Below, one piece after another: positions 1 to 64,000 of a stretch of DNA of 64,000 nucleotides (positions are counted from its first letter, which is position 1; every line of letters begins with the position of its first letter). Where the stretch lies: NCBI GenBank assembly GCA_913062645.1, contig CAJXVW010000001.1, positions 124,001 through 188,000 on the forward strand, given 5' to 3'. The notes beneath the pieces are model-generated. The model had not been told where the DNA came from, did not search any database, and saw nothing but the letters and a program-made list of their open reading frames with translations. Made by a program: the position numbers and the translations under genes. The DNA comes from an uncultured Mycoplasmatota bacterium (lineage in GTDB: Bacteria > Bacillota_I > Bacilli_A > Izemoplasmatales > Izemoplasmataceae).

Positions 1-1
1 A

Positions 2-3000
2 TTCCTGACCATTGTTTTGAGCGTGATCGGAGGGTATTTGATCATCACGCCGACGTTGGTGCAGAGCGAAACGGAGGAATACATTTCCGACGTATCGGTC
101 GAGTTCCAGATTTACGCCAACAACATCAAGTACTTCCAGGAAGACATGGAGTATGCGATCACCGAGTTGATGGAAGTCGAGGAAATCTACGACGATTCGA
201 GCACGTTCACGAACTATTTGAACGTGTTTGACAATGGCTTCACCTACGACCCCAACGCAACCGAGAGTTCCATCATTGAAGGGTTGGCCTTGTTCACCCA
301 GTACAACCCCAATGTTGAGAACGTCTACGTCGGTTTTGAGACTACCGGTTCGTTCGTGATGCAGGTGCCGATTCAAGCTGACAGCGCTCCGGGAGAGGGA
401 TTTTCCTACGACCCGAGAACCCGCTCGTGGTACCTCAACGCAGTGGCCGACCCCGATAATTTCGTATTCAATGACATCGATCAGCACCCCGCTGAAGATG
501 TGTATTTTTCCACACTGTCCAAAGCGTTCTACGATGATGACGACCAGCTGGTCGGCGTCATCGGCATCGACATCCAGCTGGCCAACTTCATCAATAATTT
601 CGAGCAGGTGGAGCAACTCGCCGCCGGCCAGTTCATCTACGTACAAGGCGACAAGGCCGTGACCATAAATGCCGATCGTGAAATCAGCGTCGTCCCGTTG
701 AACGAATACTACGATGGATTCGAGTTGCCGGAACAGGACGTGGAGCTGGAAGCCTACGAAATGACACTCGATGGTGTCGAGCGATTGGTAATCGTGCATC
801 AGGTCGGGGATTCCGGGTTGAAGTTCGTCCATGTCGTCAGTCAGGACCATATCACGGATACGGTGCTGGCAGACATCGCACCGATCCGAAATCTGTTCAT
901 CATCATCACGTTGATGCTGGTGCTGATCTTGTTGGTTACCGTCAATGTATACGCGATCCGTCCCTTGAGCAGCATCGAAGCCGAGATCAATGATTTTGCC
1001 ACCAAGGAGGATTATGATTTCTCATTCACCGAACACGGATCCTTGGAGTTCCTCACCATTGCCAAACAACTGAACAAAATGGTCGCATCCATCGAGGAGA
1101 AGAATCATTTCATCGGGGAACGGATGAAGGAACTGAAGTGTCTGTATACCGTTTCCGATTTGGCGCGACGGAGCGAGAACATCGACGACGTGTTTGAGGG
1201 AACCGTGCAGGCCATCGTCGATGGCTGGCAGTATCCCGAGATCACGGTCGGGCACATCATCTTCAAAGACCGCGAGTTCGCCTCGTCGGAGTTTGAACCG
1301 ACACCATGGAAACAATCGGCGGACATCATTTCAGAAGGTGAAGTATCCGGATCCATCAACGTGTACTATCTCGAAGAACGGCCTGACATTGACGAAGGTC
1401 CGTTCATGGCCGAAGAACGAGACCTCTTGAACAGTATGGCCAAAACCATCAATCTCTCGATCGAATCTCGTGAATTTCAGGAGGGCTTGAAACAACGCAA
1501 TGCCGACTTCGAGCATGATTTGGCCGAACAAACCAAGGAGTTGCGTAAGTTCTACACGGCCATCGAAAAAAACCCCAATACCATCGTCTTCACCAATCCC
1601 GCCGGGACCATTCAATACGTTAATGAGGCCTTCACGACGATTACCGGCTACACCAGGGACGAAGCCATCGGGCAAAACCCACGCGTGCTCAAAAGTGGCC
1701 TTCACGACAAGGAGTTCTACAAAGAACTGTGGCGCACCGTTTCGAGCGGCAATCTGTGGGAAGGCGAGTTTTACAACAAGAAAAAAGACGGAACCTGTTT
1801 CTGGGAGCACGCCAAGATCGCTCCGGTCATGAATGAGAAGGGTCAAATCGTCAACTACATCGCGATCAAGGAAGACATCACCGAGCTGAAGGAAAAAGAA
1901 GAAGAACTGCGAACGTCAAAAAACAATCTCGAGAGCATCTTCAACTCCTCGCTCGATGCCATCATGCTGACGGACATCGAGACCGGGTACTATCTGTCAG
2001 CCAACAAGGCAGCCTACGAGATGTTCCGGATTCCCGACGATGTCGACATCACGACCTTGCACGCCGCTCAGTTCAGTCCCGAACATCAAGATGATGGAAC
2101 TTCATCGGCCGAACGAGCGGAATACAATACCAAAATGACTCTGGAACAACAGGGGTTCAAGACCGAGTGGCTGGCGCAACGTTACGACGACACCGTCTTC
2201 CCCGCGCATCTTTCATTGAGCGTCACGACCATTGAAGGCAAGCAGGCGATCAACGTCATCGTACGCGACATCACCGATGTCAAGAAAACGGAAAAACAAG
2301 AACAGCTTACCTCACAGATGATGACGAGCCTGATGGACCAAGACAACATCAAGGACAAACTCACCATCATCGCCGACAACCTCAAGAACATGTTCGATCA
2401 GGAGTTCGCCCGCATCTGGATGGTTGCCGACGGCGAGCTTTGCGAAGCTTGTCCCCATTTGGTCGGCGATGAACACAACGATGAGAAACAAGAACGGTTG
2501 GATTGCATCAACCTGACGGCCGTGAAACCCGGGTTTGAACGCTATGTCTCCGACGATCGGTACATCTTCTTAGGAAAAACCACCATGGGCAAAGTCGTCC
2601 AAGGCAAGACCAAACCCTTTTTCACCAACGATCTGCGACATGACAAACGGATCAACGCCAACGATGATCTGGGCGATTTGAAGCTCAGCAACTATGCCGT
2701 GCAGCGGATCCATTACCCCACTGGTGAACTGGCCGGCGTGATCGATCTGTTTGGAACCACTGCCATGACGGCTTCCGACTTCGATCGCCTGACTTCAATC
2801 GCCAGCATCACCGGGCAGGTCATCGCCGGCGATCTTGCCGAACAGGAACTCAAGCAAGCCAAGGAGATCGCGGAACAGGCGACCAAGGCCAAATCCGACT
2901 TCCTCGCCAACATGTCGCATGAAATCCGTACGCCGATGAATGCGATCATCGGTCTGTCAAACTTGCTCGGGAAAACCGAACTGAACAACAAGCAGCAGGA

Positions 3001-5056
3001 CTACGTCACCAAGACGACTCGCGCGGCCAACAACCTGCTTGGCATCATCAACGACATTCTCGATTTCTCGAAAATTGAAGCCGGCAAACTCGACATCGAG
3101 TGGATCGAGTTCAGTCTCGATGAAGTGTTGGACAACATTTCCAGTGTAGTTGGCTTAAAGGCATTCAACAAAGGCATTGAGTTCATCATCGCCAAGAACT
3201 ATACGCTGCCTCATAGTTTGATCGGTGATCCTTTGCGACTAGGTCAGATCATCTTGAATCTGACCAACAATGCAATCAAGTTCACCTCGGATGGTCAAGT
3301 GCTGCTCAAAGTGGAAGAGCAACAACACGACGACAACAACGTGTCGCTCCGTTTCACCGTGCACGATACCGGCATCGGCATGACCGAAGATCAGGTATCG
3401 AAACTGTTCAAGGCATTCAATCAAGCCGACACCTCCACCACCCGGAAATACGGCGGGACCGGTCTTGGGCTCAGTATCTCGAAAAATCTCGTTGAGTTGA
3501 TGGGCGGCACCATCTGGGTCGAGTCCGTCTACGGCGAAGGCAGTACCTTCGGCTTCGACTTGACCTTTGAGTTGGGCGCGACGACCAAACTGCGCAAACT
3601 TGTCCTGCCACACGGACTGGATGACATACGGGCCCTGATTGTCGATGACAACGAAGACTCACGACTGGTGATCGAAGGATATTTGAACGGATTCGGCATC
3701 GAATCCAAACAAGCTAAGGACGGTTTGAGCGCGCTGGATATGATCCGCGAAGATACCTTCGACATGATATTTCTTGACTGGAAGATGCCAGGACTCAACG
3801 GTGTTGAAACGTGGAACAAGGTGAAAGAGATGCTACCGCCGGAGGATTTGCCACAGGTCATCATGTTGACGGCATACGGTCGCGAGACGGTGCTCAACGA
3901 TGCCAATCGAGCCGGCATTGATACGATCCTGATGAAACCCGTATCGCAGTCGCTTCTGTTCAACTCCATCCTTGAGACTCTTGGTGAAGAGCGGATCGAC
4001 ACGGGCTCGTCCAGAACCGATGATTCGCCGGATGTGTCGAGCATCGCGGGAGCGCGGATACTGGTCGCCGAGGACAACGAGATCAACCAGCAAGTCGCCC
4101 AGGAGACGCTCGAAAACGAAGGATTCCATGTCGACATTGCCGAAAACGGTCAGATTGCCGTCGAACTCTGCGAAACCAATGATTACGACATCATCCTGAT
4201 GGACCTTCAGATGCCGGTGAAAAGCGGCTATGAGGCTACCAGGGAAATCCGTGACAAAGGGTACAACGACATCCCCATTCTGGCCCTCTCGGCGGACGCC
4301 ATGAGCGGTGTGCTCGAGAAAATCGATGACGCCGGGATGAACGGATTCGTGGCCAAACCGATCATCATCAAGGAATTGTTTGAAGCATTGCTGGAATGGA
4401 TTGCACCCGATCCATCCCGAGAGGCCAAGTCGGTGCAGACAACATCACCGACACAGGCATTGGACTTCTCGGTGTTGAAACGAATTCACTACGACGACGG
4501 ATTGAACCGCGTGGCGCACAACGAAAAAGTGTACCTGGACATTCTCCGGAAGTACAGCGCGAACTATGCCGACTTCGTCGCCGAACTGCAATCTGCCCTG
4601 GAACAACAACAAGACGATGTCGCCCGCCGGTTGCACACCTTGAAGGGAGTGGCTGGAAACATCGGCGCCACGGATACCCAACAACTCGCGAAACAGTTGG
4701 AGACGCAGTACAAGAACGGCGTTGACATTCGGGAACTGCCGGAACTGCCGCAACTCGGCGAATCACTGGATCTGGACATGCTGGACATCACGGCATTCTT
4801 GAATACGGTTGAAACAAGTCAATCCGAAGGCGAGACATTGTCGGACACCGATCTGATGGATCGGCTGGCTGAACTGCTGAGCAAACTGGAGGATTATGAC
4901 ACCGAGGCTGAAACCATGTTGGACATCGTCGGACCGACGTTGTCCGCCAAAGGGGTGGCGTTCGATGACGTCCGCCAAGACATCGGCTCATATGAGTTCG
5001 AAGACGCCGTCGCCAAAGTACAATCGATCATAGATACGATTAGAGAGGGGAACTGA
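2..5056 (+). CDS. Hybrid sensor histidine kinase: Cache, GAF, two PAS, GAF, HisKA, HATPase, two REC, HPt (5' partial)
   Basis: The open frame already runs at the left edge, and its first residues align with the second-membrane-helix-free start of the paralogue at 6801, so only a few N-terminal codons are missing. In order by base position: extracellular dCache-like sensor (60-870, with [10 protein letters not shown]), a membrane helix (890-960), a GAF-like region (1120-1470), PAS (1550-1910), PAS (1915-2290), GAF (2310-2850), HisKA with H-box SHEIRTP (His codon 2918), HATPase with N box and GTGLGLSI (3220-3570), receiver 1 (Asp codon 3776), receiver 2 (Asp codon 4202) and an HPt domain (His codon 4634, [10 protein letters not shown]). 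All phosphotransfer residues are present, so a full His-Asp-His-Asp relay is possible. The stop is one base before the HD-GYP regulator's start, which makes that protein the likely relay target (inference). The ligand is unknown. Confidence 0.95.
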
Positions 5057-5057
5057 C

Positions 5058-6032
5058 ATGAACAAATCAATTCTTGTTGTCGATGACACGGTTGAGAACA
5101 TTGACATCCTGAAGGCGATTCTCAATGAGGACTACACCGTGCGTGCCGCGACAAGCGGTAAATTGGCCTTGAAAATTGCCGAGAAAGTCAAACCGGATCT
5201 GATTTTACTGGACATCATGATGCCGGAAATGGATGGGTATGAAGTCTGTACCAAACTGAAAGAGAACGAGACCACAAAAGACATACCGGTAATTTTTGTC
5301 ACAGCCATGGGGGAAGTCGAAGACGAAGCCAGAGGTTTTGATGTCGGCGCGGTGGACTACATCCAGAAACCGGTCTCCCGTCCGGTCGTGTTACGCCGCG
5401 TGAAGACCCACCTGTCGCTGACCAAAGTCGATTATCTGGTGGAACTGGTTGAGTCGTCGATTCAGATGCTCGGCGACGCCGGTCACTACAATGATTCCGA
5501 CACCGGTGAACACATCTGGCGCATGGCCGCCTATTCGAAAGCATTGGCCGTTGCCCTCGGGTTCAACGAGGAGCAGGCACGCATCATCGAACTGGCTGCA
5601 CCGCTTCACGATACAGGCAAGATCGGGACTCCGGACTCGATCTTGAAAGCCCCCAGAAAACTGACGGACAAAGAATGGGAAATCATGAAACAACACGCGC
5701 CGATCGGCGGCTACATTTTGGCCACGTCAAAACATCCCGTGTTCAAGATGGCATCCGAAATCGCCATGAGCCATCATGAGAAGTGGGATGGCCGTGGCTA
5801 TCCCGACGGCCTGTATGGCGAGGAGATTCCATTGCCCGCCCGAATCGTTGCCGTGGCTGATGTGTTCGATGCACTGACAACCAGACGGCCATACAAAGAT
5901 GCATGGCCGCTGGAGAAAGCCCGCATCGAGATCTCCAACGGCTCCGGCACGGCATTTGATCCGCAAGTGGTTCATGCGTTTGAGTCCATTTTTGATGAGT
6001 TGATCGAGATCAAGAGCCAGTTCGAAGATTGA
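5058..6032 (+). CDS. Response regulator with HD-GYP phosphodiesterase output
   Basis: 324 aa. N-terminal receiver domain with phospho-acceptor Asp52 in LLDIMMPEMDG, then an HD-GYP domain with His184-Asp185 (LHDTGKIG), HHEKWDGRGYPDG (Gly247-Tyr248-Pro249) and DALT. The family (RpfG type) hydrolyses cyclic di-GMP in the cytoplasm; the metal-binding His/Asp set looks complete. The ATG lies one base after the kinase stop codon and GAGAGGGG precedes it, so the two are co-transcribed and probably translationally coupled. The kinase's C-terminal HPt would be the natural phosphodonor. I did not see GGDEF cyclases in the window. No clear hairpin terminator follows. Confidence 0.95.
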   Translation: MNKSILVVDDTVENIDILKAILNEDYTVRAATSGKLALKIAEKVKPDLILLDIMMPEMDGYEVCTKLKENETTKDIPVIFVTAMGEVEDEARGFDVGAVDYIQKPVSRPVVLRRVKTHLSLTKVDYLVELVESSIQMLGDAGHYNDSDTGEHIWRMAAYSKALAVALGFNEEQARIIELAAPLHDTGKIGTPDSILKAPRKLTDKEWEIMKQHAPIGGYILATSKHPVFKMASEIAMSHHEKWDGRGYPDGLYGEEIPLPARIVAVADVFDALTTRRPYKDAWPLEKARIEISNGSGTAFDPQVVHAFESIFDELIEIKSQFED

Positions 6033-6132
6033 GCGAGCTTGTACCAGGTTTCGACAGTTCTTGTAACGAGCATGACGATGATATCGCTGCCATCGGTTGT
6101 TTGTAATTACTATTGATAGCAACATTCCGTTC

Positions 6133-6161
6133 TTTTGCTTTTATTTGAAATGTGCTATAAT
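6133..6161 (+). promoter_or_regulatory. Promoter of the lipoprotein/Cache-sensor pair
   Basis: TATAAT at 6156-6161 preceded by TG (extended -10, TGcTATAAT); a possible weak -35 TTTTGC sits 17 bp upstream. Confidence 0.6.
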
Positions 6162-6219
6162 TAAACCAATCTAATGGATTATTAACACGGGACGATCACC
6201 CCTGATCGAGGTGACCTGC

Positions 6220-6747
6220 ATGAAGCTTCGTTTGTTTATGATTGTTTTGCTTTTGTTTTTGGTGGCATGTGAACCCGAAGAAACCGATGAAGTCATCGAA
6301 GTGTCCGAGACACCGTATTTGGTGTATGTCTCACTGAATGACGGCAGTAGCGATGAAGTGTTGGTCCCGATGGGTCATGCGATGGCCGTCGGTGACGTCG
6401 AGGCGGTCACGTTTCAGTACGATGTGTCGCTCTATTCGACCGATGTGTCCCGTGGTTTGATGCGGGTCGAGGCCATCGACGTGTTGATTGGCGACAGCGA
6501 CGAGTATGCGCATCTCGTCAAGATTACCGTCATGGACGAACCGATGATGAAGCTGATGCCGGTATTCAACTATGCCGTCACCATCACCATCACCGTCGAA
6601 TTGTTGGAGCCGATTGACGAAGCGGAAGCGCTGGAACACGGATACGACCCGAGTGTCGTGAATGTCGCCGATGCGCGAGCGGCCTGTGAAGCGATATACG
6701 GACAGAATATCACGTTCGACGTCAGTTTCATGCTGATTGATTCATAA
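6220..6747 (+). CDS. Small lipoprotein of unknown function
   Basis: 175 aa. Signal peptide of about 19 residues ending in the lipobox LVAC, then an acidic start to the mature protein. The rest is about 150 residues without a family I recognise; it contains a FNYAVTITITVELLEP strand-rich stretch and a late Cys in ARAACEA. I chose the ATG at 6220, not the in-frame GTG at 6211, because GAGGTGA (6209-6215) is then correctly spaced. It is 53 bases ahead of the orphan Cache sensor, with only a short hairpin between them, so the two may work together at the cell surface (inference). Confidence 0.8.
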   Translation: MKLRLFMIVLLLFLVACEPEETDEVIEVSETPYLVYVSLNDGSSDEVLVPMGHAMAVGDVEAVTFQYDVSLYSTDVSRGLMRVEAIDVLIGDSDEYAHLVKITVMDEPMMKLMPVFNYAVTITITVELLEPIDEAEALEHGYDPSVVNVADARAACEAIYGQNITFDVSFMLIDS

Positions 6748-6754
6748 CATTTCT

Positions 6755-6778
6755 GCCTCGCATGGACGGGGCCTTTTT
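6755..6778 (+). terminator. Short intrinsic terminator or attenuator between lipoprotein and Cache sensor
   Basis: GCCTCG / CGGGGC stem (one G-T pair), six-base loop, then TTTTT. No promoter is visible between it and the next gene at 6801, so the downstream sensor probably depends on read-through. Confidence 0.6.
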
Positions 6779-6800
6779 ATATGCTTGGGGAGGGTTTTTC

Positions 6801-8318
6801 ATGTCGGTACGCATCAAGTTGACAATCTTCGGACTGCTGACCATCGTTCTCAGTGTGGCGATCGGTTATCTTATCGTGACACCTCTGGTCGCCAATGCCG
6901 AAGAGGCGCAATACGCAGATGAAGTAAAGGGTCAGTTCGAGCTCTACGCGAACAACGTGGAGCATTTTCGTGATGACATGATTTATTCGATCGCCATTCT
7001 GCGCCAGTCCGATGAAATCTATACCGACTCGACCGATTTCACCAATTATCTCAACGCATTTGACGATGGGTTTGATTTCAGTCCCAATGCCGAAGAGCAA
7101 GAGATCATGCTGGCGATGTACGACCTGGCGTTGGTGAATCCCAACGTCGACAGCATCTACATCGGCTACGATGCGACCGGCGCGTTTGTCCGCACCGGAC
7201 CGATCCAGGAAGATCACCCGGCCGGTGAAGGATTCAACTACGACCCGCGCACCCGGTCGTGGTACACCAATGCCACTGCCGATCCTGGCGCGTTCGTGTT
7301 CAACGACATCGACAAGCATCCGACCGAGGATCAGTACTTCTCAACGTTGTCCACCACATTGTATGACATTGACAACGAGTTCGTCGGCGTGCTTGGCATC
7401 GACATCATGTTGGAGAACTATCTGGACAACTTCGAGCAGGTCGAGAACTTGTCACGAGGGCAATTCGTGTACGTGCAGGCGGACAAGGCGGTCATGATCA
7501 ACGACGACGGTTCGTTGGACATTTCCGAGCTGGATGAGGTCTTTGGCGGACTGGATTTCGTCAATGACATTGATGGCTTCGATACCATTGACAAGAATCT
7601 CGAAGGAACGAACTATCTCGTCGTCGTGTACCAGGTCGAAGGCACTTCGATCCGGTTTGTCCATCTGATTACCGATGCGGCCATTCGCGGTATTGTGTTT
7701 TCCAAGATCGTCGCCATCCGGACGTTGTTCATCGTCGTTACATTAACGCTGATTCTGGCGATGTTGCTGGTTGTCAATTTCACTGTTTTGAAGCCGCTCG
7801 CCGGCATCGAGGAAGACATCAAGGACTACAAGAAAACCAACATCCAAGGGTACTTCCGGTTCCTCGAAGAAGGGTCCAAAGAGTTCGTCCAGATCGCCGG
7901 TGTGCTCAACGAGATGGTGGACGCCATCAATGCCAACATGGCGTTGACAACCGAGCGTCTCAAAGAACTTGATTGCCTGTACACGGTAACCGATCTGTCC
8001 TACAAGGAATCGAAACTCGATGCCATCCTGCAGGGTACGACACACGCCATCGTCGATGCGATGAAGTATCCCGACGAGGCGGCCGTGCGGATCCGATACA
8101 AGGAACATGTCTTTGTATCGCAGGAGTTTGAACCGACGTCATGGATGCTGTCGGTGGAACTGAAAACGGATGATGAGCCGGTTGGCGCAATTGAGGTGTA
8201 CTACTTGTCCGAACAGCCGGATGAGGCCTTTGGTCCCTTCGAAATGGAGGAGAAAAACTTGCTCGAGAGCGTCGCCAATGCACTCCAGATCGCGATGAAG
8301 TATCGTCCCATGAAATGA
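6801..8318 (+). CDS. Orphan membrane sensor: Cache domain, membrane helix, GAF-like domain, no output domain
   Basis: 505 aa. Two membrane helices (about residues 6-26 and 292-314) bracket a dCache sensor; a HAMP-like linker and a GAF-like domain follow. It aligns along its whole length with the first ~480 residues of the hybrid kinase at the left edge (shared [14 protein letters not shown] and FNDIDxHPxEDxYFSTLS) but stops where the kinase continues into coiled coil, PAS and HisKA. ATG 6801 is chosen over an upstream in-frame ATG at 6762, because GGGGAGGG at 6787-6794 gives six-base spacing and the paralogue has the same N-terminus. It ends cleanly with its own terminator, so it is a complete gene and not an obvious decay product. 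It could tune the kinase by heterodimerising; that is inference. Confidence 0.88.
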   Translation: MSVRIKLTIFGLLTIVLSVAIGYLIVTPLVANAEEAQYADEVKGQFELYANNVEHFRDDMIYSIAILRQSDEIYTDSTDFTNYLNAFDDGFDFSPNAEEQEIMLAMYDLALVNPNVDSIYIGYDATGAFVRTGPIQEDHPAGEGFNYDPRTRSWYTNATADPGAFVFNDIDKHPTEDQYFSTLSTTLYDIDNEFVGVLGIDIMLENYLDNFEQVENLSRGQFVYVQADKAVMINDDGSLDISELDEVFGGLDFVNDIDGFDTIDKNLEGTNYLVVVYQVEGTSIRFVHLITDAAIRGIVFSKIVAIRTLFIVVTLTLILAMLLVVNFTVLKPLAGIEEDIKDYKKTNIQGYFRFLEEGSKEFVQIAGVLNEMVDAINANMALTTERLKELDCLYTVTDLSYKESKLDAILQGTTHAIVDAMKYPDEAAVRIRYKEHVFVSQEFEPTSWMLSVELKTDDEPVGAIEVYYLSEQPDEAFGPFEMEEKNLLESVANALQIAMKYRPMK

Positions 8319-8333
8319 TTCGATGATTGATGA

Positions 8334-8366
8334 AAAAAGCTGATCCCGTTGCGGATCAGCTTTTTG
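8334..8366 (+). terminator. Intrinsic terminator
   Basis: AAAAAGCTGATCC / GGATCAGCTTTTT stem with a small loop and T run, directly after the orphan sensor. Confidence 0.9.
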
Positions 8367-8498
8367 TTGCATTGCGTGGCTGTTTGATTTCGGTTCCTAG
8401 TTGTCCGATGACAACTTTTTTCAGCATGGACTAGTCTTGGAAGACCGACTTGGTCAAAACATGGATAGCAACGTCCAATCGGAACCGTCAGCTTAGAT

Positions 8499-9731
8499 TC
8501 ACTCTGACTTGACGTTCATGTAACAACCCAGCACGTAGTAATCATCGCTGAAGTAGAGATGATCGGCTTGGAACGTACCGATGTAATCCTCACCCAACAT
8601 CTTGTAGATCGAGTTGTTCATGTTGAAGTTCGGCAGCTTACCGATGAACTGCTTGCCGTCAAAGAGATAGGCGGCTTGCACCGGTGTCGCGTAATGACCC
8701 TCGGCGGTGAAGTCGCCACCGGCGGACACCATCACGAAGATGGCCGGTTTGCCATTCAGTGTCTTGGCGATGTCCTTTGAGTCTACGAGTGGTCGGGCCG
8801 CGACCATCTGAACCCGCGGGACATCGTCGTAGCCGCCGCTGGCCGAGCCGGTGTGCGGCAAGTCGAACTTGGCGGCGTTCTTTTTGTCGGTGAAGACGTT
8901 GGTGAGCACGCCGTCGGTGATGAGCGGCACCCGATCGTTCTCTTTGGTCACGCCCTCGGCGTCGAAGAAGCGGGTGAAGGACGTTTTGGGATCGTCGTCC
9001 TGAACGACGTTGAGCTTGTCGTGGAAGAGCTTTTCACCGAGTTTGCCGTCGAACAGCGAAGCCTTGTTGCCGTAGGTCTCGCCGTTCAGTTGGCGAACGA
9101 GGTATCCGCCGACGGTGGACAAGTCTGCGAAGAAGACGGGGACTTTGTCGCCTTCGGGCAGATCGACGAGGTTGCGTTCGGCTTTGAGCTGTTGTTTGGC
9201 GAAGGTTGTCAGACGCGGCAGATCGAGCTTGCGTCCGCTCCAGCTGATGAAGGTGTCGAACAAGTTGGCCGACTGTTTCGCCTTGACGACGAAGCCGAGA
9301 TTGACGTATTCGTCCTGATAGCGCAGATCGAGTCCGGCCGTGTTGGTCATCGTGTAATCAATCGTCACTGCTTGCAGTGATTCACTGTAGATGAAATCGT
9401 CATACTCCTTGTTCAGTTCGTTCAGCAGCGTTTCGGTCATCGTCATGATGTCCTGCTCGGTGTATTTGGTTTCGCGGTAGTCGCGGTGATCCTTGTGGTT
9501 CGCTTCGATCGGATAGGGATAGGGAATGTTCGCCGCGAGGTTGGTTTCCGCTTGTTGTTCGAGGTCCGCGATCGAGGTCGATCCGATTGCGCCGGCGATG
9601 CCGAGTTTGTCATCCTTGTAGACACGTACGGCATTGCGAACGATGTCCTTGATGCGGATCGAGTTGATGGCAGATGCTTGTAGTTTGACGGATGTTTCTT
9701 TGCGCTTGATGCGAATGTATTCTTTGTTCAT
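8499..9731 (-). CDS. tldE: TldE/PmbA-type metalloprotease partner
   Basis: 410 aa, of the usual length for the PmbA/TldE family. It carries the family C-terminal signature GDFTAEGHYATPVQAAY and lacks the HExxxH zinc motif found in its neighbour, as expected for the TldE subunit. Known biology of the family: TldD and TldE form a cytoplasmic heterodimeric protease that trims unfolded or modified peptides. The start ATG at 9731 follows AGGAGGA with five-base spacing and is ten bases after the tldD stop, so the two form one operon. No peptide-modification genes were seen nearby, so this is probably the housekeeping version. Confidence 0.93.
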   Translation of the reverse strand: MNKEYIRIKRKETSVKLQASAINSIRIKDIVRNAVRVYKDDKLGIAGAIGSTSIADLEQQAETNLAANIPYPYPIEANHKDHRDYRETKYTEQDIMTMTETLLNELNKEYDDFIYSESLQAVTIDYTMTNTAGLDLRYQDEYVNLGFVVKAKQSANLFDTFISWSGRKLDLPRLTTFAKQQLKAERNLVDLPEGDKVPVFFADLSTVGGYLVRQLNGETYGNKASLFDGKLGEKLFHDKLNVVQDDDPKTSFTRFFDAEGVTKENDRVPLITDGVLTNVFTDKKNAAKFDLPHTGSASGGYDDVPRVQMVAARPLVDSKDIAKTLNGKPAIFVMVSAGGDFTAEGHYATPVQAAYLFDGKQFIGKLPNFNMNNSIYKMLGEDYIGTFQADHLYFSDDYYVLGCYMNVKSE

Positions 9732-9741
9732 TGGTCTCCTC

Positions 9742-11076
9742 CTACATCACGTTGAGCTTGCGGACGAGCGTGTACGGGCCGCCGAATCCGACCGGTAGCG
9801 GGAACTGTTCCATCTTGCCGCAACCGCCGCCGACGAACGACAACAGTTCGAACTCTTCGCTGATTGCATCGACCAGATGGAGCGTTTCAAAGACGTTTCC
9901 GGTGATGACCGAGACGTTGATCGGCGTCGTGATCTCACCGTGTTCGATCTTGTAAGCCCGCGACGGTGCGATGGTGAAGGTACTCATGCCGGAGCCGTGT
10001 TTGATGGTGTCGACGAAGATGCCGTTGTCGATTGTCTTGATGATGTCTTTGAGGGGTGTCGAACCCTTGTCGATGTAGGTGGTCGTCATGCGGACGATCG
10101 GTTCGAACTCGAAGTTGATCGAACGGGCGTTGCCGGTGGGCTGTTCCTCGAGCGCGGCCGCGGTCGCGACGCTGTGCAGACGATCGGTGAGAATGCCGTC
10201 GGTGATGATGTGGGTTTTCTTGCCCTTGGTGCCTTCATCGTCGTAGGGAACATAGCCGTTGCCGAGCACGGTGCCGTCGTCAATGATGTTCAGCAAGGGC
10301 TGGCCGACTTCTTTGCCGAGCGTCCATTCCTTGCGCATCGCTTCATCGCCAACCATGAAATCCGATTCACTTTTGTGACCGAAGCTTTCATGGGTGAAGA
10401 CGCCGGTTGCGAGCGGCCCCATCAAAACGGGATATTCGCCACCCTCAAAGGGGATGGCGTTTTGGATGAACGCGACATTTTTGGCGATTTCTTCTTCGAA
10501 GTGCGGCAAGTCTTGGGCCAGGTCGTCAAAGTAGATTTCCGCCCGCGAGGCGGCAAACTGGTTCTTGTTGGTACCATGGGCGCACTGCATGTAGAGACCG
10601 ATGCCGCAGGTCTGTTTGTCGAACTTGACGTGACTTCCTTTGGACGTGAAGATCTCCTTCACCGTCACGTCGTCCACGTAAAACGCGTTCACCATTTTGA
10701 TCGTCTCGTCGGTGCACATGTCGGCAACCTGTTTCACCAGTTTGTCCTTGTCTTCGAGGGGAACGTCCTTGAGGGACTTGTCCCGGTATTGGATCAATTC
10801 GTCGGTGTGCACTTCATACATCTTGACATAGGGGTGATCGTCGATGTCGGGATTGGCCTCGGCCATGTTCGCCAGCGTGTCGATCTGATCCTGAATGGCA
10901 TCCAGGTCCGTCAAGGACGAGTAATACCAGCGAACGCCGTCAAACAGCCGAATGAACGCCCCGATGTTCGACCGCACTTTCTGTTCCTGAAGATCGCCGT
11001 TGATGTAGGCGACACGGGTGGTGAAGCGATCTTCAATCCGTACGTCGACGTAGAAGCCTTGGGGAAATTGGTACAT
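9742..11076 (-). CDS. tldD: TldD-type zinc metalloprotease subunit
   Basis: 444 aa. The HExxxH active-site motif is intact as HESFGH (residues 229-234, bases 10375-10392), preceded by MGPLATGVFT, as in TldD proteins. A strong AAAGGAGGT precedes the ATG at 11076. It is the first gene of a two-gene operon with tldE on the minus strand. The family is a cytoplasmic peptidase; the catalytic zinc would sit in this subunit, with TldE shaping the cleft. The long opposite-strand open frame over this gene (9877-11211) is a shadow. Confidence 0.95.
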   Translation of the reverse strand: MYQFPQGFYVDVRIEDRFTTRVAYINGDLQEQKVRSNIGAFIRLFDGVRWYYSSLTDLDAIQDQIDTLANMAEANPDIDDHPYVKMYEVHTDELIQYRDKSLKDVPLEDKDKLVKQVADMCTDETIKMVNAFYVDDVTVKEIFTSKGSHVKFDKQTCGIGLYMQCAHGTNKNQFAASRAEIYFDDLAQDLPHFEEEIAKNVAFIQNAIPFEGGEYPVLMGPLATGVFTHESFGHKSESDFMVGDEAMRKEWTLGKEVGQPLLNIIDDGTVLGNGYVPYDDEGTKGKKTHIITDGILTDRLHSVATAAALEEQPTGNARSINFEFEPIVRMTTTYIDKGSTPLKDIIKTIDNGIFVDTIKHGSGMSTFTIAPSRAYKIEHGEITTPINVSVITGNVFETLHLVDAISEEFELLSFVGGGCGKMEQFPLPVGFGGPYTLVRKLNVM

Positions 11077-11200
11077 GGGAACCTCCTTTATTGTGATCGT
11101 GAATATGCATCTTCATTCTATCACATGAGAGGGCACATTCCAATGTACGAACCGAGCAATAATGTCGCTTTGCATCCGCCGTCACAAATCAGGAAACATT

Positions 11201-11209
11201 TGATATACT
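11201..11209 (+). promoter_or_regulatory. Extended -10 promoter of the aldo/keto reductase
   Basis: TGaTATACT just upstream of an AAAGGA ribosome site; no convincing -35. Confidence 0.5.
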
Positions 11210-11229
11210 GAAACAAAGGACGTGATACG

Positions 11230-12066
11230 ATGAAACACCTGATTATGAACAATGGAAGGAAGATCCCCATCCTGGGGACCGGTACCAACACCTTCGGCAA
11301 AGAGAACAATGTGTTTGGCGGCAAGATCACCTTTGACACCACGGAACTTCGCTCCGCGATCGATCTTGGTTACCGATTGATTGACACGGCCATTTATTAC
11401 CGCAATGAAGCGGTGATCGGCAAAGCCGTCCGGGAATCGAATGTCGATCGCGGTGAATTCTTCGTCACTTCGAAAATCCCTCCTGAAAAGGAATACACCG
11501 AGACCGATGACCTGGTCCGACACCACGTGGAGCAGTCACTGAACGAACTGGATATCGATTACATCGATCTGTATCTCATTCATTTTCCATTGGAATCGAA
11601 CGAGGAGAACCTACGGGTGTGGCGTGTGCTCGAGACCTTTGTCGATCGCGGTTCGCTCAAGTCAATCGGCGTCTCGAACTTCAATGAAGATCAACTGGCG
11701 TACTTGTTGGAGCATGCACGGATCAAACCGGTCCTCAATCAGTTCCAATCCTATCCGGGCAAGCATCAACAGTCGTTGATCGATTTCTGCAAGGCCAATG
11801 ACGTCATCCCCGAAGCATACCAGTCATTTGCCAAACTGGATGATGCGACGAAGAACCAACTCGTCGAGATCGCCAAATCTTACCATAAGACATGGAGTCA
11901 GATTATCCTCAATTATCAGATCAACGAAGGCTTGGTCGTGATTCCCAAATCGCACAGCAAGCAACATCAGTTCGAAAACATTGATGTCTTCGATTTTGAA
12001 CTGAGCGCAGAAGACACAAAGACTATCAAGAACATGAAACAGGGAGAATCTTCTTCCAACTCTTAA
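11230..12066 (+). CDS. Aldo/keto reductase
   Basis: 278 aa, a standard single-domain cytoplasmic NAD(P)H-dependent carbonyl reductase. The catalytic tetrad is complete: Asp52 and Tyr57 in LIDTAIYYRNE, Lys82 in VTSKIPP and His118 in DLYLIHFP. Nucleotide-site features GVSNFNEDQL and VIPKSHS are present. The length and the short loops resemble the bacterial AKR5 group that reduces dicarbonyls and aldehydes, but the physiological substrate cannot be read from the sequence. It is a single gene with its own promoter and a strong terminator. Confidence 0.95.
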   Translation: MKHLIMNNGRKIPILGTGTNTFGKENNVFGGKITFDTTELRSAIDLGYRLIDTAIYYRNEAVIGKAVRESNVDRGEFFVTSKIPPEKEYTETDDLVRHHVEQSLNELDIDYIDLYLIHFPLESNEENLRVWRVLETFVDRGSLKSIGVSNFNEDQLAYLLEHARIKPVLNQFQSYPGKHQQSLIDFCKANDVIPEAYQSFAKLDDATKNQLVEIAKSYHKTWSQIILNYQINEGLVVIPKSHSKQHQFENIDVFDFELSAEDTKTIKNMKQGESSSNS

Positions 12067-12140
12067 TTGATAGCATCGTAAAACAAGCTACGTTTGGCTC
12101 TAATCGCCAACCGAATCCGGATCGCGTATGCAAACATATG

Positions 12141-12166
12141 AAAAAAGCCCGCAGTCGGGCTTTTTT
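12141..12166. terminator. Bidirectional terminator between convergent genes
   Basis: AAAAAAGCCCG / CGGGCTTTTTT with a four-base loop; A and T runs on both sides serve the reductase on the plus strand and the membrane gene on the minus strand. Confidence 0.9.
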
Positions 12167-12184
12167 CTATGGAAATGATGGAAC

Positions 12185-12613
12185 TCACTTGTGACTTCGG
12201 ATATTTAGTACGATTTGACAGACAAACAGGATCAACATGAGGATGCCCCAAATCAAATTGACTGACCACGGCATTACGACAAATCCGTAGTTCATCGCAT
12301 AATATAATAAAATGTAAGGTATGGAAACAAACAAGTACTTTCCTTTGAATGATGAGCGGAAGTCGATTTTGAGGATGTGATCCAACAACGCTTCAAAGGC
12401 AAGAAAAACGAGAAAGATGATCAAGAACTGAAGGTACTCTGCCCGAGCATTCGTCCGCAGGGCAAGGACAATTCCTATCGTACCAGGTATGGCCATTAGC
12501 AGATAGGTCCATCCGTATGTTCGAATGACTGATAAGTGGTGTTTCCGAACAGCGAAGATGATGATCAGGAACACACTGTTCACGATGCCGAGGATGAAAA
12601 AGTATAAATCCAT
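12185..12613 (-). CDS. Small membrane protein, unknown
   Basis: 142 aa from the ATG at 12613, which has AAAAGGAGG eight bases upstream; longer in-frame starts have no ribosome site. Four to five hydrophobic segments cover most of the protein, with a basic loop (KIDFRSSFKGK) in the middle and a basic tail. I recognise no family. Convergent with the aldo/keto reductase and divergent from the M1 peptidase gene. Confidence 0.75.
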   Translation of the reverse strand: MDLYFFILGIVNSVFLIIIFAVRKHHLSVIRTYGWTYLLMAIPGTIGIVLALRTNARAEYLQFLIIFLVFLAFEALLDHILKIDFRSSFKGKYLFVSIPYILLYYAMNYGFVVMPWSVNLIWGILMLILFVCQIVLNIRSHK

Positions 12614-12745
12614 TGCGGTACCTCCTTTTCTAACTTCATTATATGCGATGATCATCGAAAATGTGCAAGAGTTATTGCGAATCATTCCAACAAAACCCTT
12701 ATTTAAAGCATTTAACGGTATGACATTTCTTCCATATATTGTTCA

Positions 12746-12774
12746 TTGACATCATGGTACGAATGTTATATAAT
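12746..12774 (+). promoter_or_regulatory. Consensus sigma-A-type promoter of the M1-type peptidase
   Basis: TTGACA (12746-12751), exactly 17 bp, TATAAT (12769-12774). One of the two perfect consensus promoters in the window. Confidence 0.85.
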
Positions 12775-12821
12775 TCTATCATAATGATATATATTTCTAA
12801 CAAATTTTGGAGGGATGATTC

Positions 12822-14237
12822 ATGCAACGAATGATGCTCGTACTTGTTTTGCTAGTGATGTCAATCGGGATGTTCGGTTGTACCCGGGAAATTCTGGAAG
12901 AACCGATCACGGAACCGGAGACTGTCGATGAAGAAACCTACTACGATATGGACGTTTACGTGGATCCGGAGCGACGGGAAATGTCGGTGCAAGGTACCAT
13001 CACCTGGTACAATTATATCGGTGATCTCGATTTCTTGTATTTGAATGTGTACGCCAACGCAAGTGAACTCCCCGGAACTTCCAACAACATTCAAATCGAT
13101 TCCTTGGAAGTGGAGGATTATGACGTTACTTATGCGATAGATGAAGAGGTCCCGACGGTGTTGCGAATCGACAGTACGACAACGATCGCCGAAGGAGAGG
13201 TTATCACGATTCAATATGACATGACGTTCAAGTTTTGGAATCAGGATCGGTTGTTCGGGGATTCCGATTACGTCAACGGGATGTTCTTCTATCCATTCGT
13301 TGCGAAGTACACTGATGACTGGAACATTGAGCCCTATACTTTTTCCGGAGAATCATACTTCAATGATATAGGGAACTACGATGTTACCATCAATGTTCCA
13401 TCGGATTTCCTGATTGCCTGCGGTGGGAAACGAGTCGACGTGGAACTTGCCGAAGGACGACGAATCGAACGATTCACGCTGAACGATGCAAGGGATTTTT
13501 CCTTTGCCACGTCAAAGTATTATACAATGTACATGGAAACTTTCGATGGTGTCGATTATTACATCTATTCGGTCCGTGAACTGACGCAAGAGGAAATGAT
13601 TCACTCTTTCCAGTATCTCACCCAGAGCGTGCTCGTGTTTGAAGAAGGATTGGGAGAATATCCGTATGATCATTTCACGTTGGAATATGGATTCATCTAT
13701 GGTATGGAAAGCGCAGGAATCGCCTACGTTTCCCACAACATCAGTGAAGAAACAGTCGTGCATGAGGTCGCTCACCAATGGTTCTTCAACATGGTTGGCA
13801 ACGATCAGTACGATGAATCGTTTTTGGATGAAGCGCTGGTTTCGTTCATCGTCGCCTATTACTATGAGTCGATATCCGGTGTGAACGGATTCTTTGGCTA
13901 TCTGCAGTCCAGAAATAGTTTGCAGGACGGGTTCAAACCGTACTACGAGGCCGCCGTGGGGGTGGATCTTCGTGCCAACGTGGATGAGCTGGGAGACGAC
14001 TACGCCATTGCCATATATTATCATGGCCCGACCTTGTTCAAAATCTATCTTTCGCAGTTCATGGACAATGATTATGAGGCGTTCTTCGACATCGTCCAAG
14101 TGTACTTCGACGAGTACAAGGGATCGACGGCGACGATTGATGACTTCTTGGCGATTCTCGAACGAGAATCGGGAAATCCAGGCACCATCGACTGGTTCAA
14201 CGAACAATTGAGTTCGATGCAGAATCCGTTGGAGTAG
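12822..14237 (+). CDS. M1-family (gluzincin) aminopeptidase-like lipoprotein
   Basis: 471 aa. Signal peptide with lipobox FGC; acidic linker; an N-terminal beta-rich domain; then a gluzincin core with the GAMEN-like exopeptidase element YGMESAG, the zinc motif HEVAHQW (His314, Glu315, His318) and the third ligand Glu337 in SFLDE, exactly the HExxH-x18-E spacing of family M1. It should act outside the cell, anchored to the membrane, removing N-terminal residues from peptides. It is shorter than classic M1 enzymes (about 850 aa) because it lacks the C-terminal helical domains. The methyltransferase gene follows after 64 bases. Confidence 0.9.
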   Translation: MQRMMLVLVLLVMSIGMFGCTREILEEPITEPETVDEETYYDMDVYVDPERREMSVQGTITWYNYIGDLDFLYLNVYANASELPGTSNNIQIDSLEVEDYDVTYAIDEEVPTVLRIDSTTTIAEGEVITIQYDMTFKFWNQDRLFGDSDYVNGMFFYPFVAKYTDDWNIEPYTFSGESYFNDIGNYDVTINVPSDFLIACGGKRVDVELAEGRRIERFTLNDARDFSFATSKYYTMYMETFDGVDYYIYSVRELTQEEMIHSFQYLTQSVLVFEEGLGEYPYDHFTLEYGFIYGMESAGIAYVSHNISEETVVHEVAHQWFFNMVGNDQYDESFLDEALVSFIVAYYYESISGVNGFFGYLQSRNSLQDGFKPYYEAAVGVDLRANVDELGDDYAIAIYYHGPTLFKIYLSQFMDNDYEAFFDIVQVYFDEYKGSTATIDDFLAILERESGNPGTIDWFNEQLSSMQNPLE

Positions 14238-14301
14238 AGTATGACAGCAAGAAAGAGCACGATCGAATGAGCGACTGTAGTCGCATCGGAAAAGGAGACG
14301 T

Positions 14302-15096
14302 ATGAACAATTGGAAAGACGTTAGCGACCTTGATTTTCGTGTCGTACTATTGTTTGAAGAAATCCAACTTCACTGGTTGCTGGAGTTCAAGAACGAACAA
14401 CAGCTTGGGATCCTGTTGAACGCCTATCCGGATGTGTCGTGGTACATCCAACACAAAGCGCCGGACATCGCTCGGCGAGTAACGCAGATAGCCAACCAGT
14501 ACAATCAAACGTTGTCCCTCGAAGATATCAAACAGATGGAACGAGAGTTTGTCGCTTCAATGATGGATTGGGTGATTTACGTCACCGATCCGGATGCCTA
14601 CGATCGATTGTCCTTCAACAAATGGGATACCAACGAGTTACTCGATATCACCCCATTTGAGAACAAACTGGTCATTGACGTGGGATCGGGAACCGGTAGC
14701 CAAGCGTTCCGAGTAGCACCGTTGGCACAAACCGTGTTTTGTGTGGAGCCAGTGGCCAATCTAAGAACCTATCTGCGCAAGAAGGCCGAACACAAGGGGG
14801 TCACGAATATCCATGTTGTCGATGGCTTGATCGAAGCCATACCTTTCCCGGACAATTTCGCTGACATTGTGATGGGTGGCCATGTCTTTGGTGATCACCC
14901 CGACACTGAGTTCGACGAGATACTTCGTGTTGTGAAACCCGGAGGGACGTTGATCTTCATGCCCGGAAACAATGACGTTGACAACGATGTCCATCGGTTT
15001 CTGATGAACAAAGGTATGAACTGGGATCGATTTTTAGAACCTGGTCCTGATTTCGGACATGGATGGAAGAGGAAATATTGGCTGACAAAAGTCTGA
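14302..15096 (+). CDS. Class I SAM-dependent methyltransferase
   Basis: 264 aa. An N-terminal helical extension of about 110 residues precedes a Rossmann methyltransferase core: motif I VIDVGSGTGSQ, acidic end of strand 2 in FCVEPV, and post-motif RVVKPGGTLIFMPG. The methyl acceptor cannot be predicted. AAAAGGAG precedes the ATG. It probably shares the transcript of the peptidase gene upstream: no clear promoter is visible in the 64-base gap, which holds only a small GCGAC/GTCGC hairpin. Confidence 0.88.
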   Translation: MNNWKDVSDLDFRVVLLFEEIQLHWLLEFKNEQQLGILLNAYPDVSWYIQHKAPDIARRVTQIANQYNQTLSLEDIKQMEREFVASMMDWVIYVTDPDAYDRLSFNKWDTNELLDITPFENKLVIDVGSGTGSQAFRVAPLAQTVFCVEPVANLRTYLRKKAEHKGVTNIHVVDGLIEAIPFPDNFADIVMGGHVFGDHPDTEFDEILRVVKPGGTLIFMPGNNDVDNDVHRFLMNKGMNWDRFLEPGPDFGHGWKRKYWLTKV

Positions 15097-15226
15097 AAAC
15101 CATCCATCCAAAAACCAAACTCATCAGAAACATCTAGCTTAGAATGGAACCCATCCGTTCAATCCGGTAACTGTGACGTATCATCGGACTCCATGCTGCA
15201 TTCGCATGTCACACGCATGATTCTCG

Positions 15227-15235
15227 TGATATAAT
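15227..15235 (+). promoter_or_regulatory. Extended -10 promoter of the PAF-acetylhydrolase-like gene
   Basis: TGaTATAAT 37 bases before the ATG; no clear -35. Confidence 0.6.
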
Positions 15236-15271
15236 GTTGGTGTGTAAGTAATACGGATTGGACTGATTGCT

Positions 15272-16669
15272 ATGACGATTATCGAACTGCTGCGGTGGAC
15301 AAGCCTTCTTGTCCTTCTCTATTTCAGCATCCTGAAGACGCCTCTGAAACCGGGAATCAAACGAAACATCGCACGTGGCGTGTCCGTTGTCACGTTGTTG
15401 CTGTTTGTGGTGCAAGGCCTGTACTGGCAATACTATCTTGCCATTTTGGCGTTGGGATTGCTGGCGATCCTGGTTTGGATCAAGCCGGTCTCGGAACGCC
15501 TGCGGCTGCGTCGCTCCTTGCTGATCCTGTCCGTTGTCGCCATCTTCCTTTCAGCGGTTGCCGTCTGGGCCTTTCCTCGTTACGAGATGCCCGCTCCGAC
15601 TGGAACGAACGCAGTTGGGACAACGTCGTTCGTTCTTGAGGATGACAGTCGGCTGGAACACTACACCGAAGATCCTACGGATACGCGTCGATTCAAGATC
15701 CAACTGTGGTACCCGACCGATGCAACCGATGATCATGGCCGTACACCATGGATTGACGATGGACGAATCGTGACCCGCAGTTTGGCCTCCGACAACTACC
15801 TACCGGCATTCATGCTGGATCATTTGGTTGATACAAAGTCCCATTCTTACCTGGATGCGCCGATCGCCGAAAGCGACTCGCCCTATCCGATCGTCGTCAT
15901 CTCACACGGGTGGCGCGGCATCCGCTATCTACATAGCGACTTGGCGGAAGAACTCGCCAGCCACGGCTATGTCGTGGTTGGGATCGAACACACGTACGGT
16001 TCCGTCGCGACGGTGTTTGATGAGGATGACATTGCATATTTGAATCTGGACGCCCTCCCACCACGCGAAGAAACACCGGATTTTCTGGATTACGCCAATC
16101 GGTTGGTAAGTACGTATGCGATGGACATCACGACAACCCTGGATTACCTGACGGAGTTGAACACCGCGAGCCAGGATTCGATGTTTCATGGTCTGTTGGA
16201 TCTGGACACAGTCGGTCACATCGGGCATTCCACCGGTGGCGGTGCAGGTGTCTACGGCGCACTCATGGATGATCGCATCGATGCGCTCTTCGGCATGGAT
16301 CCCTGGGTGGAACCACTCTCCGACAGCGAACTGGCGACCCCACTCGCCGTTCCTGCCTTGTTCCTGCGTAGCGGCTGGTGGGAAGTCGGTGAAAACAACG
16401 AAGACTTGTATGCGGTCATGTCCACCAGTACCGCACTGTCACAACTGTACCAAGTCGACGGCACGACCCATTTCGATTTCACGATGCTCTACATGATATC
16501 GCCCCTGTCGCGAACCATCGGGTTCGCCGGTGATGTTGACGGCTTTTATCTCAGTGACATGCTGCGGGATCTGAGTCTGGAATTCTTCAATGATACGTTG
16601 CGTGATGGAAACGATGGAACGCTCGATCCCTCACAATGGGAAGAACTACGTGAAATCATCATAGATTGA
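15272..16669 (+). CDS. Membrane-anchored alpha/beta-hydrolase, PAF-acetylhydrolase type
   Basis: 465 aa. About four N-terminal membrane helices (residues 1-105) are followed by an extracytoplasmic alpha/beta-hydrolase domain. The oxyanion strand reads VVISHGWRG, the nucleophile elbow is GHSTGG (Ser320), an Asp follows in GMDPWV and a His in GTTHFDF (His400) completes the triad. The layout of these elements resembles the platelet-activating-factor acetylhydrolase/lipase family, which cleaves short or oxidised acyl chains from phospholipids. The fused membrane bundle suggests it works on membrane lipids at the outer face; this is inference. Confidence 0.88.
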   Translation: MTIIELLRWTSLLVLLYFSILKTPLKPGIKRNIARGVSVVTLLLFVVQGLYWQYYLAILALGLLAILVWIKPVSERLRLRRSLLILSVVAIFLSAVAVWAFPRYEMPAPTGTNAVGTTSFVLEDDSRLEHYTEDPTDTRRFKIQLWYPTDATDDHGRTPWIDDGRIVTRSLASDNYLPAFMLDHLVDTKSHSYLDAPIAESDSPYPIVVISHGWRGIRYLHSDLAEELASHGYVVVGIEHTYGSVATVFDEDDIAYLNLDALPPREETPDFLDYANRLVSTYAMDITTTLDYLTELNTASQDSMFHGLLDLDTVGHIGHSTGGGAGVYGALMDDRIDALFGMDPWVEPLSDSELATPLAVPALFLRSGWWEVGENNEDLYAVMSTSTALSQLYQVDGTTHFDFTMLYMISPLSRTIGFAGDVDGFYLSDMLRDLSLEFFNDTLRDGNDGTLDPSQWEELREIIID

Positions 16670-16719
16670 GTGGTATCGAAACAGACGAAAATGAAAGGAA
16701 GTCCCTGTAAAAAAACTAG

Positions 16720-16749
16720 CACCTTCATGTTGTCGCATGGAGGTGTTTT
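16720..16749 (+). terminator. Intrinsic terminator of the esterase gene
   Basis: CACCTTCATG / CATGGAGGTG stem (one wobble pair), six-base loop, TTTT. Confidence 0.75.
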
Positions 16750-16840
16750 CATGTCTTAAAAAAGAGAAATCCTATGGTTCCCCATCATAATACGACGTAT
16801 TATTTTCATTGAATTTTGTTGCAATCATAAAAAACAACTC

Positions 16841-16872
16841 AGAAGATCGGGGGTCCTCCCGATCTTCTTTTT
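16841..16872 (+). terminator. Strong intrinsic terminator without an obvious upstream gene
   Basis: Perfect 11-bp stem AGAAGATCGGG / CCCGATCTTCT, six-base loop, T5. It lies 92 bases after the previous terminator, so it may close a short RNA or act as a backup. Confidence 0.7.
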
Positions 16873-16935
16873 GATAGACATGGTTCAGTTCCCATCCATA
16901 ATCGGCGGATATTGCCTTACCTATCGATATCTCAG

Positions 16936-16964
16936 TTGTGTGCCACCGTGTTTTGTGATAAAAT
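16936..16964 (+). promoter_or_regulatory. Promoter of the triple-module membrane protein
   Basis: TTGTGT, 17 bp, TAAAAT with TG at the extended -10 position. Confidence 0.6.
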
Positions 16965-17055
16965 TGATAGTAGAGAAGACCAGTAGACGCGCGACGGATC
17001 TCTTGTCGAGTATTACTGGGTACCACTCTTGATTCTTACAAGGAGGATCCACAAC

Positions 17056-19113
17056 ATGACCAATCTGTTCATTCAGTTAAACAAGCGGACCTCGGTGGTC
17101 GTGGAATCGGGACTCATTCGGTTCCATACCGTGCGAACATTCGAGGACGATGTCATTGTATTACGCAACGACAAGGCATACGATGTTCTAATCCGCAAGC
17201 AACGTCGCTTTTTGATGAAACGGTTTTTGATATTTGTCCTAGTCGCTTTGCTTGGGGGATTGGGACATTACCTGTACGATACCCAAATCCTTGGATACAA
17301 CCCCAATCCGACCATCATCTCCGCGATTGTCGGCGGTGTCACTTTGATCGGACTTGCCCTGTCGTTCCCCAACCGCAAGTTCTTCAGCGTGCTCGTGGAC
17401 GATCCCATCGATGACAAGCCGATATCCATTCCCGTCAACAAGCATACCGATGACAACGAGTTGAATCACCTAGCTGAGATTCTCGGCATGATTCCGCCCG
17501 TATTCAAAAAAACACCGTCGTATCTGACCGGTGAACTGTCACGTTTTCTCGCCAATGAAAATCAACCAAGCAATCGGAAAGATTCTTACAACGAAGCCAT
17601 TTATGGTGTTCGAACCTGTCGCCGCCGGCCATTTTTGTGGAAACAATTCCTAGTGTTTGTCGGGATTGCGTTGATCGGCGGATTGGCTCATTTCCTCTAC
17701 GATACGCAAATTCTCGGATACAATCCCAATCCGACCATCATCTCCGCGATTGTCGGAGGCGTCACGCTCCTCGGTCTTGCGTTGTCATTTCCAAGCAAGC
17801 GATACTTGATCATGTACATGAGTGACATCGAAGCCGACAAACCATTGGTAATCCCCATCGGCCATGAAGCCAATGCGGATGCGCTCGAGCAGCTCATCGA
17901 CATGCTTGCGCTGGTGCCCCTGTCGCGAAATGAAACACCATTGTTCCTGGGTGGAGGCGCATCCCCATTCCTCGTCGCCCAACAACAGAAGGAAGTCAGC
18001 GAAGACGAAGAAGAAACACCTCTTCACGGAGCGCACATCACCAAGAAGCGCCAGTTCTCGCTTTCACGGTTTCTGCTCTTTGTACTGCTCGCATTGCTGG
18101 GGGGACTCGCGCATTATCTCTACGATACCCAGTTCCTCGGATACAATCCCAATCCGACCATCATCTCCGCCATCGTCGGCGGCGTCACAATCATCGGAGT
18201 ACCTTTGTCGTTCCCGTACAAGCGTTATTTGTCGATTCTCACCTTCGATCAATCCAGCTACATTTCACTTGCCATTCCGGTTCGTAAACAAGCAACACAA
18301 GAAGATCTGGAACGCTTGATCGACATGGTTCGCATTCTTGCACCGGTTACAGAAGATGCATCAAAATCAAAGATGACGTCCACTCCAAAACCAGTGAAAG
18401 AACCTGCGAAAGAACCCGAGAAAGAACCTGAAAAAGAACCTGAGAAAGAACCTGAGAAAGAACCTGAAAAAGAACTTGATCCTGAACCTGTCTCAACACT
18501 CGAACCACAATCTTCGCCGGTTCCCACTCCCACTTCAGAACCGGAGATTGTACCTGAGGAATCCCGGGCTGACGAACTCATCAAACAACCACACGAAGTC
18601 ACCATCGAAGAACACGTTGTGGAAACCGTCACGGAAGAAACGGTGGAAACCAAATCGATTGAGGTGGAAGCTGCTACCGATGAACCCGGCATCTTGGATT
18701 CCGTAGTAGAGGAGTCCCCGTCGCCAGAACAGATTTCGGAAGAACCATCCACAGAAGAACCATCCACAGAAGAACCAAAAGCAGAAGAACCAGCCATAGA
18801 AGAGTTGGTTACAGAAGAGCCGGTCGCAGAAGAACAGGCGATCCAACCGGAAGTAACCGAGAAACCAGTGGCGACAACACCACCGATCAAATCGCCGTTA
18901 CCGGGGGATTCACGCACCAGTGAACCAACGATCGATCAGCGCGAAATTGAAAAGGTCAAGAGACGGTATGAAATGAAAAAGAAACTGGCCGACTACACCG
19001 TTGCCCGTCTCCGCCAAATGTGCAAATCGCAAGGCATGAAAAATTACACGGCACTGCGAAAAGCGGATTTGATCGATTTCATGATCGAACATGGTGTCCG
19101 GATTCGCAAATAA
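17056..19113 (+). CDS. Membrane protein with three repeated two-helix modules, Glu/Pro stalk and C-terminal Rho_N/SAP-like motif
   Basis: 685 aa from the ATG at 17056 (AAGGAGG, eight-base spacing; an upstream TTG is ignored). Three modules at about residues 50-118, 190-258 and 330-398, with a 140-residue period, each contain two hydrophobic helices joined by YDTQxLGYNPNPTIISAIVGG. Linkers between modules are polar and carry an NLA/ALE-LIDML helix. Residues 430-640 are a low-complexity stalk of KEPE and STEEP repeats. The last ~45 residues (YTVARLRQMCKSQGM, then LRKADLIDFM) resemble the Rho_N/SAP fold that binds nucleic acid. I know no family with this order. A membrane anchor for DNA or RNA is a reasonable guess if both ends of the stalk are cytoplasmic; topology is not settled. 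Confidence 0.85.
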   Translation: MTNLFIQLNKRTSVVVESGLIRFHTVRTFEDDVIVLRNDKAYDVLIRKQRRFLMKRFLIFVLVALLGGLGHYLYDTQILGYNPNPTIISAIVGGVTLIGLALSFPNRKFFSVLVDDPIDDKPISIPVNKHTDDNELNHLAEILGMIPPVFKKTPSYLTGELSRFLANENQPSNRKDSYNEAIYGVRTCRRRPFLWKQFLVFVGIALIGGLAHFLYDTQILGYNPNPTIISAIVGGVTLLGLALSFPSKRYLIMYMSDIEADKPLVIPIGHEANADALEQLIDMLALVPLSRNETPLFLGGGASPFLVAQQQKEVSEDEEETPLHGAHITKKRQFSLSRFLLFVLLALLGGLAHYLYDTQFLGYNPNPTIISAIVGGVTIIGVPLSFPYKRYLSILTFDQSSYISLAIPVRKQATQEDLERLIDMVRILAPVTEDASKSKMTSTPKPVKEPAKEPEKEPEKEPEKEPEKEPEKELDPEPVSTLEPQSSPVPTPTSEPEIVPEESRADELIKQPHEVTIEEHVVETVTEETVETKSIEVEAATDEPGILDSVVEESPSPEQISEEPSTEEPSTEEPKAEEPAIEELVTEEPVAEEQAIQPEVTEKPVATTPPIKSPLPGDSRTSEPTIDQREIEKVKRRYEMKKKLADYTVARLRQMCKSQGMKNYTALRKADLIDFMIEHGVRIRK
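17209..18240 (+). repeat. Three diverged copies of a ~200-base membrane-module sequence
   Basis: Copies begin near 17209, 17629 and 18049 (period about 420 bases). The most conserved part, from the YDTQ codons to the IVGGV codons, differs by only a few third-position bases between copies. Confidence 0.85.
18394..18477 (+). repeat. Seven 12-base units in the stalk region
   Basis: Variants of GAGAAAGAACCT repeated in frame, encoding the EKEP stalk. A second acidic repeat with 12- and 15-base steps lies at about 18739-18830. Confidence 0.9.
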
Positions 19114-19126
19114 TCAAATCAGATGA

Positions 19127-19155
19127 AAATCCGAGACCTGTCTCGGATTTTTTTC
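19127..19155 (+). terminator. Intrinsic terminator
   Basis: AAATCCGAGA / TCTCGGATTT stem followed by a T run. Confidence 0.9.
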
Positions 19156-19244
19156 ATGGAGGCATCATTGTGAAGAGGTCAAAACGGTATCTGCTGAAAT
19201 ATTTTGCCTATTTTCGATCAGGTGGACATGACACTGTTGAATGG

Positions 19245-19253
19245 TGCTATAAT
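19245..19253 (+). promoter_or_regulatory. Extended -10 promoter of the GH18 lipoprotein
   Basis: TGcTATAAT; weak or absent -35. Confidence 0.6.
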
Positions 19254-19307
19254 GATAGTAACTGCAACCTGATTATTGATCAATAATCACGCAAGGGGTG
19301 ATGCAAC

Positions 19308-21077
19308 ATGAAACGATTTGTGATTGGCCTCGCTGGAATCACGATGGCTCTGGGCCTGATGGCGTGTGAGCCAGCTGAGGATCCGATAGAAACGACAACC
19401 TATGTCGTTTCCTTTGATGCCGGAGACGGCAGTCCGGTGGAGTCCGTGGAGGTCGATGAGGGAGATGCCATCGATCTGCCCGCATCAACCTTGGAAGGGC
19501 ATTCGTTCATTGGCTGGGCATTGACTGACGATCCCGATGCCGAAGCGGTATCGGACCCGTTCGTACCAGAACGCGATGTCACGCTCCATGCCCTGTGGTC
19601 CATCAATCAATACACCATTACCTTTGTCACGAATGGAGGCCCTACCATAGATACCATCATACAAGACTTCGGAAGTCCTGTCGTTCTTCCCGAGGATCCG
19701 ATTCAAAACGGGTTCACGTTCGGCGGATGGTATGCTGACAGTGAATTCTCCAGTGCGTTTGAGGGATCCACGATGCCCGCAGAAGACATTACCCTCTATG
19801 CGAAATGGATCGCCATCGACTGGAGTGACATCGAAAGTTATCTGTTGACGCAAATCCCCGCTGCGTTATCCGAGGATATCACGTTACCGCTATCGTATGA
19901 AGACTATTCCTTGTCGTGGTCATCGAGTCATCCCGAGATTGTCGGCGTTGACGGATCGTACGTTCGCCCGTATCAAGCCACCGTCGTGCAACTGACGGCA
20001 ACGGTTCATCTCGGACAGAACACCACGACATTCACCTACGATGTTGATGTCGAAGGGTACAAATCGTTGGCCGCACCGATCGCATCCAGTTACATCTATC
20101 GCAACTACAGCAGTGTCACTGATTCGTTCTTCACAACCTTGGACATCATCAACTGCGCCTTCATCCATGCCGACGAATACGGCAATCTGACAGGTGCGGC
20201 CGTATTGGCCAACATCAACAACTACATCATGCCCAAAGCACGAGAAGAAGGCAACTGGGTGCTGTTTTCCGTCGCACCCGACTCCGAGTGGTCGGCCATT
20301 GTATCAAGTGCGAGCCGCATTGACGCGTTCGCCGACAACATCGTAACGATGATCAACCAGTACGGGTTTGATGGCGTCGACATCGATTGGGAGACGCCGA
20401 CACCGGCGGAAGCCGTCAAGTTCACCCAACTGATGGAAGTCATCCACACCAAGGTCAAGGCCAACAATCCCAGTCATCTCGTCACCGCCGCCATCGCCGG
20501 CGGCATGTGGCAACCGCCGCGTTACGATCTTGTCAACTCACACCAATACCTGGATTACATCAACATGATGACCTACGGTATGGTGAGCAACAACGGGTAC
20601 TACCAGAATGCATTGAGCCCCTCATCGGTATACGATTCACCCAGTTTGCTGGCCGGCAAAACCCTCACCAGTTGTTCGATTGAGGAGAGTGTCGCAATCT
20701 ACAACGGCTACGGCATTCCCAATGCCAAGATCATCGTCGGTGTGGCGTTCTATGGGATACGCCAGGTGCGAACCTACAACGAAACAACGCAAACGTGGTC
20801 CGCTTGGGCATTCGACAGTTCCGCCTCCTACAACTACATCAACAGTTTCTATCTCGACAACGACGAGTATCAATATCATTACGATACCAATGCGGGAGTT
20901 CCCTACCTTGTCAAAAAAGACGGAACCGTGTTCCTGTCCTATGACAACCCACGCTCCATCATCGAGAAGGCCGAATACATCATCGATACCGGCCTTGGCG
21001 GCATGATGTACTGGGAGAACGGTCACGACTCGACCGGTACGTTGCTCGGTGCGATGCAGACGGGATTGAACAAATGA
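19308..21077 (+). CDS. GH18 chitinase-type lipoprotein with InlB-like repeats
   Basis: 589 aa. Signal peptide with lipobox MAC; two InlB/Listeria-Bacteroides repeats (about residues 25-170, each ending in a GW-then-Y/LHAxW pattern); a bacterial Ig-like domain with LSWSSSHPEIV (about 170-250); then a GH18 barrel. The catalytic signature DxxDxDxE is complete in FDGVDIDWE with Glu362 as acid, and MMTYGM and the late GMMYWENGHD fit the family. It should hydrolyse chitin- or peptidoglycan-type GlcNAc polymers at the cell surface. Single gene with promoter and terminator. Confidence 0.92.
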   Translation: MKRFVIGLAGITMALGLMACEPAEDPIETTTYVVSFDAGDGSPVESVEVDEGDAIDLPASTLEGHSFIGWALTDDPDAEAVSDPFVPERDVTLHALWSINQYTITFVTNGGPTIDTIIQDFGSPVVLPEDPIQNGFTFGGWYADSEFSSAFEGSTMPAEDITLYAKWIAIDWSDIESYLLTQIPAALSEDITLPLSYEDYSLSWSSSHPEIVGVDGSYVRPYQATVVQLTATVHLGQNTTTFTYDVDVEGYKSLAAPIASSYIYRNYSSVTDSFFTTLDIINCAFIHADEYGNLTGAAVLANINNYIMPKAREEGNWVLFSVAPDSEWSAIVSSASRIDAFADNIVTMINQYGFDGVDIDWETPTPAEAVKFTQLMEVIHTKVKANNPSHLVTAAIAGGMWQPPRYDLVNSHQYLDYINMMTYGMVSNNGYYQNALSPSSVYDSPSLLAGKTLTSCSIEESVAIYNGYGIPNAKIIVGVAFYGIRQVRTYNETTQTWSAWAFDSSASYNYINSFYLDNDEYQYHYDTNAGVPYLVKKDGTVFLSYDNPRSIIEKAEYIIDTGLGGMMYWENGHDSTGTLLGAMQTGLNK

Positions 21078-21131
21078 ACACGTGAGTTCATTGCATTGCG
21101 ACGGATCATAGCAGGTCCGATCGATAACTTC

Positions 21132-21165
21132 AAAAAAAACTGATCACATCGCGTGATCAGTTTTT
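21132..21165. terminator. Bidirectional terminator
   Basis: AAAAACTGATCAC / GTGATCAGTTTTT between the convergent GH18 and lipoprotein genes. Confidence 0.9.
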
Positions 21166-21173
21166 GTTTGTCG

Positions 21174-22046
21174 TTACTGTACTTCGGTTTCGAGTTGTCC
21201 GAATGCGGCTTGCGCCAGCTGGAAGTAATCGGGGAAGTCGGAGTTGGTGGCGCCGGCGATGCTGTCGACAACCTGCCAGTAGGTATCTTCCACGCCATCG
21301 ACGGTGGCGTCGACCTGGGTGAAATCGAGGGAGTTGAAGGCCGCGCCGTTGTCTTCCAAGAATGCTTCAATCGCATCGATGTTGGCTTGCCAACCGAGAC
21401 GATCGCCGCCGGCTTGCCAGTAGTTCGGGTTGCCGTCTTTGAAGAGATTGTCGGTGAGCACGATCGGGCTGGCATCGTCGAACGATGTCATCAGCTTGAA
21501 CTCGCCATCATTGAGTGCGTCGTAGTAAGCTTTCATGTTGGCGTCATCGCGGATGATGTGCATTTCCAAATTCTTGACATCAAAGCGTCCTGTTTTCAAC
21601 GCGCCGGTTTCATCGACAGCCGAGTATACAAGCAGTCCGGCTTCGGTCTCCAGTGCTTTGTACACAGCGCCATCGTACATGATGTAAAGGGCGTAGCTGC
21701 TGGTTCCGATGGTGAGTGTGTTGGTTTCGTTCCAGTCGCCTTCGAGGGTAACCACGGCGAGTGAATGAGGCAGGAACGCTTCGTTGATTTCGACATCGAG
21801 TTCGCCATTGGTGACGACGATGGTGACCTGTCCGACGTATCCGCCGTGGACAAATCCATACGCTTCAACCGTCTGATCGACATATCCGACCATTTTCGAT
21901 TCCAGTTCGCTCTCCAAATCAGCGATTTCCTGCTCCAGATCCGCTTTTTCAGCGACCAGGGCATCGTAGTCTTCCTGGCTGACGCCGGAACATCCGGCGA
22001 GGGTCAGAACCAATGCCAGCACGAAGACGAGTAATAGTTTTTTCAT
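21174..22046 (-). CDS. Lipoprotein with coiled coil, possibly FMN-binding (flavinylated) repeats
   Basis: 290 aa. Signal peptide with lipobox LAGC, a short coiled coil (about residues 25-50, ALVAEKADLEQEIADLE), then two similar halves. The first has GGYVGQVTIVVTNGELDVEI, reminiscent of FMN_bind domains; the end of the second has VVDSIAGATNSD (Thr267), close to the D-x-x-S/T-G-A-T motif where ApbE attaches FMN. Proteins of this type (Listeria PplA is the known example) carry electrons outside the membrane. The first Ser/Thr of the motif is Ala here and no apbE gene is in the window, so flavinylation is only a hypothesis. Confidence 0.7.
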   Translation of the reverse strand: MKKLLLVFVLALVLTLAGCSGVSQEDYDALVAEKADLEQEIADLESELESKMVGYVDQTVEAYGFVHGGYVGQVTIVVTNGELDVEINEAFLPHSLAVVTLEGDWNETNTLTIGTSSYALYIMYDGAVYKALETEAGLLVYSAVDETGALKTGRFDVKNLEMHIIRDDANMKAYYDALNDGEFKLMTSFDDASPIVLTDNLFKDGNPNYWQAGGDRLGWQANIDAIEAFLEDNGAAFNSLDFTQVDATVDGVEDTYWQVVDSIAGATNSDFPDYFQLAQAAFGQLETEVQ

Positions 22047-22387
22047 TGTTTTTTCATCCTCCTAGATATAGTGGTGATACTGCGCCATTCTATCAAAGAT
22101 GAATGGTGATTTCAATGCGATTTGTTTCTTTTCTAAACAATTTCCGTAATGTAGTTTCCATCCGAACTGTCATGTTGGACTACGCAAGCCGAAGGACCAT
22201 ATTTGAGCACAACATGGGCGTTTCATGACTTTCTAATTAACTCTTTATAATGCGTTTTAAACAGCATCTTCTGAACTCGATGGACGCATGTCTTTCGTGG
22301 GGTGTGACATTCTTTTCGTAACAATATGATAATGAGCGGCACAGAAAGTCGGTTGTACTGTTATAATGGGAGTAAGAAGGTGATCAC
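22047..22387. other. 341-base divergent intergenic region
   Basis: Holds the promoters of the lipoprotein (minus) and of the DUF368 gene (plus, extended -10 at 22359-22367). The middle is AT-rich without a supported gene or strong hairpin. Confidence 0.6.
22359..22367 (+). promoter_or_regulatory. Extended -10 promoter of the DUF368 gene
   Basis: TGtTATAAT, 21 bases before the ATG. Confidence 0.65.
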
Positions 22388-23332
22388 ATGAAACATCTCA
22401 AGGTGATGATCAAGGGCTTTTTCGTTGGCATTGCGCTGATCATTCCCGGATTGAGCGGTGGAACGCTAGCCGTCTATCTGGGTATTTATGAACAGTTACT
22501 GCACGCCATCGGCCATGTATTTACCGAGTTCAAACGCAGCATGACATTTCTAATTCCCCTGTTTGTCGGGATTGCGCTGTCCGTCATCGGACTTGCCAAT
22601 TTGCTGGGGTATCTGATTGATGTCAACTCGCTGATCGTATTGCTGTTCTTCATGGGACTTGTGGCTGGCGGCATCCACGACATCGCTCGCAAAGCAACAT
22701 TGGAAGAATCCCACATCCAGGGGGCATCCTGGATCGCCGCAATGGTATCGTTCACGCTCGTCATTCTGTTGGTTGTATTTGGCAAACTGGATGACCAACC
22801 GGGCGTCGCATACATCGAGATTACCATATGGAACGTGTTGTTGCTGGTATTGCTAGGAATGGCAGCCTCGATGACGATGATTGTCCCCGGTGTATCCGGG
22901 TCGGCCCTGCTCATCGTTCTCGGATATTACACAGCCATTGTTACCAATGTCGCCGGCAACGTGCTAGATTTCGATCAGTTCGGGTACAATGTGCAAGTCA
23001 TCATTCCGTTCGCCATCGGCGCCGGCATTGGCATCATTTTGTTCAGCAAGATCATCGAACAGGCGTTGAAGCGATACGCGCAAGCAACCTACTTCGCAAT
23101 CCTCGGGTTCATTCTCGGCAGTGTCATTGCGATATTCTTTGAAATCAAAGATCCCACAACTGGATCAACCCATGATGTGCAAACCGCCATCCATCAAAAT
23201 TTGGGCTCGTTTCTTGGTGACAATTTGGGTTCCTTGATTGCCGCTTTGGTCCTATTCGCAGTCGGGTTCCTCATCTCATGGCAACTCACCAAACTTGAGT
23301 TCCGACAAGAAGACGAATCAACCTCGGTCTAG
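22388..23332 (+). CDS. DUF368 family undecaprenyl-phosphate translocase (PopT type)
   Basis: 314 aa polytopic protein with about eight membrane segments. The family signature is visible twice: GFFVGIALIIPGLSGGTLA near the N-terminus and MTMIVPGVSGSALLIVLG in the middle, an internal duplication typical of DUF368. Members recycle the C55 lipid carrier across the membrane for cell-envelope polymer synthesis (established for PopT). Its presence argues that the organism makes a surface polymer on undecaprenyl phosphate. Single gene. Confidence 0.92.
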   Translation: MKHLKVMIKGFFVGIALIIPGLSGGTLAVYLGIYEQLLHAIGHVFTEFKRSMTFLIPLFVGIALSVIGLANLLGYLIDVNSLIVLLFFMGLVAGGIHDIARKATLEESHIQGASWIAAMVSFTLVILLVVFGKLDDQPGVAYIEITIWNVLLLVLLGMAASMTMIVPGVSGSALLIVLGYYTAIVTNVAGNVLDFDQFGYNVQVIIPFAIGAGIGIILFSKIIEQALKRYAQATYFAILGFILGSVIAIFFEIKDPTTGSTHDVQTAIHQNLGSFLGDNLGSLIAALVLFAVGFLISWQLTKLEFRQEDESTSV

Positions 23333-23350
23333 ATGGCTCAAAGTGTATAA

Positions 23351-23382
23351 AAAAACTGGAACCGCGTGCGGTTCCAGTTTTG
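23351..23382. terminator. Bidirectional terminator
   Basis: AAAACTGGAACCG / CGGTTCCAGTTTT, between convergent genes. Confidence 0.88.
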
Positions 23383-23397
23383 TTCGAATGATGATGT

Positions 23398-24315
23398 TCA
23401 GCGTTTGCTCGAATCCATGAAGGACAAGTAGTACATCGAAACCAACAGGACGTGTCCGATCACCAAAAACAAGTAACCGGTATTGAATTTGGAAGCATAG
23501 AAGATGGTACCAAACAGATTTGCTTCCCGTTCATAGAAACCGATGACATCATTGAACTCATTGGTAACGGACGTCTGATCGTCGTAGGTGGTCGTCACGG
23601 TTTGGTCGTCTTGATTGATGGACGTGATCTCTTCCACGAAGTACTCATTCAATCCAAAGTCACCATAGATGATGATGTTGTCGCCGATCTGGGCGTTTTC
23701 TGGATTGAACTCGGTTACTCGTACGATGTCGAGATACATGGTCGCATTGACATTCTGATCGGGTGTGATGGCATTGATGTAGGAGTAATCTAGAATGTCG
23801 TACTGATAGTTGGGATCGAATCGATGTAAGGTCATGAAGCCAACGTTGACGGCGACCAGGAGGATCAGAAGGTAGAGACCGTATTTGATGATTCGACGCT
23901 TAAGTGGTTTCGACGGTGTTGAAGATTCCGTCGTGGTGGTTAGACCAAAATAGTTGTTCAGTGCGGTTTGTACCTGTTCGAGGTCTTGGGTTTTGACGTG
24001 CTTTTCCAAACCCGAGGCTTCACCATCATCGTCGACATCATTGAGAATCTGTTTCAGCTGGTATCTTGCAACCAGTTCGACAATGTCCATCTCCGCATCC
24101 AATAGTTTTTCGGGATCGTTGATGTAGAAGACTTGGGGTCCGACCTTGTAAAGCGTGGCCAGTTTGTTCAGTGTTTCCATATCCGGTTCACGTATGCTAC
24201 TTTCGTAGCGTGAATATGCTTGCCGTGTAATGCCCAAAAAGTCCGCAACTTCTTGCTGGGTCATTTCATGGGTATGGCGTAATTTCTTTAAAACGTTTGA
24301 TAGTTTAGGTTTCAT
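23398..24315 (-). CDS. XRE-family regulator with C-terminal membrane helices
   Basis: 305 aa. Residues 1-65 form a Cro/CI-type helix-turn-helix (MTQQEVADFLGITRQAYSRYE), followed by an acidic linker. Two membrane helices (about residues 141-165 and 275-298) flank an extracytoplasmic loop of roughly 110 residues that ends with paired strands. The order DNA-binding domain, membrane helix, outer domain, membrane helix suggests a one-component sensor of an outside signal. GGAGGT precedes the ATG. A perfect promoter under a long palindrome lies upstream (24394-24432), so it very probably controls itself. Confidence 0.88.
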   Translation of the reverse strand: MKPKLSNVLKKLRHTHEMTQQEVADFLGITRQAYSRYESSIREPDMETLNKLATLYKVGPQVFYINDPEKLLDAEMDIVELVARYQLKQILNDVDDDGEASGLEKHVKTQDLEQVQTALNNYFGLTTTTESSTPSKPLKRRIIKYGLYLLILLVAVNVGFMTLHRFDPNYQYDILDYSYINAITPDQNVNATMYLDIVRVTEFNPENAQIGDNIIIYGDFGLNEYFVEEITSINQDDQTVTTTYDDQTSVTNEFNDVIGFYEREANLFGTIFYASKFNTGYLFLVIGHVLLVSMYYLSFMDSSKR

Positions 24316-24393
24316 GATGGTACCTCCAGGATTGACGTGCGTTCAATCCGTTCTTGTAGATGATTATGCTTACATGCATAGTATCATAAATAG

Positions 24394-24428
24394 CCTTCGA
24401 ATGTATTATATTATGCAATATATTCGAA
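24394..24428. promoter_or_regulatory. 35-bp palindromic operator over the XRE gene promoter
   Basis: Arms CTTCGAAT (24394-24401) and ATTCGAAG (24421-24428); after one mismatch another four bases pair inward. It covers the -10, spacer and first base or two of the -35 of the minus-strand promoter. Confidence 0.75.
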
Positions 24429-24432
24429 GTCA
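24404..24432 (-). promoter_or_regulatory. Consensus promoter of the membrane XRE regulator
   Basis: On the minus strand TTGACT (24432-24427), 17 bp, TATAAT (24409-24404). Confidence 0.8.
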
Positions 24433-24447
24433 AATGATATAAATTCA

Positions 24448-24470
24448 AATACGCACCGAAATGGTGCGTA
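24448..24470 (-). terminator. Hairpin after the eight-helix membrane protein gene
   Basis: ATACGCACC / GGTGCGTAT with a five-base loop; the T run is poor in both directions. Confidence 0.6.
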
Positions 24471-24500
24471 TCTAATTATTTAGTCATTTAAGAACGATAA

Positions 24501-25373
24501 TTAATATGATAATTCGATGGTGTCGGACATTCTGAGCTTCGGTTGAACAAACAGCGAAAAATATCCGAACCAGCCGATCAAGCCAACATGCAGAACATCG
24601 TTGGCGCTGAACCATATGTCGCTGGTTTCATAGAGGGTTTGAGTGAATCCCGGTAAGTAGTACGCATAGTATGCGACATTCACGAATAGGAACAGGACCC
24701 AGAGAATGACGAAGTTGCGATTGAGATCATCCTTTTGTCTTTGATAACGGCGGAGATTCAACACGAAGAAGATTACGAACAACGGCATGAAGAATAGGGT
24801 GAAGAGTTCGTATGATACAAGAAACTGGATTTCCAAAATTGAGCCCAATAGCAGCAATATGGTGTATGCAATGAGCGCAATCTCACTGTATCGTTTGAGT
24901 CGTTTTTGTGATCTTCCTGTCGTAAACTGCTTGGCGAATGCGAAACCCATCAAGGAGATGCTGATTGCGGTGCTGAACAAATATGCGAGTTCGAACCAGT
25001 CGGTGAACTGACATACATTGTTGCCGGCACATTTCAGTTCGTATCCCAATCCTTGGTAGCTGGTTCCTGCGAGAATCGTTCCGATCCCCCAGAAGACCAG
25101 ACTGGCTCCCCATGTTCGCTCTTGATTCTGAATCATTTTGAAACCGATCAGGAGAATCTGAATTCCCAACAAATAGACGATGATCGTGGATGACGGAACG
25201 ATGATGATCCAACGATCGAGCAGCGTCACATGCGGGCGTTCCGTTAGAAAATCAGATGAAGTGATGGCAGGATCCGTCAGCAATCCATTCGGTTCGAAAA
25301 TACCAAGTAAGACAAGTATGAAGAAATATGTCGTGAGCGCAATGGCGATCCATGTTCGTTGTTTGGTTTTCAT
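24501..25373 (-). CDS. Polytopic membrane protein, unknown
   Basis: 290 aa from the ATG at 25373, where GGGGTGA has five-base spacing (a GTG nine bases further up is possible). About eight hydrophobic segments; an outer loop after the first helix and a Cys-containing loop (KCAGNNVCQFTDW) between helices 3 and 4 that could form a disulphide. Short basic loops (KQFTTGRSQKRLKRY, LRRYQRQKDD) mark the cytoplasmic side. No family recognised. Confidence 0.75.
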   Translation of the reverse strand: MKTKQRTWIAIALTTYFFILVLLGIFEPNGLLTDPAITSSDFLTERPHVTLLDRWIIIVPSSTIIVYLLGIQILLIGFKMIQNQERTWGASLVFWGIGTILAGTSYQGLGYELKCAGNNVCQFTDWFELAYLFSTAISISLMGFAFAKQFTTGRSQKRLKRYSEIALIAYTILLLLGSILEIQFLVSYELFTLFFMPLFVIFFVLNLRRYQRQKDDLNRNFVILWVLFLFVNVAYYAYYLPGFTQTLYETSDIWFSANDVLHVGLIGWFGYFSLFVQPKLRMSDTIELSY

Positions 25374-25481
25374 GTAATTCACCCCTTGTGTTACTGTTTA
25401 TAGTATAACACGCACTGGTACGATTATTATTGAATTTAAGAGGTCCACCCGAACATGCTACCGAATTGTTGGGGTATCCAT

Positions 25482-25511
25482 TCGACAGATTATTCAATCA
25501 TTTGATATAAT
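25482..25511 (+). promoter_or_regulatory. Promoter of the GH-A clan lipoprotein
   Basis: TGaTATAAT with the -10 at 25506-25511; TCGACA 18 bp upstream may be the -35. Confidence 0.6.
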
Positions 25512-25559
25512 GGTGGTGAAATTGCAGTTTTATGTTACGAGTTAGATAGAGGTGAGACC

Positions 25560-26723
25560 ATGAAAAAACTGATGATGATGGTGGTTGCGATGCTGGCGAT
25601 TCTCGTTCTGGCGGCCTGTACTCCGGAAGAAGAGAACAACGATCCGATCCAGTGTGCACCCGGATATGAACTCATTGATGACAGTTGTGTTGAAATCGAA
25701 GAGGAAGAAGATGTGAATCAACATTGTCCGTTCGGAGAAACATTTGCCGATGGCGCTTGCACCGAGATTCCCGACCTTGAGCTGGAAATCGTTGGTCAGA
25801 GCTTGTTTTTGAATGGCGAACCGTTCTACATTCAAGGCATTTGTTGGAATCCGGTTCCCAAAGGCGGGAACCATCCGCGCGATCTCGATTTTGAAGCGGC
25901 TGTTGACGTGGATGCCGATCTGATGCAAGCAGCCGGTATCAATGTCATCCGCACCTATGAACCGATAACCAATCGTGAGACATTGGATACCTTGTATGAA
26001 CACGGCATTTACGTGATCAACACGGTCTACTCCTACGGCGGTAGTTCGGTTAGTCGCGCCGTAAGCATCGTCGAAGATCTCAAGGACCATCCGGCGATTC
26101 TGATGTGGGCAATCGGCAATGAGTGGAACTACAACTTCCTGTACTACGATATGAGTTTGATCGAAGCGAGAGAACGTATCAACGAAGTCGCAGCAGCCAT
26201 CAAGGAAGTGGACCGGACACATCCTGTCACCACGATCTACGGGTATCTTCCCTCAAGTTTCACGATTCAGAGCATGCCCGACATCGACATTTGGGGACTC
26301 AATGTCTACAGCGGCATCACCTTCGGCAATCTGTTTCAAGACTGGGCGCGTCTCAGCGACAAACCGATGTACCTCGCCGAATACGGGGCGGATTCATGGA
26401 ATGCCAACATCGGTGCCTTGGACGAAGAGTCCCAGGCCGAAGCAACCCGGACTCTGACCCAGATCATCATCAATGAAAGTTCGGGATCGTACCCGGAGAA
26501 CCGCTCCATCGGGGGTACTATCTTCTCGTTCAACGATGAGTGGTGGAAAGACTCCTCCGGCAGCCTGGACACGCAGGATACCGGTGGATTCGCACCGGGT
26601 GGAGGTCCCTATCCCGACAATACCTTCAACGAGGAATACTGGGGCATCGTTGACATCGATCGTAATCCGCGACAGGCTTATTATGCCTTGCAGGAGTTGT
26701 ACGTCGGCAGCACCGAAGAGTAA
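25560..26723 (+). CDS. Glycoside hydrolase lipoprotein, clan GH-A TIM barrel (GH2-like)
   Basis: 387 aa. Lipobox AAC, then two copies of a small Cys-pair module (CAPGYELIDDSC and CPFGETFADGAC) in an acidic linker, then a (beta/alpha)8 barrel from about residue 75. The acid/base Glu188 sits in AIGNEW and the nucleophile Glu274 in YLAEYG, the spacing and context of clan GH-A enzymes, closest to the GH2 catalytic domain but without its sugar-binding and Ig domains. It should cut a beta-linked polysaccharide outside the cell; substrate not predictable. Strong terminator follows. Confidence 0.88.
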   Translation: MKKLMMMVVAMLAILVLAACTPEEENNDPIQCAPGYELIDDSCVEIEEEEDVNQHCPFGETFADGACTEIPDLELEIVGQSLFLNGEPFYIQGICWNPVPKGGNHPRDLDFEAAVDVDADLMQAAGINVIRTYEPITNRETLDTLYEHGIYVINTVYSYGGSSVSRAVSIVEDLKDHPAILMWAIGNEWNYNFLYYDMSLIEARERINEVAAAIKEVDRTHPVTTIYGYLPSSFTIQSMPDIDIWGLNVYSGITFGNLFQDWARLSDKPMYLAEYGADSWNANIGALDEESQAEATRTLTQIIINESSGSYPENRSIGGTIFSFNDEWWKDSSGSLDTQDTGGFAPGGGPYPDNTFNEEYWGIVDIDRNPRQAYYALQELYVGSTEE

Positions 26724-26732
26724 CGATATCAA

Positions 26733-26756
26733 GGGAGAGCTCGCGCTCTCCTTTTT
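26733..26756 (+). terminator. Intrinsic terminator
   Basis: GGAGAGC / GCTCTCC, four-base loop, T5. Confidence 0.9.
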
Positions 26757-26787
26757 GATTGGAACATCTGGAAACGAACAATCTACT

Positions 26788-26816
26788 TTGACAAACCGGA
26801 ACAAACAAAGTATAAT
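26788..26816 (+). promoter_or_regulatory. Perfect consensus promoter of the K+ transporter gene
   Basis: TTGACA, exactly 17 bp, TATAAT. Confidence 0.9.
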
Positions 26817-26858
26817 TTGCGTGTGCTGTGTGTTAGCAAAGGGAGAAAGGGACTTCGT

Positions 26859-28208
26859 ATGAAACTATTTCAGAAAATACGTCTGATCAAATTGAATACG
26901 GCGGAAATTCTCGCCATCGGATTCGCGTCGGTCATCCTCATCGGCGCCCTTTTGTTAAGTTTGCCGTTCGCCAGTCAAAGCGGTACGAGCATCGCCTTCG
27001 TCGATGCCTTGTTCACCGCAGCCAGCGCCGTCGCCGTGACGGGGTTGGTGGTTGTCGATACGGCCACGCACTGGACCACGTTCGGCCATGTTGTGATTCT
27101 CGTGCTGATTCAGATTGGCGGCCTCGGGATCATCATCATGGGAACGTTGTTCGCCTTGATCCTCGGACGTAAGATTTCGTTTCGGCAACGTATCGTGATG
27201 CAGGAAGCGATGAACAAAATCACCATGAACGGCGTCGTCCGCCTGGCCATTTATGTGTTGTTGTTCACCTTCACGCTGGAAGGCATCGGAGCGATCATCC
27301 TCTCCACCAGACTGATACCGATTTACGGATGGGGTGAAGGCATCTGGCTCAGCGTCTTCCACAGCGTCAGCGCGTTTTGCAATGCCGGGTTTGATTTGAT
27401 CGGCAATTTCCAGAGCTTGACACCGTTTGTGGAAGATCCTGTCGTGACCCTCACCGTTGCCTTTCTCATCATCATCGGTGGTCTCGGTTTCGTGGTCATC
27501 TTCGAACTGATGGAGCGCAAGAGTTTCAGCAAAATGAGTCTTCATACCAAGATGGCGTTAACCGCGACGGCAATCTTGTTGATCGTTGGCTATGTCATCG
27601 TGATGGCGCTTGAGTTCAACAATCCCGACACGATGGCCGATTTGTCCATCGGTGGCAAGTTCCTGAGTGGATTCTTCCATTCCGTTACGCCGCGTACCGC
27701 CGGCTTCAACACCCTGCCCACCGATCAGCTGCGGATGGGTACGATCGTGATGACGATGATCTTCATGTTCATCGGCGCCGGCAGCGCCGGTACCGCCGGT
27801 GGCGTCAAAGTCACGACCGTCGGTGTTGTCATCGTCGCCATCCTGTCCACGCTCAAGGGTCGTACCGAATCGGAAGCATTCGGACGCAAGCTGCCGCGCG
27901 GACTGGTCGCCAAGGCAACCGCCATTCTCGGACTGGCGATGACCTGGGTTGTACTGGTGACGTTCATTCTAACCATCACCGAAGATGCCGACTTCATGAC
28001 GATTCTGTTCGAGGTCATCAGCGCGTTTGGCACCGTCGGATTGTCACTCGGTATCACAACGCAACTTAGTGTTGTTGGGAAACTTGTCATCACCATCACG
28101 ATGTTCATCGGTCGCATTGGGCCGTTGACGGTCTTCATGGCTCTGGCGCAGCGACGTCAGATGACATCCGCGATCTCCTACCCGGATGAAAAAGTCATGA
28201 TCGGCTAA
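26859..28208 (+). CDS. ktrB: TrkH/KtrB-type potassium uptake subunit
   Basis: 449 aa from the ATG at 26859 (GGGAGAAAGG upstream); longer starts at 26817 have no ribosome site. Four M-P-M repeats with family filter signatures: AVAVTGLVV, CNAGFDLIGN, TPRTAGFN and AFGTVGLS, plus the intramembrane gate loop GAGSAGTAGGVKVTT. The length fits KtrB rather than the longer TrkH. It imports K+ (with or without Na+) through the plasma membrane. No KtrA/TrkA regulatory subunit is adjacent; it must be elsewhere or missing. Strong consensus promoter and its own terminator. Confidence 0.93.
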   Translation: MKLFQKIRLIKLNTAEILAIGFASVILIGALLLSLPFASQSGTSIAFVDALFTAASAVAVTGLVVVDTATHWTTFGHVVILVLIQIGGLGIIIMGTLFALILGRKISFRQRIVMQEAMNKITMNGVVRLAIYVLLFTFTLEGIGAIILSTRLIPIYGWGEGIWLSVFHSVSAFCNAGFDLIGNFQSLTPFVEDPVVTLTVAFLIIIGGLGFVVIFELMERKSFSKMSLHTKMALTATAILLIVGYVIVMALEFNNPDTMADLSIGGKFLSGFFHSVTPRTAGFNTLPTDQLRMGTIVMTMIFMFIGAGSAGTAGGVKVTTVGVVIVAILSTLKGRTESEAFGRKLPRGLVAKATAILGLAMTWVVLVTFILTITEDADFMTILFEVISAFGTVGLSLGITTQLSVVGKLVITITMFIGRIGPLTVFMALAQRRQMTSAISYPDEKVMIG

Positions 28209-30548
<2,340 letters not shown>

Positions 30549-30588
30549 CCAACACAACCCGACCATACACGGAAAGGAGGCCACATCC

Positions 30589-30942
30589 ATGAATCAACTC
30601 TACGTCGCTCTCGGCCTTCTTTCCGTATCGCTCGGGGTGATCGGCATCTTTGTACCCGTATGGCCGACGACGCCGTTCGTGTTGTTGTCGGTGGTGCTGT
30701 TTTCTCGCTCCGACAAACGCTTCGACGATTATGTATTGAATCATCGTTGGTTCGGTCCATTCTTGCGAAACTATCTGGAACACCGACGGATGACGACATC
30801 CGCAAAAATCAAATCCATTCTGTTCGTTTGGATCGGACTGGGCATCTCGATGTATGTTCAGGATCAGGTCTGGATCATCGCTTTGCTCACTGTCATCGGA
30901 GTAGCGGTATCGACGCACATCCTGTTACTTAAGTCGAACTAA
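30589..30942 (+). CDS. DUF454 (YbaN-type) small membrane protein
   Basis: 117 aa. Family pattern GLLSVSLGVIGIFVPVWPTTPFVLL followed by RWFGPFLRNY and a helix pair near the C-terminus; three to four membrane segments. Function is not established for the family. AAAGGAGG precedes the ATG, and the gap to katG is 40 bases without a terminator, so the two are probably one operon. Confidence 0.9.
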   Translation: MNQLYVALGLLSVSLGVIGIFVPVWPTTPFVLLSVVLFSRSDKRFDDYVLNHRWFGPFLRNYLEHRRMTTSAKIKSILFVWIGLGISMYVQDQVWIIALLTVIGVAVSTHILLLKSN

Positions 30943-30980
30943 TTCGATTGAGATTTGTCATTGATTCAACAAGATGCAGA

Positions 30981-31040
30981 TGGTACTATGAAAGTATCAA
31001 GCGCACCCACGATTGCAAACATTGGGGCGCTTTTTATCTT
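30981..31040 (+). promoter_or_regulatory. Promoter followed at once by a terminator-like leader hairpin
   Basis: TGgTACTAT (-10 at 30984-30989) is followed by AAGCGC-ACCC / GGGGCGCTT (30999-31032, one bulge) and TTTTT, 20 bases before the next gene. The hairpin would start within a few bases of the RNA 5' end. Confidence 0.5.
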
Positions 31041-31054
31041 TTTGGGGGTGACGC

Positions 31055-31774
31055 ATGAACTACAAGGATCAAATCGACGAGTATTTTGAACGATTCAAAG
31101 ATACGGAGCGAAAGGCCCAGATGTACCGCGTGGTTGTCCATGAGATGGGACAACGTTATCGTGAATTGTTGAATCGAGGTTATACCAAAGTGGAGACCGA
31201 AGCGCAACTGGCAAACGAGATTGCCAACTTGCGTGGACGATATCCGGTTTTGAACTCACTCCCTCGACGGGCGGTGGCGGGTGCGGATGTTGGTGTGACA
31301 ACCCGCTATGTCATGATTGGAATGCTGTTCATTTTGTCGGTAGGTACATATTGGTTTGTACCGCTATTCGCTTTCATACCCCAGTTTTTGATGGGACTTG
31401 TCGGATTGCGCTGGGTATTGTCCTCAGGGGCGAACACACAGTGGTTGCGCAAACGATTGTTCTTGTTTTTCTTCGCCTTGATGGTGTATCAGATTGGTGC
31501 GCTATTGATCCGATTCCCCGTTATGAGGGAATCCAGGTTTGCCATCATCACGATTGCTGTGATCTGCTTTTCGTTGCTCGTCTTCGGCTACTTGCTGTTC
31601 CGCAATCATGGTAAGACACTACCCAAACAACCGTTGCTGTTTCGAATTTTAAACCCGACGTTGTTCAAATCGGTTGACGTTCAGCTGTACTTCGTGTTCG
31701 TCATCGCTTCGGGTCTGCTGTATGGCGGATACTTCGCATTCGTAGCTCTCGAGTACATGTTCAGTACGTGGTGA
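31055..31774 (+). CDS. Membrane protein with cytoplasmic helical prefix, unknown
   Basis: 239 aa. Residues 1-70 are soluble and helical (YKDQIDEYFERFKDTERKAQ), similar in character to the prefix domains found on some permease-like proteins; five to six membrane segments follow from about residue 85. No family is recognised with confidence. The ribosome site is GGGGGTGA. Terminator shared with the convergent endonuclease gene. Confidence 0.78.
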   Translation: MNYKDQIDEYFERFKDTERKAQMYRVVVHEMGQRYRELLNRGYTKVETEAQLANEIANLRGRYPVLNSLPRRAVAGADVGVTTRYVMIGMLFILSVGTYWFVPLFAFIPQFLMGLVGLRWVLSSGANTQWLRKRLFLFFFALMVYQIGALLIRFPVMRESRFAIITIAVICFSLLVFGYLLFRNHGKTLPKQPLLFRILNPTLFKSVDVQLYFVFVIASGLLYGGYFAFVALEYMFSTW

Positions 31775-31792
31775 AGATGGAATACAGGCATC

Positions 31793-31823
31793 AAAAAACC
31801 AGCAAGATTGCTTGCTGGTTTTT
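31793..31823. terminator. Bidirectional terminator
   Basis: AAAACCAGCAAG / CTTGCTGGTTTT, four-base loop, A and T runs on both sides. Confidence 0.92.
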
Positions 31824-31829
31824 GCTTGC

Positions 31830-33098
31830 TCAGTATTCTTTGATGGCGATGATCGGCACGAACAAGTCGAAAGCATTGATGGCGTTGGCGGTCACACTGG
31901 TGTAATCAACCGGTGATTCCGGGGTGCCCCAAATGTCGTCGACCCACTCGGGGTGGTCGATGAACGGGTTGCGGTTGTTCTGATATTGATAGATGGTTTC
32001 GTTTCGTTCCAGTTCCCATTCGTCGACAGGATCTTCGATGTGCCAGCGCAGGAGGACATCGAGTTTGCCGTAGTAGGGCAGCTTCTGTTCCTGAAGGTGG
32101 AGCGAAGGCGCGAGCGCTTTGAGATCGGAAGCGAGTTCCAGATCGACGTAATCGCCGGTTTCACCTTCGTAGCGAACCGCCATGTAGAACAGCATGCGGG
32201 CCACGTCGCCCTTGACGGCGTCGCGGGGTTCGAAGAACCATTCGCCACAGGTATAGTTTCCGTAACCGCGGTCTTCGAGGTCGGTGTCGTCGATGCCGTC
32301 GTGGCAGTCGTCGAAGAACCGGTTGTTCTTGACTGAGTTCATGCGACGTTCGGCGGCAACCAGATGATGGCCGTCGGTGTGGGCGCCGAGGGCGTAGGCG
32401 GAACTGCCGTCTTCGTGTTCGAACTCACCATGCGATTTGCTCCAGATGTGTTCCCGATTCCACTCGACTTGTTTGTCCTCGTCGTCAATTGTCTGATAAC
32501 AGTAATCCGGCGGAGTGGTGGTGTCCTGACAGTCCTTGGGCCAGCTGAAGCCGCTGTAGAAGGTGATGATGTTGTCGGAGTTGGCGGGGTCTTCATCGGC
32601 TTCGCGCAACATGTCCCAGACGTCGGTGTCATCGTCGGTGTAGGGGTATTCGGTATGACTGGTGATGATGTCGTTCAACACGTTTTTGAGCGCTTCACCG
32701 GTAAGTCCGCTGGCGCTGTCATAATAGCCGAGGGGGACGTACATGGTCGTATCGAGGCCCTCGATGACTTCGATGGTGATGGTTTCTTCACTGACGTTGC
32801 CGGCGAGGTCGGTGGCGCGGAAGGTCAGTGTCTGTTCACCGAGCGTGCTGGTGTCGATCGATCCGATTACTTCGACGTCGCATGACAGGTCGCGATTGTC
32901 GTCACAGGTCACCGAACTCGAGTCGTAGATGCCATCGAGCGTGACGCTTGTGCGAAGCGTGGACAAATCGATTTCCGGTGCGGTCGTATCGGGAATCACG
33001 AGCCCGATCAGATCGATGCCGAGGTAGGTTTGCGAAACATAGATGGCGCCGCCGATGACGGCAATCAGAATGGCGATGATGTTGCGTAGTTTTTTCAT
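31830..33098 (-). CDS. Membrane-anchored extracellular endonuclease I with Ig-like domain
   Basis: 422 aa. An uncleaved N-terminal helix (residues 5-35) anchors it; an Ig-like domain of the DUF5011 type follows (about 38-110, with TFRATDLAGNVS); then an endonuclease I (EndA/NucM) domain with the metal/catalytic motif EWNREHIWSKSHG and the second motif GAHTDGHHLVAAERRMNSVKNN. Four Cys in the nuclease part and two in the Ig part suggest disulphides. It should degrade extracellular DNA or RNA non-specifically for nutrient gain. Single gene. Confidence 0.93.
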   Translation of the reverse strand: MKKLRNIIAILIAVIGGAIYVSQTYLGIDLIGLVIPDTTAPEIDLSTLRTSVTLDGIYDSSSVTCDDNRDLSCDVEVIGSIDTSTLGEQTLTFRATDLAGNVSEETITIEVIEGLDTTMYVPLGYYDSASGLTGEALKNVLNDIITSHTEYPYTDDDTDVWDMLREADEDPANSDNIITFYSGFSWPKDCQDTTTPPDYCYQTIDDEDKQVEWNREHIWSKSHGEFEHEDGSSAYALGAHTDGHHLVAAERRMNSVKNNRFFDDCHDGIDDTDLEDRGYGNYTCGEWFFEPRDAVKGDVARMLFYMAVRYEGETGDYVDLELASDLKALAPSLHLQEQKLPYYGKLDVLLRWHIEDPVDEWELERNETIYQYQNNRNPFIDHPEWVDDIWGTPESPVDYTSVTANAINAFDLFVPIIAIKEY

Positions 33099-33209
33099 AA
33101 GTCACCTCACGTGGTTTTCTAGTATTAGTGTACCACAGGATGGGTTGTTTCGGTAGGTGGAAACTCTGAAATTTAAATGTCATTTTTCGCTGGTCTTTTA
33201 CGCCATTTG

Positions 33210-33218
33210 TGATATACT
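33210..33218 (+). promoter_or_regulatory. Extended -10 promoter of tRNA-Ala
   Basis: TGaTATACT, 20 bases before the tRNA. Confidence 0.6.
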
Positions 33219-33238
33219 GTCTTTGTGACGAAACATCC

Positions 33239-33314
33239 GGGGGCGTAGCTCAGCTGGGAGAGCGCTTGCTTCGCATGCAAGAGGTCGCGGGTTCGAATCC
33301 CGTCGTCTCCACCA
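33239..33314 (+). tRNA. tRNA-Ala(CGC)
   Basis: 76 bases including an encoded CCA. Acceptor stem GGGGGCG/CGTCTCC (two G-T pairs), D arm with GCTC/GAGC, anticodon stem CTTGC/GCAAG around the loop TTCGCAT (anticodon CGC, reads GCG), T arm with TTCGAAT. Alone, with its own promoter and terminator. A dedicated GCG reader fits the balanced base composition. Confidence 0.96.
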
Positions 33315-33328
33315 ATTTGGAACGTTTG

Positions 33329-33349
33329 AGCGCTTGCGAGCGCTTTTTA
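33329..33349 (+). terminator. Terminator of tRNA-Ala
   Basis: AGCGCT / AGCGCT around TGCG, then T5. Confidence 0.85.
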
Positions 33350-33423
33350 TTTTATCCTCTGAGGGCCTGTTTTGGCTATTTTGACTGATTGGTGGTTCCC
33401 ATTAGGCGGTTTGTGTGCATCTA

Positions 33424-33432
33424 TGATAAAAT
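33424..33432 (+). promoter_or_regulatory. Extended -10 promoter of the DUF3137-like gene
   Basis: TGaTAAAAT, 20 bases before the ATG. Confidence 0.45.
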
Positions 33433-33451
33433 GGTGGTGGAGGTGGACGAC

Positions 33452-34336
33452 ATGTATCCCAATCGTGATTTGTCCCGTATCAAGGAAGAGTTCAATCAAC
33501 GGCAACAGGCGCGTCGGACACTGTTGGCGCGACGGTGGGGGTTCGCTCTCGCATCGGTTTTGGTTGTTGTTGCGATTCTGGTGATCGTGTTTCCAGGCAT
33601 GTTCGACAATCCCTCGACGGCATGGATTCTACCGGTATATGGTGGTCTCGGCATACTCGGCACCGGCATCGGTTTGTTGGTGAGTCTCAACTACCAAAGC
33701 ATCAAGCCGTTTTTCAACTATTTGTACGCGCACATCTATCAGGACATCAATCAGGAGTTGGAACTCTATCTCGATTATGAAGCCTATCCGCAAGGCAAGC
33801 AGGAGTTCAACCACGACGGGGGACTCTTCACCCGATTCGCCAGTGTCCGCGTGTTTCGTCATGTGTCGGGCAGCACGAGTGAAGGCACGCCGTTCGATGC
33901 CTACGATTGTACGATGACAACGTCCAATGGCAAAAGCCAGCAGACGCATTTCGACGGCATTTATCTGGTTGTTCGCAAGTCGCATCAGGAAACGCTTCAG
34001 ATTCGCACCAATGGTCGTCCGGCGCTCAAAGGCGTGAAGTTTGACCGTCAGGATGACATCGAGGCTCTCAAGGTCTACAAGCCGGAGAATGACGAACTGA
34101 TGAGTGTCGACAGGAAGTACATCGATTTCATGCGGATGTTGTCCGGCCAGCAAGCATACAAACGCGTGTATCTCGGGCTGGTGCCCGGAGAAATCCATCT
34201 GGCTCTGTGGTTTGCCCATCATCCCGCCCGCAAACACAAGATCATCGATGCCGCCATGTTGGGTGAGGTGCGCCGTCAGTTTGTTCATGAACTGGAACTT
34301 GTCGATGCGCTGTATCAGGTGGATGCCGGCTACTGA
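33452..34336 (+). CDS. DUF3137-like membrane-tethered protein
   Basis: 294 aa from the ATG at 33452 (GGAGGTGG upstream; longer starts lack a site). Two membrane helices (about residues 28-50 and 57-78) after a short basic segment, then a soluble domain of about 200 residues with FDGIYLVVRKSH and ALWFAHHPARKHKI. The arrangement and the strand with HFDGIY resemble DUF3137 proteins, whose function is unknown. Single gene following the tRNA. Confidence 0.7.
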   Translation: MYPNRDLSRIKEEFNQRQQARRTLLARRWGFALASVLVVVAILVIVFPGMFDNPSTAWILPVYGGLGILGTGIGLLVSLNYQSIKPFFNYLYAHIYQDINQELELYLDYEAYPQGKQEFNHDGGLFTRFASVRVFRHVSGSTSEGTPFDAYDCTMTTSNGKSQQTHFDGIYLVVRKSHQETLQIRTNGRPALKGVKFDRQDDIEALKVYKPENDELMSVDRKYIDFMRMLSGQQAYKRVYLGLVPGEIHLALWFAHHPARKHKIIDAAMLGEVRRQFVHELELVDALYQVDAGY

Positions 34337-34436
34337 CATGACACCGATTGATGGCATGGAAGAGTTTGATATGTGACATGTCATTGCGCGTTTTGCGTTA
34401 TAATAAATGTATAATTAATACTCCTACTGAGTTCAA

Positions 34437-34460
34437 CAAGGCTGCGGCCTTGTTTTTTTT
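34437..34460 (+). terminator. Intrinsic terminator
   Basis: CAAGGC / GCCTTG around TGCG, then T8. It may end the DUF3137-like transcript; a TATAAT 32 bases upstream could also make a very short RNA. Confidence 0.85.
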
Positions 34461-34542
34461 GTGGGTGGAATATCATATGATGACCGCTATTTATAGCCGT
34501 TTATAAATATCGTTAGTGCACAAATAAAAAAGTGCATTGCGA

Positions 34543-34571
34543 TTTACTTTGATTTCAAGATAAGTTACAAT
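34543..34571 (+). promoter_or_regulatory. Promoter of the FAS1 lipoprotein
   Basis: TTTACT, 17 bp, TACAAT. Confidence 0.6.
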
Positions 34572-34602
34572 GGAGCCAGAAACATTAGGACACTAACATT
34601 TG

Positions 34603-34643
34603 AAAGGAGGATGTCGAGCTCTATCTCTCGACAACCAAACATG
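34603..34643 (+). promoter_or_regulatory. Ribosome site split from its start codon by a hairpin
   Basis: AAAGGAGG (34603-34610) lies 30 bases before ATG 34641, which is too far. Between them TGTCGAG (34612-34618) and CTCGACA (34627-34633) form a perfect 7-bp stem with an eight-base loop. Folding it out leaves eight bases, the optimum. An ATG at 34611 touches the Shine-Dalgarno and cannot use it. Confidence 0.75.
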
Positions 34644-37600
34644 AAAAAAATCATCGCTTTGTTCGCAGTTTTCACCCTCGGTTTTCTGATCAGCGCATGT
34701 GCTCCGCAAGAGGATGACCCGCTCGTTTGTGACGACGGTTACGTTCTTGTTGATGACGAATGCGTCATGGAAGAAGAAGAGGAACAAGGTCCCACCGAAA
34801 ACATCATTGAAACCGCGGCCGCAGCCGGATCCTTTTCGACCCTGCTCGCCGCCCTGGACGAAGCCGGTCTGACCAGCGCCCTGGAAGCACCGGGCGAGTT
34901 CACCGTTTTCGCTCCGACCGATGAAGCATTCACCGCCCTCCTCACCGCACTGGACATCGATGCCGCTACGTTACTCGGCATTGAGAATCTGTCCGACATC
35001 CTGTTGTACCATGTCCTGGAAGGCACCTACATGGCCGAAGACGTGGTCGCCAATGCACCGTTCTCCATGGAGACGATGTTGGGTTCCGACGTCAACTTCA
35101 CCGTCATGGACGGCACCGCCTACATCAATGGCGTCGAAATCGTCACCACCGACATCGAAACCACCAATGGCGTCATCCATGTCATCGACGAAGTCATTCT
35201 GCCGCTTGACAACATCGTCGCCACCGCGACAGCTGAAGGATCGTTCACGACCTTGCTCGCCGCCCTGGATGAAGCTGGGCTCACCAGCACCCTTGAAGGC
35301 GCCGGTAGTTACACCGTGTTCGCACCCACCGATGATGCCTTCGCCGATCTGCTGACGGCGCTTGACATCGATGCCGCGACGCTGCTTGGCATTGACAATC
35401 TGTCTGACGTTCTCCTGTACCATGTACTGGATGGCGCGTACTACTCGACCGATGTCGTTGCCGCCGCACCGTTTACGATGAGCACGCTGGAAGGTACTGA
35501 AGTCGAATTCATGGTCATGGATGGCAATGCCTACATCAACGGCGTTCAAATCGTAACCACGGACATCCTGACGACCAATGGCGTTATCCATGTCATCGAA
35601 GAAGTTCTTCTCCCGCTCGAGAACATCGTCGCCACCGCCGAAGCGGCTGGCAGCTTCTCGACCCTGCTCGCCGCCCTCGATGCCGCCGGTCTCACCAACA
35701 CCCTGGCTGGCGATGGCGTCTACACCGTCTTTGCCCCGACCGATGCTGCGTTCATCGAACTGTTGTCCACATTGGATCTCGAAGCCGCAACGCTGCTTGG
35801 TGTTGAAAATCTGTCCGACGTTCTCTTGTATCACGTACTGGATGGCGCGTACTACTCGACCGATGTCGTCGCCAACGCTCCGTTCTCGATGACAACCCTT
35901 CAAGGCAGTGACGTGAACTTCACCGTCATGGACGGCAAAGCTTATATCAACGGCATTGAAATCACCACCACCGACATTCTGACAAGCAATGGTGTCATCC
36001 ATGTCATCGACGGTGTCGTGCTTCCGCTCGACAACATCGTTGAAACCGCCGAGGCAGCCGGTTCGTTCACGACCCTGCTCGCTGCCATTGACACCGCCGG
36101 TCTCACCAGCACGCTCGAATCCGGGAACTTCACCGTATTCGCTCCGACCGACGACGCGTTCGCAGCCCTTCTCAGCGAACTCGGCATCGACGCCGCAACG
36201 CTGCTTGCCGATCCCGATCTTGCCAGTGTTCTGACCTACCACGTCCTCGAAGGCTCCTACTTCGCAGGTGATGTCGTTGCCAACGCTCCGTTCGCAATGG
36301 AAACCGTCAATGGTGGTAACGTCTACTTCACCGTCATGGACGGCAATGCCTACATCAACGGAATCATGATTGAAACAACCGATATTCTCACCACCAATGG
36401 CATCATCCACGTCGTCGACGAAGTCATCCTGCCGCTCGACAACATCGTGGACACCGCCGATGCCGCCGGTTCATTCTCAACCCTGCTCGCCGCCCTCGAT
36501 GAAGCCGGTCTGACGGCCACCCTCGAAGGCGCAGGCAACTTTACCGTATTCGCCCCGACCGACGCCGCATTCGTCGATCTCCTGACGGCTCTTGACATCG
36601 ACGCCGCCACGCTGCTTGGTGTGGAAAATCTTGCCGACGTTCTGCTGTACCACGTTCTCGATGGCGCATACTTCGCCAGTGATGTCGTCGCCGGCGCTCC
36701 GTTCTCCCTCGCCACGCTCGAAGGCAGCGAAGTCGACTTCTCCGTGATGGACGGCAAAGCCTACATCAACGGTGCGGAAATCGTCACCACTGACATTTAC
36801 ACTTCCAACGGCATCATCCATGTCATCGACGCGGTCATCCTTCCGCTTGACAACATCGTCGCCACCGCGACCGATGAAGGATCGTTCACGACCTTGCTTG
36901 CTGCACTCGATACCGCTGGTCTCACCAGTACACTCGAAGCTGGCAACTACACTGTGTTCGCGCCGACTGATGATGCATTCGCAACATTGCTCAGCGACCT
37001 CGGCATCGACGCCGCCACTTTGCTTGCCGATCCCGATCTCGCCAACATCCTGCTCTATCACGTCCTCGATGGTTCGTATTTCTCCGGTGACGTCGTCGCC
37101 AACGCTCCGTTCTCGATGGCTACCCTCAATGGCGGCAACGTCTACTTCACCGTCATGGATGGCGATGCCTACATCAACGGCGTAATGATCGACACCACCG
37201 ACATTCTGACCACCAACGGTGTCATCCATGTCATCGAAGAAGTCATTCTGCCGCTTGACAACATCGTTGAAACTGCCACCGCAGCCGGCTCCTTCTCGAC
37301 GCTACTCGCCGCACTCGATGAAGCTGGTCTGACGGCCACTCTCGAAGGAGACGGCAACTTCACCGTATTCGCCCCGACCGATGCGGCCTTCACCGACTTG
37401 CTCACTGCGCTTGGTATCGATGCGGCTACGCTCCTCGGTATCGAAAATCTCTCCGACGTGTTGCTCTATCATGTGTTCTCCGGCGATTATTACGCCAGTG
37501 ACGTGGTATCCGGCGCACCCTTCTCGCTGACTTCATTGCAAGGCAGTGATGTCGACTTCACCGTCGTCGACGGCAAAGCCTACATCAATGGTGCTGAAAT

Positions 37601-38900
37601 CGTCACCACCGACATCCTGACCGCCAACGGCGTGATTCACGTGATCGACGACGTCATCCTCCCGCTGGACAACATCGTCGCTACCGCCGAAGCCGCCGGA
37701 TCGTTCTCGACCTTGCTCGCAGCCGTTGATACCGCTGGTCTCACCAGCACCCTCGAAGGCGGCAACTACACCGTGTTCGCACCGACTGACGATGCGTTCG
37801 CAGCATTGCTCAGCGACCTCGGCATCGACGCCGCCACATTGCTCGCCGATCCCGAACTCGCCAACATTCTCCTCTATCACGTTCTTGACGGATCCTACTT
37901 CTCTGGTGATGTCGTCGCTGGTGCGCCGTTCTCGATGGCCACCGTCAACGGCGGCAACGTATACTTCACCGTCATGGACGGAAATGCATACATCAACGGT
38001 GTGATGATCAGCACGACTGACATCCTCACCACCAATGGCGTCATTCATGTCATCGATGAAGTCATTCTCCCCTTGGACAACATCGTTGACACCGCCACCG
38101 CAGCCGGCTCCTTCTCGACGCTCCTCACGGCGCTTGACACTGCCGGTTTGACAGCAACGCTCGAAGGCGACGGCAACTTCACCGTATTCGCCCCCACCGA
38201 TGCGGCGTTCGCCGATCTGCTGACTGCGCTTGGCATCGACGCTGCGACCCTGCTTGGCGTAGAAAATCTCTCTGACATCCTCCTATATCATGTTCTCAAC
38301 GCCGATTACTACGCCAGCGACGTGGTCGCTGGAGCTCCCTTCTCGCTCACCACGCTGGAAGGCAGCGATGTGGACTTCACCGTCGTTGACGGCACAGCCT
38401 ACATCAACGGTGCGGAAATCGTCACCACCGACATCCTGACCTCAAACGGCGTCATCCATGTCATCGATGCAGTCATCCTGCCTCTGGAAGACATCGTCGC
38501 CACCGCCGAAGCGGCCGGATCGTTCTCGACCCTGCTCGCGGCACTGGATCAGGAAGGCCTCACCGCCACCCTCCAGGGCACCGGTCCGTTCACTGTTTTC
38601 GCTCCGACCAACGATGCGTTTGACGCGCTCTTGGTGGAACTTAACATCACCTTGAACGATCTCCTCGCCCTTGGCAATCTCGATCAAATTCTTCTCTATC
38701 ACGTAATCAGTGGCAGTTACTACTCCACCGATGTCGTTGCCGCCGCTCCTCTCAGCCTTGCATCCGTGCAGGGAACCAATCTCGACTTCACCGTCGTCGA
38801 CGGCACGATCTTCGTTTCCGGAATTGAAGTTGTCACCGAAGACATTCTGACCTCCAATGGTGTCATTCATGTCATCAGCGGAGTACTGTTATACGAATAG
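34641..38900 (+). CDS. Lipoprotein of ten tandem fasciclin (FAS1) domains
   Basis: 1419 aa. Signal peptide ending in lipobox SAC, one Cys-pair module (CDDGYVLVDDEC), an acidic linker, then ten FAS1 domains of 136 or 137 residues that fill the rest of the protein. Each has the H1 motif FTVFAPTDDAF and the H2 motif NGVIHVIDEVILPL, with YH between them (LLYHVLDG). FAS1 domains mediate adhesion between cells or to matrix; a chain of ten on a lipid anchor would reach far from the membrane. The starts of domains are 411 or 408 bases apart. ATG 34641 is chosen because the signal peptide then begins MKKIIALF. No terminator with a good T run follows, only a GC-rich hairpin. Confidence 0.96.
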   Translation: MKKIIALFAVFTLGFLISACAPQEDDPLVCDDGYVLVDDECVMEEEEEQGPTENIIETAAAAGSFSTLLAALDEAGLTSALEAPGEFTVFAPTDEAFTALLTALDIDAATLLGIENLSDILLYHVLEGTYMAEDVVANAPFSMETMLGSDVNFTVMDGTAYINGVEIVTTDIETTNGVIHVIDEVILPLDNIVATATAEGSFTTLLAALDEAGLTSTLEGAGSYTVFAPTDDAFADLLTALDIDAATLLGIDNLSDVLLYHVLDGAYYSTDVVAAAPFTMSTLEGTEVEFMVMDGNAYINGVQIVTTDILTTNGVIHVIEEVLLPLENIVATAEAAGSFSTLLAALDAAGLTNTLAGDGVYTVFAPTDAAFIELLSTLDLEAATLLGVENLSDVLLYHVLDGAYYSTDVVANAPFSMTTLQGSDVNFTVMDGKAYINGIEITTTDILTSNGVIHVIDGVVLPLDNIVETAEAAGSFTTLLAAIDTAGLTSTLESGNFTVFAPTDDAFAALLSELGIDAATLLADPDLASVLTYHVLEGSYFAGDVVANAPFAMETVNGGNVYFTVMDGNAYINGIMIETTDILTTNGIIHVVDEVILPLDNIVDTADAAGSFSTLLAALDEAGLTATLEGAGNFTVFAPTDAAFVDLLTALDIDAATLLGVENLADVLLYHVLDGAYFASDVVAGAPFSLATLEGSEVDFSVMDGKAYINGAEIVTTDIYTSNGIIHVIDAVILPLDNIVATATDEGSFTTLLAALDTAGLTSTLEAGNYTVFAPTDDAFATLLSDLGIDAATLLADPDLANILLYHVLDGSYFSGDVVANAPFSMATLNGGNVYFTVMDGDAYINGVMIDTTDILTTNGVIHVIEEVILPLDNIVETATAAGSFSTLLAALDEAGLTATLEGDGNFTVFAPTDAAFTDLLTALGIDAATLLGIENLSDVLLYHVFSGDYYASDVVSGAPFSLTSLQGSDVDFTVVDGKAYINGAEIVTTDILTANGVIHVIDDVILPLDNIVATAEAAGSFSTLLAAVDTAGLTSTLEGGNYTVFAPTDDAFAALLSDLGIDAATLLADPELANILLYHVLDGSYFSGDVVAGAPFSMATVNGGNVYFTVMDGNAYINGVMISTTDILTTNGVIHVIDEVILPLDNIVDTATAAGSFSTLLTALDTAGLTATLEGDGNFTVFAPTDAAFADLLTALGIDAATLLGVENLSDILLYHVLNADYYASDVVAGAPFSLTTLEGSDVDFTVVDGTAYINGAEIVTTDILTSNGVIHVIDAVILPLEDIVATAEAAGSFSTLLAALDQEGLTATLQGTGPFTVFAPTNDAFDALLVELNITLNDLLALGNLDQILLYHVISGSYYSTDVVAAAPLSLASVQGTNLDFTVVDGTIFVSGIEVVTEDILTSNGVIHVISGVLLYE
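34800..38897 (+). repeat. Ten FAS1 coding repeats with a nested 819-base unit
   Basis: Repeat starts: 34800, 35211, 35622, 36033, 36441, 36852, 37260, 37671, 38079, 38490. Domains 4, 6 and 8 (408 bases) share LLADPDLANILLYHV and NGGNVYFTVMDG; domains 5, 7 and 9 (411 bases) share LLGVENL and DVDFTV. So 36033-36851, 36852-37670 and 37671-38489 are three copies of an 819-base pair of domains. Confidence 0.92.
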
Positions 38901-38921
38901 AAGTTTCCTCCATTCGACTGT

Positions 38922-38948
38922 CCCGGCCGGAAACGGCCGGGCTATTCG
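38922..38948 (+). terminator. GC-rich hairpin after the FAS1 gene
   Basis: CCCGGCC / GGCCGGG, six-base loop, but only a weak T run. Confidence 0.6.
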
Positions 38949-38980
38949 TTTCAAAAATCACTTGAAATGAAACGGTTATT

Positions 38981-39002
38981 CGTGTACGATTGAATTAACA
39001 CG
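38981..39002. promoter_or_regulatory. Possible OhrR operator
   Basis: CGTGT-12-ACACG just upstream of the ohrR ribosome site, with an AT-rich core. Only the ends are symmetric, so this is tentative. Confidence 0.3.
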
Positions 39003-39020
39003 AAAGAAGGTTATCCAATC

Positions 39021-39467
39021 ATGGAACAAGACATCCTGCAACTAGACAATCAACTTTGTTTCCGACTCTATTCGATCTCACGAAAGATGACCAAGGCATA
39101 TGAGCCATTGCTCGAGAAATATCATCTCACGTACCCGCAGTACGTGACGATGCTGGTCGTGTTCGAGCATGAGAAAATCGACTTCAAAGAACTCGCCGAT
39201 CGTGTCAATCTCAAGACGGCGACGATGACGCCGATTGTTCAGAAACTCGAGCAGATCGGGTATGTCCGTCGGGAGAAGAATCCCGAGGATAATCGCAAAG
39301 TCTTCGTCACTCTGACCGATGAGGGAAAATCATTGAACACGCGCATCACCGACGTTCCGATTGAACTGGCGCAGCGCCTTCAGCTGACGGTCGACAAGTA
39401 TGCAACTCTAGTCGACGAACTGGATGAACTCGATGCGTTGCTCAACAACGTATTACAACAACCATAA
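39021..39467 (+). CDS. ohrR: OhrR-type organic-peroxide-sensing MarR regulator
   Basis: 148 aa winged-helix protein. It aligns closely with Bacillus OhrR from LDNQLCFRLYSISRKMTKAY onward: the reactive Cys13 is present, and Tyr17 and Tyr27 occupy the places of the two tyrosines that bind it. TYPQYVTML, the recognition-helix region TATMTPIVQKLEQIGYV and the wing with EDNRKVFVTLT fit the family. In the one-Cys OhrR type, peroxide oxidises the Cys and releases DNA. The usual partner, the peroxidase ohrA, is not next to it, so its targets lie elsewhere. Confidence 0.9.
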   Translation: MEQDILQLDNQLCFRLYSISRKMTKAYEPLLEKYHLTYPQYVTMLVVFEHEKIDFKELADRVNLKTATMTPIVQKLEQIGYVRREKNPEDNRKVFVTLTDEGKSLNTRITDVPIELAQRLQLTVDKYATLVDELDELDALLNNVLQQP

Positions 39468-39492
39468 AAAAATCGCCTGCGGGCGATTTTTT
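39467..39492. terminator. Bidirectional terminator
   Basis: AAATCGCC / GGCGATTT around TGCG with A and T runs on the two sides. Confidence 0.9.
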
Positions 39493-39494
39493 GT

Positions 39495-39926
39495 TTACGC
39501 GAGATAATAGACAATGCCGGCGATGAACGTCAGCATGAACGAGAGAATCGTCCACGCCAAGGTTTTGGAATAGCCGGATGGCTTGATTTTTCCTTCGCTG
39601 TCAAGTTTGGTGAGGATCGGATACAGCGTGAAGTAGAAGATGAATATCGAAAAGACGAATGCGAGTGCCGCGTGAAATTGGACGGTCTCATCGCCGAACA
39701 GGACAACGACGATGCCGAGCGCGATGAAGATGACCTTGGCATTGGCGATCCACGTTGTCAGGTATTTGACAAGTTGATAGATGTTCTCGTCTTTTTCCAC
39801 ATCCTCCAACACCTTGAATATGCCGATGCCGTTGCCTTCCTTCATGGCGGGATTGCGGTAGAGGACGAGGACGTTGAGGGTTTCGAGAATCAAGAAGACG
39901 ATGATGACGACTTGCAGGATGTTCAT
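39495..39926 (-). CDS. Small four-helix membrane protein, unknown
   Basis: 143 aa from the ATG at 39926, seven bases after AAGGAGG; the ATG six bases upstream is too close to that site. Four membrane helices with a soluble loop after the first (RNPAMKEGNGIGIFKVLEDVEKD). It lies just downstream of hppA in the same direction but behind a terminator, so it may be expressed separately. No family recognised. Confidence 0.75.
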   Translation of the reverse strand: MNILQVVIIVFLILETLNVLVLYRNPAMKEGNGIGIFKVLEDVEKDENIYQLVKYLTTWIANAKVIFIALGIVVVLFGDETVQFHAALAFVFSIFIFYFTLYPILTKLDSEGKIKPSGYSKTLAWTILSFMLTFIAGIVYYLA

Positions 39927-39987
39927 GGACATTCCTCCTTCCCTTTCATTATAGCACTCCACACGCCATTCCCGATACGGCATTTCA

Positions 39988-40017
39988 CAAAAAAAACAGA
40001 CCGCGGTTGCGGTCTGT
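39988..40017 (-). terminator. Terminator of hppA
   Basis: ACAGACCGC / GCGGTCTGT, with a T run on the minus strand. Confidence 0.88.
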
Positions 40018-40027
40018 TGGTGGGTGA

Positions 40028-42199
<2,172 letters not shown>

Positions 42200-42226
42200 G
42201 TACATACCTCCGTTTAGTATGTGTCT

Positions 42227-42269
42227 ATTATACTTTGCGATTGAAAGCGTTGTCAAGGCTCGTTGACAA
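42227..42269 (-). promoter_or_regulatory. Promoter of hppA with an inverted repeat over the -35
   Basis: Minus strand TTGACA (42256-42251), 18 bp, TATAAT (42232-42227). TTGTCAA (42250-42256) and TTGACAA (42263-42269) form a perfect inverted repeat over the -35; a third TTGTCAA is at 42293-42299. Confidence 0.65.
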
Positions 42270-42347
42270 ACTTTCCGTGTTTCCCGTTGCAGTTGTCAAA
42301 TTACGGCGGTTCGCATGCAAAATGACGTATGCGAATGGGGAAGCTTA

Positions 42348-42356
42348 TGGTATAAT
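42348..42356 (+). promoter_or_regulatory. Extended -10 promoter of the 198-residue membrane protein gene
   Basis: TGgTATAAT, 29 bases before the ATG. Confidence 0.6.
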
Positions 42357-42385
42357 GTGAGTGATTCGAGAATGAGGTGAAAGAC

Positions 42386-42982
42386 ATGCGTCGACGCATC
42401 GCGTACTTCCTGATCACAGTGACGGTGTTCGTGGCCATACAGTTGTGGCTGCCGCCGTTTTTAAGCGATGAAATCGCCATGGGAACGTTCGATGCGGCGG
42501 AGGCGAACCTGATTTTCATGATTGTCAATTTCCTGGTATCGATCGGTCTCGCCATCGCCATCATGATCGAAGGACGACAGCACAAGGGACTTATCGTGAT
42601 CGGTCTTCTGATCATCATCAGCCGCAGCATCGATGCCTGGCGGTTCGCAATCTTTCCCGAAGACACACCCGAAGGAAACTTCTTTTCGCTGGTGACGGGA
42701 GGATTCATCATGGTATTCGCCATGACCTTGTTTCGCGATGTCGTCTTTCAGAAGTCGATGGCCGTCCCGTTCGCGTTGGTCGGTGTCTTCACCTTCATCC
42801 GATTTCCCTACTTCGTTGACATCATCTATTACGCCTACCGCGGGTTCGGCATGATCGACGAGGGGGCAACCGGGTACTTCAACGGCATCATGTTCATGTT
42901 CTACGGCGTCTTGTTGTTTCAGGTCATCGGTCTCGATTTGTTGATCTGGGAGAATGTCCAAACCAAACGATACGCCAAATAA
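42386..42982 (+). CDS. Six-helix membrane protein, unknown
   Basis: 198 aa from the ATG at 42386 (GAGGTGA, five-base spacing). Six hydrophobic segments with short loops; an outer loop FPEDTPEGNFF and a C-terminal basic tail QTKRYAK. No family recognised. Divergent from hppA. Confidence 0.78.
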   Translation: MRRRIAYFLITVTVFVAIQLWLPPFLSDEIAMGTFDAAEANLIFMIVNFLVSIGLAIAIMIEGRQHKGLIVIGLLIIISRSIDAWRFAIFPEDTPEGNFFSLVTGGFIMVFAMTLFRDVVFQKSMAVPFALVGVFTFIRFPYFVDIIYYAYRGFGMIDEGATGYFNGIMFMFYGVLLFQVIGLDLLIWENVQTKRYAK

Positions 42983-42998
42983 TCCGAAAAAAATAGGA

Positions 42999-43024
42999 AA
43001 CGCCGTCCTGAAGTGGACGGCGTT
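42999..43024 (+). terminator. Hairpin after the membrane protein gene
   Basis: Perfect 10-bp stem AACGCCGTCC / GGACGGCGTT, six-base loop; the T run is poor. It abuts the next promoter. Confidence 0.6.
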
Positions 43025-43025
43025 G

Positions 43026-43034
43026 TGATACAAT
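43026..43034 (+). promoter_or_regulatory. Extended -10 promoter of the small protein/kinase operon
   Basis: TGaTACAAT, 30 bases before the small open frame. Confidence 0.55.
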
Positions 43035-43064
43035 GAGTGTAGAGCCAATGTCAGGAGGAATCCC

Positions 43065-43217
43065 ATGATCATCATCGACATCATTCTTGCCGTTTTGTAC
43101 ATCGTTTTGATTGTTGCTGTCGTCTTGATTGCGATCGCACTGGCGATTCCGGTTGGCATTCTATATGGTCTTTATGCCCTGACACTGCGCCGCTTGTTTC
43201 GTCGCAGGAAACGCTAA
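43065..43217 (+). CDS. 50-residue membrane microprotein
   Basis: ATG with AGGAGGA seven bases upstream and a TAA stop; 50 residues. Nearly all hydrophobic (residues 2-38) with a strongly basic tail LRRLFRRRKR, so it should span the membrane once or as a tight hairpin with the tail inside. It is followed after 23 bases by the deoxynucleoside kinase, probably in one transcript. No family recognised. Confidence 0.7.
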   Translation: MIIIDIILAVLYIVLIVAVVLIAIALAIPVGILYGLYALTLRRLFRRRKR

Positions 43218-43240
43218 ATCACAAGTCGAAGGAGACGTTC

Positions 43241-43891
43241 ATGAGAATTGGAATCATCGGCCCGATCGGATCGGGCAAATCAACGCTCGCCATGTTGCTG
43301 TCACGCTATTACGACATTCCTCTGATCGAGGAACCGGTCGAGAAGAATGAGTATCTGCCACTGTTTTATGAGGACAAGGAGACATTTGCGTTATTGAGTC
43401 AGAACGCGTTTTATTCTTCGCTCTTCCTCCAGATGTGGAAGTCCCGCCACGAGCCGGACTGCGTATTCGATTCGACGCTGTTTTCGAATCTCGTGTTTAC
43501 GGAGTTGCTGCGCCTCGAAGGGATCATGTCGGCGTATGAAGTTGCGCTGACCTATGCGATCGCCGATGAACATCTCAAGCGCCTGCCCGACGTCGACGTG
43601 CATGTTGTGCTCGTCGCCGAAGAAGACCGATTGTTTGAGAACGTTCGCAAGCGCGGCCGTGACATCGAACAGGACCAGCACGATTACCTGAAATTCCATT
43701 ATGCGAATTATTACGACGTGCTCGACCGCATCTACAAGAACTATCAGGTGCCGAAGGACAAGATTCTCTATTTGCGCATGGATGACGTCTATGTGGAAGA
43801 AGAGTTTCATCGCGTGCGTCAGGTCATCGAGGATTTCTACGCGCAAGTGCCGGAATCGATGCGCGCGCACATTGAACAATACGACAAATAG
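43241..43891 (+). CDS. Deoxynucleoside kinase
   Basis: 216 aa. P-loop GPIGSGKST at the N-terminus, the substrate-site Glu in LIEEPVE, the FDST motif in place of the usual DR(S/T) segment, and the Arg-rich lid RKRGRDIEQ. The family phosphorylates deoxyadenosine/deoxyguanosine or other deoxynucleosides in the salvage pathway. Salvage fits well with the exported endonuclease at 31.8 kb. AAGGAGA precedes the ATG. Confidence 0.92.
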   Translation: MRIGIIGPIGSGKSTLAMLLSRYYDIPLIEEPVEKNEYLPLFYEDKETFALLSQNAFYSSLFLQMWKSRHEPDCVFDSTLFSNLVFTELLRLEGIMSAYEVALTYAIADEHLKRLPDVDVHVVLVAEEDRLFENVRKRGRDIEQDQHDYLKFHYANYYDVLDRIYKNYQVPKDKILYLRMDDVYVEEEFHRVRQVIEDFYAQVPESMRAHIEQYDK

Positions 43892-43916
43892 AATCATCTC
43901 AGGATGGTTCTTTTTC
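43891..43916 (+). terminator. Weak terminator between kinase and HD hydrolase
   Basis: GAATCATC / GATGGTTC (one wobble), then T5, starting in the kinase stop codon. The next gene starts 21 bases later without a visible promoter, so read-through is likely. Confidence 0.7.
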
Positions 43917-43936
43917 TTAACAAAGGACGTGATTTC

Positions 43937-44530
43937 ATGAACATCGACATCATCCGTTCGTTTGTCGAACAAAAACTTCGAAACGAAGCCACCGGGCACG
44001 ACATCCTCCATGCCGAGCGGGTTTGTTCCAATGCGATGAGTCTGGTCTTTGAATCGGTGGACACCGACGTCGTTCAGGCTGCCGCGCTGGTCCATGACCT
44101 CATCGATGACAAACTGGATGACCAACATCGTGCCGACTGGACCGCGATCCGCGCTGTTCTGACTGAGGCTGGCTTGCATTCCCATCAGGTGACATCGGTC
44201 CGCGACATCATCCACAACATGTCATTTCGAACCGGGAAGACACCGACCTCTTGGGAAGGCAAAATCGTTCAGGATGCGGATCGCCTGGATGCCCTCGGTG
44301 CAATCGGCATCGCCCGGGTGTTCAGTTTCGGTGGCCGCAATGAGCGCATGATCTACGATCCGGATTCGCTCAATGGCTCCGACTCGATATCGCATTTCCA
44401 CCAGAAACTGCTGCGTCTTGCGGATACGATGAACACCAAACTCGCAACCGACGAGGCAAAACGTCGGACGCGATTCATGATGGACTATCTGGCGGAGTTC
44501 AATCGCGAACTCGCAACGGGCGAAGTGTGA
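43937..44530 (+). CDS. HD-domain phosphohydrolase (YedJ-like)
   Basis: 197 aa from the ATG at 43937 (AAAGGA upstream). The metal site is complete: first His in GHDILHAERV, HD pair in LVHDLIDDKL, later Asp in VQDADRLDALGAIGIAR. The short single-domain type cleaves phosphate from nucleotides or related small molecules. Its place after the deoxynucleoside kinase hints at a role in nucleotide turnover (inference). Confidence 0.9.
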   Translation: MNIDIIRSFVEQKLRNEATGHDILHAERVCSNAMSLVFESVDTDVVQAAALVHDLIDDKLDDQHRADWTAIRAVLTEAGLHSHQVTSVRDIIHNMSFRTGKTPTSWEGKIVQDADRLDALGAIGIARVFSFGGRNERMIYDPDSLNGSDSISHFHQKLLRLADTMNTKLATDEAKRRTRFMMDYLAEFNRELATGEV

Positions 44531-44536
44531 TATAAT
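44528..44536 (+). promoter_or_regulatory. Extended -10 promoter of lipB
   Basis: TGaTATAAT; its TGA is also the stop codon of the HD hydrolase. Confidence 0.65.
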
Positions 44537-44564
44537 GAGAATACCCTATCTGTGAGGTGAGAAC

Positions 44565-45236
44565 ATGGCGTATCATTTACTCCGATTGGAACCGCGCATC
44601 GGCTATCAGGACGGTCTCGACATGCAACGCGAGATCGTGAACATGGTAGCGGCGGGCGTCATCGACGGCGCGCTGTTGATCCTGGAACACAAACCCGTTT
44701 TGACCATGGGGATCCGCACCGATCAAAACAACCTGCTGGTCGACAACGCCTATTTGCGCGACGCCGGTGTCGAACTGTTCGAGACCGACCGTGGTGGTGA
44801 CATCACCTTCCATGGTCCGGGCCAGATCGTCGCCTATCCGATTCTCAAGTTCCGTGCGTTCGGATTGCGTCTTTCGGACTACATGCATCGTCTGGAACAA
44901 ATCGTCATCGACACCTTGGCCGATTACGATGTCGAAGCGACGAGTCGTCCGGAGTTTCCCGGCGTATGGGTCGACGACAGAAAACTGTGCGCCATCGGTG
45001 TCCGTGCCAAACAGTTCATCACGTCGCATGGTCTGGCCTTCAATGTGCACACCGACCTGACGTATTTCAATCTCATCAACCCGTGTGGCATCACCGAGTA
45101 TCAAGTGGGCCGCCTGGCCGACTATCGGTACGATGTCGACATCGAACAAGTCAAAGACCGGCTCATCGGACACTTCAACAAACGCTTTGGAGTGACGTTT
45201 GAACCGACGACGCTGAATGAACTGAGACAACGATAA
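44565..45236 (+). CDS. lipB: Octanoyl-[acyl-carrier protein] transferase
   Basis: 223 aa. The family motif RGGDITFHGPGQIVAYP is intact; the active-site Cys174 lies in INPCGI and a Lys in KLCAIGVRAKQ completes the dyad region. LipB moves octanoate from acyl carrier protein to lipoyl domains of 2-oxoacid dehydrogenases or the glycine cleavage system; LipA would finish the cofactor but is not in the window. Most Bacillota use LipM/LipL, so LipB is noteworthy for a monoderm organism. Confidence 0.95.
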   Translation: MAYHLLRLEPRIGYQDGLDMQREIVNMVAAGVIDGALLILEHKPVLTMGIRTDQNNLLVDNAYLRDAGVELFETDRGGDITFHGPGQIVAYPILKFRAFGLRLSDYMHRLEQIVIDTLADYDVEATSRPEFPGVWVDDRKLCAIGVRAKQFITSHGLAFNVHTDLTYFNLINPCGITEYQVGRLADYRYDVDIEQVKDRLIGHFNKRFGVTFEPTTLNELRQR

Positions 45237-45269
45237 TAGATCGAATTTTGAGACAAAGGTGGTGATGGG

Positions 45270-47048
45270 ATGAAACGATCGATGTTGGTGGTATTGATGT
45301 TGCTGATTGCCGTCGTGTTCACGGCTTGTGACAACGAGACCACACCTGGCGATCTCGATGCCGAGTTCAACCGTATTGCCGGTTTGATCCCGGAATCTTT
45401 CGCGAGCGATCTGACGCTCCCCGAAGGATCGCCGTCGTTTGTCGTCACCTATGAGTTGGACAACGCGGAAGTCGTGAACCGCATCATCGAATTTCACGCC
45501 GAACCGGATGATCGGCAGCTGGTTCTGACCATTACCATCTCCCGCGACGAGTTGTCCCAGGAGTACTATCTCGCTCTCACCCAGAGTGCCGTGTCCGATA
45601 CCGAACTCCTCTTCGCCGAGGTGTTCGCGACACTTGGCAGCGTGTTGCCCGGTGAACTGATATCCAATCACAGTCTGCCGGAGTTTGACTGGGAGAACTT
45701 GATGGTATCCTATGATTCCGACTGTGTCGAAGTCGTTCGCAATCGAGTGGTCTATCCATTTCCCGACAACACGACCACATGTGAACTGGAAGCACATGTG
45801 ACCATCGACAGTGAGACAAGAGTCCGTGCGTTTGCCTTTGACATTGTCGCCGTGGATGATTTGCCTAAACTCCCAGCCCTTCACATCACCACCGACGGCC
45901 AGGCCGAGATCACCGGCAATGAGTTCTACGTGACGGGCACGGCAACCCTCGAGTACGATGGATTTCTGCCGTATCCGGACATCGTCGACGAACCGATTCA
46001 GATCCGCTTGCGCGGCAACTCGACCTTGTACATGCCGAAGCGATCCTATCGCATCAAGTTCGATGAGAAAACCAGACTGCTCAGCGAATACGCCGAACGC
46101 GACTGGGTGCTGCTTGCCAACTATACCGATCACACGTTGATCCGGAATTATCTGGCCTATCAGATGGCCGGACGACTCGACATGGCGTTTGCGCCGATGC
46201 ATCGGTTTGTCGACGTGCATGTGAATGGAGAGTACCAAGGAACCTACATGATCAGCGATCAAATTGAGGTGTCGAACGACCGCGTTGACATTGCCGAACA
46301 CGAAACCACGATCGACACGGGATATCTTATTGAAATCGACAACACGCTATACTGGCGAGGCTTTGAAGAATCCGGCGACAATTATTTCATGATCGGGGCG
46401 ATTCCGTTCGTCATCAAGTCCCCCGACTGGGACGACGAGAACTATCGTCCGGAACATCTGACGTTCATTCAGGATTACATGGAGACGCTGCTTGCGACGC
46501 TGGAAGCCGGTGATGACTACGATGATCTCATCGACGAGGCGTCATTCATCGACTGGTTCCTTGTCAATGAGGTGTTCAAGAACGTTGATGCCGGCTACTC
46601 CAGCATCTATTTTTACAAGGACGCCGGCGGCAAGCTGTACATGGGTCCCGTCTGGGATCTGGATCTGTCCAGCGGCAACCCGGGTCATCTCGAGGCCGAC
46701 CTGCGTGGTCCCGAGGGCTGGTATGTGGCTCGCTATGAACGCAATGTCCTGTTCTATTACTTGATGCAGTACGACTCCTTCCGTGATCATCTCAAGGCTC
46801 GGTGGAACGAGGTGTATGACGATGTGCTTCTGGCCATGCTCGACGACGTGTTCGCGGTGTCCGATTCAATCACCCATTCCCGCTATCGAAACTTCGAACT
46901 TTGGGATGTCATCGGCAAGAATCAGGACTGGTACACGGCACCGGAGATCTATGACCTCAAAACCTACGATGAACAAATCTGGTTCCTGCACGATTATCTA
47001 GCCACCAGAATCGCCTGGCTCAACCAGGCGATCAACGATCTCGATTGA
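45270..47048 (+). CDS. CotH-kinase-family lipoprotein
   Basis: 592 aa. Lipobox TAC, then two small beta-rich repeats (about residues 25-200; LTLPEGSPSFVVTYE and SLPEFDWENLMVSYD), then a CotH domain: RLRGNSTLYMPKRSYRIKF, DWVLLANYTDHTLIRNYLA, VNGEYQGTYMISDQIE and the metal-binding GPVWDLDLS. In Bacillus CotH phosphorylates spore-coat proteins; in non-spore proteins the domain is often on surface or cellulosome-like proteins. A protein kinase outside the membrane is possible but unproven here. Terminator follows. Confidence 0.9.
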   Translation: MKRSMLVVLMLLIAVVFTACDNETTPGDLDAEFNRIAGLIPESFASDLTLPEGSPSFVVTYELDNAEVVNRIIEFHAEPDDRQLVLTITISRDELSQEYYLALTQSAVSDTELLFAEVFATLGSVLPGELISNHSLPEFDWENLMVSYDSDCVEVVRNRVVYPFPDNTTTCELEAHVTIDSETRVRAFAFDIVAVDDLPKLPALHITTDGQAEITGNEFYVTGTATLEYDGFLPYPDIVDEPIQIRLRGNSTLYMPKRSYRIKFDEKTRLLSEYAERDWVLLANYTDHTLIRNYLAYQMAGRLDMAFAPMHRFVDVHVNGEYQGTYMISDQIEVSNDRVDIAEHETTIDTGYLIEIDNTLYWRGFEESGDNYFMIGAIPFVIKSPDWDDENYRPEHLTFIQDYMETLLATLEAGDDYDDLIDEASFIDWFLVNEVFKNVDAGYSSIYFYKDAGGKLYMGPVWDLDLSSGNPGHLEADLRGPEGWYVARYERNVLFYYLMQYDSFRDHLKARWNEVYDDVLLAMLDDVFAVSDSITHSRYRNFELWDVIGKNQDWYTAPEIYDLKTYDEQIWFLHDYLATRIAWLNQAINDLD

Positions 47049-47051
47049 TGG

Positions 47052-47078
47052 AAAAGAGCGGATCACCGCTCTTTTTTT
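47052..47078 (+). terminator. Intrinsic terminator
   Basis: AGAGCGG / CCGCTCT, four-base loop, T7. Confidence 0.92.
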
Positions 47079-47108
47079 GTTGGTCGCATTGCCGATGGAC
47101 GACAGGAG

Positions 47109-47117
47109 TGGTATGAT
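47109..47117 (+). promoter_or_regulatory. Extended -10 promoter of the CorC-like gene
   Basis: TGgTATGAT, 22 bases before the ATG. Confidence 0.5.
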
Positions 47118-47138
47118 GGTATCGGAGGAGTTGGTATC

Positions 47139-48449
47139 ATGATTGTGATATTGATTGTCATCGCAGCACTCATTCTCACCAATGGATTCTTCGCCGCCGC
47201 CGAGATGGCGTTGGTGTCGATTTCGCCGACGGATCTGCATCGCATCAAAACATCCGGTGTCAAACACGCGGCTACGTTGGAACTCGTAACATCCGATTCG
47301 ACGACGTATCTGTCGACGATCCAGGTGGCGATCACGTTCGCCGGATTTTTGTCGAGCGCGTTTGCCGGAAGCCGGTTGTCGGGTACCGTGACCACCGCCC
47401 TGGGGGACATCGGGATTCCGGTGTCGCAAGGTCTTGTGGTCGTCTTGATCACCGCCGTCTTGTCGTACTTCACGCTTGTCTTCGGTGAACTGGCACCGAA
47501 ACGGATTGCGCTGGCCAGAAGCGAACGGTTCGCCTTGTTGGCGGCGCCGGTCATCCGCATCGTGATGATCGCGTTCCGACCATTCGTGTGGTTGTTGCGC
47601 ATTTCGACCGAAGCGGTGTTGAAGATGCTGCGCATCGACCATCGCAGCGAAGGTGACGCCGTCACCGAACAGGACATCCGGGAAATGATCGTGTACGGGC
47701 ACATCAAAGGCTTGTACAAATCGCAGGAAACGACCATGATGCAGCGCATCTTCCGGTTTGACGATTTGACGGTCGACATGATCATGACGCCGCTCGATGA
47801 TGTCGTCGCAGTTCATCTGGACAAGGATGGCCAGATGAACCTGAAGGACATCACGACATCGCGCTATTCGCGCATTCCGGTCTTCGCCAAAGAACCTTCC
47901 GTCGTCCGCGGCGTGTTGCTCGTGAAGGACATCGTTCCCGACCTGGTGGCCGGCGATTCCGACCACATCGCCCGGCATATCCGCGAGCCGTTGATCGTGG
48001 ATCCGGACACCAACATCAACGATCTGTTGCGCGACATGCGCAAGCGAACCGAACACATGGCCTTCGTGGTAACCGAGGATGGTGAAATTCTTGGCATCGT
48101 AACGTTGGAGGACATCGTCGAGGAAATCTTCGGCGAAATCTATGACGAACACGATTCGGAAGTGCCGACGGAACCCGGCTGGCATCATCTGAACTACGTC
48201 CTTGACGGCGACATGAAGGTCGCTGAACTGAATCGGCGACTGACGATGGAAGTCGTCCCGAAGCGTTACGGGAAGTGGACCATCGCCAAAGTGATCGAGG
48301 ACCAACTGGGAGCGTTGCCGCAGGATGGCGAACAGGCTGAAGTATCGTTTGGACGGGCCACCTTTCGGGTATTGGCAATGGCGAATGATGCGATCGATCG
48401 GGTGCGGTTGTCGATTGTCGAGGATCGTTTGATCGACAAAGACATCTGA
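47139..48449 (+). CDS. CorC/HlyC-family (DUF21-CBS) transporter
   Basis: 436 aa. DUF21 membrane domain with the signature NGFFAAAEMALVS and GELAPKRIAL (about residues 1-190), a CBS pair with TPLDDVVAVH and RIPVF..VRGVLLVKDIV, and a C-terminal CorC_HlyC domain (about 345-430). The family is linked to Mg2+/Co2+ export or resistance at the plasma membrane. Single gene. Confidence 0.93.
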   Translation: MIVILIVIAALILTNGFFAAAEMALVSISPTDLHRIKTSGVKHAATLELVTSDSTTYLSTIQVAITFAGFLSSAFAGSRLSGTVTTALGDIGIPVSQGLVVVLITAVLSYFTLVFGELAPKRIALARSERFALLAAPVIRIVMIAFRPFVWLLRISTEAVLKMLRIDHRSEGDAVTEQDIREMIVYGHIKGLYKSQETTMMQRIFRFDDLTVDMIMTPLDDVVAVHLDKDGQMNLKDITTSRYSRIPVFAKEPSVVRGVLLVKDIVPDLVAGDSDHIARHIREPLIVDPDTNINDLLRDMRKRTEHMAFVVTEDGEILGIVTLEDIVEEIFGEIYDEHDSEVPTEPGWHHLNYVLDGDMKVAELNRRLTMEVVPKRYGKWTIAKVIEDQLGALPQDGEQAEVSFGRATFRVLAMANDAIDRVRLSIVEDRLIDKDI

Positions 48450-48485
48450 ATGCAAAACGTTTTTGGCGTCAACGTCGTTTGATTG

Positions 48486-48494
48486 TGATATAAT
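48486..48494 (+). promoter_or_regulatory. Extended -10 promoter of the SnoaL/SDR/FAD operon
   Basis: TGaTATAAT, 50 bases before the first ATG. Confidence 0.6.
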
Positions 48495-48544
48495 AAGTAA
48501 AAACAAGACACACCCAATGAATATTGTGAAATCGAGGTATCATC

Positions 48545-49021
48545 ATGACTCAGATCAACGAACCAACTGACATCGCGACCGATGAGATTCTACCGCTGAC
48601 GGTGGACCGGATTCGGACGCTGTGGTCCAAAACCTACAATCCCGCCGGCAAGCCCGACTGGTCACATATCTTCCCATACTACGCTGACGATATCGTCTTT
48701 CAGGATTCGATTCAGAAGGTGGAAGGATTCGACAATTTCAAGGCGATGTGCCAGCGTCTCACCAAACGCTGCAAGAGCCTGAAGATGGACATTCACAACC
48801 TGATCCAAAGCGACAATGTCGTGTTGATGGAGTGGACGATGACGATGTCGTTCCGCCGCTCGCCGACAACCGAGATGTACGGCGCAACGCGACTGACCCT
48901 GAATGAAGCCGGCATCATCACCCACCAACGCGATTATTACGATCTCTGGGGCGACATTTTCAACAACGTCCCCGTATGGCGCCGCATGTACCGCTGGTTC
49001 ATGCGCAAGTTTTTCGGGTAG
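48545..49021 (+). CDS. SnoaL/NTF2-fold protein
   Basis: 158 aa single NTF2-like cone: YYADDIVFQDSIQKVEGFDNFK, VVLMEWTMTM and ITHQRDYYDLW are typical of SnoaL-like proteins, with an extra basic C-terminal helix. Some members are isomerases or hydrolases of polycyclic or isoprenoid substrates; others only bind ligands. First gene of a three-gene operon, 12 bases before the SDR. Confidence 0.82.
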   Translation: MTQINEPTDIATDEILPLTVDRIRTLWSKTYNPAGKPDWSHIFPYYADDIVFQDSIQKVEGFDNFKAMCQRLTKRCKSLKMDIHNLIQSDNVVLMEWTMTMSFRRSPTTEMYGATRLTLNEAGIITHQRDYYDLWGDIFNNVPVWRRMYRWFMRKFFG

Positions 49022-49033
49022 GAGGCGTTCACC

Positions 49034-49984
49034 ATGGGTTTGAAACTACCGGAGGAACTGATGTTCCTCGCCAACTCCCGCAAACCGCAGCATACGTCGA
49101 ATGTTTCAATGGCAGGCAAACTCGTTGTCATCTCCGGCTCGACATCCGGAGTCGGACTGTCCGCCTTGAAACGATTCGCAGCCGGTGGCGCGAACCTCGT
49201 GATGGTTTGTCGCAACCGCGCCAAAGCCGAAGCGATCCGGACCGAGATTCAGAGCGAGCACGATGTCAGCATCGACATCTACGTTGCCGATTTCGCCAGT
49301 CAGGACGACATCCGCAGGGCGGCCGGCGAGATTCTCGAACATCATGCCAAGATCGATGTCCTGATCAACAGCGTCGGCATCCATTCGACGCGTCGGTCTT
49401 ATACCAAAGATGGCATTGAAACGGTATTCGCCGTCAATCATCTCGGCGTGTTCCTGTTTACGACATTGTTGCTGGAGCGGATCAAACAGAGTGCTCCGGC
49501 GCGCATCATTCAAGTCAATTCCGAAGGCCATCGATTCAATGGTCTTCGCGTCCGCGACGTGAATTTCAAGCGTCGCATCTATACGGGATTGCGCGGATAT
49601 GGCCAATCCAAGACGGCACAACTCCTCACCACATGGGAGTTCGCCGATCAGCTGAGTGGAAGTGGCGTGACCATCAATGCCATGCATCCCGGTGCCGTCA
49701 AGACCAACATCGGCAGCAACAACGGTTGGTTGTACCGATTCTTCCTGCGCCATTTCACGTGGCATTTTCTCAAAGACGTCAGCATTTCCGGCGAGTCGCT
49801 CTACTGGCTCGCCAGTGCCCCGGAACTGAGCGATACGACGGGCAAGTTTTTCAATTTGACGATCGAAGAAGTGCCCGCCCGCCATGCCCGTAACCGCAAA
49901 CGCGGCAAGGCGGTATGGGATCTCAGCAGGCAAATGTGCCATCTTGATTCAATCGATAACGGAGGTGACAGCGATGAGTTATGA
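49034..49984 (+). CDS. Short-chain dehydrogenase/reductase
   Basis: 316 aa. Cofactor motif SGSTSGVG (normally TGxxxGxG), NSVGIH for the NNAG position, and the catalytic YxxxK in GYGQSK. Cofactor-binding Arg residues after strand 2 (CRNRAKAE) favour NADP(H). The pattern resembles retinol-dehydrogenase-like SDRs. Between a SnoaL-like protein and an FAD desaturase-type enzyme; the last 11 bases overlap the next gene, so translation is coupled. Confidence 0.92.
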   Translation: MGLKLPEELMFLANSRKPQHTSNVSMAGKLVVISGSTSGVGLSALKRFAAGGANLVMVCRNRAKAEAIRTEIQSEHDVSIDIYVADFASQDDIRRAAGEILEHHAKIDVLINSVGIHSTRRSYTKDGIETVFAVNHLGVFLFTTLLLERIKQSAPARIIQVNSEGHRFNGLRVRDVNFKRRIYTGLRGYGQSKTAQLLTTWEFADQLSGSGVTINAMHPGAVKTNIGSNNGWLYRFFLRHFTWHFLKDVSISGESLYWLASAPELSDTTGKFFNLTIEEVPARHARNRKRGKAVWDLSRQMCHLDSIDNGGDSDEL

Positions 49985-51560
49985 CATCATCGTGGTCGGC
50001 GGCGGCATCGCCGGCCTGACCGCGGCGGCCTACAGCGCCAAAGACGGCTATAAGACCGCCCTGTTTGAGCGAGGAGAAGACCTCGGTGGGTTGGTGAGTT
50101 CCTTCGATTACAAGGGATTCCGACTGGACGGTGGCATCCGTTCGATCGAAAACTCCGGTATTGTGTTGCCGATGTTGAAACAACTCGAAATCGACGTTCC
50201 GTTCGAACGCAGCGTCGTGTCGCTCGGATTGAAAGACGACGTCATTCGCATCGAATCGATCGAGGCCGTGAAAGCGTACGAGGAACTTCTGATCAAACAT
50301 TTCCCCGACAATGTCGAGGACATTCGCAACATCGGCGATGAAATCCGCAAGATCATGAAGTACATGGACATTCTCTACGGCATCGACAATCCGTTGTTTC
50401 TCGACATCAAGAAAGACCGCAAGTATTTCATCACCAAGATCTTTCCTTGGATGTTCCAATATGCGTTCACCTTTCGGAAGGTGACGAAACGGCGTACCCC
50501 GGTGGATGAATACCTGGCGTCGTTTACCGACAACCAAGCGCTGATCGATGTCATCGGCCAGCATTTCTTTCAAAAAACACCGGCGTTCTTCGCGCTCAGT
50601 TACTTCAGTTTGTATTTGGATTACAACTATCCCAAAGGTGGAACGGGCACCTTGATCGACAAGGTCGCGGAGTTCGTCCGTGACCACGGCACCGAGATTC
50701 ACACGGAAACAAGAATCGTCGCCGTCGATCCGATCACCAAGACCGTCACCGACGAACATGGCGAAACGCACGGGTATCGCCGATTGGTCTGGGCGGCGGA
50801 CAACAAGGCGCTTTATGGAGCCATTGACATCGACAAACTACCCCAAGGAAAGATGCGTGACAACATCATGGAACGCAAGGAGTACTTGGCTCCGATGCGC
50901 GGCAGCGACAGCGTCTACACTAGCTATCTGTTCGTCAATGAGGACGCGTCGTACTTCAAGAACATCAACAGCGGCCATTTTTTCTACACGCCGAAACTTG
51001 ACGGTCTGTCCGGTGTCGGTCTGACACCGCCGCTGGAAGCGGCAACCGACAAGGCGACCATTCTCAAGTGGCTGGATGAGTACTTCGAATACAACACCTT
51101 CGAGATTTCGATCCCGGCCGTTCGCGACGCCTCGCTCGCCCCTGCCGGCAAGACGGCGCTCATTGTCAGCACGCTGATGGATTACGATCTTGTCAAGACC
51201 GTTCACGACATGGGCTGGTACGACGAGTTCAAACAGCGATGTGAAGAACTCTTCATCGATGTGCTGGATCGTTCCATCTATCCCGGTTTGAAGGACAAGG
51301 TGGAAGGAACGTTCAGTTCCTCGCCGCTGACGATCGAACATCGTACCGGCAACACCGACGGCGCCATCGTCGGTTGGGCCTTCACCAACGGTTCGATGGC
51401 GGCGGTGAACAGTTTGCCGCTGATCGCCAAATCCGTCAACACACCGATTCCCGATGTGTACCAGGCTGGGCAATGGTCCTACAGTCCGGCCGGGCTCCCG
51501 ATCAGCATCCTGACCGGAAAACTGGCCTCTGACAAAGCCAAGAAGAAATTGAAAAAATAA
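49974..51560 (+). CDS. FAD-dependent oxidoreductase, phytoene desaturase/RetSat type
   Basis: 528 aa from ATG 49974 (GGAGGTGA, five-base spacing; the longer frame is a false start). N-terminal dinucleotide-binding motif GGGIAGLTAAAYSAKDG with the acidic residue in FERGEDLGG, then the family element LDGGIRSIE. C-terminal FAD contact region YQAGQWSYSPAGLP. Members desaturate or saturate polyene chains such as carotenoids and retinol. With the SDR and SnoaL-like proteins it probably modifies an isoprenoid or hydrophobic alcohol; no phytoene synthase is present. Confidence 0.9.
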   Translation: MSYDIIVVGGGIAGLTAAAYSAKDGYKTALFERGEDLGGLVSSFDYKGFRLDGGIRSIENSGIVLPMLKQLEIDVPFERSVVSLGLKDDVIRIESIEAVKAYEELLIKHFPDNVEDIRNIGDEIRKIMKYMDILYGIDNPLFLDIKKDRKYFITKIFPWMFQYAFTFRKVTKRRTPVDEYLASFTDNQALIDVIGQHFFQKTPAFFALSYFSLYLDYNYPKGGTGTLIDKVAEFVRDHGTEIHTETRIVAVDPITKTVTDEHGETHGYRRLVWAADNKALYGAIDIDKLPQGKMRDNIMERKEYLAPMRGSDSVYTSYLFVNEDASYFKNINSGHFFYTPKLDGLSGVGLTPPLEAATDKATILKWLDEYFEYNTFEISIPAVRDASLAPAGKTALIVSTLMDYDLVKTVHDMGWYDEFKQRCEELFIDVLDRSIYPGLKDKVEGTFSSSPLTIEHRTGNTDGAIVGWAFTNGSMAAVNSLPLIAKSVNTPIPDVYQAGQWSYSPAGLPISILTGKLASDKAKKKLKK

Positions 51561-51591
51561 GCATCGTACCGCATTGGTATGATGCTTTTTT
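51559..51591 (+). terminator. Terminator of the SnoaL/SDR/FAD operon
   Basis: AGCATCGTACC / GGTATGATGCT (one wobble), then T6. Confidence 0.85.
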
Positions 51592-51662
51592 GTATATGCG
51601 TGTCACCATTGGTTCGTCCATCATGTCAGGTTGGTTGATGCATTTCATCGGACGGCATCCTG

Positions 51663-51671
51663 TGGTATAAT
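51663..51671 (+). promoter_or_regulatory. Extended -10 promoter of the yjbQ-like gene
   Basis: TGgTATAAT, 31 bases before the ATG. Confidence 0.6.
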
Positions 51672-51701
51672 GTTGGTAAGCATTCACAAGGAGTGATCAC
51701 C

Positions 51702-52109
51702 ATGGCAAAGCGTACCATCAGCGTGCGATCCACAACCCGCAATCAGATGATCGACATCACCGACGAGGTCGATCGGTTCGTTCGAGATGTCGGGATTCAA
51801 CAAGGCGTGTTGCATCTGTTTGTTCCGCATACCACCGCTGCGGTGACAATCAACGAGAATGCCGATCCGGATGTCAAAACGGACATGTTGCATGGTCTGT
51901 CAACGATTGTTCCGATTCTGCGCGCGTTTCGTCATGCCGAAGGAAACTCCGATGCGCACATCAAATCGTCTCTGGTCGGTGTTGATCAAACGGTTTTGAT
52001 TCAGGACGGACGTCTTGTTCTTGGTACCTGGCAAGGCATTTACTTCTGTGAATTTGATGGGCCTCGGACGAGACGGCTCGTCATGCAGATTACATCGGTC
52101 GCTGAATAA
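51702..52109 (+). CDS. yjbQ: YjbQ/UPF0047 family protein
   Basis: 135 aa, the usual length. Family elements: VPHTTAAVTINENAD, HAEGNSDAHIKSSL and the end strand GTWQGIYFCEFDGPR. Small cytoplasmic metal-binding fold; a weak thiamine-phosphate synthase activity has been reported for Escherichia YjbQ but the cellular role is unsettled. AAGGAGTGA gives the ATG at 51702. Confidence 0.93.
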   Translation: MAKRTISVRSTTRNQMIDITDEVDRFVRDVGIQQGVLHLFVPHTTAAVTINENADPDVKTDMLHGLSTIVPILRAFRHAEGNSDAHIKSSLVGVDQTVLIQDGRLVLGTWQGIYFCEFDGPRTRRLVMQITSVAE

Positions 52110-52121
52110 GCGACGTTTTTT
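52098..52121 (+). terminator. Terminator overlapping the yjbQ stop codon
   Basis: GTCGCT / AGCGAC with a five-base loop, then T6. Confidence 0.85.
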
Positions 52122-52142
52122 GGTTGTATATGTAAAAAATAC

Positions 52143-52174
52143 TTTACAATATGTAAGAAATATATTACAATGTG
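52143..52174 (+). promoter_or_regulatory. Promoter with overlapping TTACA/TGTAA operator
   Basis: TTTACA (52143-52148), 17 bp, TACAAT (52166-52171). TTACA-3-TGTAA (52144-52156) covers the -35, TTACAATGTG covers the -10, and TGTAA lies just upstream at about 52131. Confidence 0.7.
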
Positions 52175-52188
52175 TTTGAGGTGATATC

Positions 52189-52623
52189 ATGAACATTCAA
52201 TTCAAACGAGCCATCATCACGATGGGATTGTTCGCGGCACTGTTGTTGTTTTTGGTGATCGATTTCGCCGTCGTCGGCGAAGATGGGTTTTTGGAGCGAG
52301 GCAATTTTGTCATGACGGCCGTCATCATATTTCTTACAATGGCGGTGTTTTTCCTGATGTTGCTGGTGACGAACAAGAAAGACAACATCGTGGATGAACG
52401 GGACAATGCGATTCAGCAGAAAGCGACCTCCGTGGCTTTGTTGGTGACGACCATGTTCGTATTCTTGGTCTGCATCACGCTGTTCATTGCCAATGAAAAC
52501 GTCGGTTCGATTCACATCAGCTGGACATGGCTGTTGGCGTATTTGACCTTTGCCATGGCGTATTTCAGCAGTTCGGCGATCATCGTGTTGCTGTACGGGT
52601 TGGATCGTTATGCTCAGGAATGA
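52189..52623 (+). CDS. Four-helix membrane protein paired with an XRE regulator
   Basis: 144 aa, four membrane helices in two hairpins separated by a cytoplasmic loop with DNIVDERDNAIQQKA. This size and the DERDxxIxxKA loop are typical of DUF2178-like proteins encoded directly before a small XRE regulator. Role unknown; such partners may hold the regulator or sense the membrane. GAGGTGA precedes the ATG; overlaps the regulator by 14 bases. Confidence 0.82.
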   Translation: MNIQFKRAIITMGLFAALLLFLVIDFAVVGEDGFLERGNFVMTAVIIFLTMAVFFLMLLVTNKKDNIVDERDNAIQQKATSVALLVTTMFVFLVCITLFIANENVGSIHISWTWLLAYLTFAMAYFSSSAIIVLLYGLDRYAQE

Positions 52624-52807
52624 GTTGAAGGTGCTGCGCACCAAGTGTGACATGACGCAAGAAGAACTTGCCGAACGAGTCGGGTGTACCCGACAGACCA
52701 TCCATTCAATCGAGAAGAACCGGTACTCACCGAGTCTGGTGCTCGCATTTCGGATTGCGGCTGCACTTGATGTGTCGATTACCGATTTGTTTCAATACGA
52801 AGAATGA
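52610..52807 (+). CDS. Small XRE-family regulator
   Basis: 65 aa, one helix-turn-helix: LKVLRTKCDMTQEELAERVG, CTRQTIHSIEKNRYSPSL. It starts inside the end of the membrane protein gene and depends on its translation. Probably represses its own promoter through the TTACA/TGTAA site upstream of the pair (inference from position). Confidence 0.92.
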   Translation: MLRNELKVLRTKCDMTQEELAERVGCTRQTIHSIEKNRYSPSLVLAFRIAAALDVSITDLFQYEE

Positions 52808-52828
52808 ACGCCTGCGGGCGTTTTTTTG
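52807..52828 (+). terminator. Intrinsic terminator
   Basis: ACGCC / GGCGT around TGCG, T7. Confidence 0.85.
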
Positions 52829-52860
52829 TTGCTTAATGGACTCGGTGGCAGCGGTTGAAA

Positions 52861-52869
52861 TGATACAAT
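52861..52869 (+). promoter_or_regulatory. Extended -10 promoter of the DUF3159-like gene
   Basis: TGaTACAAT, very close to the ATG (15 bases), which implies a very short leader. Confidence 0.45.
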
Positions 52870-52884
52870 GAGATGGGTGATATC

Positions 52885-53556
52885 ATGAAACGATTGCTGA
52901 GAGAAGTACTGGAAGAACTGCTTCACGTATTCCGGGGCAAGTCCCTTGACGTGCTGATTCCACCGTTGCTGTTTTTTGTGTTGCAGCGGTTCATTGATTT
53001 GCCGACGGCACTGATCGGATCGTTGTTGCTCAGTCTGGTGATGTTTGTTCGACGGATCGTCAAGCGCGATAACATGGTGTATGCCATCGGTGGGTTCGTC
53101 GGCGTGTTGTTCGCTTCCGGAATGACCTATTTGAGCAACAACGCATCGAACTTTTTTCTACCCGACATCATCGGTACTTCGACGCTGATCGTCGCGACCG
53201 TGTTGTCGCTTTGGTTCCGTCGTCCCATCGCTGCGTATGTCTCGCACATCACCCGCGGCTGGGACTATCAGTGGTTTCAGCGTGATGATGTCCGACCCGC
53301 TTACATGGAAGTGAGTTGGTTCTGGCTTGTCTTTTTCGTTCTTCGTCTTGCGATTGAAATCACCTTGTACGTGACCTCGACTGTGGACGAACTGGTGTTC
53401 GCCAACATCATTCTCGGCCTTCCGGTGACGATTCTCGTTCTGGTGGCGAGCTATGTGTACGGCATCTGGCGTCTGCGTCAATTGGGCGGACCGGGGATCG
53501 ATGAGTTCGAACAAGCCAAACAACCACCGTACCGCGGGCAGACGAGAGGATTTTAG
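52885..53556 (+). CDS. Polytopic membrane protein, DUF3159-like
   Basis: 223 aa from ATG 52885 (GGTGA upstream; ATG 52873 is possible). Five to six helices. The sequence NNASNFFLPDIIGTSTLIVATVLSLWFRRPI followed by WFWLVFFVLRLAIEI resembles the DUF3159 pattern, a family best known from actinobacteria and of unknown function. Polar C-terminal tail with PYRGQTRGF. Confidence 0.7.
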   Translation: MKRLLREVLEELLHVFRGKSLDVLIPPLLFFVLQRFIDLPTALIGSLLLSLVMFVRRIVKRDNMVYAIGGFVGVLFASGMTYLSNNASNFFLPDIIGTSTLIVATVLSLWFRRPIAAYVSHITRGWDYQWFQRDDVRPAYMEVSWFWLVFFVLRLAIEITLYVTSTVDELVFANIILGLPVTILVLVASYVYGIWRLRQLGGPGIDEFEQAKQPPYRGQTRGF

Positions 53557-53599
53557 GCAACCGCAACGAGAAGCCTTGTCCGTGCGATTTTATTGCGTT

Positions 53600-53617
53600 T
53601 ATCTTGAGGTCAAGATA
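53600..53617. promoter_or_regulatory. Perfect 18-bp palindrome, probable MarR operator
   Basis: TATCTTGA-GG-TCAAGATA, 14 bases upstream of the TATAAT at 53632-53637, in the -35 region of the MarR-pirin operon. Confidence 0.75.
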
Positions 53618-53662
53618 TGAAAATGGTAGAATATAATGAATGTATCTTATGGAGGTTATGCC

Positions 53663-54115
53663 ATGTCCAAGACCAACTTGAAACTTGTCATCGCGTTGGC
53701 GCGTGCGCATCGCGAACTGTTTGACAAAATCGATCACCACATCCGTAGTTACGGAATCAACTCGTCCCAGTTCGGCGTGTTGGAAATGCTGTATCACAAA
53801 GGTGCACAACCGGTTCAGAAGATCGCGGAGAAAGTGCTGGTCACCAGCGGTACGATTACCTATCACATCCGCGCTCTGGAAAAACACGGGTATGTCGTTC
53901 GCACGCAGTCCGACCAGGACCGCCGCGTCTTCTACATCGATCTCACCGATCGCGGTCGCGAAATGATCGCATCTGTGTTCCCCGAGCATGAGGAGTTTCT
54001 CGCTAAGGAACTCGACGCGCTCGACGAACCGATCAAGGAGCAACTCGTGAACTTGCTGTTTGGGATGTATGATACATTGCTAGGGGAGAAGGAGTCCCCG
54101 CGCGATGCTGCGTAA
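53663..54115 (+). CDS. MarR-family regulator
   Basis: 150 aa from ATG 53663 (GGAGGT, six-base spacing). Winged helix with VTSGTITYHIRALEKHGYVVR as recognition region and wing DQDRRVFYIDLTDRG. No Cys at the OhrR position, so it is not a peroxide sensor of that type. Overlaps the pirin gene by 11 bases and has a perfect palindrome over its promoter, pointing to self-repression and control of pirin. Confidence 0.93.
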   Translation: MSKTNLKLVIALARAHRELFDKIDHHIRSYGINSSQFGVLEMLYHKGAQPVQKIAEKVLVTSGTITYHIRALEKHGYVVRTQSDQDRRVFYIDLTDRGREMIASVFPEHEEFLAKELDALDEPIKEQLVNLLFGMYDTLLGEKESPRDAA

Positions 54116-54809
54116 AATCGATCATGAGACGATGGGGCGCAGCGACCACGATTGGCTCGCCAGCATCCATCATTTCTCTTTCGCCAGCTACCGCGATCCG
54201 GACAACGTCCGCTTCGGCGTGCTACGCGTTCTCAACGACGACATCGTGCAACCGCACACCGGCTTCGACACCCATCCTCATCGCGACATGGAAATCATGT
54301 CCTACGTGGTGGATGGTGAGCTGACGCACGGCGACAGCATGAACAACAAGAAAACCGTCACCCGCGGCCAACTGCAATACATGAGCGCCGGCAAGGGTGT
54401 CTACCACAGCGAATACAATCACGGCGACGAGCCGCTGCGGTTCCTGCAACTCTGGGTGTTTCCCGACAAACAAGGGCACATTCCCCAATACGGCGACCAT
54501 GCCTTTCCTTGGGAAGATCGCGTCAATCAGTGGCTGCACATGGTATCCCCGATCGATGGCGATGCTCCGATCCGCATCCATCAGGATGTGAACCTGCTCG
54601 TCATCGATCTCGAAGACGGACGTTCAATCGACTTCGACGTGGCCAGTGACCGGCAAGCCTATCTGATTCAAATCGAAGGCCAGTCGATCGTCAACGGCAT
54701 CAAACTGATGACACGCGATGCGCTCGCGGTCGTCGGTGAACCGATCACGCTTACGGCGGTGTCAGGACATGCCCACGTCCTCGCCGTTGAAATGAAACAA
54801 GACAAATAA
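54105..54809 (+). CDS. Pirin-family cupin (YhhW-like)
   Basis: 234 aa bicupin. The metal-site motif is complete in the first cupin: HPHRDMEIMSYVVDGELTH with Glu in KGVYHSEYNH. The YhhW type can open flavonols such as quercetin in vitro; physiological substrates are uncertain. Co-expressed with the MarR regulator, as is common for pirins. Confidence 0.93.
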   Translation: MLRKIDHETMGRSDHDWLASIHHFSFASYRDPDNVRFGVLRVLNDDIVQPHTGFDTHPHRDMEIMSYVVDGELTHGDSMNNKKTVTRGQLQYMSAGKGVYHSEYNHGDEPLRFLQLWVFPDKQGHIPQYGDHAFPWEDRVNQWLHMVSPIDGDAPIRIHQDVNLLVIDLEDGRSIDFDVASDRQAYLIQIEGQSIVNGIKLMTRDALAVVGEPITLTAVSGHAHVLAVEMKQDK

Positions 54810-54817
54810 AGCGAAAC

Positions 54818-54846
54818 AAAACCGGCAGAATAACTGCCGGTTTTTC
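54818..54846. terminator. Bidirectional terminator
   Basis: AAACCGGCAG / CTGCCGGTTT with A and T runs, between convergent genes. Confidence 0.9.
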
Positions 54847-54863
54847 TATTGGTTTCGTGTTGG

Positions 54864-55598
54864 TTAGGTCGAATCATGCAAGGCGCGGATCATGTCGAAC
54901 GCCGTCTGCATCTGATTGATCTCGGTATCGCTCGGATCTTCGTCCAGAATGGTTCGGATCAAGGATAGGAATCCCTCGAACTCATCCTCGGCGAAATCGA
55001 AGCGGATGTCTTCCATGTAAAGTTGATACTGATAGCGTTGCAACAGATCGAGATTGTAGAGATCCTGGACGTGGAGGGTGATGTCGAGGCGGGCTTTGAT
55101 GTACTCGCTTTTGGCCAGGTAGGGATTGCTGTTGCCTGCTTCCTGGTAGTACGTGATGTCGTTTTTCATGCGGTTGAACACGAACACGTCGGAGGTTGTC
55201 AGTTCCACGGTCGAGCCAACCGATTCCGCCGTGATGACGAGATCGCTGAGGTCACTTGAGGTGTAGGTGGTAAGTGCATTGTAGGTGAATGCGGACGTTG
55301 CCTCCAGCTCATCGAAGAGGCCAAAGGTCATTTCATACGCTTCCAGCTCGGTGTCGGTCAAGGGTTGGCCGCTCGATTCGAGGAATATCACGTAATCCTG
55401 ATAGGGGGCACCCGCCTTGTAGAAGATGTCAAACGGGTGGGTTTCGGTGTAGGTCATGCTATTCCAGTCGAACCGCAAATTGGATGTGTTCATTGTCGGA
55501 ATTTCCCCTTCGTCCTGGGGATCCCAATCGGCTTCCGCTGCGCAGGCGGCAAGCAGAAACACGACGAGCAGACTCATCATGCTGAGGATTCGTTTCAT
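54864..55598 (-). CDS. Lipoprotein, unknown, probable target of the adjacent two-component system
   Basis: 244 aa from the ATG at 55598 (GGAGGT, seven-base spacing). Lipobox AAC. The mature part is acidic, mixed helix and strand, with SLIRTILDEDPSDTEINQMQ near the end; no family recognised. Its promoter has two TGTCA repeats 11 bp apart, at the same distance from the -10 as in the VWA gene on the other side of the two-component system. Confidence 0.8.
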   Translation of the reverse strand: MKRILSMMSLLVVFLLAACAAEADWDPQDEGEIPTMNTSNLRFDWNSMTYTETHPFDIFYKAGAPYQDYVIFLESSGQPLTDTELEAYEMTFGLFDELEATSAFTYNALTTYTSSDLSDLVITAESVGSTVELTTSDVFVFNRMKNDITYYQEAGNSNPYLAKSEYIKARLDITLHVQDLYNLDLLQRYQYQLYMEDIRFDFAEDEFEGFLSLIRTILDEDPSDTEINQMQTAFDMIRALHDST

Positions 55599-55633
55599 GG
55601 CATACACCTCCATTCTTGGTGGATCGTATCATC

Positions 55634-55666
55634 ATAATAGCAAAGTGTTTTGACAAAATCGTGACA
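55634..55666 (-). promoter_or_regulatory. Two-repeat TGTCA box and promoter
   Basis: Minus strand: TGTCAC (55666-55661), TGTCAA (55655-55650), period 11; ten bases later TATTAT (55639-55634) as -10. Confidence 0.75.
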
Positions 55667-55668
55667 AA

Positions 55669-57084
55669 TCAGGAACTTTTTATGGGAACGATCAGTTTGG
55701 CGACCACTTCGCCGTTGTCGTTGAACAACTTGTAGTCGTAGCCGTAGAGATTGCAGATCTGTTTGACGATGAACAAGCCGAGTCCCGACCCTTCACGGTT
55801 CACGCCCAAGGTGTCGGCGCGGGTGAAGGAGTCGAAAATGGTGCGGATGCGTTCGGGGGCGATTTCGCCTTTGTTGCGAACGGTGATCGCGTAGTGTCCG
55901 TCAATGGCGTCACCCTGAATGCGGACAGTGCCGTCGGTGGTGTAAATCATTGCGTTCTTGACGAGATTGACAACGGCAATGGCCAACAGTTCCGGATTGA
56001 TTGTCAAGGTCGCCTGAGGGAGTTCGGTGTGGAGTTTGACGCCGCGTTTCACGCGCAGTTCCTCAAGTGTCGCGAGCGCGTCTTTGATATCGGTTGTAGA
56101 GGTCGTGTCATCCGGGTTGATCTTGTCTTCGAGACGAAGCGTGTAGGTCAGATCGCGGGTGATCGTTTCAATCGCATGAATTTGATCCAGCACTTCGTGC
56201 AAGTACTTGTCGCGGTCGTTGTAGCGACCGACCTTGTCGAGCATGCCTTCGACCATCCCGCGCATCACCGCCAGCGGCGTTTTCAGTTCGTGATTGATGG
56301 TCATGATGAAGTGTTGCTTTTTCTCTTCCTGGCGCTGTTTGTAATCGATCTGATCGACCAGTTGGAGATTGGCGTCGTTCAACTCGGCGTAGGTTTTCTG
56401 CAGGTTGAAGGTCATCTCGTTGAGACTGGTGACAAGCTCGCGGAATTCGTCCTTGCGGTTGAGACGGAGATCCCCGTCGAACTTGAGATTGCTGATGTCT
56501 TTGGCGTACTTGTTGATTTTTTTTAGTGGTTGTGTCATGTTGAGCGAAATGATCAGCGACAACAAGGTGATGACGATCAACATCGCGATCGATTGATAGA
56601 GGTTCAAAATCGTCAGTACGCGGTCGACGTTTGTGAGCGACTGGATGCGCGTGGTGATGATCAGATAGTCGCCGAACTCGAACTCATAGATGTAGTTGAT
56701 GCGATAGATGTCGTCGACTTGTTCGACGTAATAGGTGAGGTTGTCTTCGACGATGGCCTCGTCGTTGTCGTAGATGGCGATGACGAAGTCGAGAATGTCT
56801 TCCTCACCGAGGTAGTTCGGTCCGATGCGTTCGGTGTCGCCAAGTAGCTGATACCGGATGAACGACGTTTCACTGGACAGATCCGCCAGTGCGGTCCGAT
56901 CGAGTTCGGTGCCGTCGCGAATGGCGGGAGCGGCCAGGACAATGGCCTCCTTGACGGCCTCGATGTTTTCTTCGATGTACATTGGGGAGAAGCGGTTGTA
57001 GGAAATGTAGACGCTGAGCAGGAAGACCATCGAAAACGACACCAGCAGCATCAAGAATGTCTTGGTGAAGATGTTCAGTTTCAT
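55669..57084 (-). CDS. Sensor histidine kinase
   Basis: 471 aa. Helix (8-30), extracytoplasmic sensor (about 31-160), second helix (about 165-188), HAMP, HisKA with INHELKTPLAVM, and HATPase with NLVKNAMIYT and GSGLGLFIVKQ. It is the cognate kinase of the response regulator just upstream (36 bases apart). The sensor domain has no family I recognise. The regulated genes on both sides are lipoproteins, so a cell-envelope or solute signal is likely. Confidence 0.94.
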   Translation of the reverse strand: MKLNIFTKTFLMLLVSFSMVFLLSVYISYNRFSPMYIEENIEAVKEAIVLAAPAIRDGTELDRTALADLSSETSFIRYQLLGDTERIGPNYLGEEDILDFVIAIYDNDEAIVEDNLTYYVEQVDDIYRINYIYEFEFGDYLIITTRIQSLTNVDRVLTILNLYQSIAMLIVITLLSLIISLNMTQPLKKINKYAKDISNLKFDGDLRLNRKDEFRELVTSLNEMTFNLQKTYAELNDANLQLVDQIDYKQRQEEKKQHFIMTINHELKTPLAVMRGMVEGMLDKVGRYNDRDKYLHEVLDQIHAIETITRDLTYTLRLEDKINPDDTTSTTDIKDALATLEELRVKRGVKLHTELPQATLTINPELLAIAVVNLVKNAMIYTTDGTVRIQGDAIDGHYAITVRNKGEIAPERIRTIFDSFTRADTLGVNREGSGLGLFIVKQICNLYGYDYKLFNDNGEVVAKLIVPIKSS

Positions 57085-57119
57085 GATGACCCTCCTTTCC
57101 CCGTGATTGCATGATTGGG

Positions 57120-57785
57120 TTATGCTTCGAGTTTGTAGCCTTCCTTGAAGACGGTTTTGATGTAGGATGCGGCTTCGCCGAGTTTTTTGCGCAGACGCTT
57201 GATGTGGGTGTCGACGGTGCGGGCGTCGCCGAAGTAGTCATATCCCCAGACCTTGTTGAGGAGATCCTCACGAGAGAAGACCCGGCCGGGATGGTGCAAG
57301 AAGAGCATCAGCAGATCCCACTCTTTCTTGTTGAGTCGGATTGCTTCCTCCGCGACGCTGACCGAATGGCCGGTGACGTCGTACGCGATGATGCCGAACT
57401 GTTTGACACCGGTATCTTCTCCGCCGGAGCGGGCGAGAACGGCTTCGATCTTCTTGATCACCAGTTTCGGACTGTACGGCTTTGGTACGAACTCGTCGAT
57501 CCCCAGATCATACCCACGCAGTTGATTGTCCTCGTCGGACAATGCGGACAACATGATGACTGGCGCGTCACTGGTTTCCCGCAACAACTTGACGAGTTGG
57601 AACCCATCGATGTTGGGCAGCATCACATCGAGCAAAAACAGATCGTAATCCGCCTCTTTGATGCGCACGCTGGCGTCGTAGCCATCGAACACCTGATCGA
57701 TGACGCTGTCGGGATACCGATTGCGTACGTAGTCGTACAACAGGTCGTTCAAATGTTTTTCATCTTCGACAATCAGAAATTTCAT
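57120..57785 (-). CDS. OmpR/PhoB-family response regulator
   Basis: 221 aa from ATG 57785; the longer frame has no ribosome site. Receiver with phospho-acceptor Asp in LFLLDVMLPN and Lys in PKPYSPK, then a winged helix ending with VWGYDYFGDARTVDTHIKRLRKKLGE. Members bind tandem direct repeats with an 11-bp period, which is exactly what lies between this gene and the VWA gene. Confidence 0.95.
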   Translation of the reverse strand: MKFLIVEDEKHLNDLLYDYVRNRYPDSVIDQVFDGYDASVRIKEADYDLFLLDVMLPNIDGFQLVKLLRETSDAPVIMLSALSDEDNQLRGYDLGIDEFVPKPYSPKLVIKKIEAVLARSGGEDTGVKQFGIIAYDVTGHSVSVAEEAIRLNKKEWDLLMLFLHHPGRVFSREDLLNKVWGYDYFGDARTVDTHIKRLRKKLGEAASYIKTVFKEGYKLEA

Positions 57786-57859
57786 GATCCCACATCCTTG
57801 CTGTTTCTCTACTTTATAGAATACCACAAATAGCAGTCGAGGGAAACCCATTTTTGGAA

Positions 57860-57914
57860 TGTCATAAGCTTGTCATAGATGTGTCATAACTTTGTCACAT
57901 GTGATGCCTAGAAT
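57860..57914 (+). promoter_or_regulatory. Four-repeat TGTCA box and promoter of the VWA lipoprotein
   Basis: TGTCATA at 57860, 57871 and 57882 and TGTCACA at 57893, exactly 11 bp apart. Ten bases after the last TGTCAC is TAGAAT (57909-57914). No -35 element is needed if the bound regulator replaces it. The box may also act leftward on the regulator gene. Confidence 0.85.
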
Positions 57915-57948
57915 GAAGGCAACAACCACTTGAAAGGGGATTCAAGAG

Positions 57949-59544
57949 ATGAACAAAGCGATGATGATTCTGACGATGGGACTGGTGGTTCTGTTGTCCG
58001 GATGCATGGGCGAAAACGCCGATTATGATCCGGCCGCCGAATATCGAGGGCCTATCAACTACAATACGTTTGATATCCGTTCGACCTACACCGCCGGTTC
58101 GCCAAACACGACGAGTGATTTGGGAGAAACCAATGAAGAGTACGCCACATTCACCGAGAATGTATTCATTCATGCCGAAAGCATGAGCGTGTCGACCTTC
58201 TCGATTGACGTCGACACCGCATCGTACACGAACGTGAGACGGATGTTGTTCGACAACATCTGGCCCAATCCATATGCCGTCCGCATCGAGGAAATGATCA
58301 ATTACTTCGATTACGGGCTTGTCGCCCCGACGGGGGACGACGTCATGTCGATTCATACCGAGTTGAGTCGGGCACCGTGGAATCCCGATCACCAACTGTT
58401 GATGGTGGGACTCAAGACGGAGGACATTGAATTCGATGATGCCCCAGCCAACAATCTCGTCTTTCTGCTTGACGTCTCCGGCAGCATGGGACAACCCAAC
58501 AAACTGCCGCTCTTGAAACAAGCGATGAAACTCCTTGTCGATCAGATTCGGCCCCAAGACCGCATCTCGATCGTCGTGTACGCCAGTGCCACCGGATTGG
58601 TTCTCGATGGAGCCGACGGCAACGACCAAGAAGCCATCATCGAGGCGATCGACAATCTGTCCGCCGGGGGATCGACGGCCGGAGCGGCCGGGATCCAACT
58701 GGCTTATCAGACCGCGATGAACCACTTCATCGAAGACGGGAACAACCGTGTTATTCTTGGTACCGACGGTGATTTCAATGTCGGTGTAAGCAGCGACAGC
58801 GCACTGGAGGAACTGATTGTCGAGAAACGCGAATCGGGCGTGTTCCTGAGCGTCCTCGGTTTCGGAACCGGTAATCTCAAGGACAGCAAGATGGAAACCC
58901 TGGCCGATAAAGGGAATGGCGTGTATTATTACATCGACAACCTTCTGGAGGCCAAAAAAGTGTTTGTCGAAGAACTCGGCGGCTCTCTCGTGACCGTTGC
59001 CAAAGACGTCAAATTGCAGATCGAGTTCAACCCGGCCAATGTCAAAGGATATCGTTTGATCGGGTATGAAAATCGTCTGTTGGACTATGATGATTTCAAC
59101 GATGACACCAAGGATGCCGGCGACATGGGTGCCGGCCACGAAGTTGTGGCCCTGTATGAAATCATACCCGCCACCTCCGATGAAGTCATCGATGCATTCG
59201 AATTTGAACAACCGGAAGAGTTGAAGTATGACGGAACCAACTTCACCGAGGAACTGATGACCTTGCAGATTCGCTACAAGGACCCGGAAAGCTCCATGTC
59301 CGACCTGATAGAAGATGTTGTCTTCGTCGCTGAAGAAACCGAAATGCCGTCCGAAGCATTCCGCTTTGCCAGCGCCGTTGCCGAGTTCGGCATGTTGCTG
59401 CGGGATTCGGAGTACAAGGGAGAATCCAGTTATGTAACGGTCATCGATCGTGCCACCGCCGCACTTGGCGAGGATGAGCATGGCTACCGCAGTCAGTTCA
59501 TCAGTCTGGTGCAACAAGCCCGAGCTTTGATCGAGGAAGACTGA
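57949..59544 (+). CDS. VWA-domain lipoprotein (YfbK type)
   Basis: 531 aa. Lipobox SGC; N-terminal von_Willebrand-associated segment with STFSIDVDTASYTNVRRML; VWA domain (about residues 165-345) with intact MIDAS DVSGSMG and a later DGDFNVG; C-terminal DUF3520-like region. The YfbK layout is found on exported proteins in many phyla; function unknown, probably Mg2+-dependent binding of a partner. Under the four-repeat TGTCA box. Confidence 0.93.
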   Translation: MNKAMMILTMGLVVLLSGCMGENADYDPAAEYRGPINYNTFDIRSTYTAGSPNTTSDLGETNEEYATFTENVFIHAESMSVSTFSIDVDTASYTNVRRMLFDNIWPNPYAVRIEEMINYFDYGLVAPTGDDVMSIHTELSRAPWNPDHQLLMVGLKTEDIEFDDAPANNLVFLLDVSGSMGQPNKLPLLKQAMKLLVDQIRPQDRISIVVYASATGLVLDGADGNDQEAIIEAIDNLSAGGSTAGAAGIQLAYQTAMNHFIEDGNNRVILGTDGDFNVGVSSDSALEELIVEKRESGVFLSVLGFGTGNLKDSKMETLADKGNGVYYYIDNLLEAKKVFVEELGGSLVTVAKDVKLQIEFNPANVKGYRLIGYENRLLDYDDFNDDTKDAGDMGAGHEVVALYEIIPATSDEVIDAFEFEQPEELKYDGTNFTEELMTLQIRYKDPESSMSDLIEDVVFVAEETEMPSEAFRFASAVAEFGMLLRDSEYKGESSYVTVIDRATAALGEDEHGYRSQFISLVQQARALIEED

Positions 59545-59611
59545 CTCCTGGTCGGACAACAAAAGGCGGATTGGGAGATTTGGGGGAACATGCAGAACGT
59601 TGTCCGACATG

Positions 59612-59642
59612 AAAAAGGGTCATCCGCACGGATGACCCTTTG
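59612..59642. terminator. Terminator between convergent genes
   Basis: AAAGGGTCATCC / GGATGACCCTTT; the longer T run is on the minus strand (panE side). Confidence 0.85.
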
Positions 59643-59646
59643 TATG

Positions 59647-60660
59647 TTAGTATATGAAGTAGCGGATGTTCTTCCAATCGGGAACCAGTTCACCGGCCTC
59701 AATCTGGCGCACCACCGAGATGACCTTGTCGTTGAGTGGCGTGTCGACCCCGTATTTGTCACCATATGCGGCCACAACACCGTTGATGGCGTCAACTTCG
59801 GTTTCGCGTCCTCGTTCGATGTCGCGCAACATGCTGGAGCGGATGTTCTTGTGTTTGCGCATCGCAAACGGCAGGATGAACATGGCGAACCGTTGTTTGA
59901 TCCATGTCTTGTAATACATCAGTTTGACGACGTCCTTGCCTTGGATCGGTTCGATCTTGATGCCGGCGGCATGGGCCACATCAATGCATTCCTTGATGAT
60001 CGTGACGGCCAGTCTGCGGGTCGCACATTCTTTGCTGAGGGCGCCGAATGTCGCACCAGTCACGACCGACAAACCACTGAAGGCGGCGTTGATCATCAGT
60101 TTCGCCCAACGTGCCCCGATGAAGTTTTCTTCCACCGTGACCTGTCCCATTCTGGAGAGCATCTTGACAATGTATGCGAACAGTTCTTCATCGACGTCGC
60201 CGTATTTGCCGATGGCGAATGTCAGTGTATCGGGGGTGGCTTCGCTGGTGAGTTCGGCCACACCGCGGCCATGGAAGGTCGCACCCCAGCTCATCGTGCA
60301 GCCGATGGTTCGATCGGCGCCGATGACATCGGCGATGACGGGCTCAGGAATGCCGTTTTGCATCGTGCAAATGACACCGCGTTCACTGAGATGAGGCTCC
60401 AAGAAGGCGGCGATTTTTTTGTTGTCACGTTGTTTCGTCATCAACAAGATGATGTCGTAGGAATCCCCCATCTGATCGGGCAGACATGCTCGCACTGGCT
60501 GGACGAAGTTCGCCTTGCCGATGACTTTTGCACCGGTGCGATTCATCGCATCGACATGGTCCTTGTTGCGGTTGACGAGATCGATCTCATATCCGGCTTT
60601 GGCGAGATAGGCACCCAATACAGTGCCCATCGCACCTGCACCGTAAATGGCTACGTTCAT
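59647..60660 (-). CDS. panE: Ketopantoate reductase family enzyme
   Basis: 337 aa. N-terminal NADP motif GAGAMGTVLGAYLAKAG, Arg in LVNRNKDHV for the 2'-phosphate, TKQRD, the substrate-site Lys in KLMINAAFSGL preceded by RWA, and an ExD-like late acidic element. The family makes pantoate for coenzyme A; relatives reduce other 2-keto acids, so the exact substrate is less sure than the family. No other pantothenate genes are near. AAGGAGG precedes the ATG. Confidence 0.88.
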   Translation of the reverse strand: MNVAIYGAGAMGTVLGAYLAKAGYEIDLVNRNKDHVDAMNRTGAKVIGKANFVQPVRACLPDQMGDSYDIILLMTKQRDNKKIAAFLEPHLSERGVICTMQNGIPEPVIADVIGADRTIGCTMSWGATFHGRGVAELTSEATPDTLTFAIGKYGDVDEELFAYIVKMLSRMGQVTVEENFIGARWAKLMINAAFSGLSVVTGATFGALSKECATRRLAVTIIKECIDVAHAAGIKIEPIQGKDVVKLMYYKTWIKQRFAMFILPFAMRKHKNIRSSMLRDIERGRETEVDAINGVVAAYGDKYGVDTPLNDKVISVVRQIEAGELVPDWKNIRYFIY

Positions 60661-60690
60661 GACGATTCCTCCTTCGCTATTGGTACGTTC

Positions 60691-60699
60691 ATTATATCA
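60691..60699 (-). promoter_or_regulatory. Extended -10 promoter of panE
   Basis: Minus strand TGaTATAAT, 31 bases before the ATG. Confidence 0.6.
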
Positions 60700-60704
60700 T
60701 AGGT

Positions 60705-60716
60705 CGATTTAAATCG
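60705..60716. promoter_or_regulatory. Perfect 12-bp palindrome between divergent promoters
   Basis: CGATTTAAATCG lies just upstream of the panE -10 and in the -35 zone of the E1-like operon; candidate shared operator. Confidence 0.5.
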
Positions 60717-60734
60717 CACTCTAATAATTTCCTG

Positions 60735-60743
60735 TGCTATAAT
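60735..60743 (+). promoter_or_regulatory. Extended -10 promoter of the E1-like operon
   Basis: TGcTATAAT, 38 bases before the ATG. Confidence 0.65.
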
Positions 60744-60781
60744 GAACATGACGAGATTACGAATGAAATGGTGGTGACATC

Positions 60782-61483
60782 ATGAACCAACCGATCAACG
60801 GACGACGATTCGAAGGCAACTTCGGGATTCTGAACCAAGCAGACATGGTGCGATTGCAATCGATGTCTGTGATGATTGTCGGTATGGGTGGGTTGGGCGG
60901 TCATGTTGCCGCAAGCATGGTACGACTTGGTGTCATCCGGTTGACGCTGGTGGATCCAGATGTGTTTGACGAAACCAACCTCAATCGTCAGCTGTTTTGC
61001 GACGAGTCGACGATCGGATTGCGAAAGGTCAGTGTTGCAAGCGAATCATTGCTCCGCATCAACTCGAACCTCATCATAACGACACGTGAAACCACCGTTC
61101 AACATCTCGACAAAGCGGATCTTCATCCCATCGATCTGATTGTTGATGCCGTTGACGACATCGCCACCAAACGGTATTTGGAAAGACTGGGAACGACCCT
61201 GGGCATACCGGTTCTGCATGGTGCCTGTGCCGGATGGTACGGGCAGGTCGCATGGCTGGAACCGGGATCGACTCTGCTCCACCTCTATTACGGAGACACG
61301 TCCATTGGAGTCGAAACGAGTTTGCGAAATCCTTCCTTCACCCCGGCCGTGGTCGCCAACGTCATGATTTCGGAGTTTGTCAAACACCTTCAAAACGCTG
61401 AAGAGAACCATCATCGTGGTCTGTTGCTGATCGATCTCGCCAACGATACCATGGAACGGATTCTCACCGAGGAGCGTGAATAA
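60782..61483 (+). CDS. E1-like adenylyltransferase (ThiF/MoeB/HesA superfamily)
   Basis: 233 aa, a minimal E1 fold. ATP site GMGGLGGHVAASMVRLG, Asp in LVDPD, the catalytic NLNRQ Arg, and the Asp of VDAVDD that binds magnesium. It lacks the CxxC zinc pairs of MoeB, and a possible acceptor Cys is in HGACAGWYG. It would adenylate the C-terminal Gly of a ubiquitin-like carrier; the next gene encodes exactly such a protein, so the partner is likely local. Confidence 0.9.
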   Translation: MNQPINGRRFEGNFGILNQADMVRLQSMSVMIVGMGGLGGHVAASMVRLGVIRLTLVDPDVFDETNLNRQLFCDESTIGLRKVSVASESLLRINSNLIITTRETTVQHLDKADLHPIDLIVDAVDDIATKRYLERLGTTLGIPVLHGACAGWYGQVAWLEPGSTLLHLYYGDTSIGVETSLRNPSFTPAVVANVMISEFVKHLQNAEENHHRGLLLIDLANDTMERILTEERE

Positions 61484-61484
61484 G

Positions 61485-61730
61485 GTGGCCAATGTGGTAT
61501 TTTACAACTTGTTGCGCAGCAAGTACGGACGCACTTCCATTGATGTCCGTGGCGACAGCATTCAGGCGGTGATTGATGCGATCATCCAATCCATTCCTGA
61601 GGCGACACCGGATGACTTTCAACGATGCGTCGTGTTGTACGAAGACAGAGTGATTCATCCATCGCGCTTCGATCAACCGATCGGGCCGAACGATCGCATT
61701 GCCATCACGCATTTCGTGGGAGGAGGATAA
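61485..61730 (+). CDS. MoaD/ThiS-like sulfur carrier or ubiquitin-like protein ending in Gly-Gly-Gly
   Basis: 81 aa from GTG 61485, ten bases after GAGGAG (GTG 61476 is the alternative). Beta-grasp pattern with VVFYNLLRSKYG at the start and NDRIAITHFVGGG at the end, as in MoaD (LxGGDEVAxxPPVxGG). The C-terminal Gly tail is exposed, as needed for adenylation. The bases of the three Gly codons, GGAGGAGGA, also form the ribosome site of the next gene. Could serve molybdopterin, thiamine or a separate sulfur-transfer route. Confidence 0.82.
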   Translation: MANVVFYNLLRSKYGRTSIDVRGDSIQAVIDAIIQSIPEATPDDFQRCVVLYEDRVIHPSRFDQPIGPNDRIAITHFVGGG

Positions 61731-61731
61731 C

Positions 61732-62271
61732 ATGTTTCGATTCTTGCGTTTCATCCACTCGGGATTCGGCGCACTGACGCTGTGGGTCATCTTTGTTGTG
61801 TTCACTGCGACGGCGTTGCCGCTGGTCTCCAACTACACCGAAGAGCGCATCGGGGTGGCCGAAGCGCCCGATCTGGTTTACATTCAGGACTACGACAGAT
61901 TGTATGAACTGGCCGAGGCGTACGGAGAAGACGGACGCAGCGTGTACATTACGATGCGATGGACGTTCGACATCGTCTGGCCGCTGGTCTACGGTCTGAC
62001 CCTCTATGCGACCATTGCCTGGCTGACGCCCAACGGTCGATGGAAGCATCTGGTCTGGATTCCCGTCGCGGCGGTCTTGTTCGATTATGTCGAAAACACG
62101 TTCGCGACGATTTTGATGGCGATTCATCCACGTGAATCAATGGCGGCGTTCGTCGGTTTGTTCCTAGGAACCTTCCTGAAATGGACCACGCTCGGGTTGT
62201 CCTTCGTTGTAGCGTTGGTCCTATTGATCTTGCGCATCGTACGTGGCAAACCATTGAAGGAGATCAACTGA
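61732..62271 (+). CDS. Four-helix membrane protein in the E1/carrier operon, unknown
   Basis: 179 aa. ATG 61732 with GGAGGAGGA seven bases upstream. Four hydrophobic segments, an outer loop with NYTEERIGVAEAPDLVYIQDYDRLYELAEAYG cut into two short strands of acidic residues, and a basic tail RGKPLKEIN. No family recognised. One base of its stop codon is shared with the acylphosphatase start. Confidence 0.8.
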   Translation: MFRFLRFIHSGFGALTLWVIFVVFTATALPLVSNYTEERIGVAEAPDLVYIQDYDRLYELAEAYGEDGRSVYITMRWTFDIVWPLVYGLTLYATIAWLTPNGRWKHLVWIPVAAVLFDYVENTFATILMAIHPRESMAAFVGLFLGTFLKWTTLGLSFVVALVLLILRIVRGKPLKEIN

Positions 62272-62549
62272 TGGACATCATCACGCTGCGGTGGATTCTG
62301 CACGGCCGTGTGCAGGGCGTCGGGATGCGGTTCTACGTCAATCGCACGGCTCCGAAGTTCGGGATCACCGGATATGTCAGGAATCGCTACGACGGAACCG
62401 TCGAGATCCTCGCTCAGGCGACGGCGGCACGTTTGCACCAGTTTCAGGAACACCTCAAGACCCATGCCCCCGGGAACATCGAACGGATCATTCCCGAAGA
62501 CGCGGGTGAGACGAAACCCTACCACAAATTTCAAATCAAGTTGTTCTAA
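62271..62549 (+). CDS. acyP: Acylphosphatase
   Basis: 92 aa, the normal size. The active-site motif is intact: GRVQGVGMRFYV holds the phosphate-binding Arg, and GYVRNRYDGTVEI the catalytic Asn. It hydrolyses carboxyl-phosphate mixed anhydrides in the cytoplasm. ATGA-type overlap with the membrane gene (TGATG) means coupled translation. Its pairing with an enzyme that makes acyl-adenylates is unusual. Confidence 0.95.
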   Translation: MDIITLRWILHGRVQGVGMRFYVNRTAPKFGITGYVRNRYDGTVEILAQATAARLHQFQEHLKTHAPGNIERIIPEDAGETKPYHKFQIKLF

Positions 62550-62579
62550 AAAAAGCCTTCCCGTCGGGGAAGGCTTTTG
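62549..62579. terminator. Bidirectional terminator
   Basis: AAAAGCCTTCCC / GGGGAAGGCTTTT, between convergent genes. Confidence 0.9.
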
Positions 62580-62584
62580 TGTTG

Positions 62585-64000
62585 TCATTGGCCGTTGATG
62601 TAATTGAGGATGTCGGTCGCACCGACATGCTCTTCGAGGACCTCGTTGCTCGAGATCACGAGCAGCGCGGGCACGGCGTCGACCAACGCGCCATCGGAAT
62701 TGGCCACGAGGGACAGATTCAGGAAGTAGACTTCACCGAAATCTATGGCGTACTCGTAGATTTGCTCTTCGATGTCCTGACAGAAGTCGCAGTCGTTGCC
62801 GTAGACATAGATGATGTACTCGTGTTCGCCCATCATCAGGGCTTCGTCCCAACTGTAGAGGTGGACGAACTCCGCAAACAGACCGTCGGTTCCGGTATCG
62901 TCGGGAACGCATTCCCCATCCACCAGGACTGTTCCGTCGGTGCAGGTCACGTCAGGATCTACGGGTTCTTCCGGTTCGACTTCACCAGGGATGTCTTGTT
63001 CGCGGCTTTCGCCGATTTGGACCTGATTCAGGATCGTCGCCGGATCGGCGAGTGTCGAGACCATCACGAATTTGCTGCTGATGGTGTAGAGGTAGTCGCT
63101 GATGAATTTCGATTTGTACACGTAGGTGTCCCAGCTGTTGGCTTCGCTGTGTTCGACACGGGCGCGTTCGCTGATGGTGCCATCTTCCAGATCGAGATTG
63201 AGCACCAGGACGCCGGTCGTGTAGGACCATCGATAGTCGTTGTCATCGCTGCCGTAGGTATTCTCGGTGTAGGGAAGTGCGATGATGCCTTTGTCGAGCG
63301 ACACCAGCAAATCCTTGTGGTTGTAGACCGTCGAGGTCCACATGTAGCTTCCTTCGGAGTACGGATAGATGAGTTCGCTGGCGACGACGGCATTGGTCTT
63401 GTCGCTGACGTCATAGAGCGAGATCTTGAGACCTTGCGTTCCGCCTTCGTTGTCACCGTAGCCGATGCCGAGGATGAAGTCTTCGTTGATCGGCTGCAAA
63501 TAGTCGCTGAACCCGGGGATTTCAAGTTCGCTGAGTTTGGTCGGGTTGGTCGGGTCGGACAGGTCGATGACGTAGAACGGGTCGGTGCGGAGGAACGTCA
63601 CGACGTAGGCGTAGTCGCCGACGAAGCGGGTCGACTGGACGCTTTCACCCGGTTTTCCGAGGTGTTCGAGGGTGCTGATGATCTCGAGATCGAGATCAAG
63701 AACCATCAGGCGGTTGTTGATGTCGTCCTGCTCGGTACCCCACCACCACCAGTTGAACCCGGTGGTGACGATGCGGACGTATCCGTCCTTCTCGTCCATC
63801 GCGAACTGATCGAGCGCGACACCCGGAACGTCGCCGCTGGCGCCGAATGAGACGATCGCGTCATCGATGGCGATGCGGATGATCGAGGTCGTGATCTCAT
63901 AGGGATCCTCTTCGGGGACGTACTCTTCGTCATTGTCCGCAGCTTCTTCCATTTCCAGAAGTAGCGCATCGTTCCAGTTCCATTTGGTGCCGGTCAGATA
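62585..64000 (-). CDS. Exported beta-propeller protein with C-terminal thioredoxin-like domain (5' partial)
   Basis: At least 471 codons; the frame is open to the right edge, so the N-terminus, and any signal peptide, lies outside the window. The visible N-terminal three quarters are a beta-propeller of the Beta_propel family (DUF/PF09826 type; repeated blades such as GDYAYVVTFLRTDPFYVIDLSDPTNP). A Cys-pair module CTDGTVLVDGEC follows, then a thioredoxin-fold domain with an active-site CxxC in GNDCDFCQDIEEQI and the cis-Pro loop AVPALLVIS. The propeller could bind a surface partner and the thioredoxin reduce or isomerise its disulphides. The fusion is not one I know. Confidence 0.88.
   Translation of the reverse strand, partial: YLTGTKWNWNDALLLEMEEAADNDEEYVPEEDPYEITTSIIRIAIDDAIVSFGASGDVPGVALDQFAMDEKDGYVRIVTTGFNWWWWGTEQDDINNRLMVLDLDLEIISTLEHLGKPGESVQSTRFVGDYAYVVTFLRTDPFYVIDLSDPTNPTKLSELEIPGFSDYLQPINEDFILGIGYGDNEGGTQGLKISLYDVSDKTNAVVASELIYPYSEGSYMWTSTVYNHKDLLVSLDKGIIALPYTENTYGSDDNDYRWSYTTGVLVLNLDLEDGTISERARVEHSEANSWDTYVYKSKFISDYLYTISSKFVMVSTLADPATILNQVQIGESREQDIPGEVEPEEPVDPDVTCTDGTVLVDGECVPDDTGTDGLFAEFVHLYSWDEALMMGEHEYIIYVYGNDCDFCQDIEEQIYEYAIDFGEVYFLNLSLVANSDGALVDAVPALLVISSNEVLEEHVGATDILNYINGQ

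Follow-up and report, generated by a model that had tools for sequence, protein, structure and literature searches.

A dedicated two-component system and TGTCA repeats at 11-bp pitch define a probable micro-regulon of surface lipoproteins in bacteria without peptidoglycan transpeptidases

Introduction

What does a two-component system control when it lies between two lipoprotein promoters that carry the same short repeats? In the window (the whole 64,000-nucleotide stretch of DNA that was analysed) a minus-strand operon encodes, in this order, a response regulator, a sensor histidine kinase and a small lipoprotein, and the gene of a second lipoprotein with a VWA domain diverges from it. A preliminary description of this DNA had proposed that the regulator controls both lipoproteins through 11-bp repeats that replace the -35 contact. 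The regulons of wall-less bacteria are, to our knowledge, hardly described, and in the literature we searched we found no description of a TGTCA-box lipoprotein module. Here we compare the locus with its relatives and conclude, with good confidence, that a dedicated two-component system is likely to control a micro-regulon of surface lipoproteins via TGTCA repeats at 11-bp pitch.

Results

Genes of the locus

The regulator carries a receiver domain (PF00072) and a Trans_reg_C domain (PF00486), both above cut-off, which places it in the OmpR/PhoB class. Its closest NCBIfam model is PhoB, with scores that fall under the equivalog cut-offs (TIGR02154, 178 bits against 296; NF007546, 138 against 471). 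The kinase has an extracytoplasmic domain of approximately residues 30-160, and its sensor part was WalK-like in a fold search with modest TM-scores. Orthologues of the kinase share 49-63% identity across the first 250 residues.

We found no match for the small lipoprotein in Pfam or NCBIfam, and its homologues at the equivalent position in related loci are only 16-32% identical. The AlphaFold2 model is all-helical with a pLDDT of 88. A fold search with this model gave no significant known match, thus no function could be derived from the structure. The divergent lipoprotein has an N-terminal vWF_A domain, VWA and YfbK_C domains, a lipobox and an intact DxSxS metal-site motif at residue 175, and is of the YfbK type. 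Searching the sequences of solved structures returned only generic VWA domains for this protein, and nothing significant for the small lipoprotein or for the DUF4349 protein described below.

Table 1. Features of the module, with coordinates in the window or, where a contig is named, in the genome.
Feature	Position	Strand	Remarks
Small lipoprotein, 244 aa	54864-55598	-	third operon gene, own two-box promoter; lipobox LLAACA
-10 box TATTAT, small-lipoprotein promoter	55634-55639	-	11 bases past the last TGTCA, as in 19/19 loci
Two TGTCA boxes, 11 bp apart	55651-55666	-	boxes begin at 55666 and 55655; upstream of small lipoprotein, downstream of kinase
Sensor histidine kinase, 471 aa	55669-57084	-	HAMP, HisKA, HATPase_c (Pfam)
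OmpR/PhoB-family response regulator, 221 aa	57120-57785	-	receiver and winged helix (Pfam)
Four TGTCA boxes, 11-bp spacing	57860-57897	+	boxes begin at 57860, 57871, 57882 and 57893; upstream of VWA lipoprotein
-10 box TAGAAT, VWA promoter	57909-57914	+	
YfbK-type VWA lipoprotein, 531 aa	57949-59544	+	vWF_A, VWA, YfbK_C (Pfam)
Third site, before DUF4349 lipoprotein	C2:222592-222555	-	another contig, same geometry

Both lipoprotein promoters carry TGTCA boxes at a fixed distance from the -10 box

The promoter of the VWA lipoprotein reads TGTCAtaagct TGTCAtagatg TGTCAtaactt TGTCA catgtgatgcc TAGAAT, and that of the small lipoprotein reads TGTCAcgattt TGTCA aaacactttgc TATTAT (55666-55634 on the minus strand). 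The preliminary description had reported such boxes at both promoters, ending ten bases before the -10 box, and we could confirm this in each case; its ten bases follow a six-letter box and equal the 11 bases that we count after TGTCA. It had also noted that a normal -35 is missing. Consistent with this, the region 16-18 bp before the -10 holds no TTGACA-like sequence at either promoter, with ATAACT and ACGATT, for example, found there. A sigma-70 scan of the promoters gave weak matches at shifted positions.

We found one four-box match (at most three mismatches) in the window, compared with 0.01 in shuffled sequence. The array is also the sole occurrence of an exact run of at least three boxes in the 1.99-Mb genome, and the reversed-pattern control gave none. 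Two-box pairs with at most one mismatch occur in the window at chance level (8 observed, 7.3 expected), and the significance of the two-box site is, on sequence grounds, one of geometry and conservation in relatives, not of count. Since this promoter sits in the small intergenic space that separates kinase and lipoprotein, it could, to judge from its position, raise the lipoprotein without raising regulator and kinase.

A third target lies on another contig

Searching the genome for exact two-box patterns (not with a weight matrix, so weaker sites may be missed) gave ten matches, of which three belong, overlapping, to the window array and five fall within reading frames; the remaining two are the small-lipoprotein site and a site in a third promoter. 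The same boxes in front of many unrelated genes, which the preliminary description had named as evidence against its proposal, were not seen. The third promoter, which had been overlooked, precedes a DUF4349 lipoprotein and reads TGTCAtaggtt TGTCAcagttt CTTCAagggtt TGTCA-N11-TAGAAT. The three target lipoproteins share a similar stretch, ADYDP or ADWDP, after the lipid-anchor cysteine.

The window holds a further lipoprotein gene, a PF09826 beta-propeller (62585-64000 on the minus strand, with its start outside the window at L150:3027). We considered it as a fourth target and rejected it, since its promoter is without a TGTCA box pair. The C-terminal stretch of this protein has a CDFC motif and is, in our own reading and with no domain match, possibly thioredoxin-like.

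The boxes and their geometry are conserved in relatives

The regulator-kinase-lipoprotein operon was found in about 20 genomes of the Acholeplasma/Izemoplasma type. These comprise 18 loci from a kinase-based scan of named genomes, five of which are apparently the same records as among the relatives, together with the window and the relative G001. Isolates carry the module as well (Paracholeplasma vituli, Tenericutes bacterium MO-XQ and strain zrk7; the first is locus L146). Of 60 relatives, 6 have an orthologue of the regulator (59-65% identical). Only 3 of the 61 genomes contain the exact three-box pattern, and each of these has a regulator orthologue; the reversed control matches none.

The small-lipoprotein promoter is covered by 19 loci, and in all 19 it has two boxes (at most one mismatch), N11 and a -10 box. 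Among 17 divergent promoters, 15 have four boxes, with the third often degenerate, and two have a single pair. Some of the conserved boxes are TGACA instead of TGTCA. The two-box arrangement was absent from all 159 other upstream windows of the same loci and is reached by 0.1% of Markov shuffles. When 14 module-bearing genomes were searched in full, the two-box geometry was found in each (14/14) with no control matches; most had one or two matches, and several of the extra ones lie within reading frames.

The divergent gene itself differs across relatives: it is VWA, DUF4349 then VWA, DUF4349, or a secreted protein plus VWA. Boxes precede DUF4349 in G001, G035 and zrk7, with two boxes in zrk7, and relatives' DUF4349 genes away from the module locus can carry boxes too. 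These comparisons, from about 20 genomes and a null of 0/159, support the proposal that the regulator would control both lipoproteins through repeats that take the place of a -35. The confinement of exact three-box arrays to genomes with the orthologous regulator points the same way.

Several sites lie outside this pattern. In a few genomes a lipoprotein is preceded by a matching site although no orthologous regulator is present. One of them is G055, which has no close regulator orthologue; here two boxes with N11 lie upstream of a small lipoprotein (L126:5561, minus strand). A further two-box N11 promoter in G001 (L122:3634-3705, plus strand) precedes a lipoprotein without a Pfam match. In G013 a second YfbK-type VWA lipoprotein is encoded elsewhere (L058:5539-7218, minus strand), without TGTCA boxes.

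The module regulator is the best candidate to read the boxes

The genome encodes three full OmpR-type regulators, the module regulator and two others, and 11-bp repeats would suit any of them. The boxes could conceivably be bound by the second OmpR regulator (at C2:416310) or by some other protein, and their closeness to the operon could reflect co-inheritance. We regard this as very unlikely. The second OmpR regulator is common among relatives without such arrays. The arrays go with the module regulator, and in most cases lie divergent from its gene. The recognition helices differ as well: module regulators have RTVDTHIKRLR with few changes, compared with RVVDVHIFKLR and RIVDTYVKKLR in the other two. 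The module helix is close to that of E. coli PhoB, RTVDVHIRRLR, and the E. coli PhoB box is CTGTCAT repeated at 11 bp (PMC4832192). This agreement of helix and box is independent support, short of proof, for the module regulator as the predicted reader of TGTCA.

We observed a comparable locus in another genus of the family. Three of its genomes encode an OmpR regulator of another kind, at about 43% identity, whose recognition helix is that of the module regulator. The regulator gene is divergent from a large gene (sites L123 3859, L124 4128 and L125 3817, all on the minus strand), which in L123 encodes a PF09826 beta-propeller, and the divergent promoter has two TGTCAC boxes with N11 to the -10. 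Regulator and promoter may together form a second module of the TGTCA type.

The resemblance to PhoB raises the question of whether the module is a phosphate regulon with Pho boxes, bound either by the genome's own PhoB or by the module regulator acting as one. The E. coli Pho box has the sequence TGTCAT(A) at 11 bp (PMC4832192), and PhoB is the best NCBIfam model for the module regulator. However, a pst/phoU locus elsewhere in the genome has its own PhoB-type regulator with a PnpS-like kinase; like the module regulator, this pst-linked regulator scores under the PhoB equivalog cut-off. No TGTCA promoter pair is present at pstS, phoB or Na/Pi-phoU, whose promoters have repeats of the TTAACA type. 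In this phosphate cluster (L033:8537-12190) the pstS and Na/Pi-phoU promoters carry them as TTAACA/TTTACA or TTAAG pairs with 11-bp spacing. In the tree, the module regulators group in a single clade (support 100/99) that excludes the other two OmpR-type regulators of the genome, its PhoB among them, as well as E. coli PhoB, and none of the module targets is a phosphate gene. Given this separate PhoB and its own type of box, we reject the phosphate regulon, to which we assign very little probability. One genome thus seems, from the sequences, to hold PhoB-type regulators that use two box codes.

An origin of the repeats in chance or base composition is next to inconceivable: single pairs with at most one mismatch are about as frequent in the window as chance predicts, yet the four-box array is unique in 2 Mb, the spacing is fixed, and the conservation in relatives (19/19 and 15/17) together with the empty control windows (0/159) rules it out.

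Discussion

Control of the lipoproteins by the module regulator suggests the following circuit. The kinase would sense a signal outside the membrane and phosphorylate the regulator, which would bind the TGTCA repeats head-to-tail at 11-bp pitch, one monomer per repeat. With the last two repeats over the -35 region, the regulator would recruit RNA polymerase in place of the -35 contact. Two repeats (one dimer) would serve the small lipoprotein that adjoins the kinase, and four repeats (two dimers) the VWA lipoprotein and the distant DUF4349 lipoprotein. We infer that the module regulator binds the boxes, activates, and does so under the control of phosphorylation; activation as the direction of control is suggested by the geometry alone. 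The difference between two and four repeats is conserved throughout the clade and thus probably meaningful, which makes a design with one dimer in one case and two in the other likely.

No PF00905 transpeptidase was found in the genome or in 60 relatives, compared with its presence in 10 of 14 control genomes. The hosts are therefore very probably without a peptidoglycan wall, and wall damage is unlikely as the signal. Of the envelope stress or nutrient module suggested by the preliminary description, the phosphate version is disfavoured, as above; an envelope function is suggested only by the lipoprotein nature of the targets. Our guess is that the kinase responds when the membrane surface of a wall-less cell is disturbed, and that the small lipoprotein may feed back on the kinase. 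A broader reading, which we offer tentatively and consider rather doubtful, is that the module would be a wall-less membrane-surface stress response. In this view, promoter strength in the dedicated lipoprotein regulon would depend on whether one regulator dimer (two boxes) or two (four boxes) can bind, and a new family of all-helical lipoproteins would act back on the kinase. A regulator lineage of its own would use the TGTCA code known from proteobacterial PhoB, and the PhoB of the same cell would read TTAACA.

What appears to be new here, and apparently undescribed, is a conserved micro-regulon in bacteria without peptidoglycan transpeptidases. The module is small, self-contained and conserved across Acholeplasma/Izemoplasma relatives, and it gives a testable prediction for each promoter. 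The regulon would link YfbK-type VWA and DUF4349 proteins, which are widespread and of unknown function, to one signal. The genome is also a natural setting in which to compare PhoB-type regulators that would read TGTCA or TTAACA within one cell.

Comparison with known systems

The two-component systems WalKR-YycHI, CseABC and CpxP act on the envelope or wall and have an operon-encoded lipoprotein or membrane accessory. The module shares with them a lipoprotein in the operon, and the fold search relates its kinase sensor to WalK. It differs in that its hosts are without PF00905 and in that the small lipoprotein could not be related to any solved structure.

The mechanism we propose is, by analogy, of the type known for OmpR/PhoB regulators. 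PhoB and M. tuberculosis PhoP bind head to tail as one monomer per 11-bp repeat, with the last dimer over the -35 (PMC4832192, PMC3348028, PMC4415409). M. tuberculosis PhoP binds in tandem to 7-bp repeats with a 4-bp spacer, and tandem trimers and tetramers have been reported (PMC4832192). The 11-bp pitch, the subunit per repeat and the tandem dimer are shared with our proposed module, and tetramers would fit four boxes (PMC4832192); the box sequence TCACAGC and the regulon are different. E. coli PhoB and its Pho box come closest, with a winged-helix OmpR/PhoB regulator, TGTCA-core 11-bp repeats that replace the -35 and a similar recognition helix (PMC4832192, PMC4415409, PMC3348028). In contrast to E. 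coli PhoB, the module regulator belongs to a separate clade without phosphate targets and shares its genome with a distinct PhoB that has other boxes.
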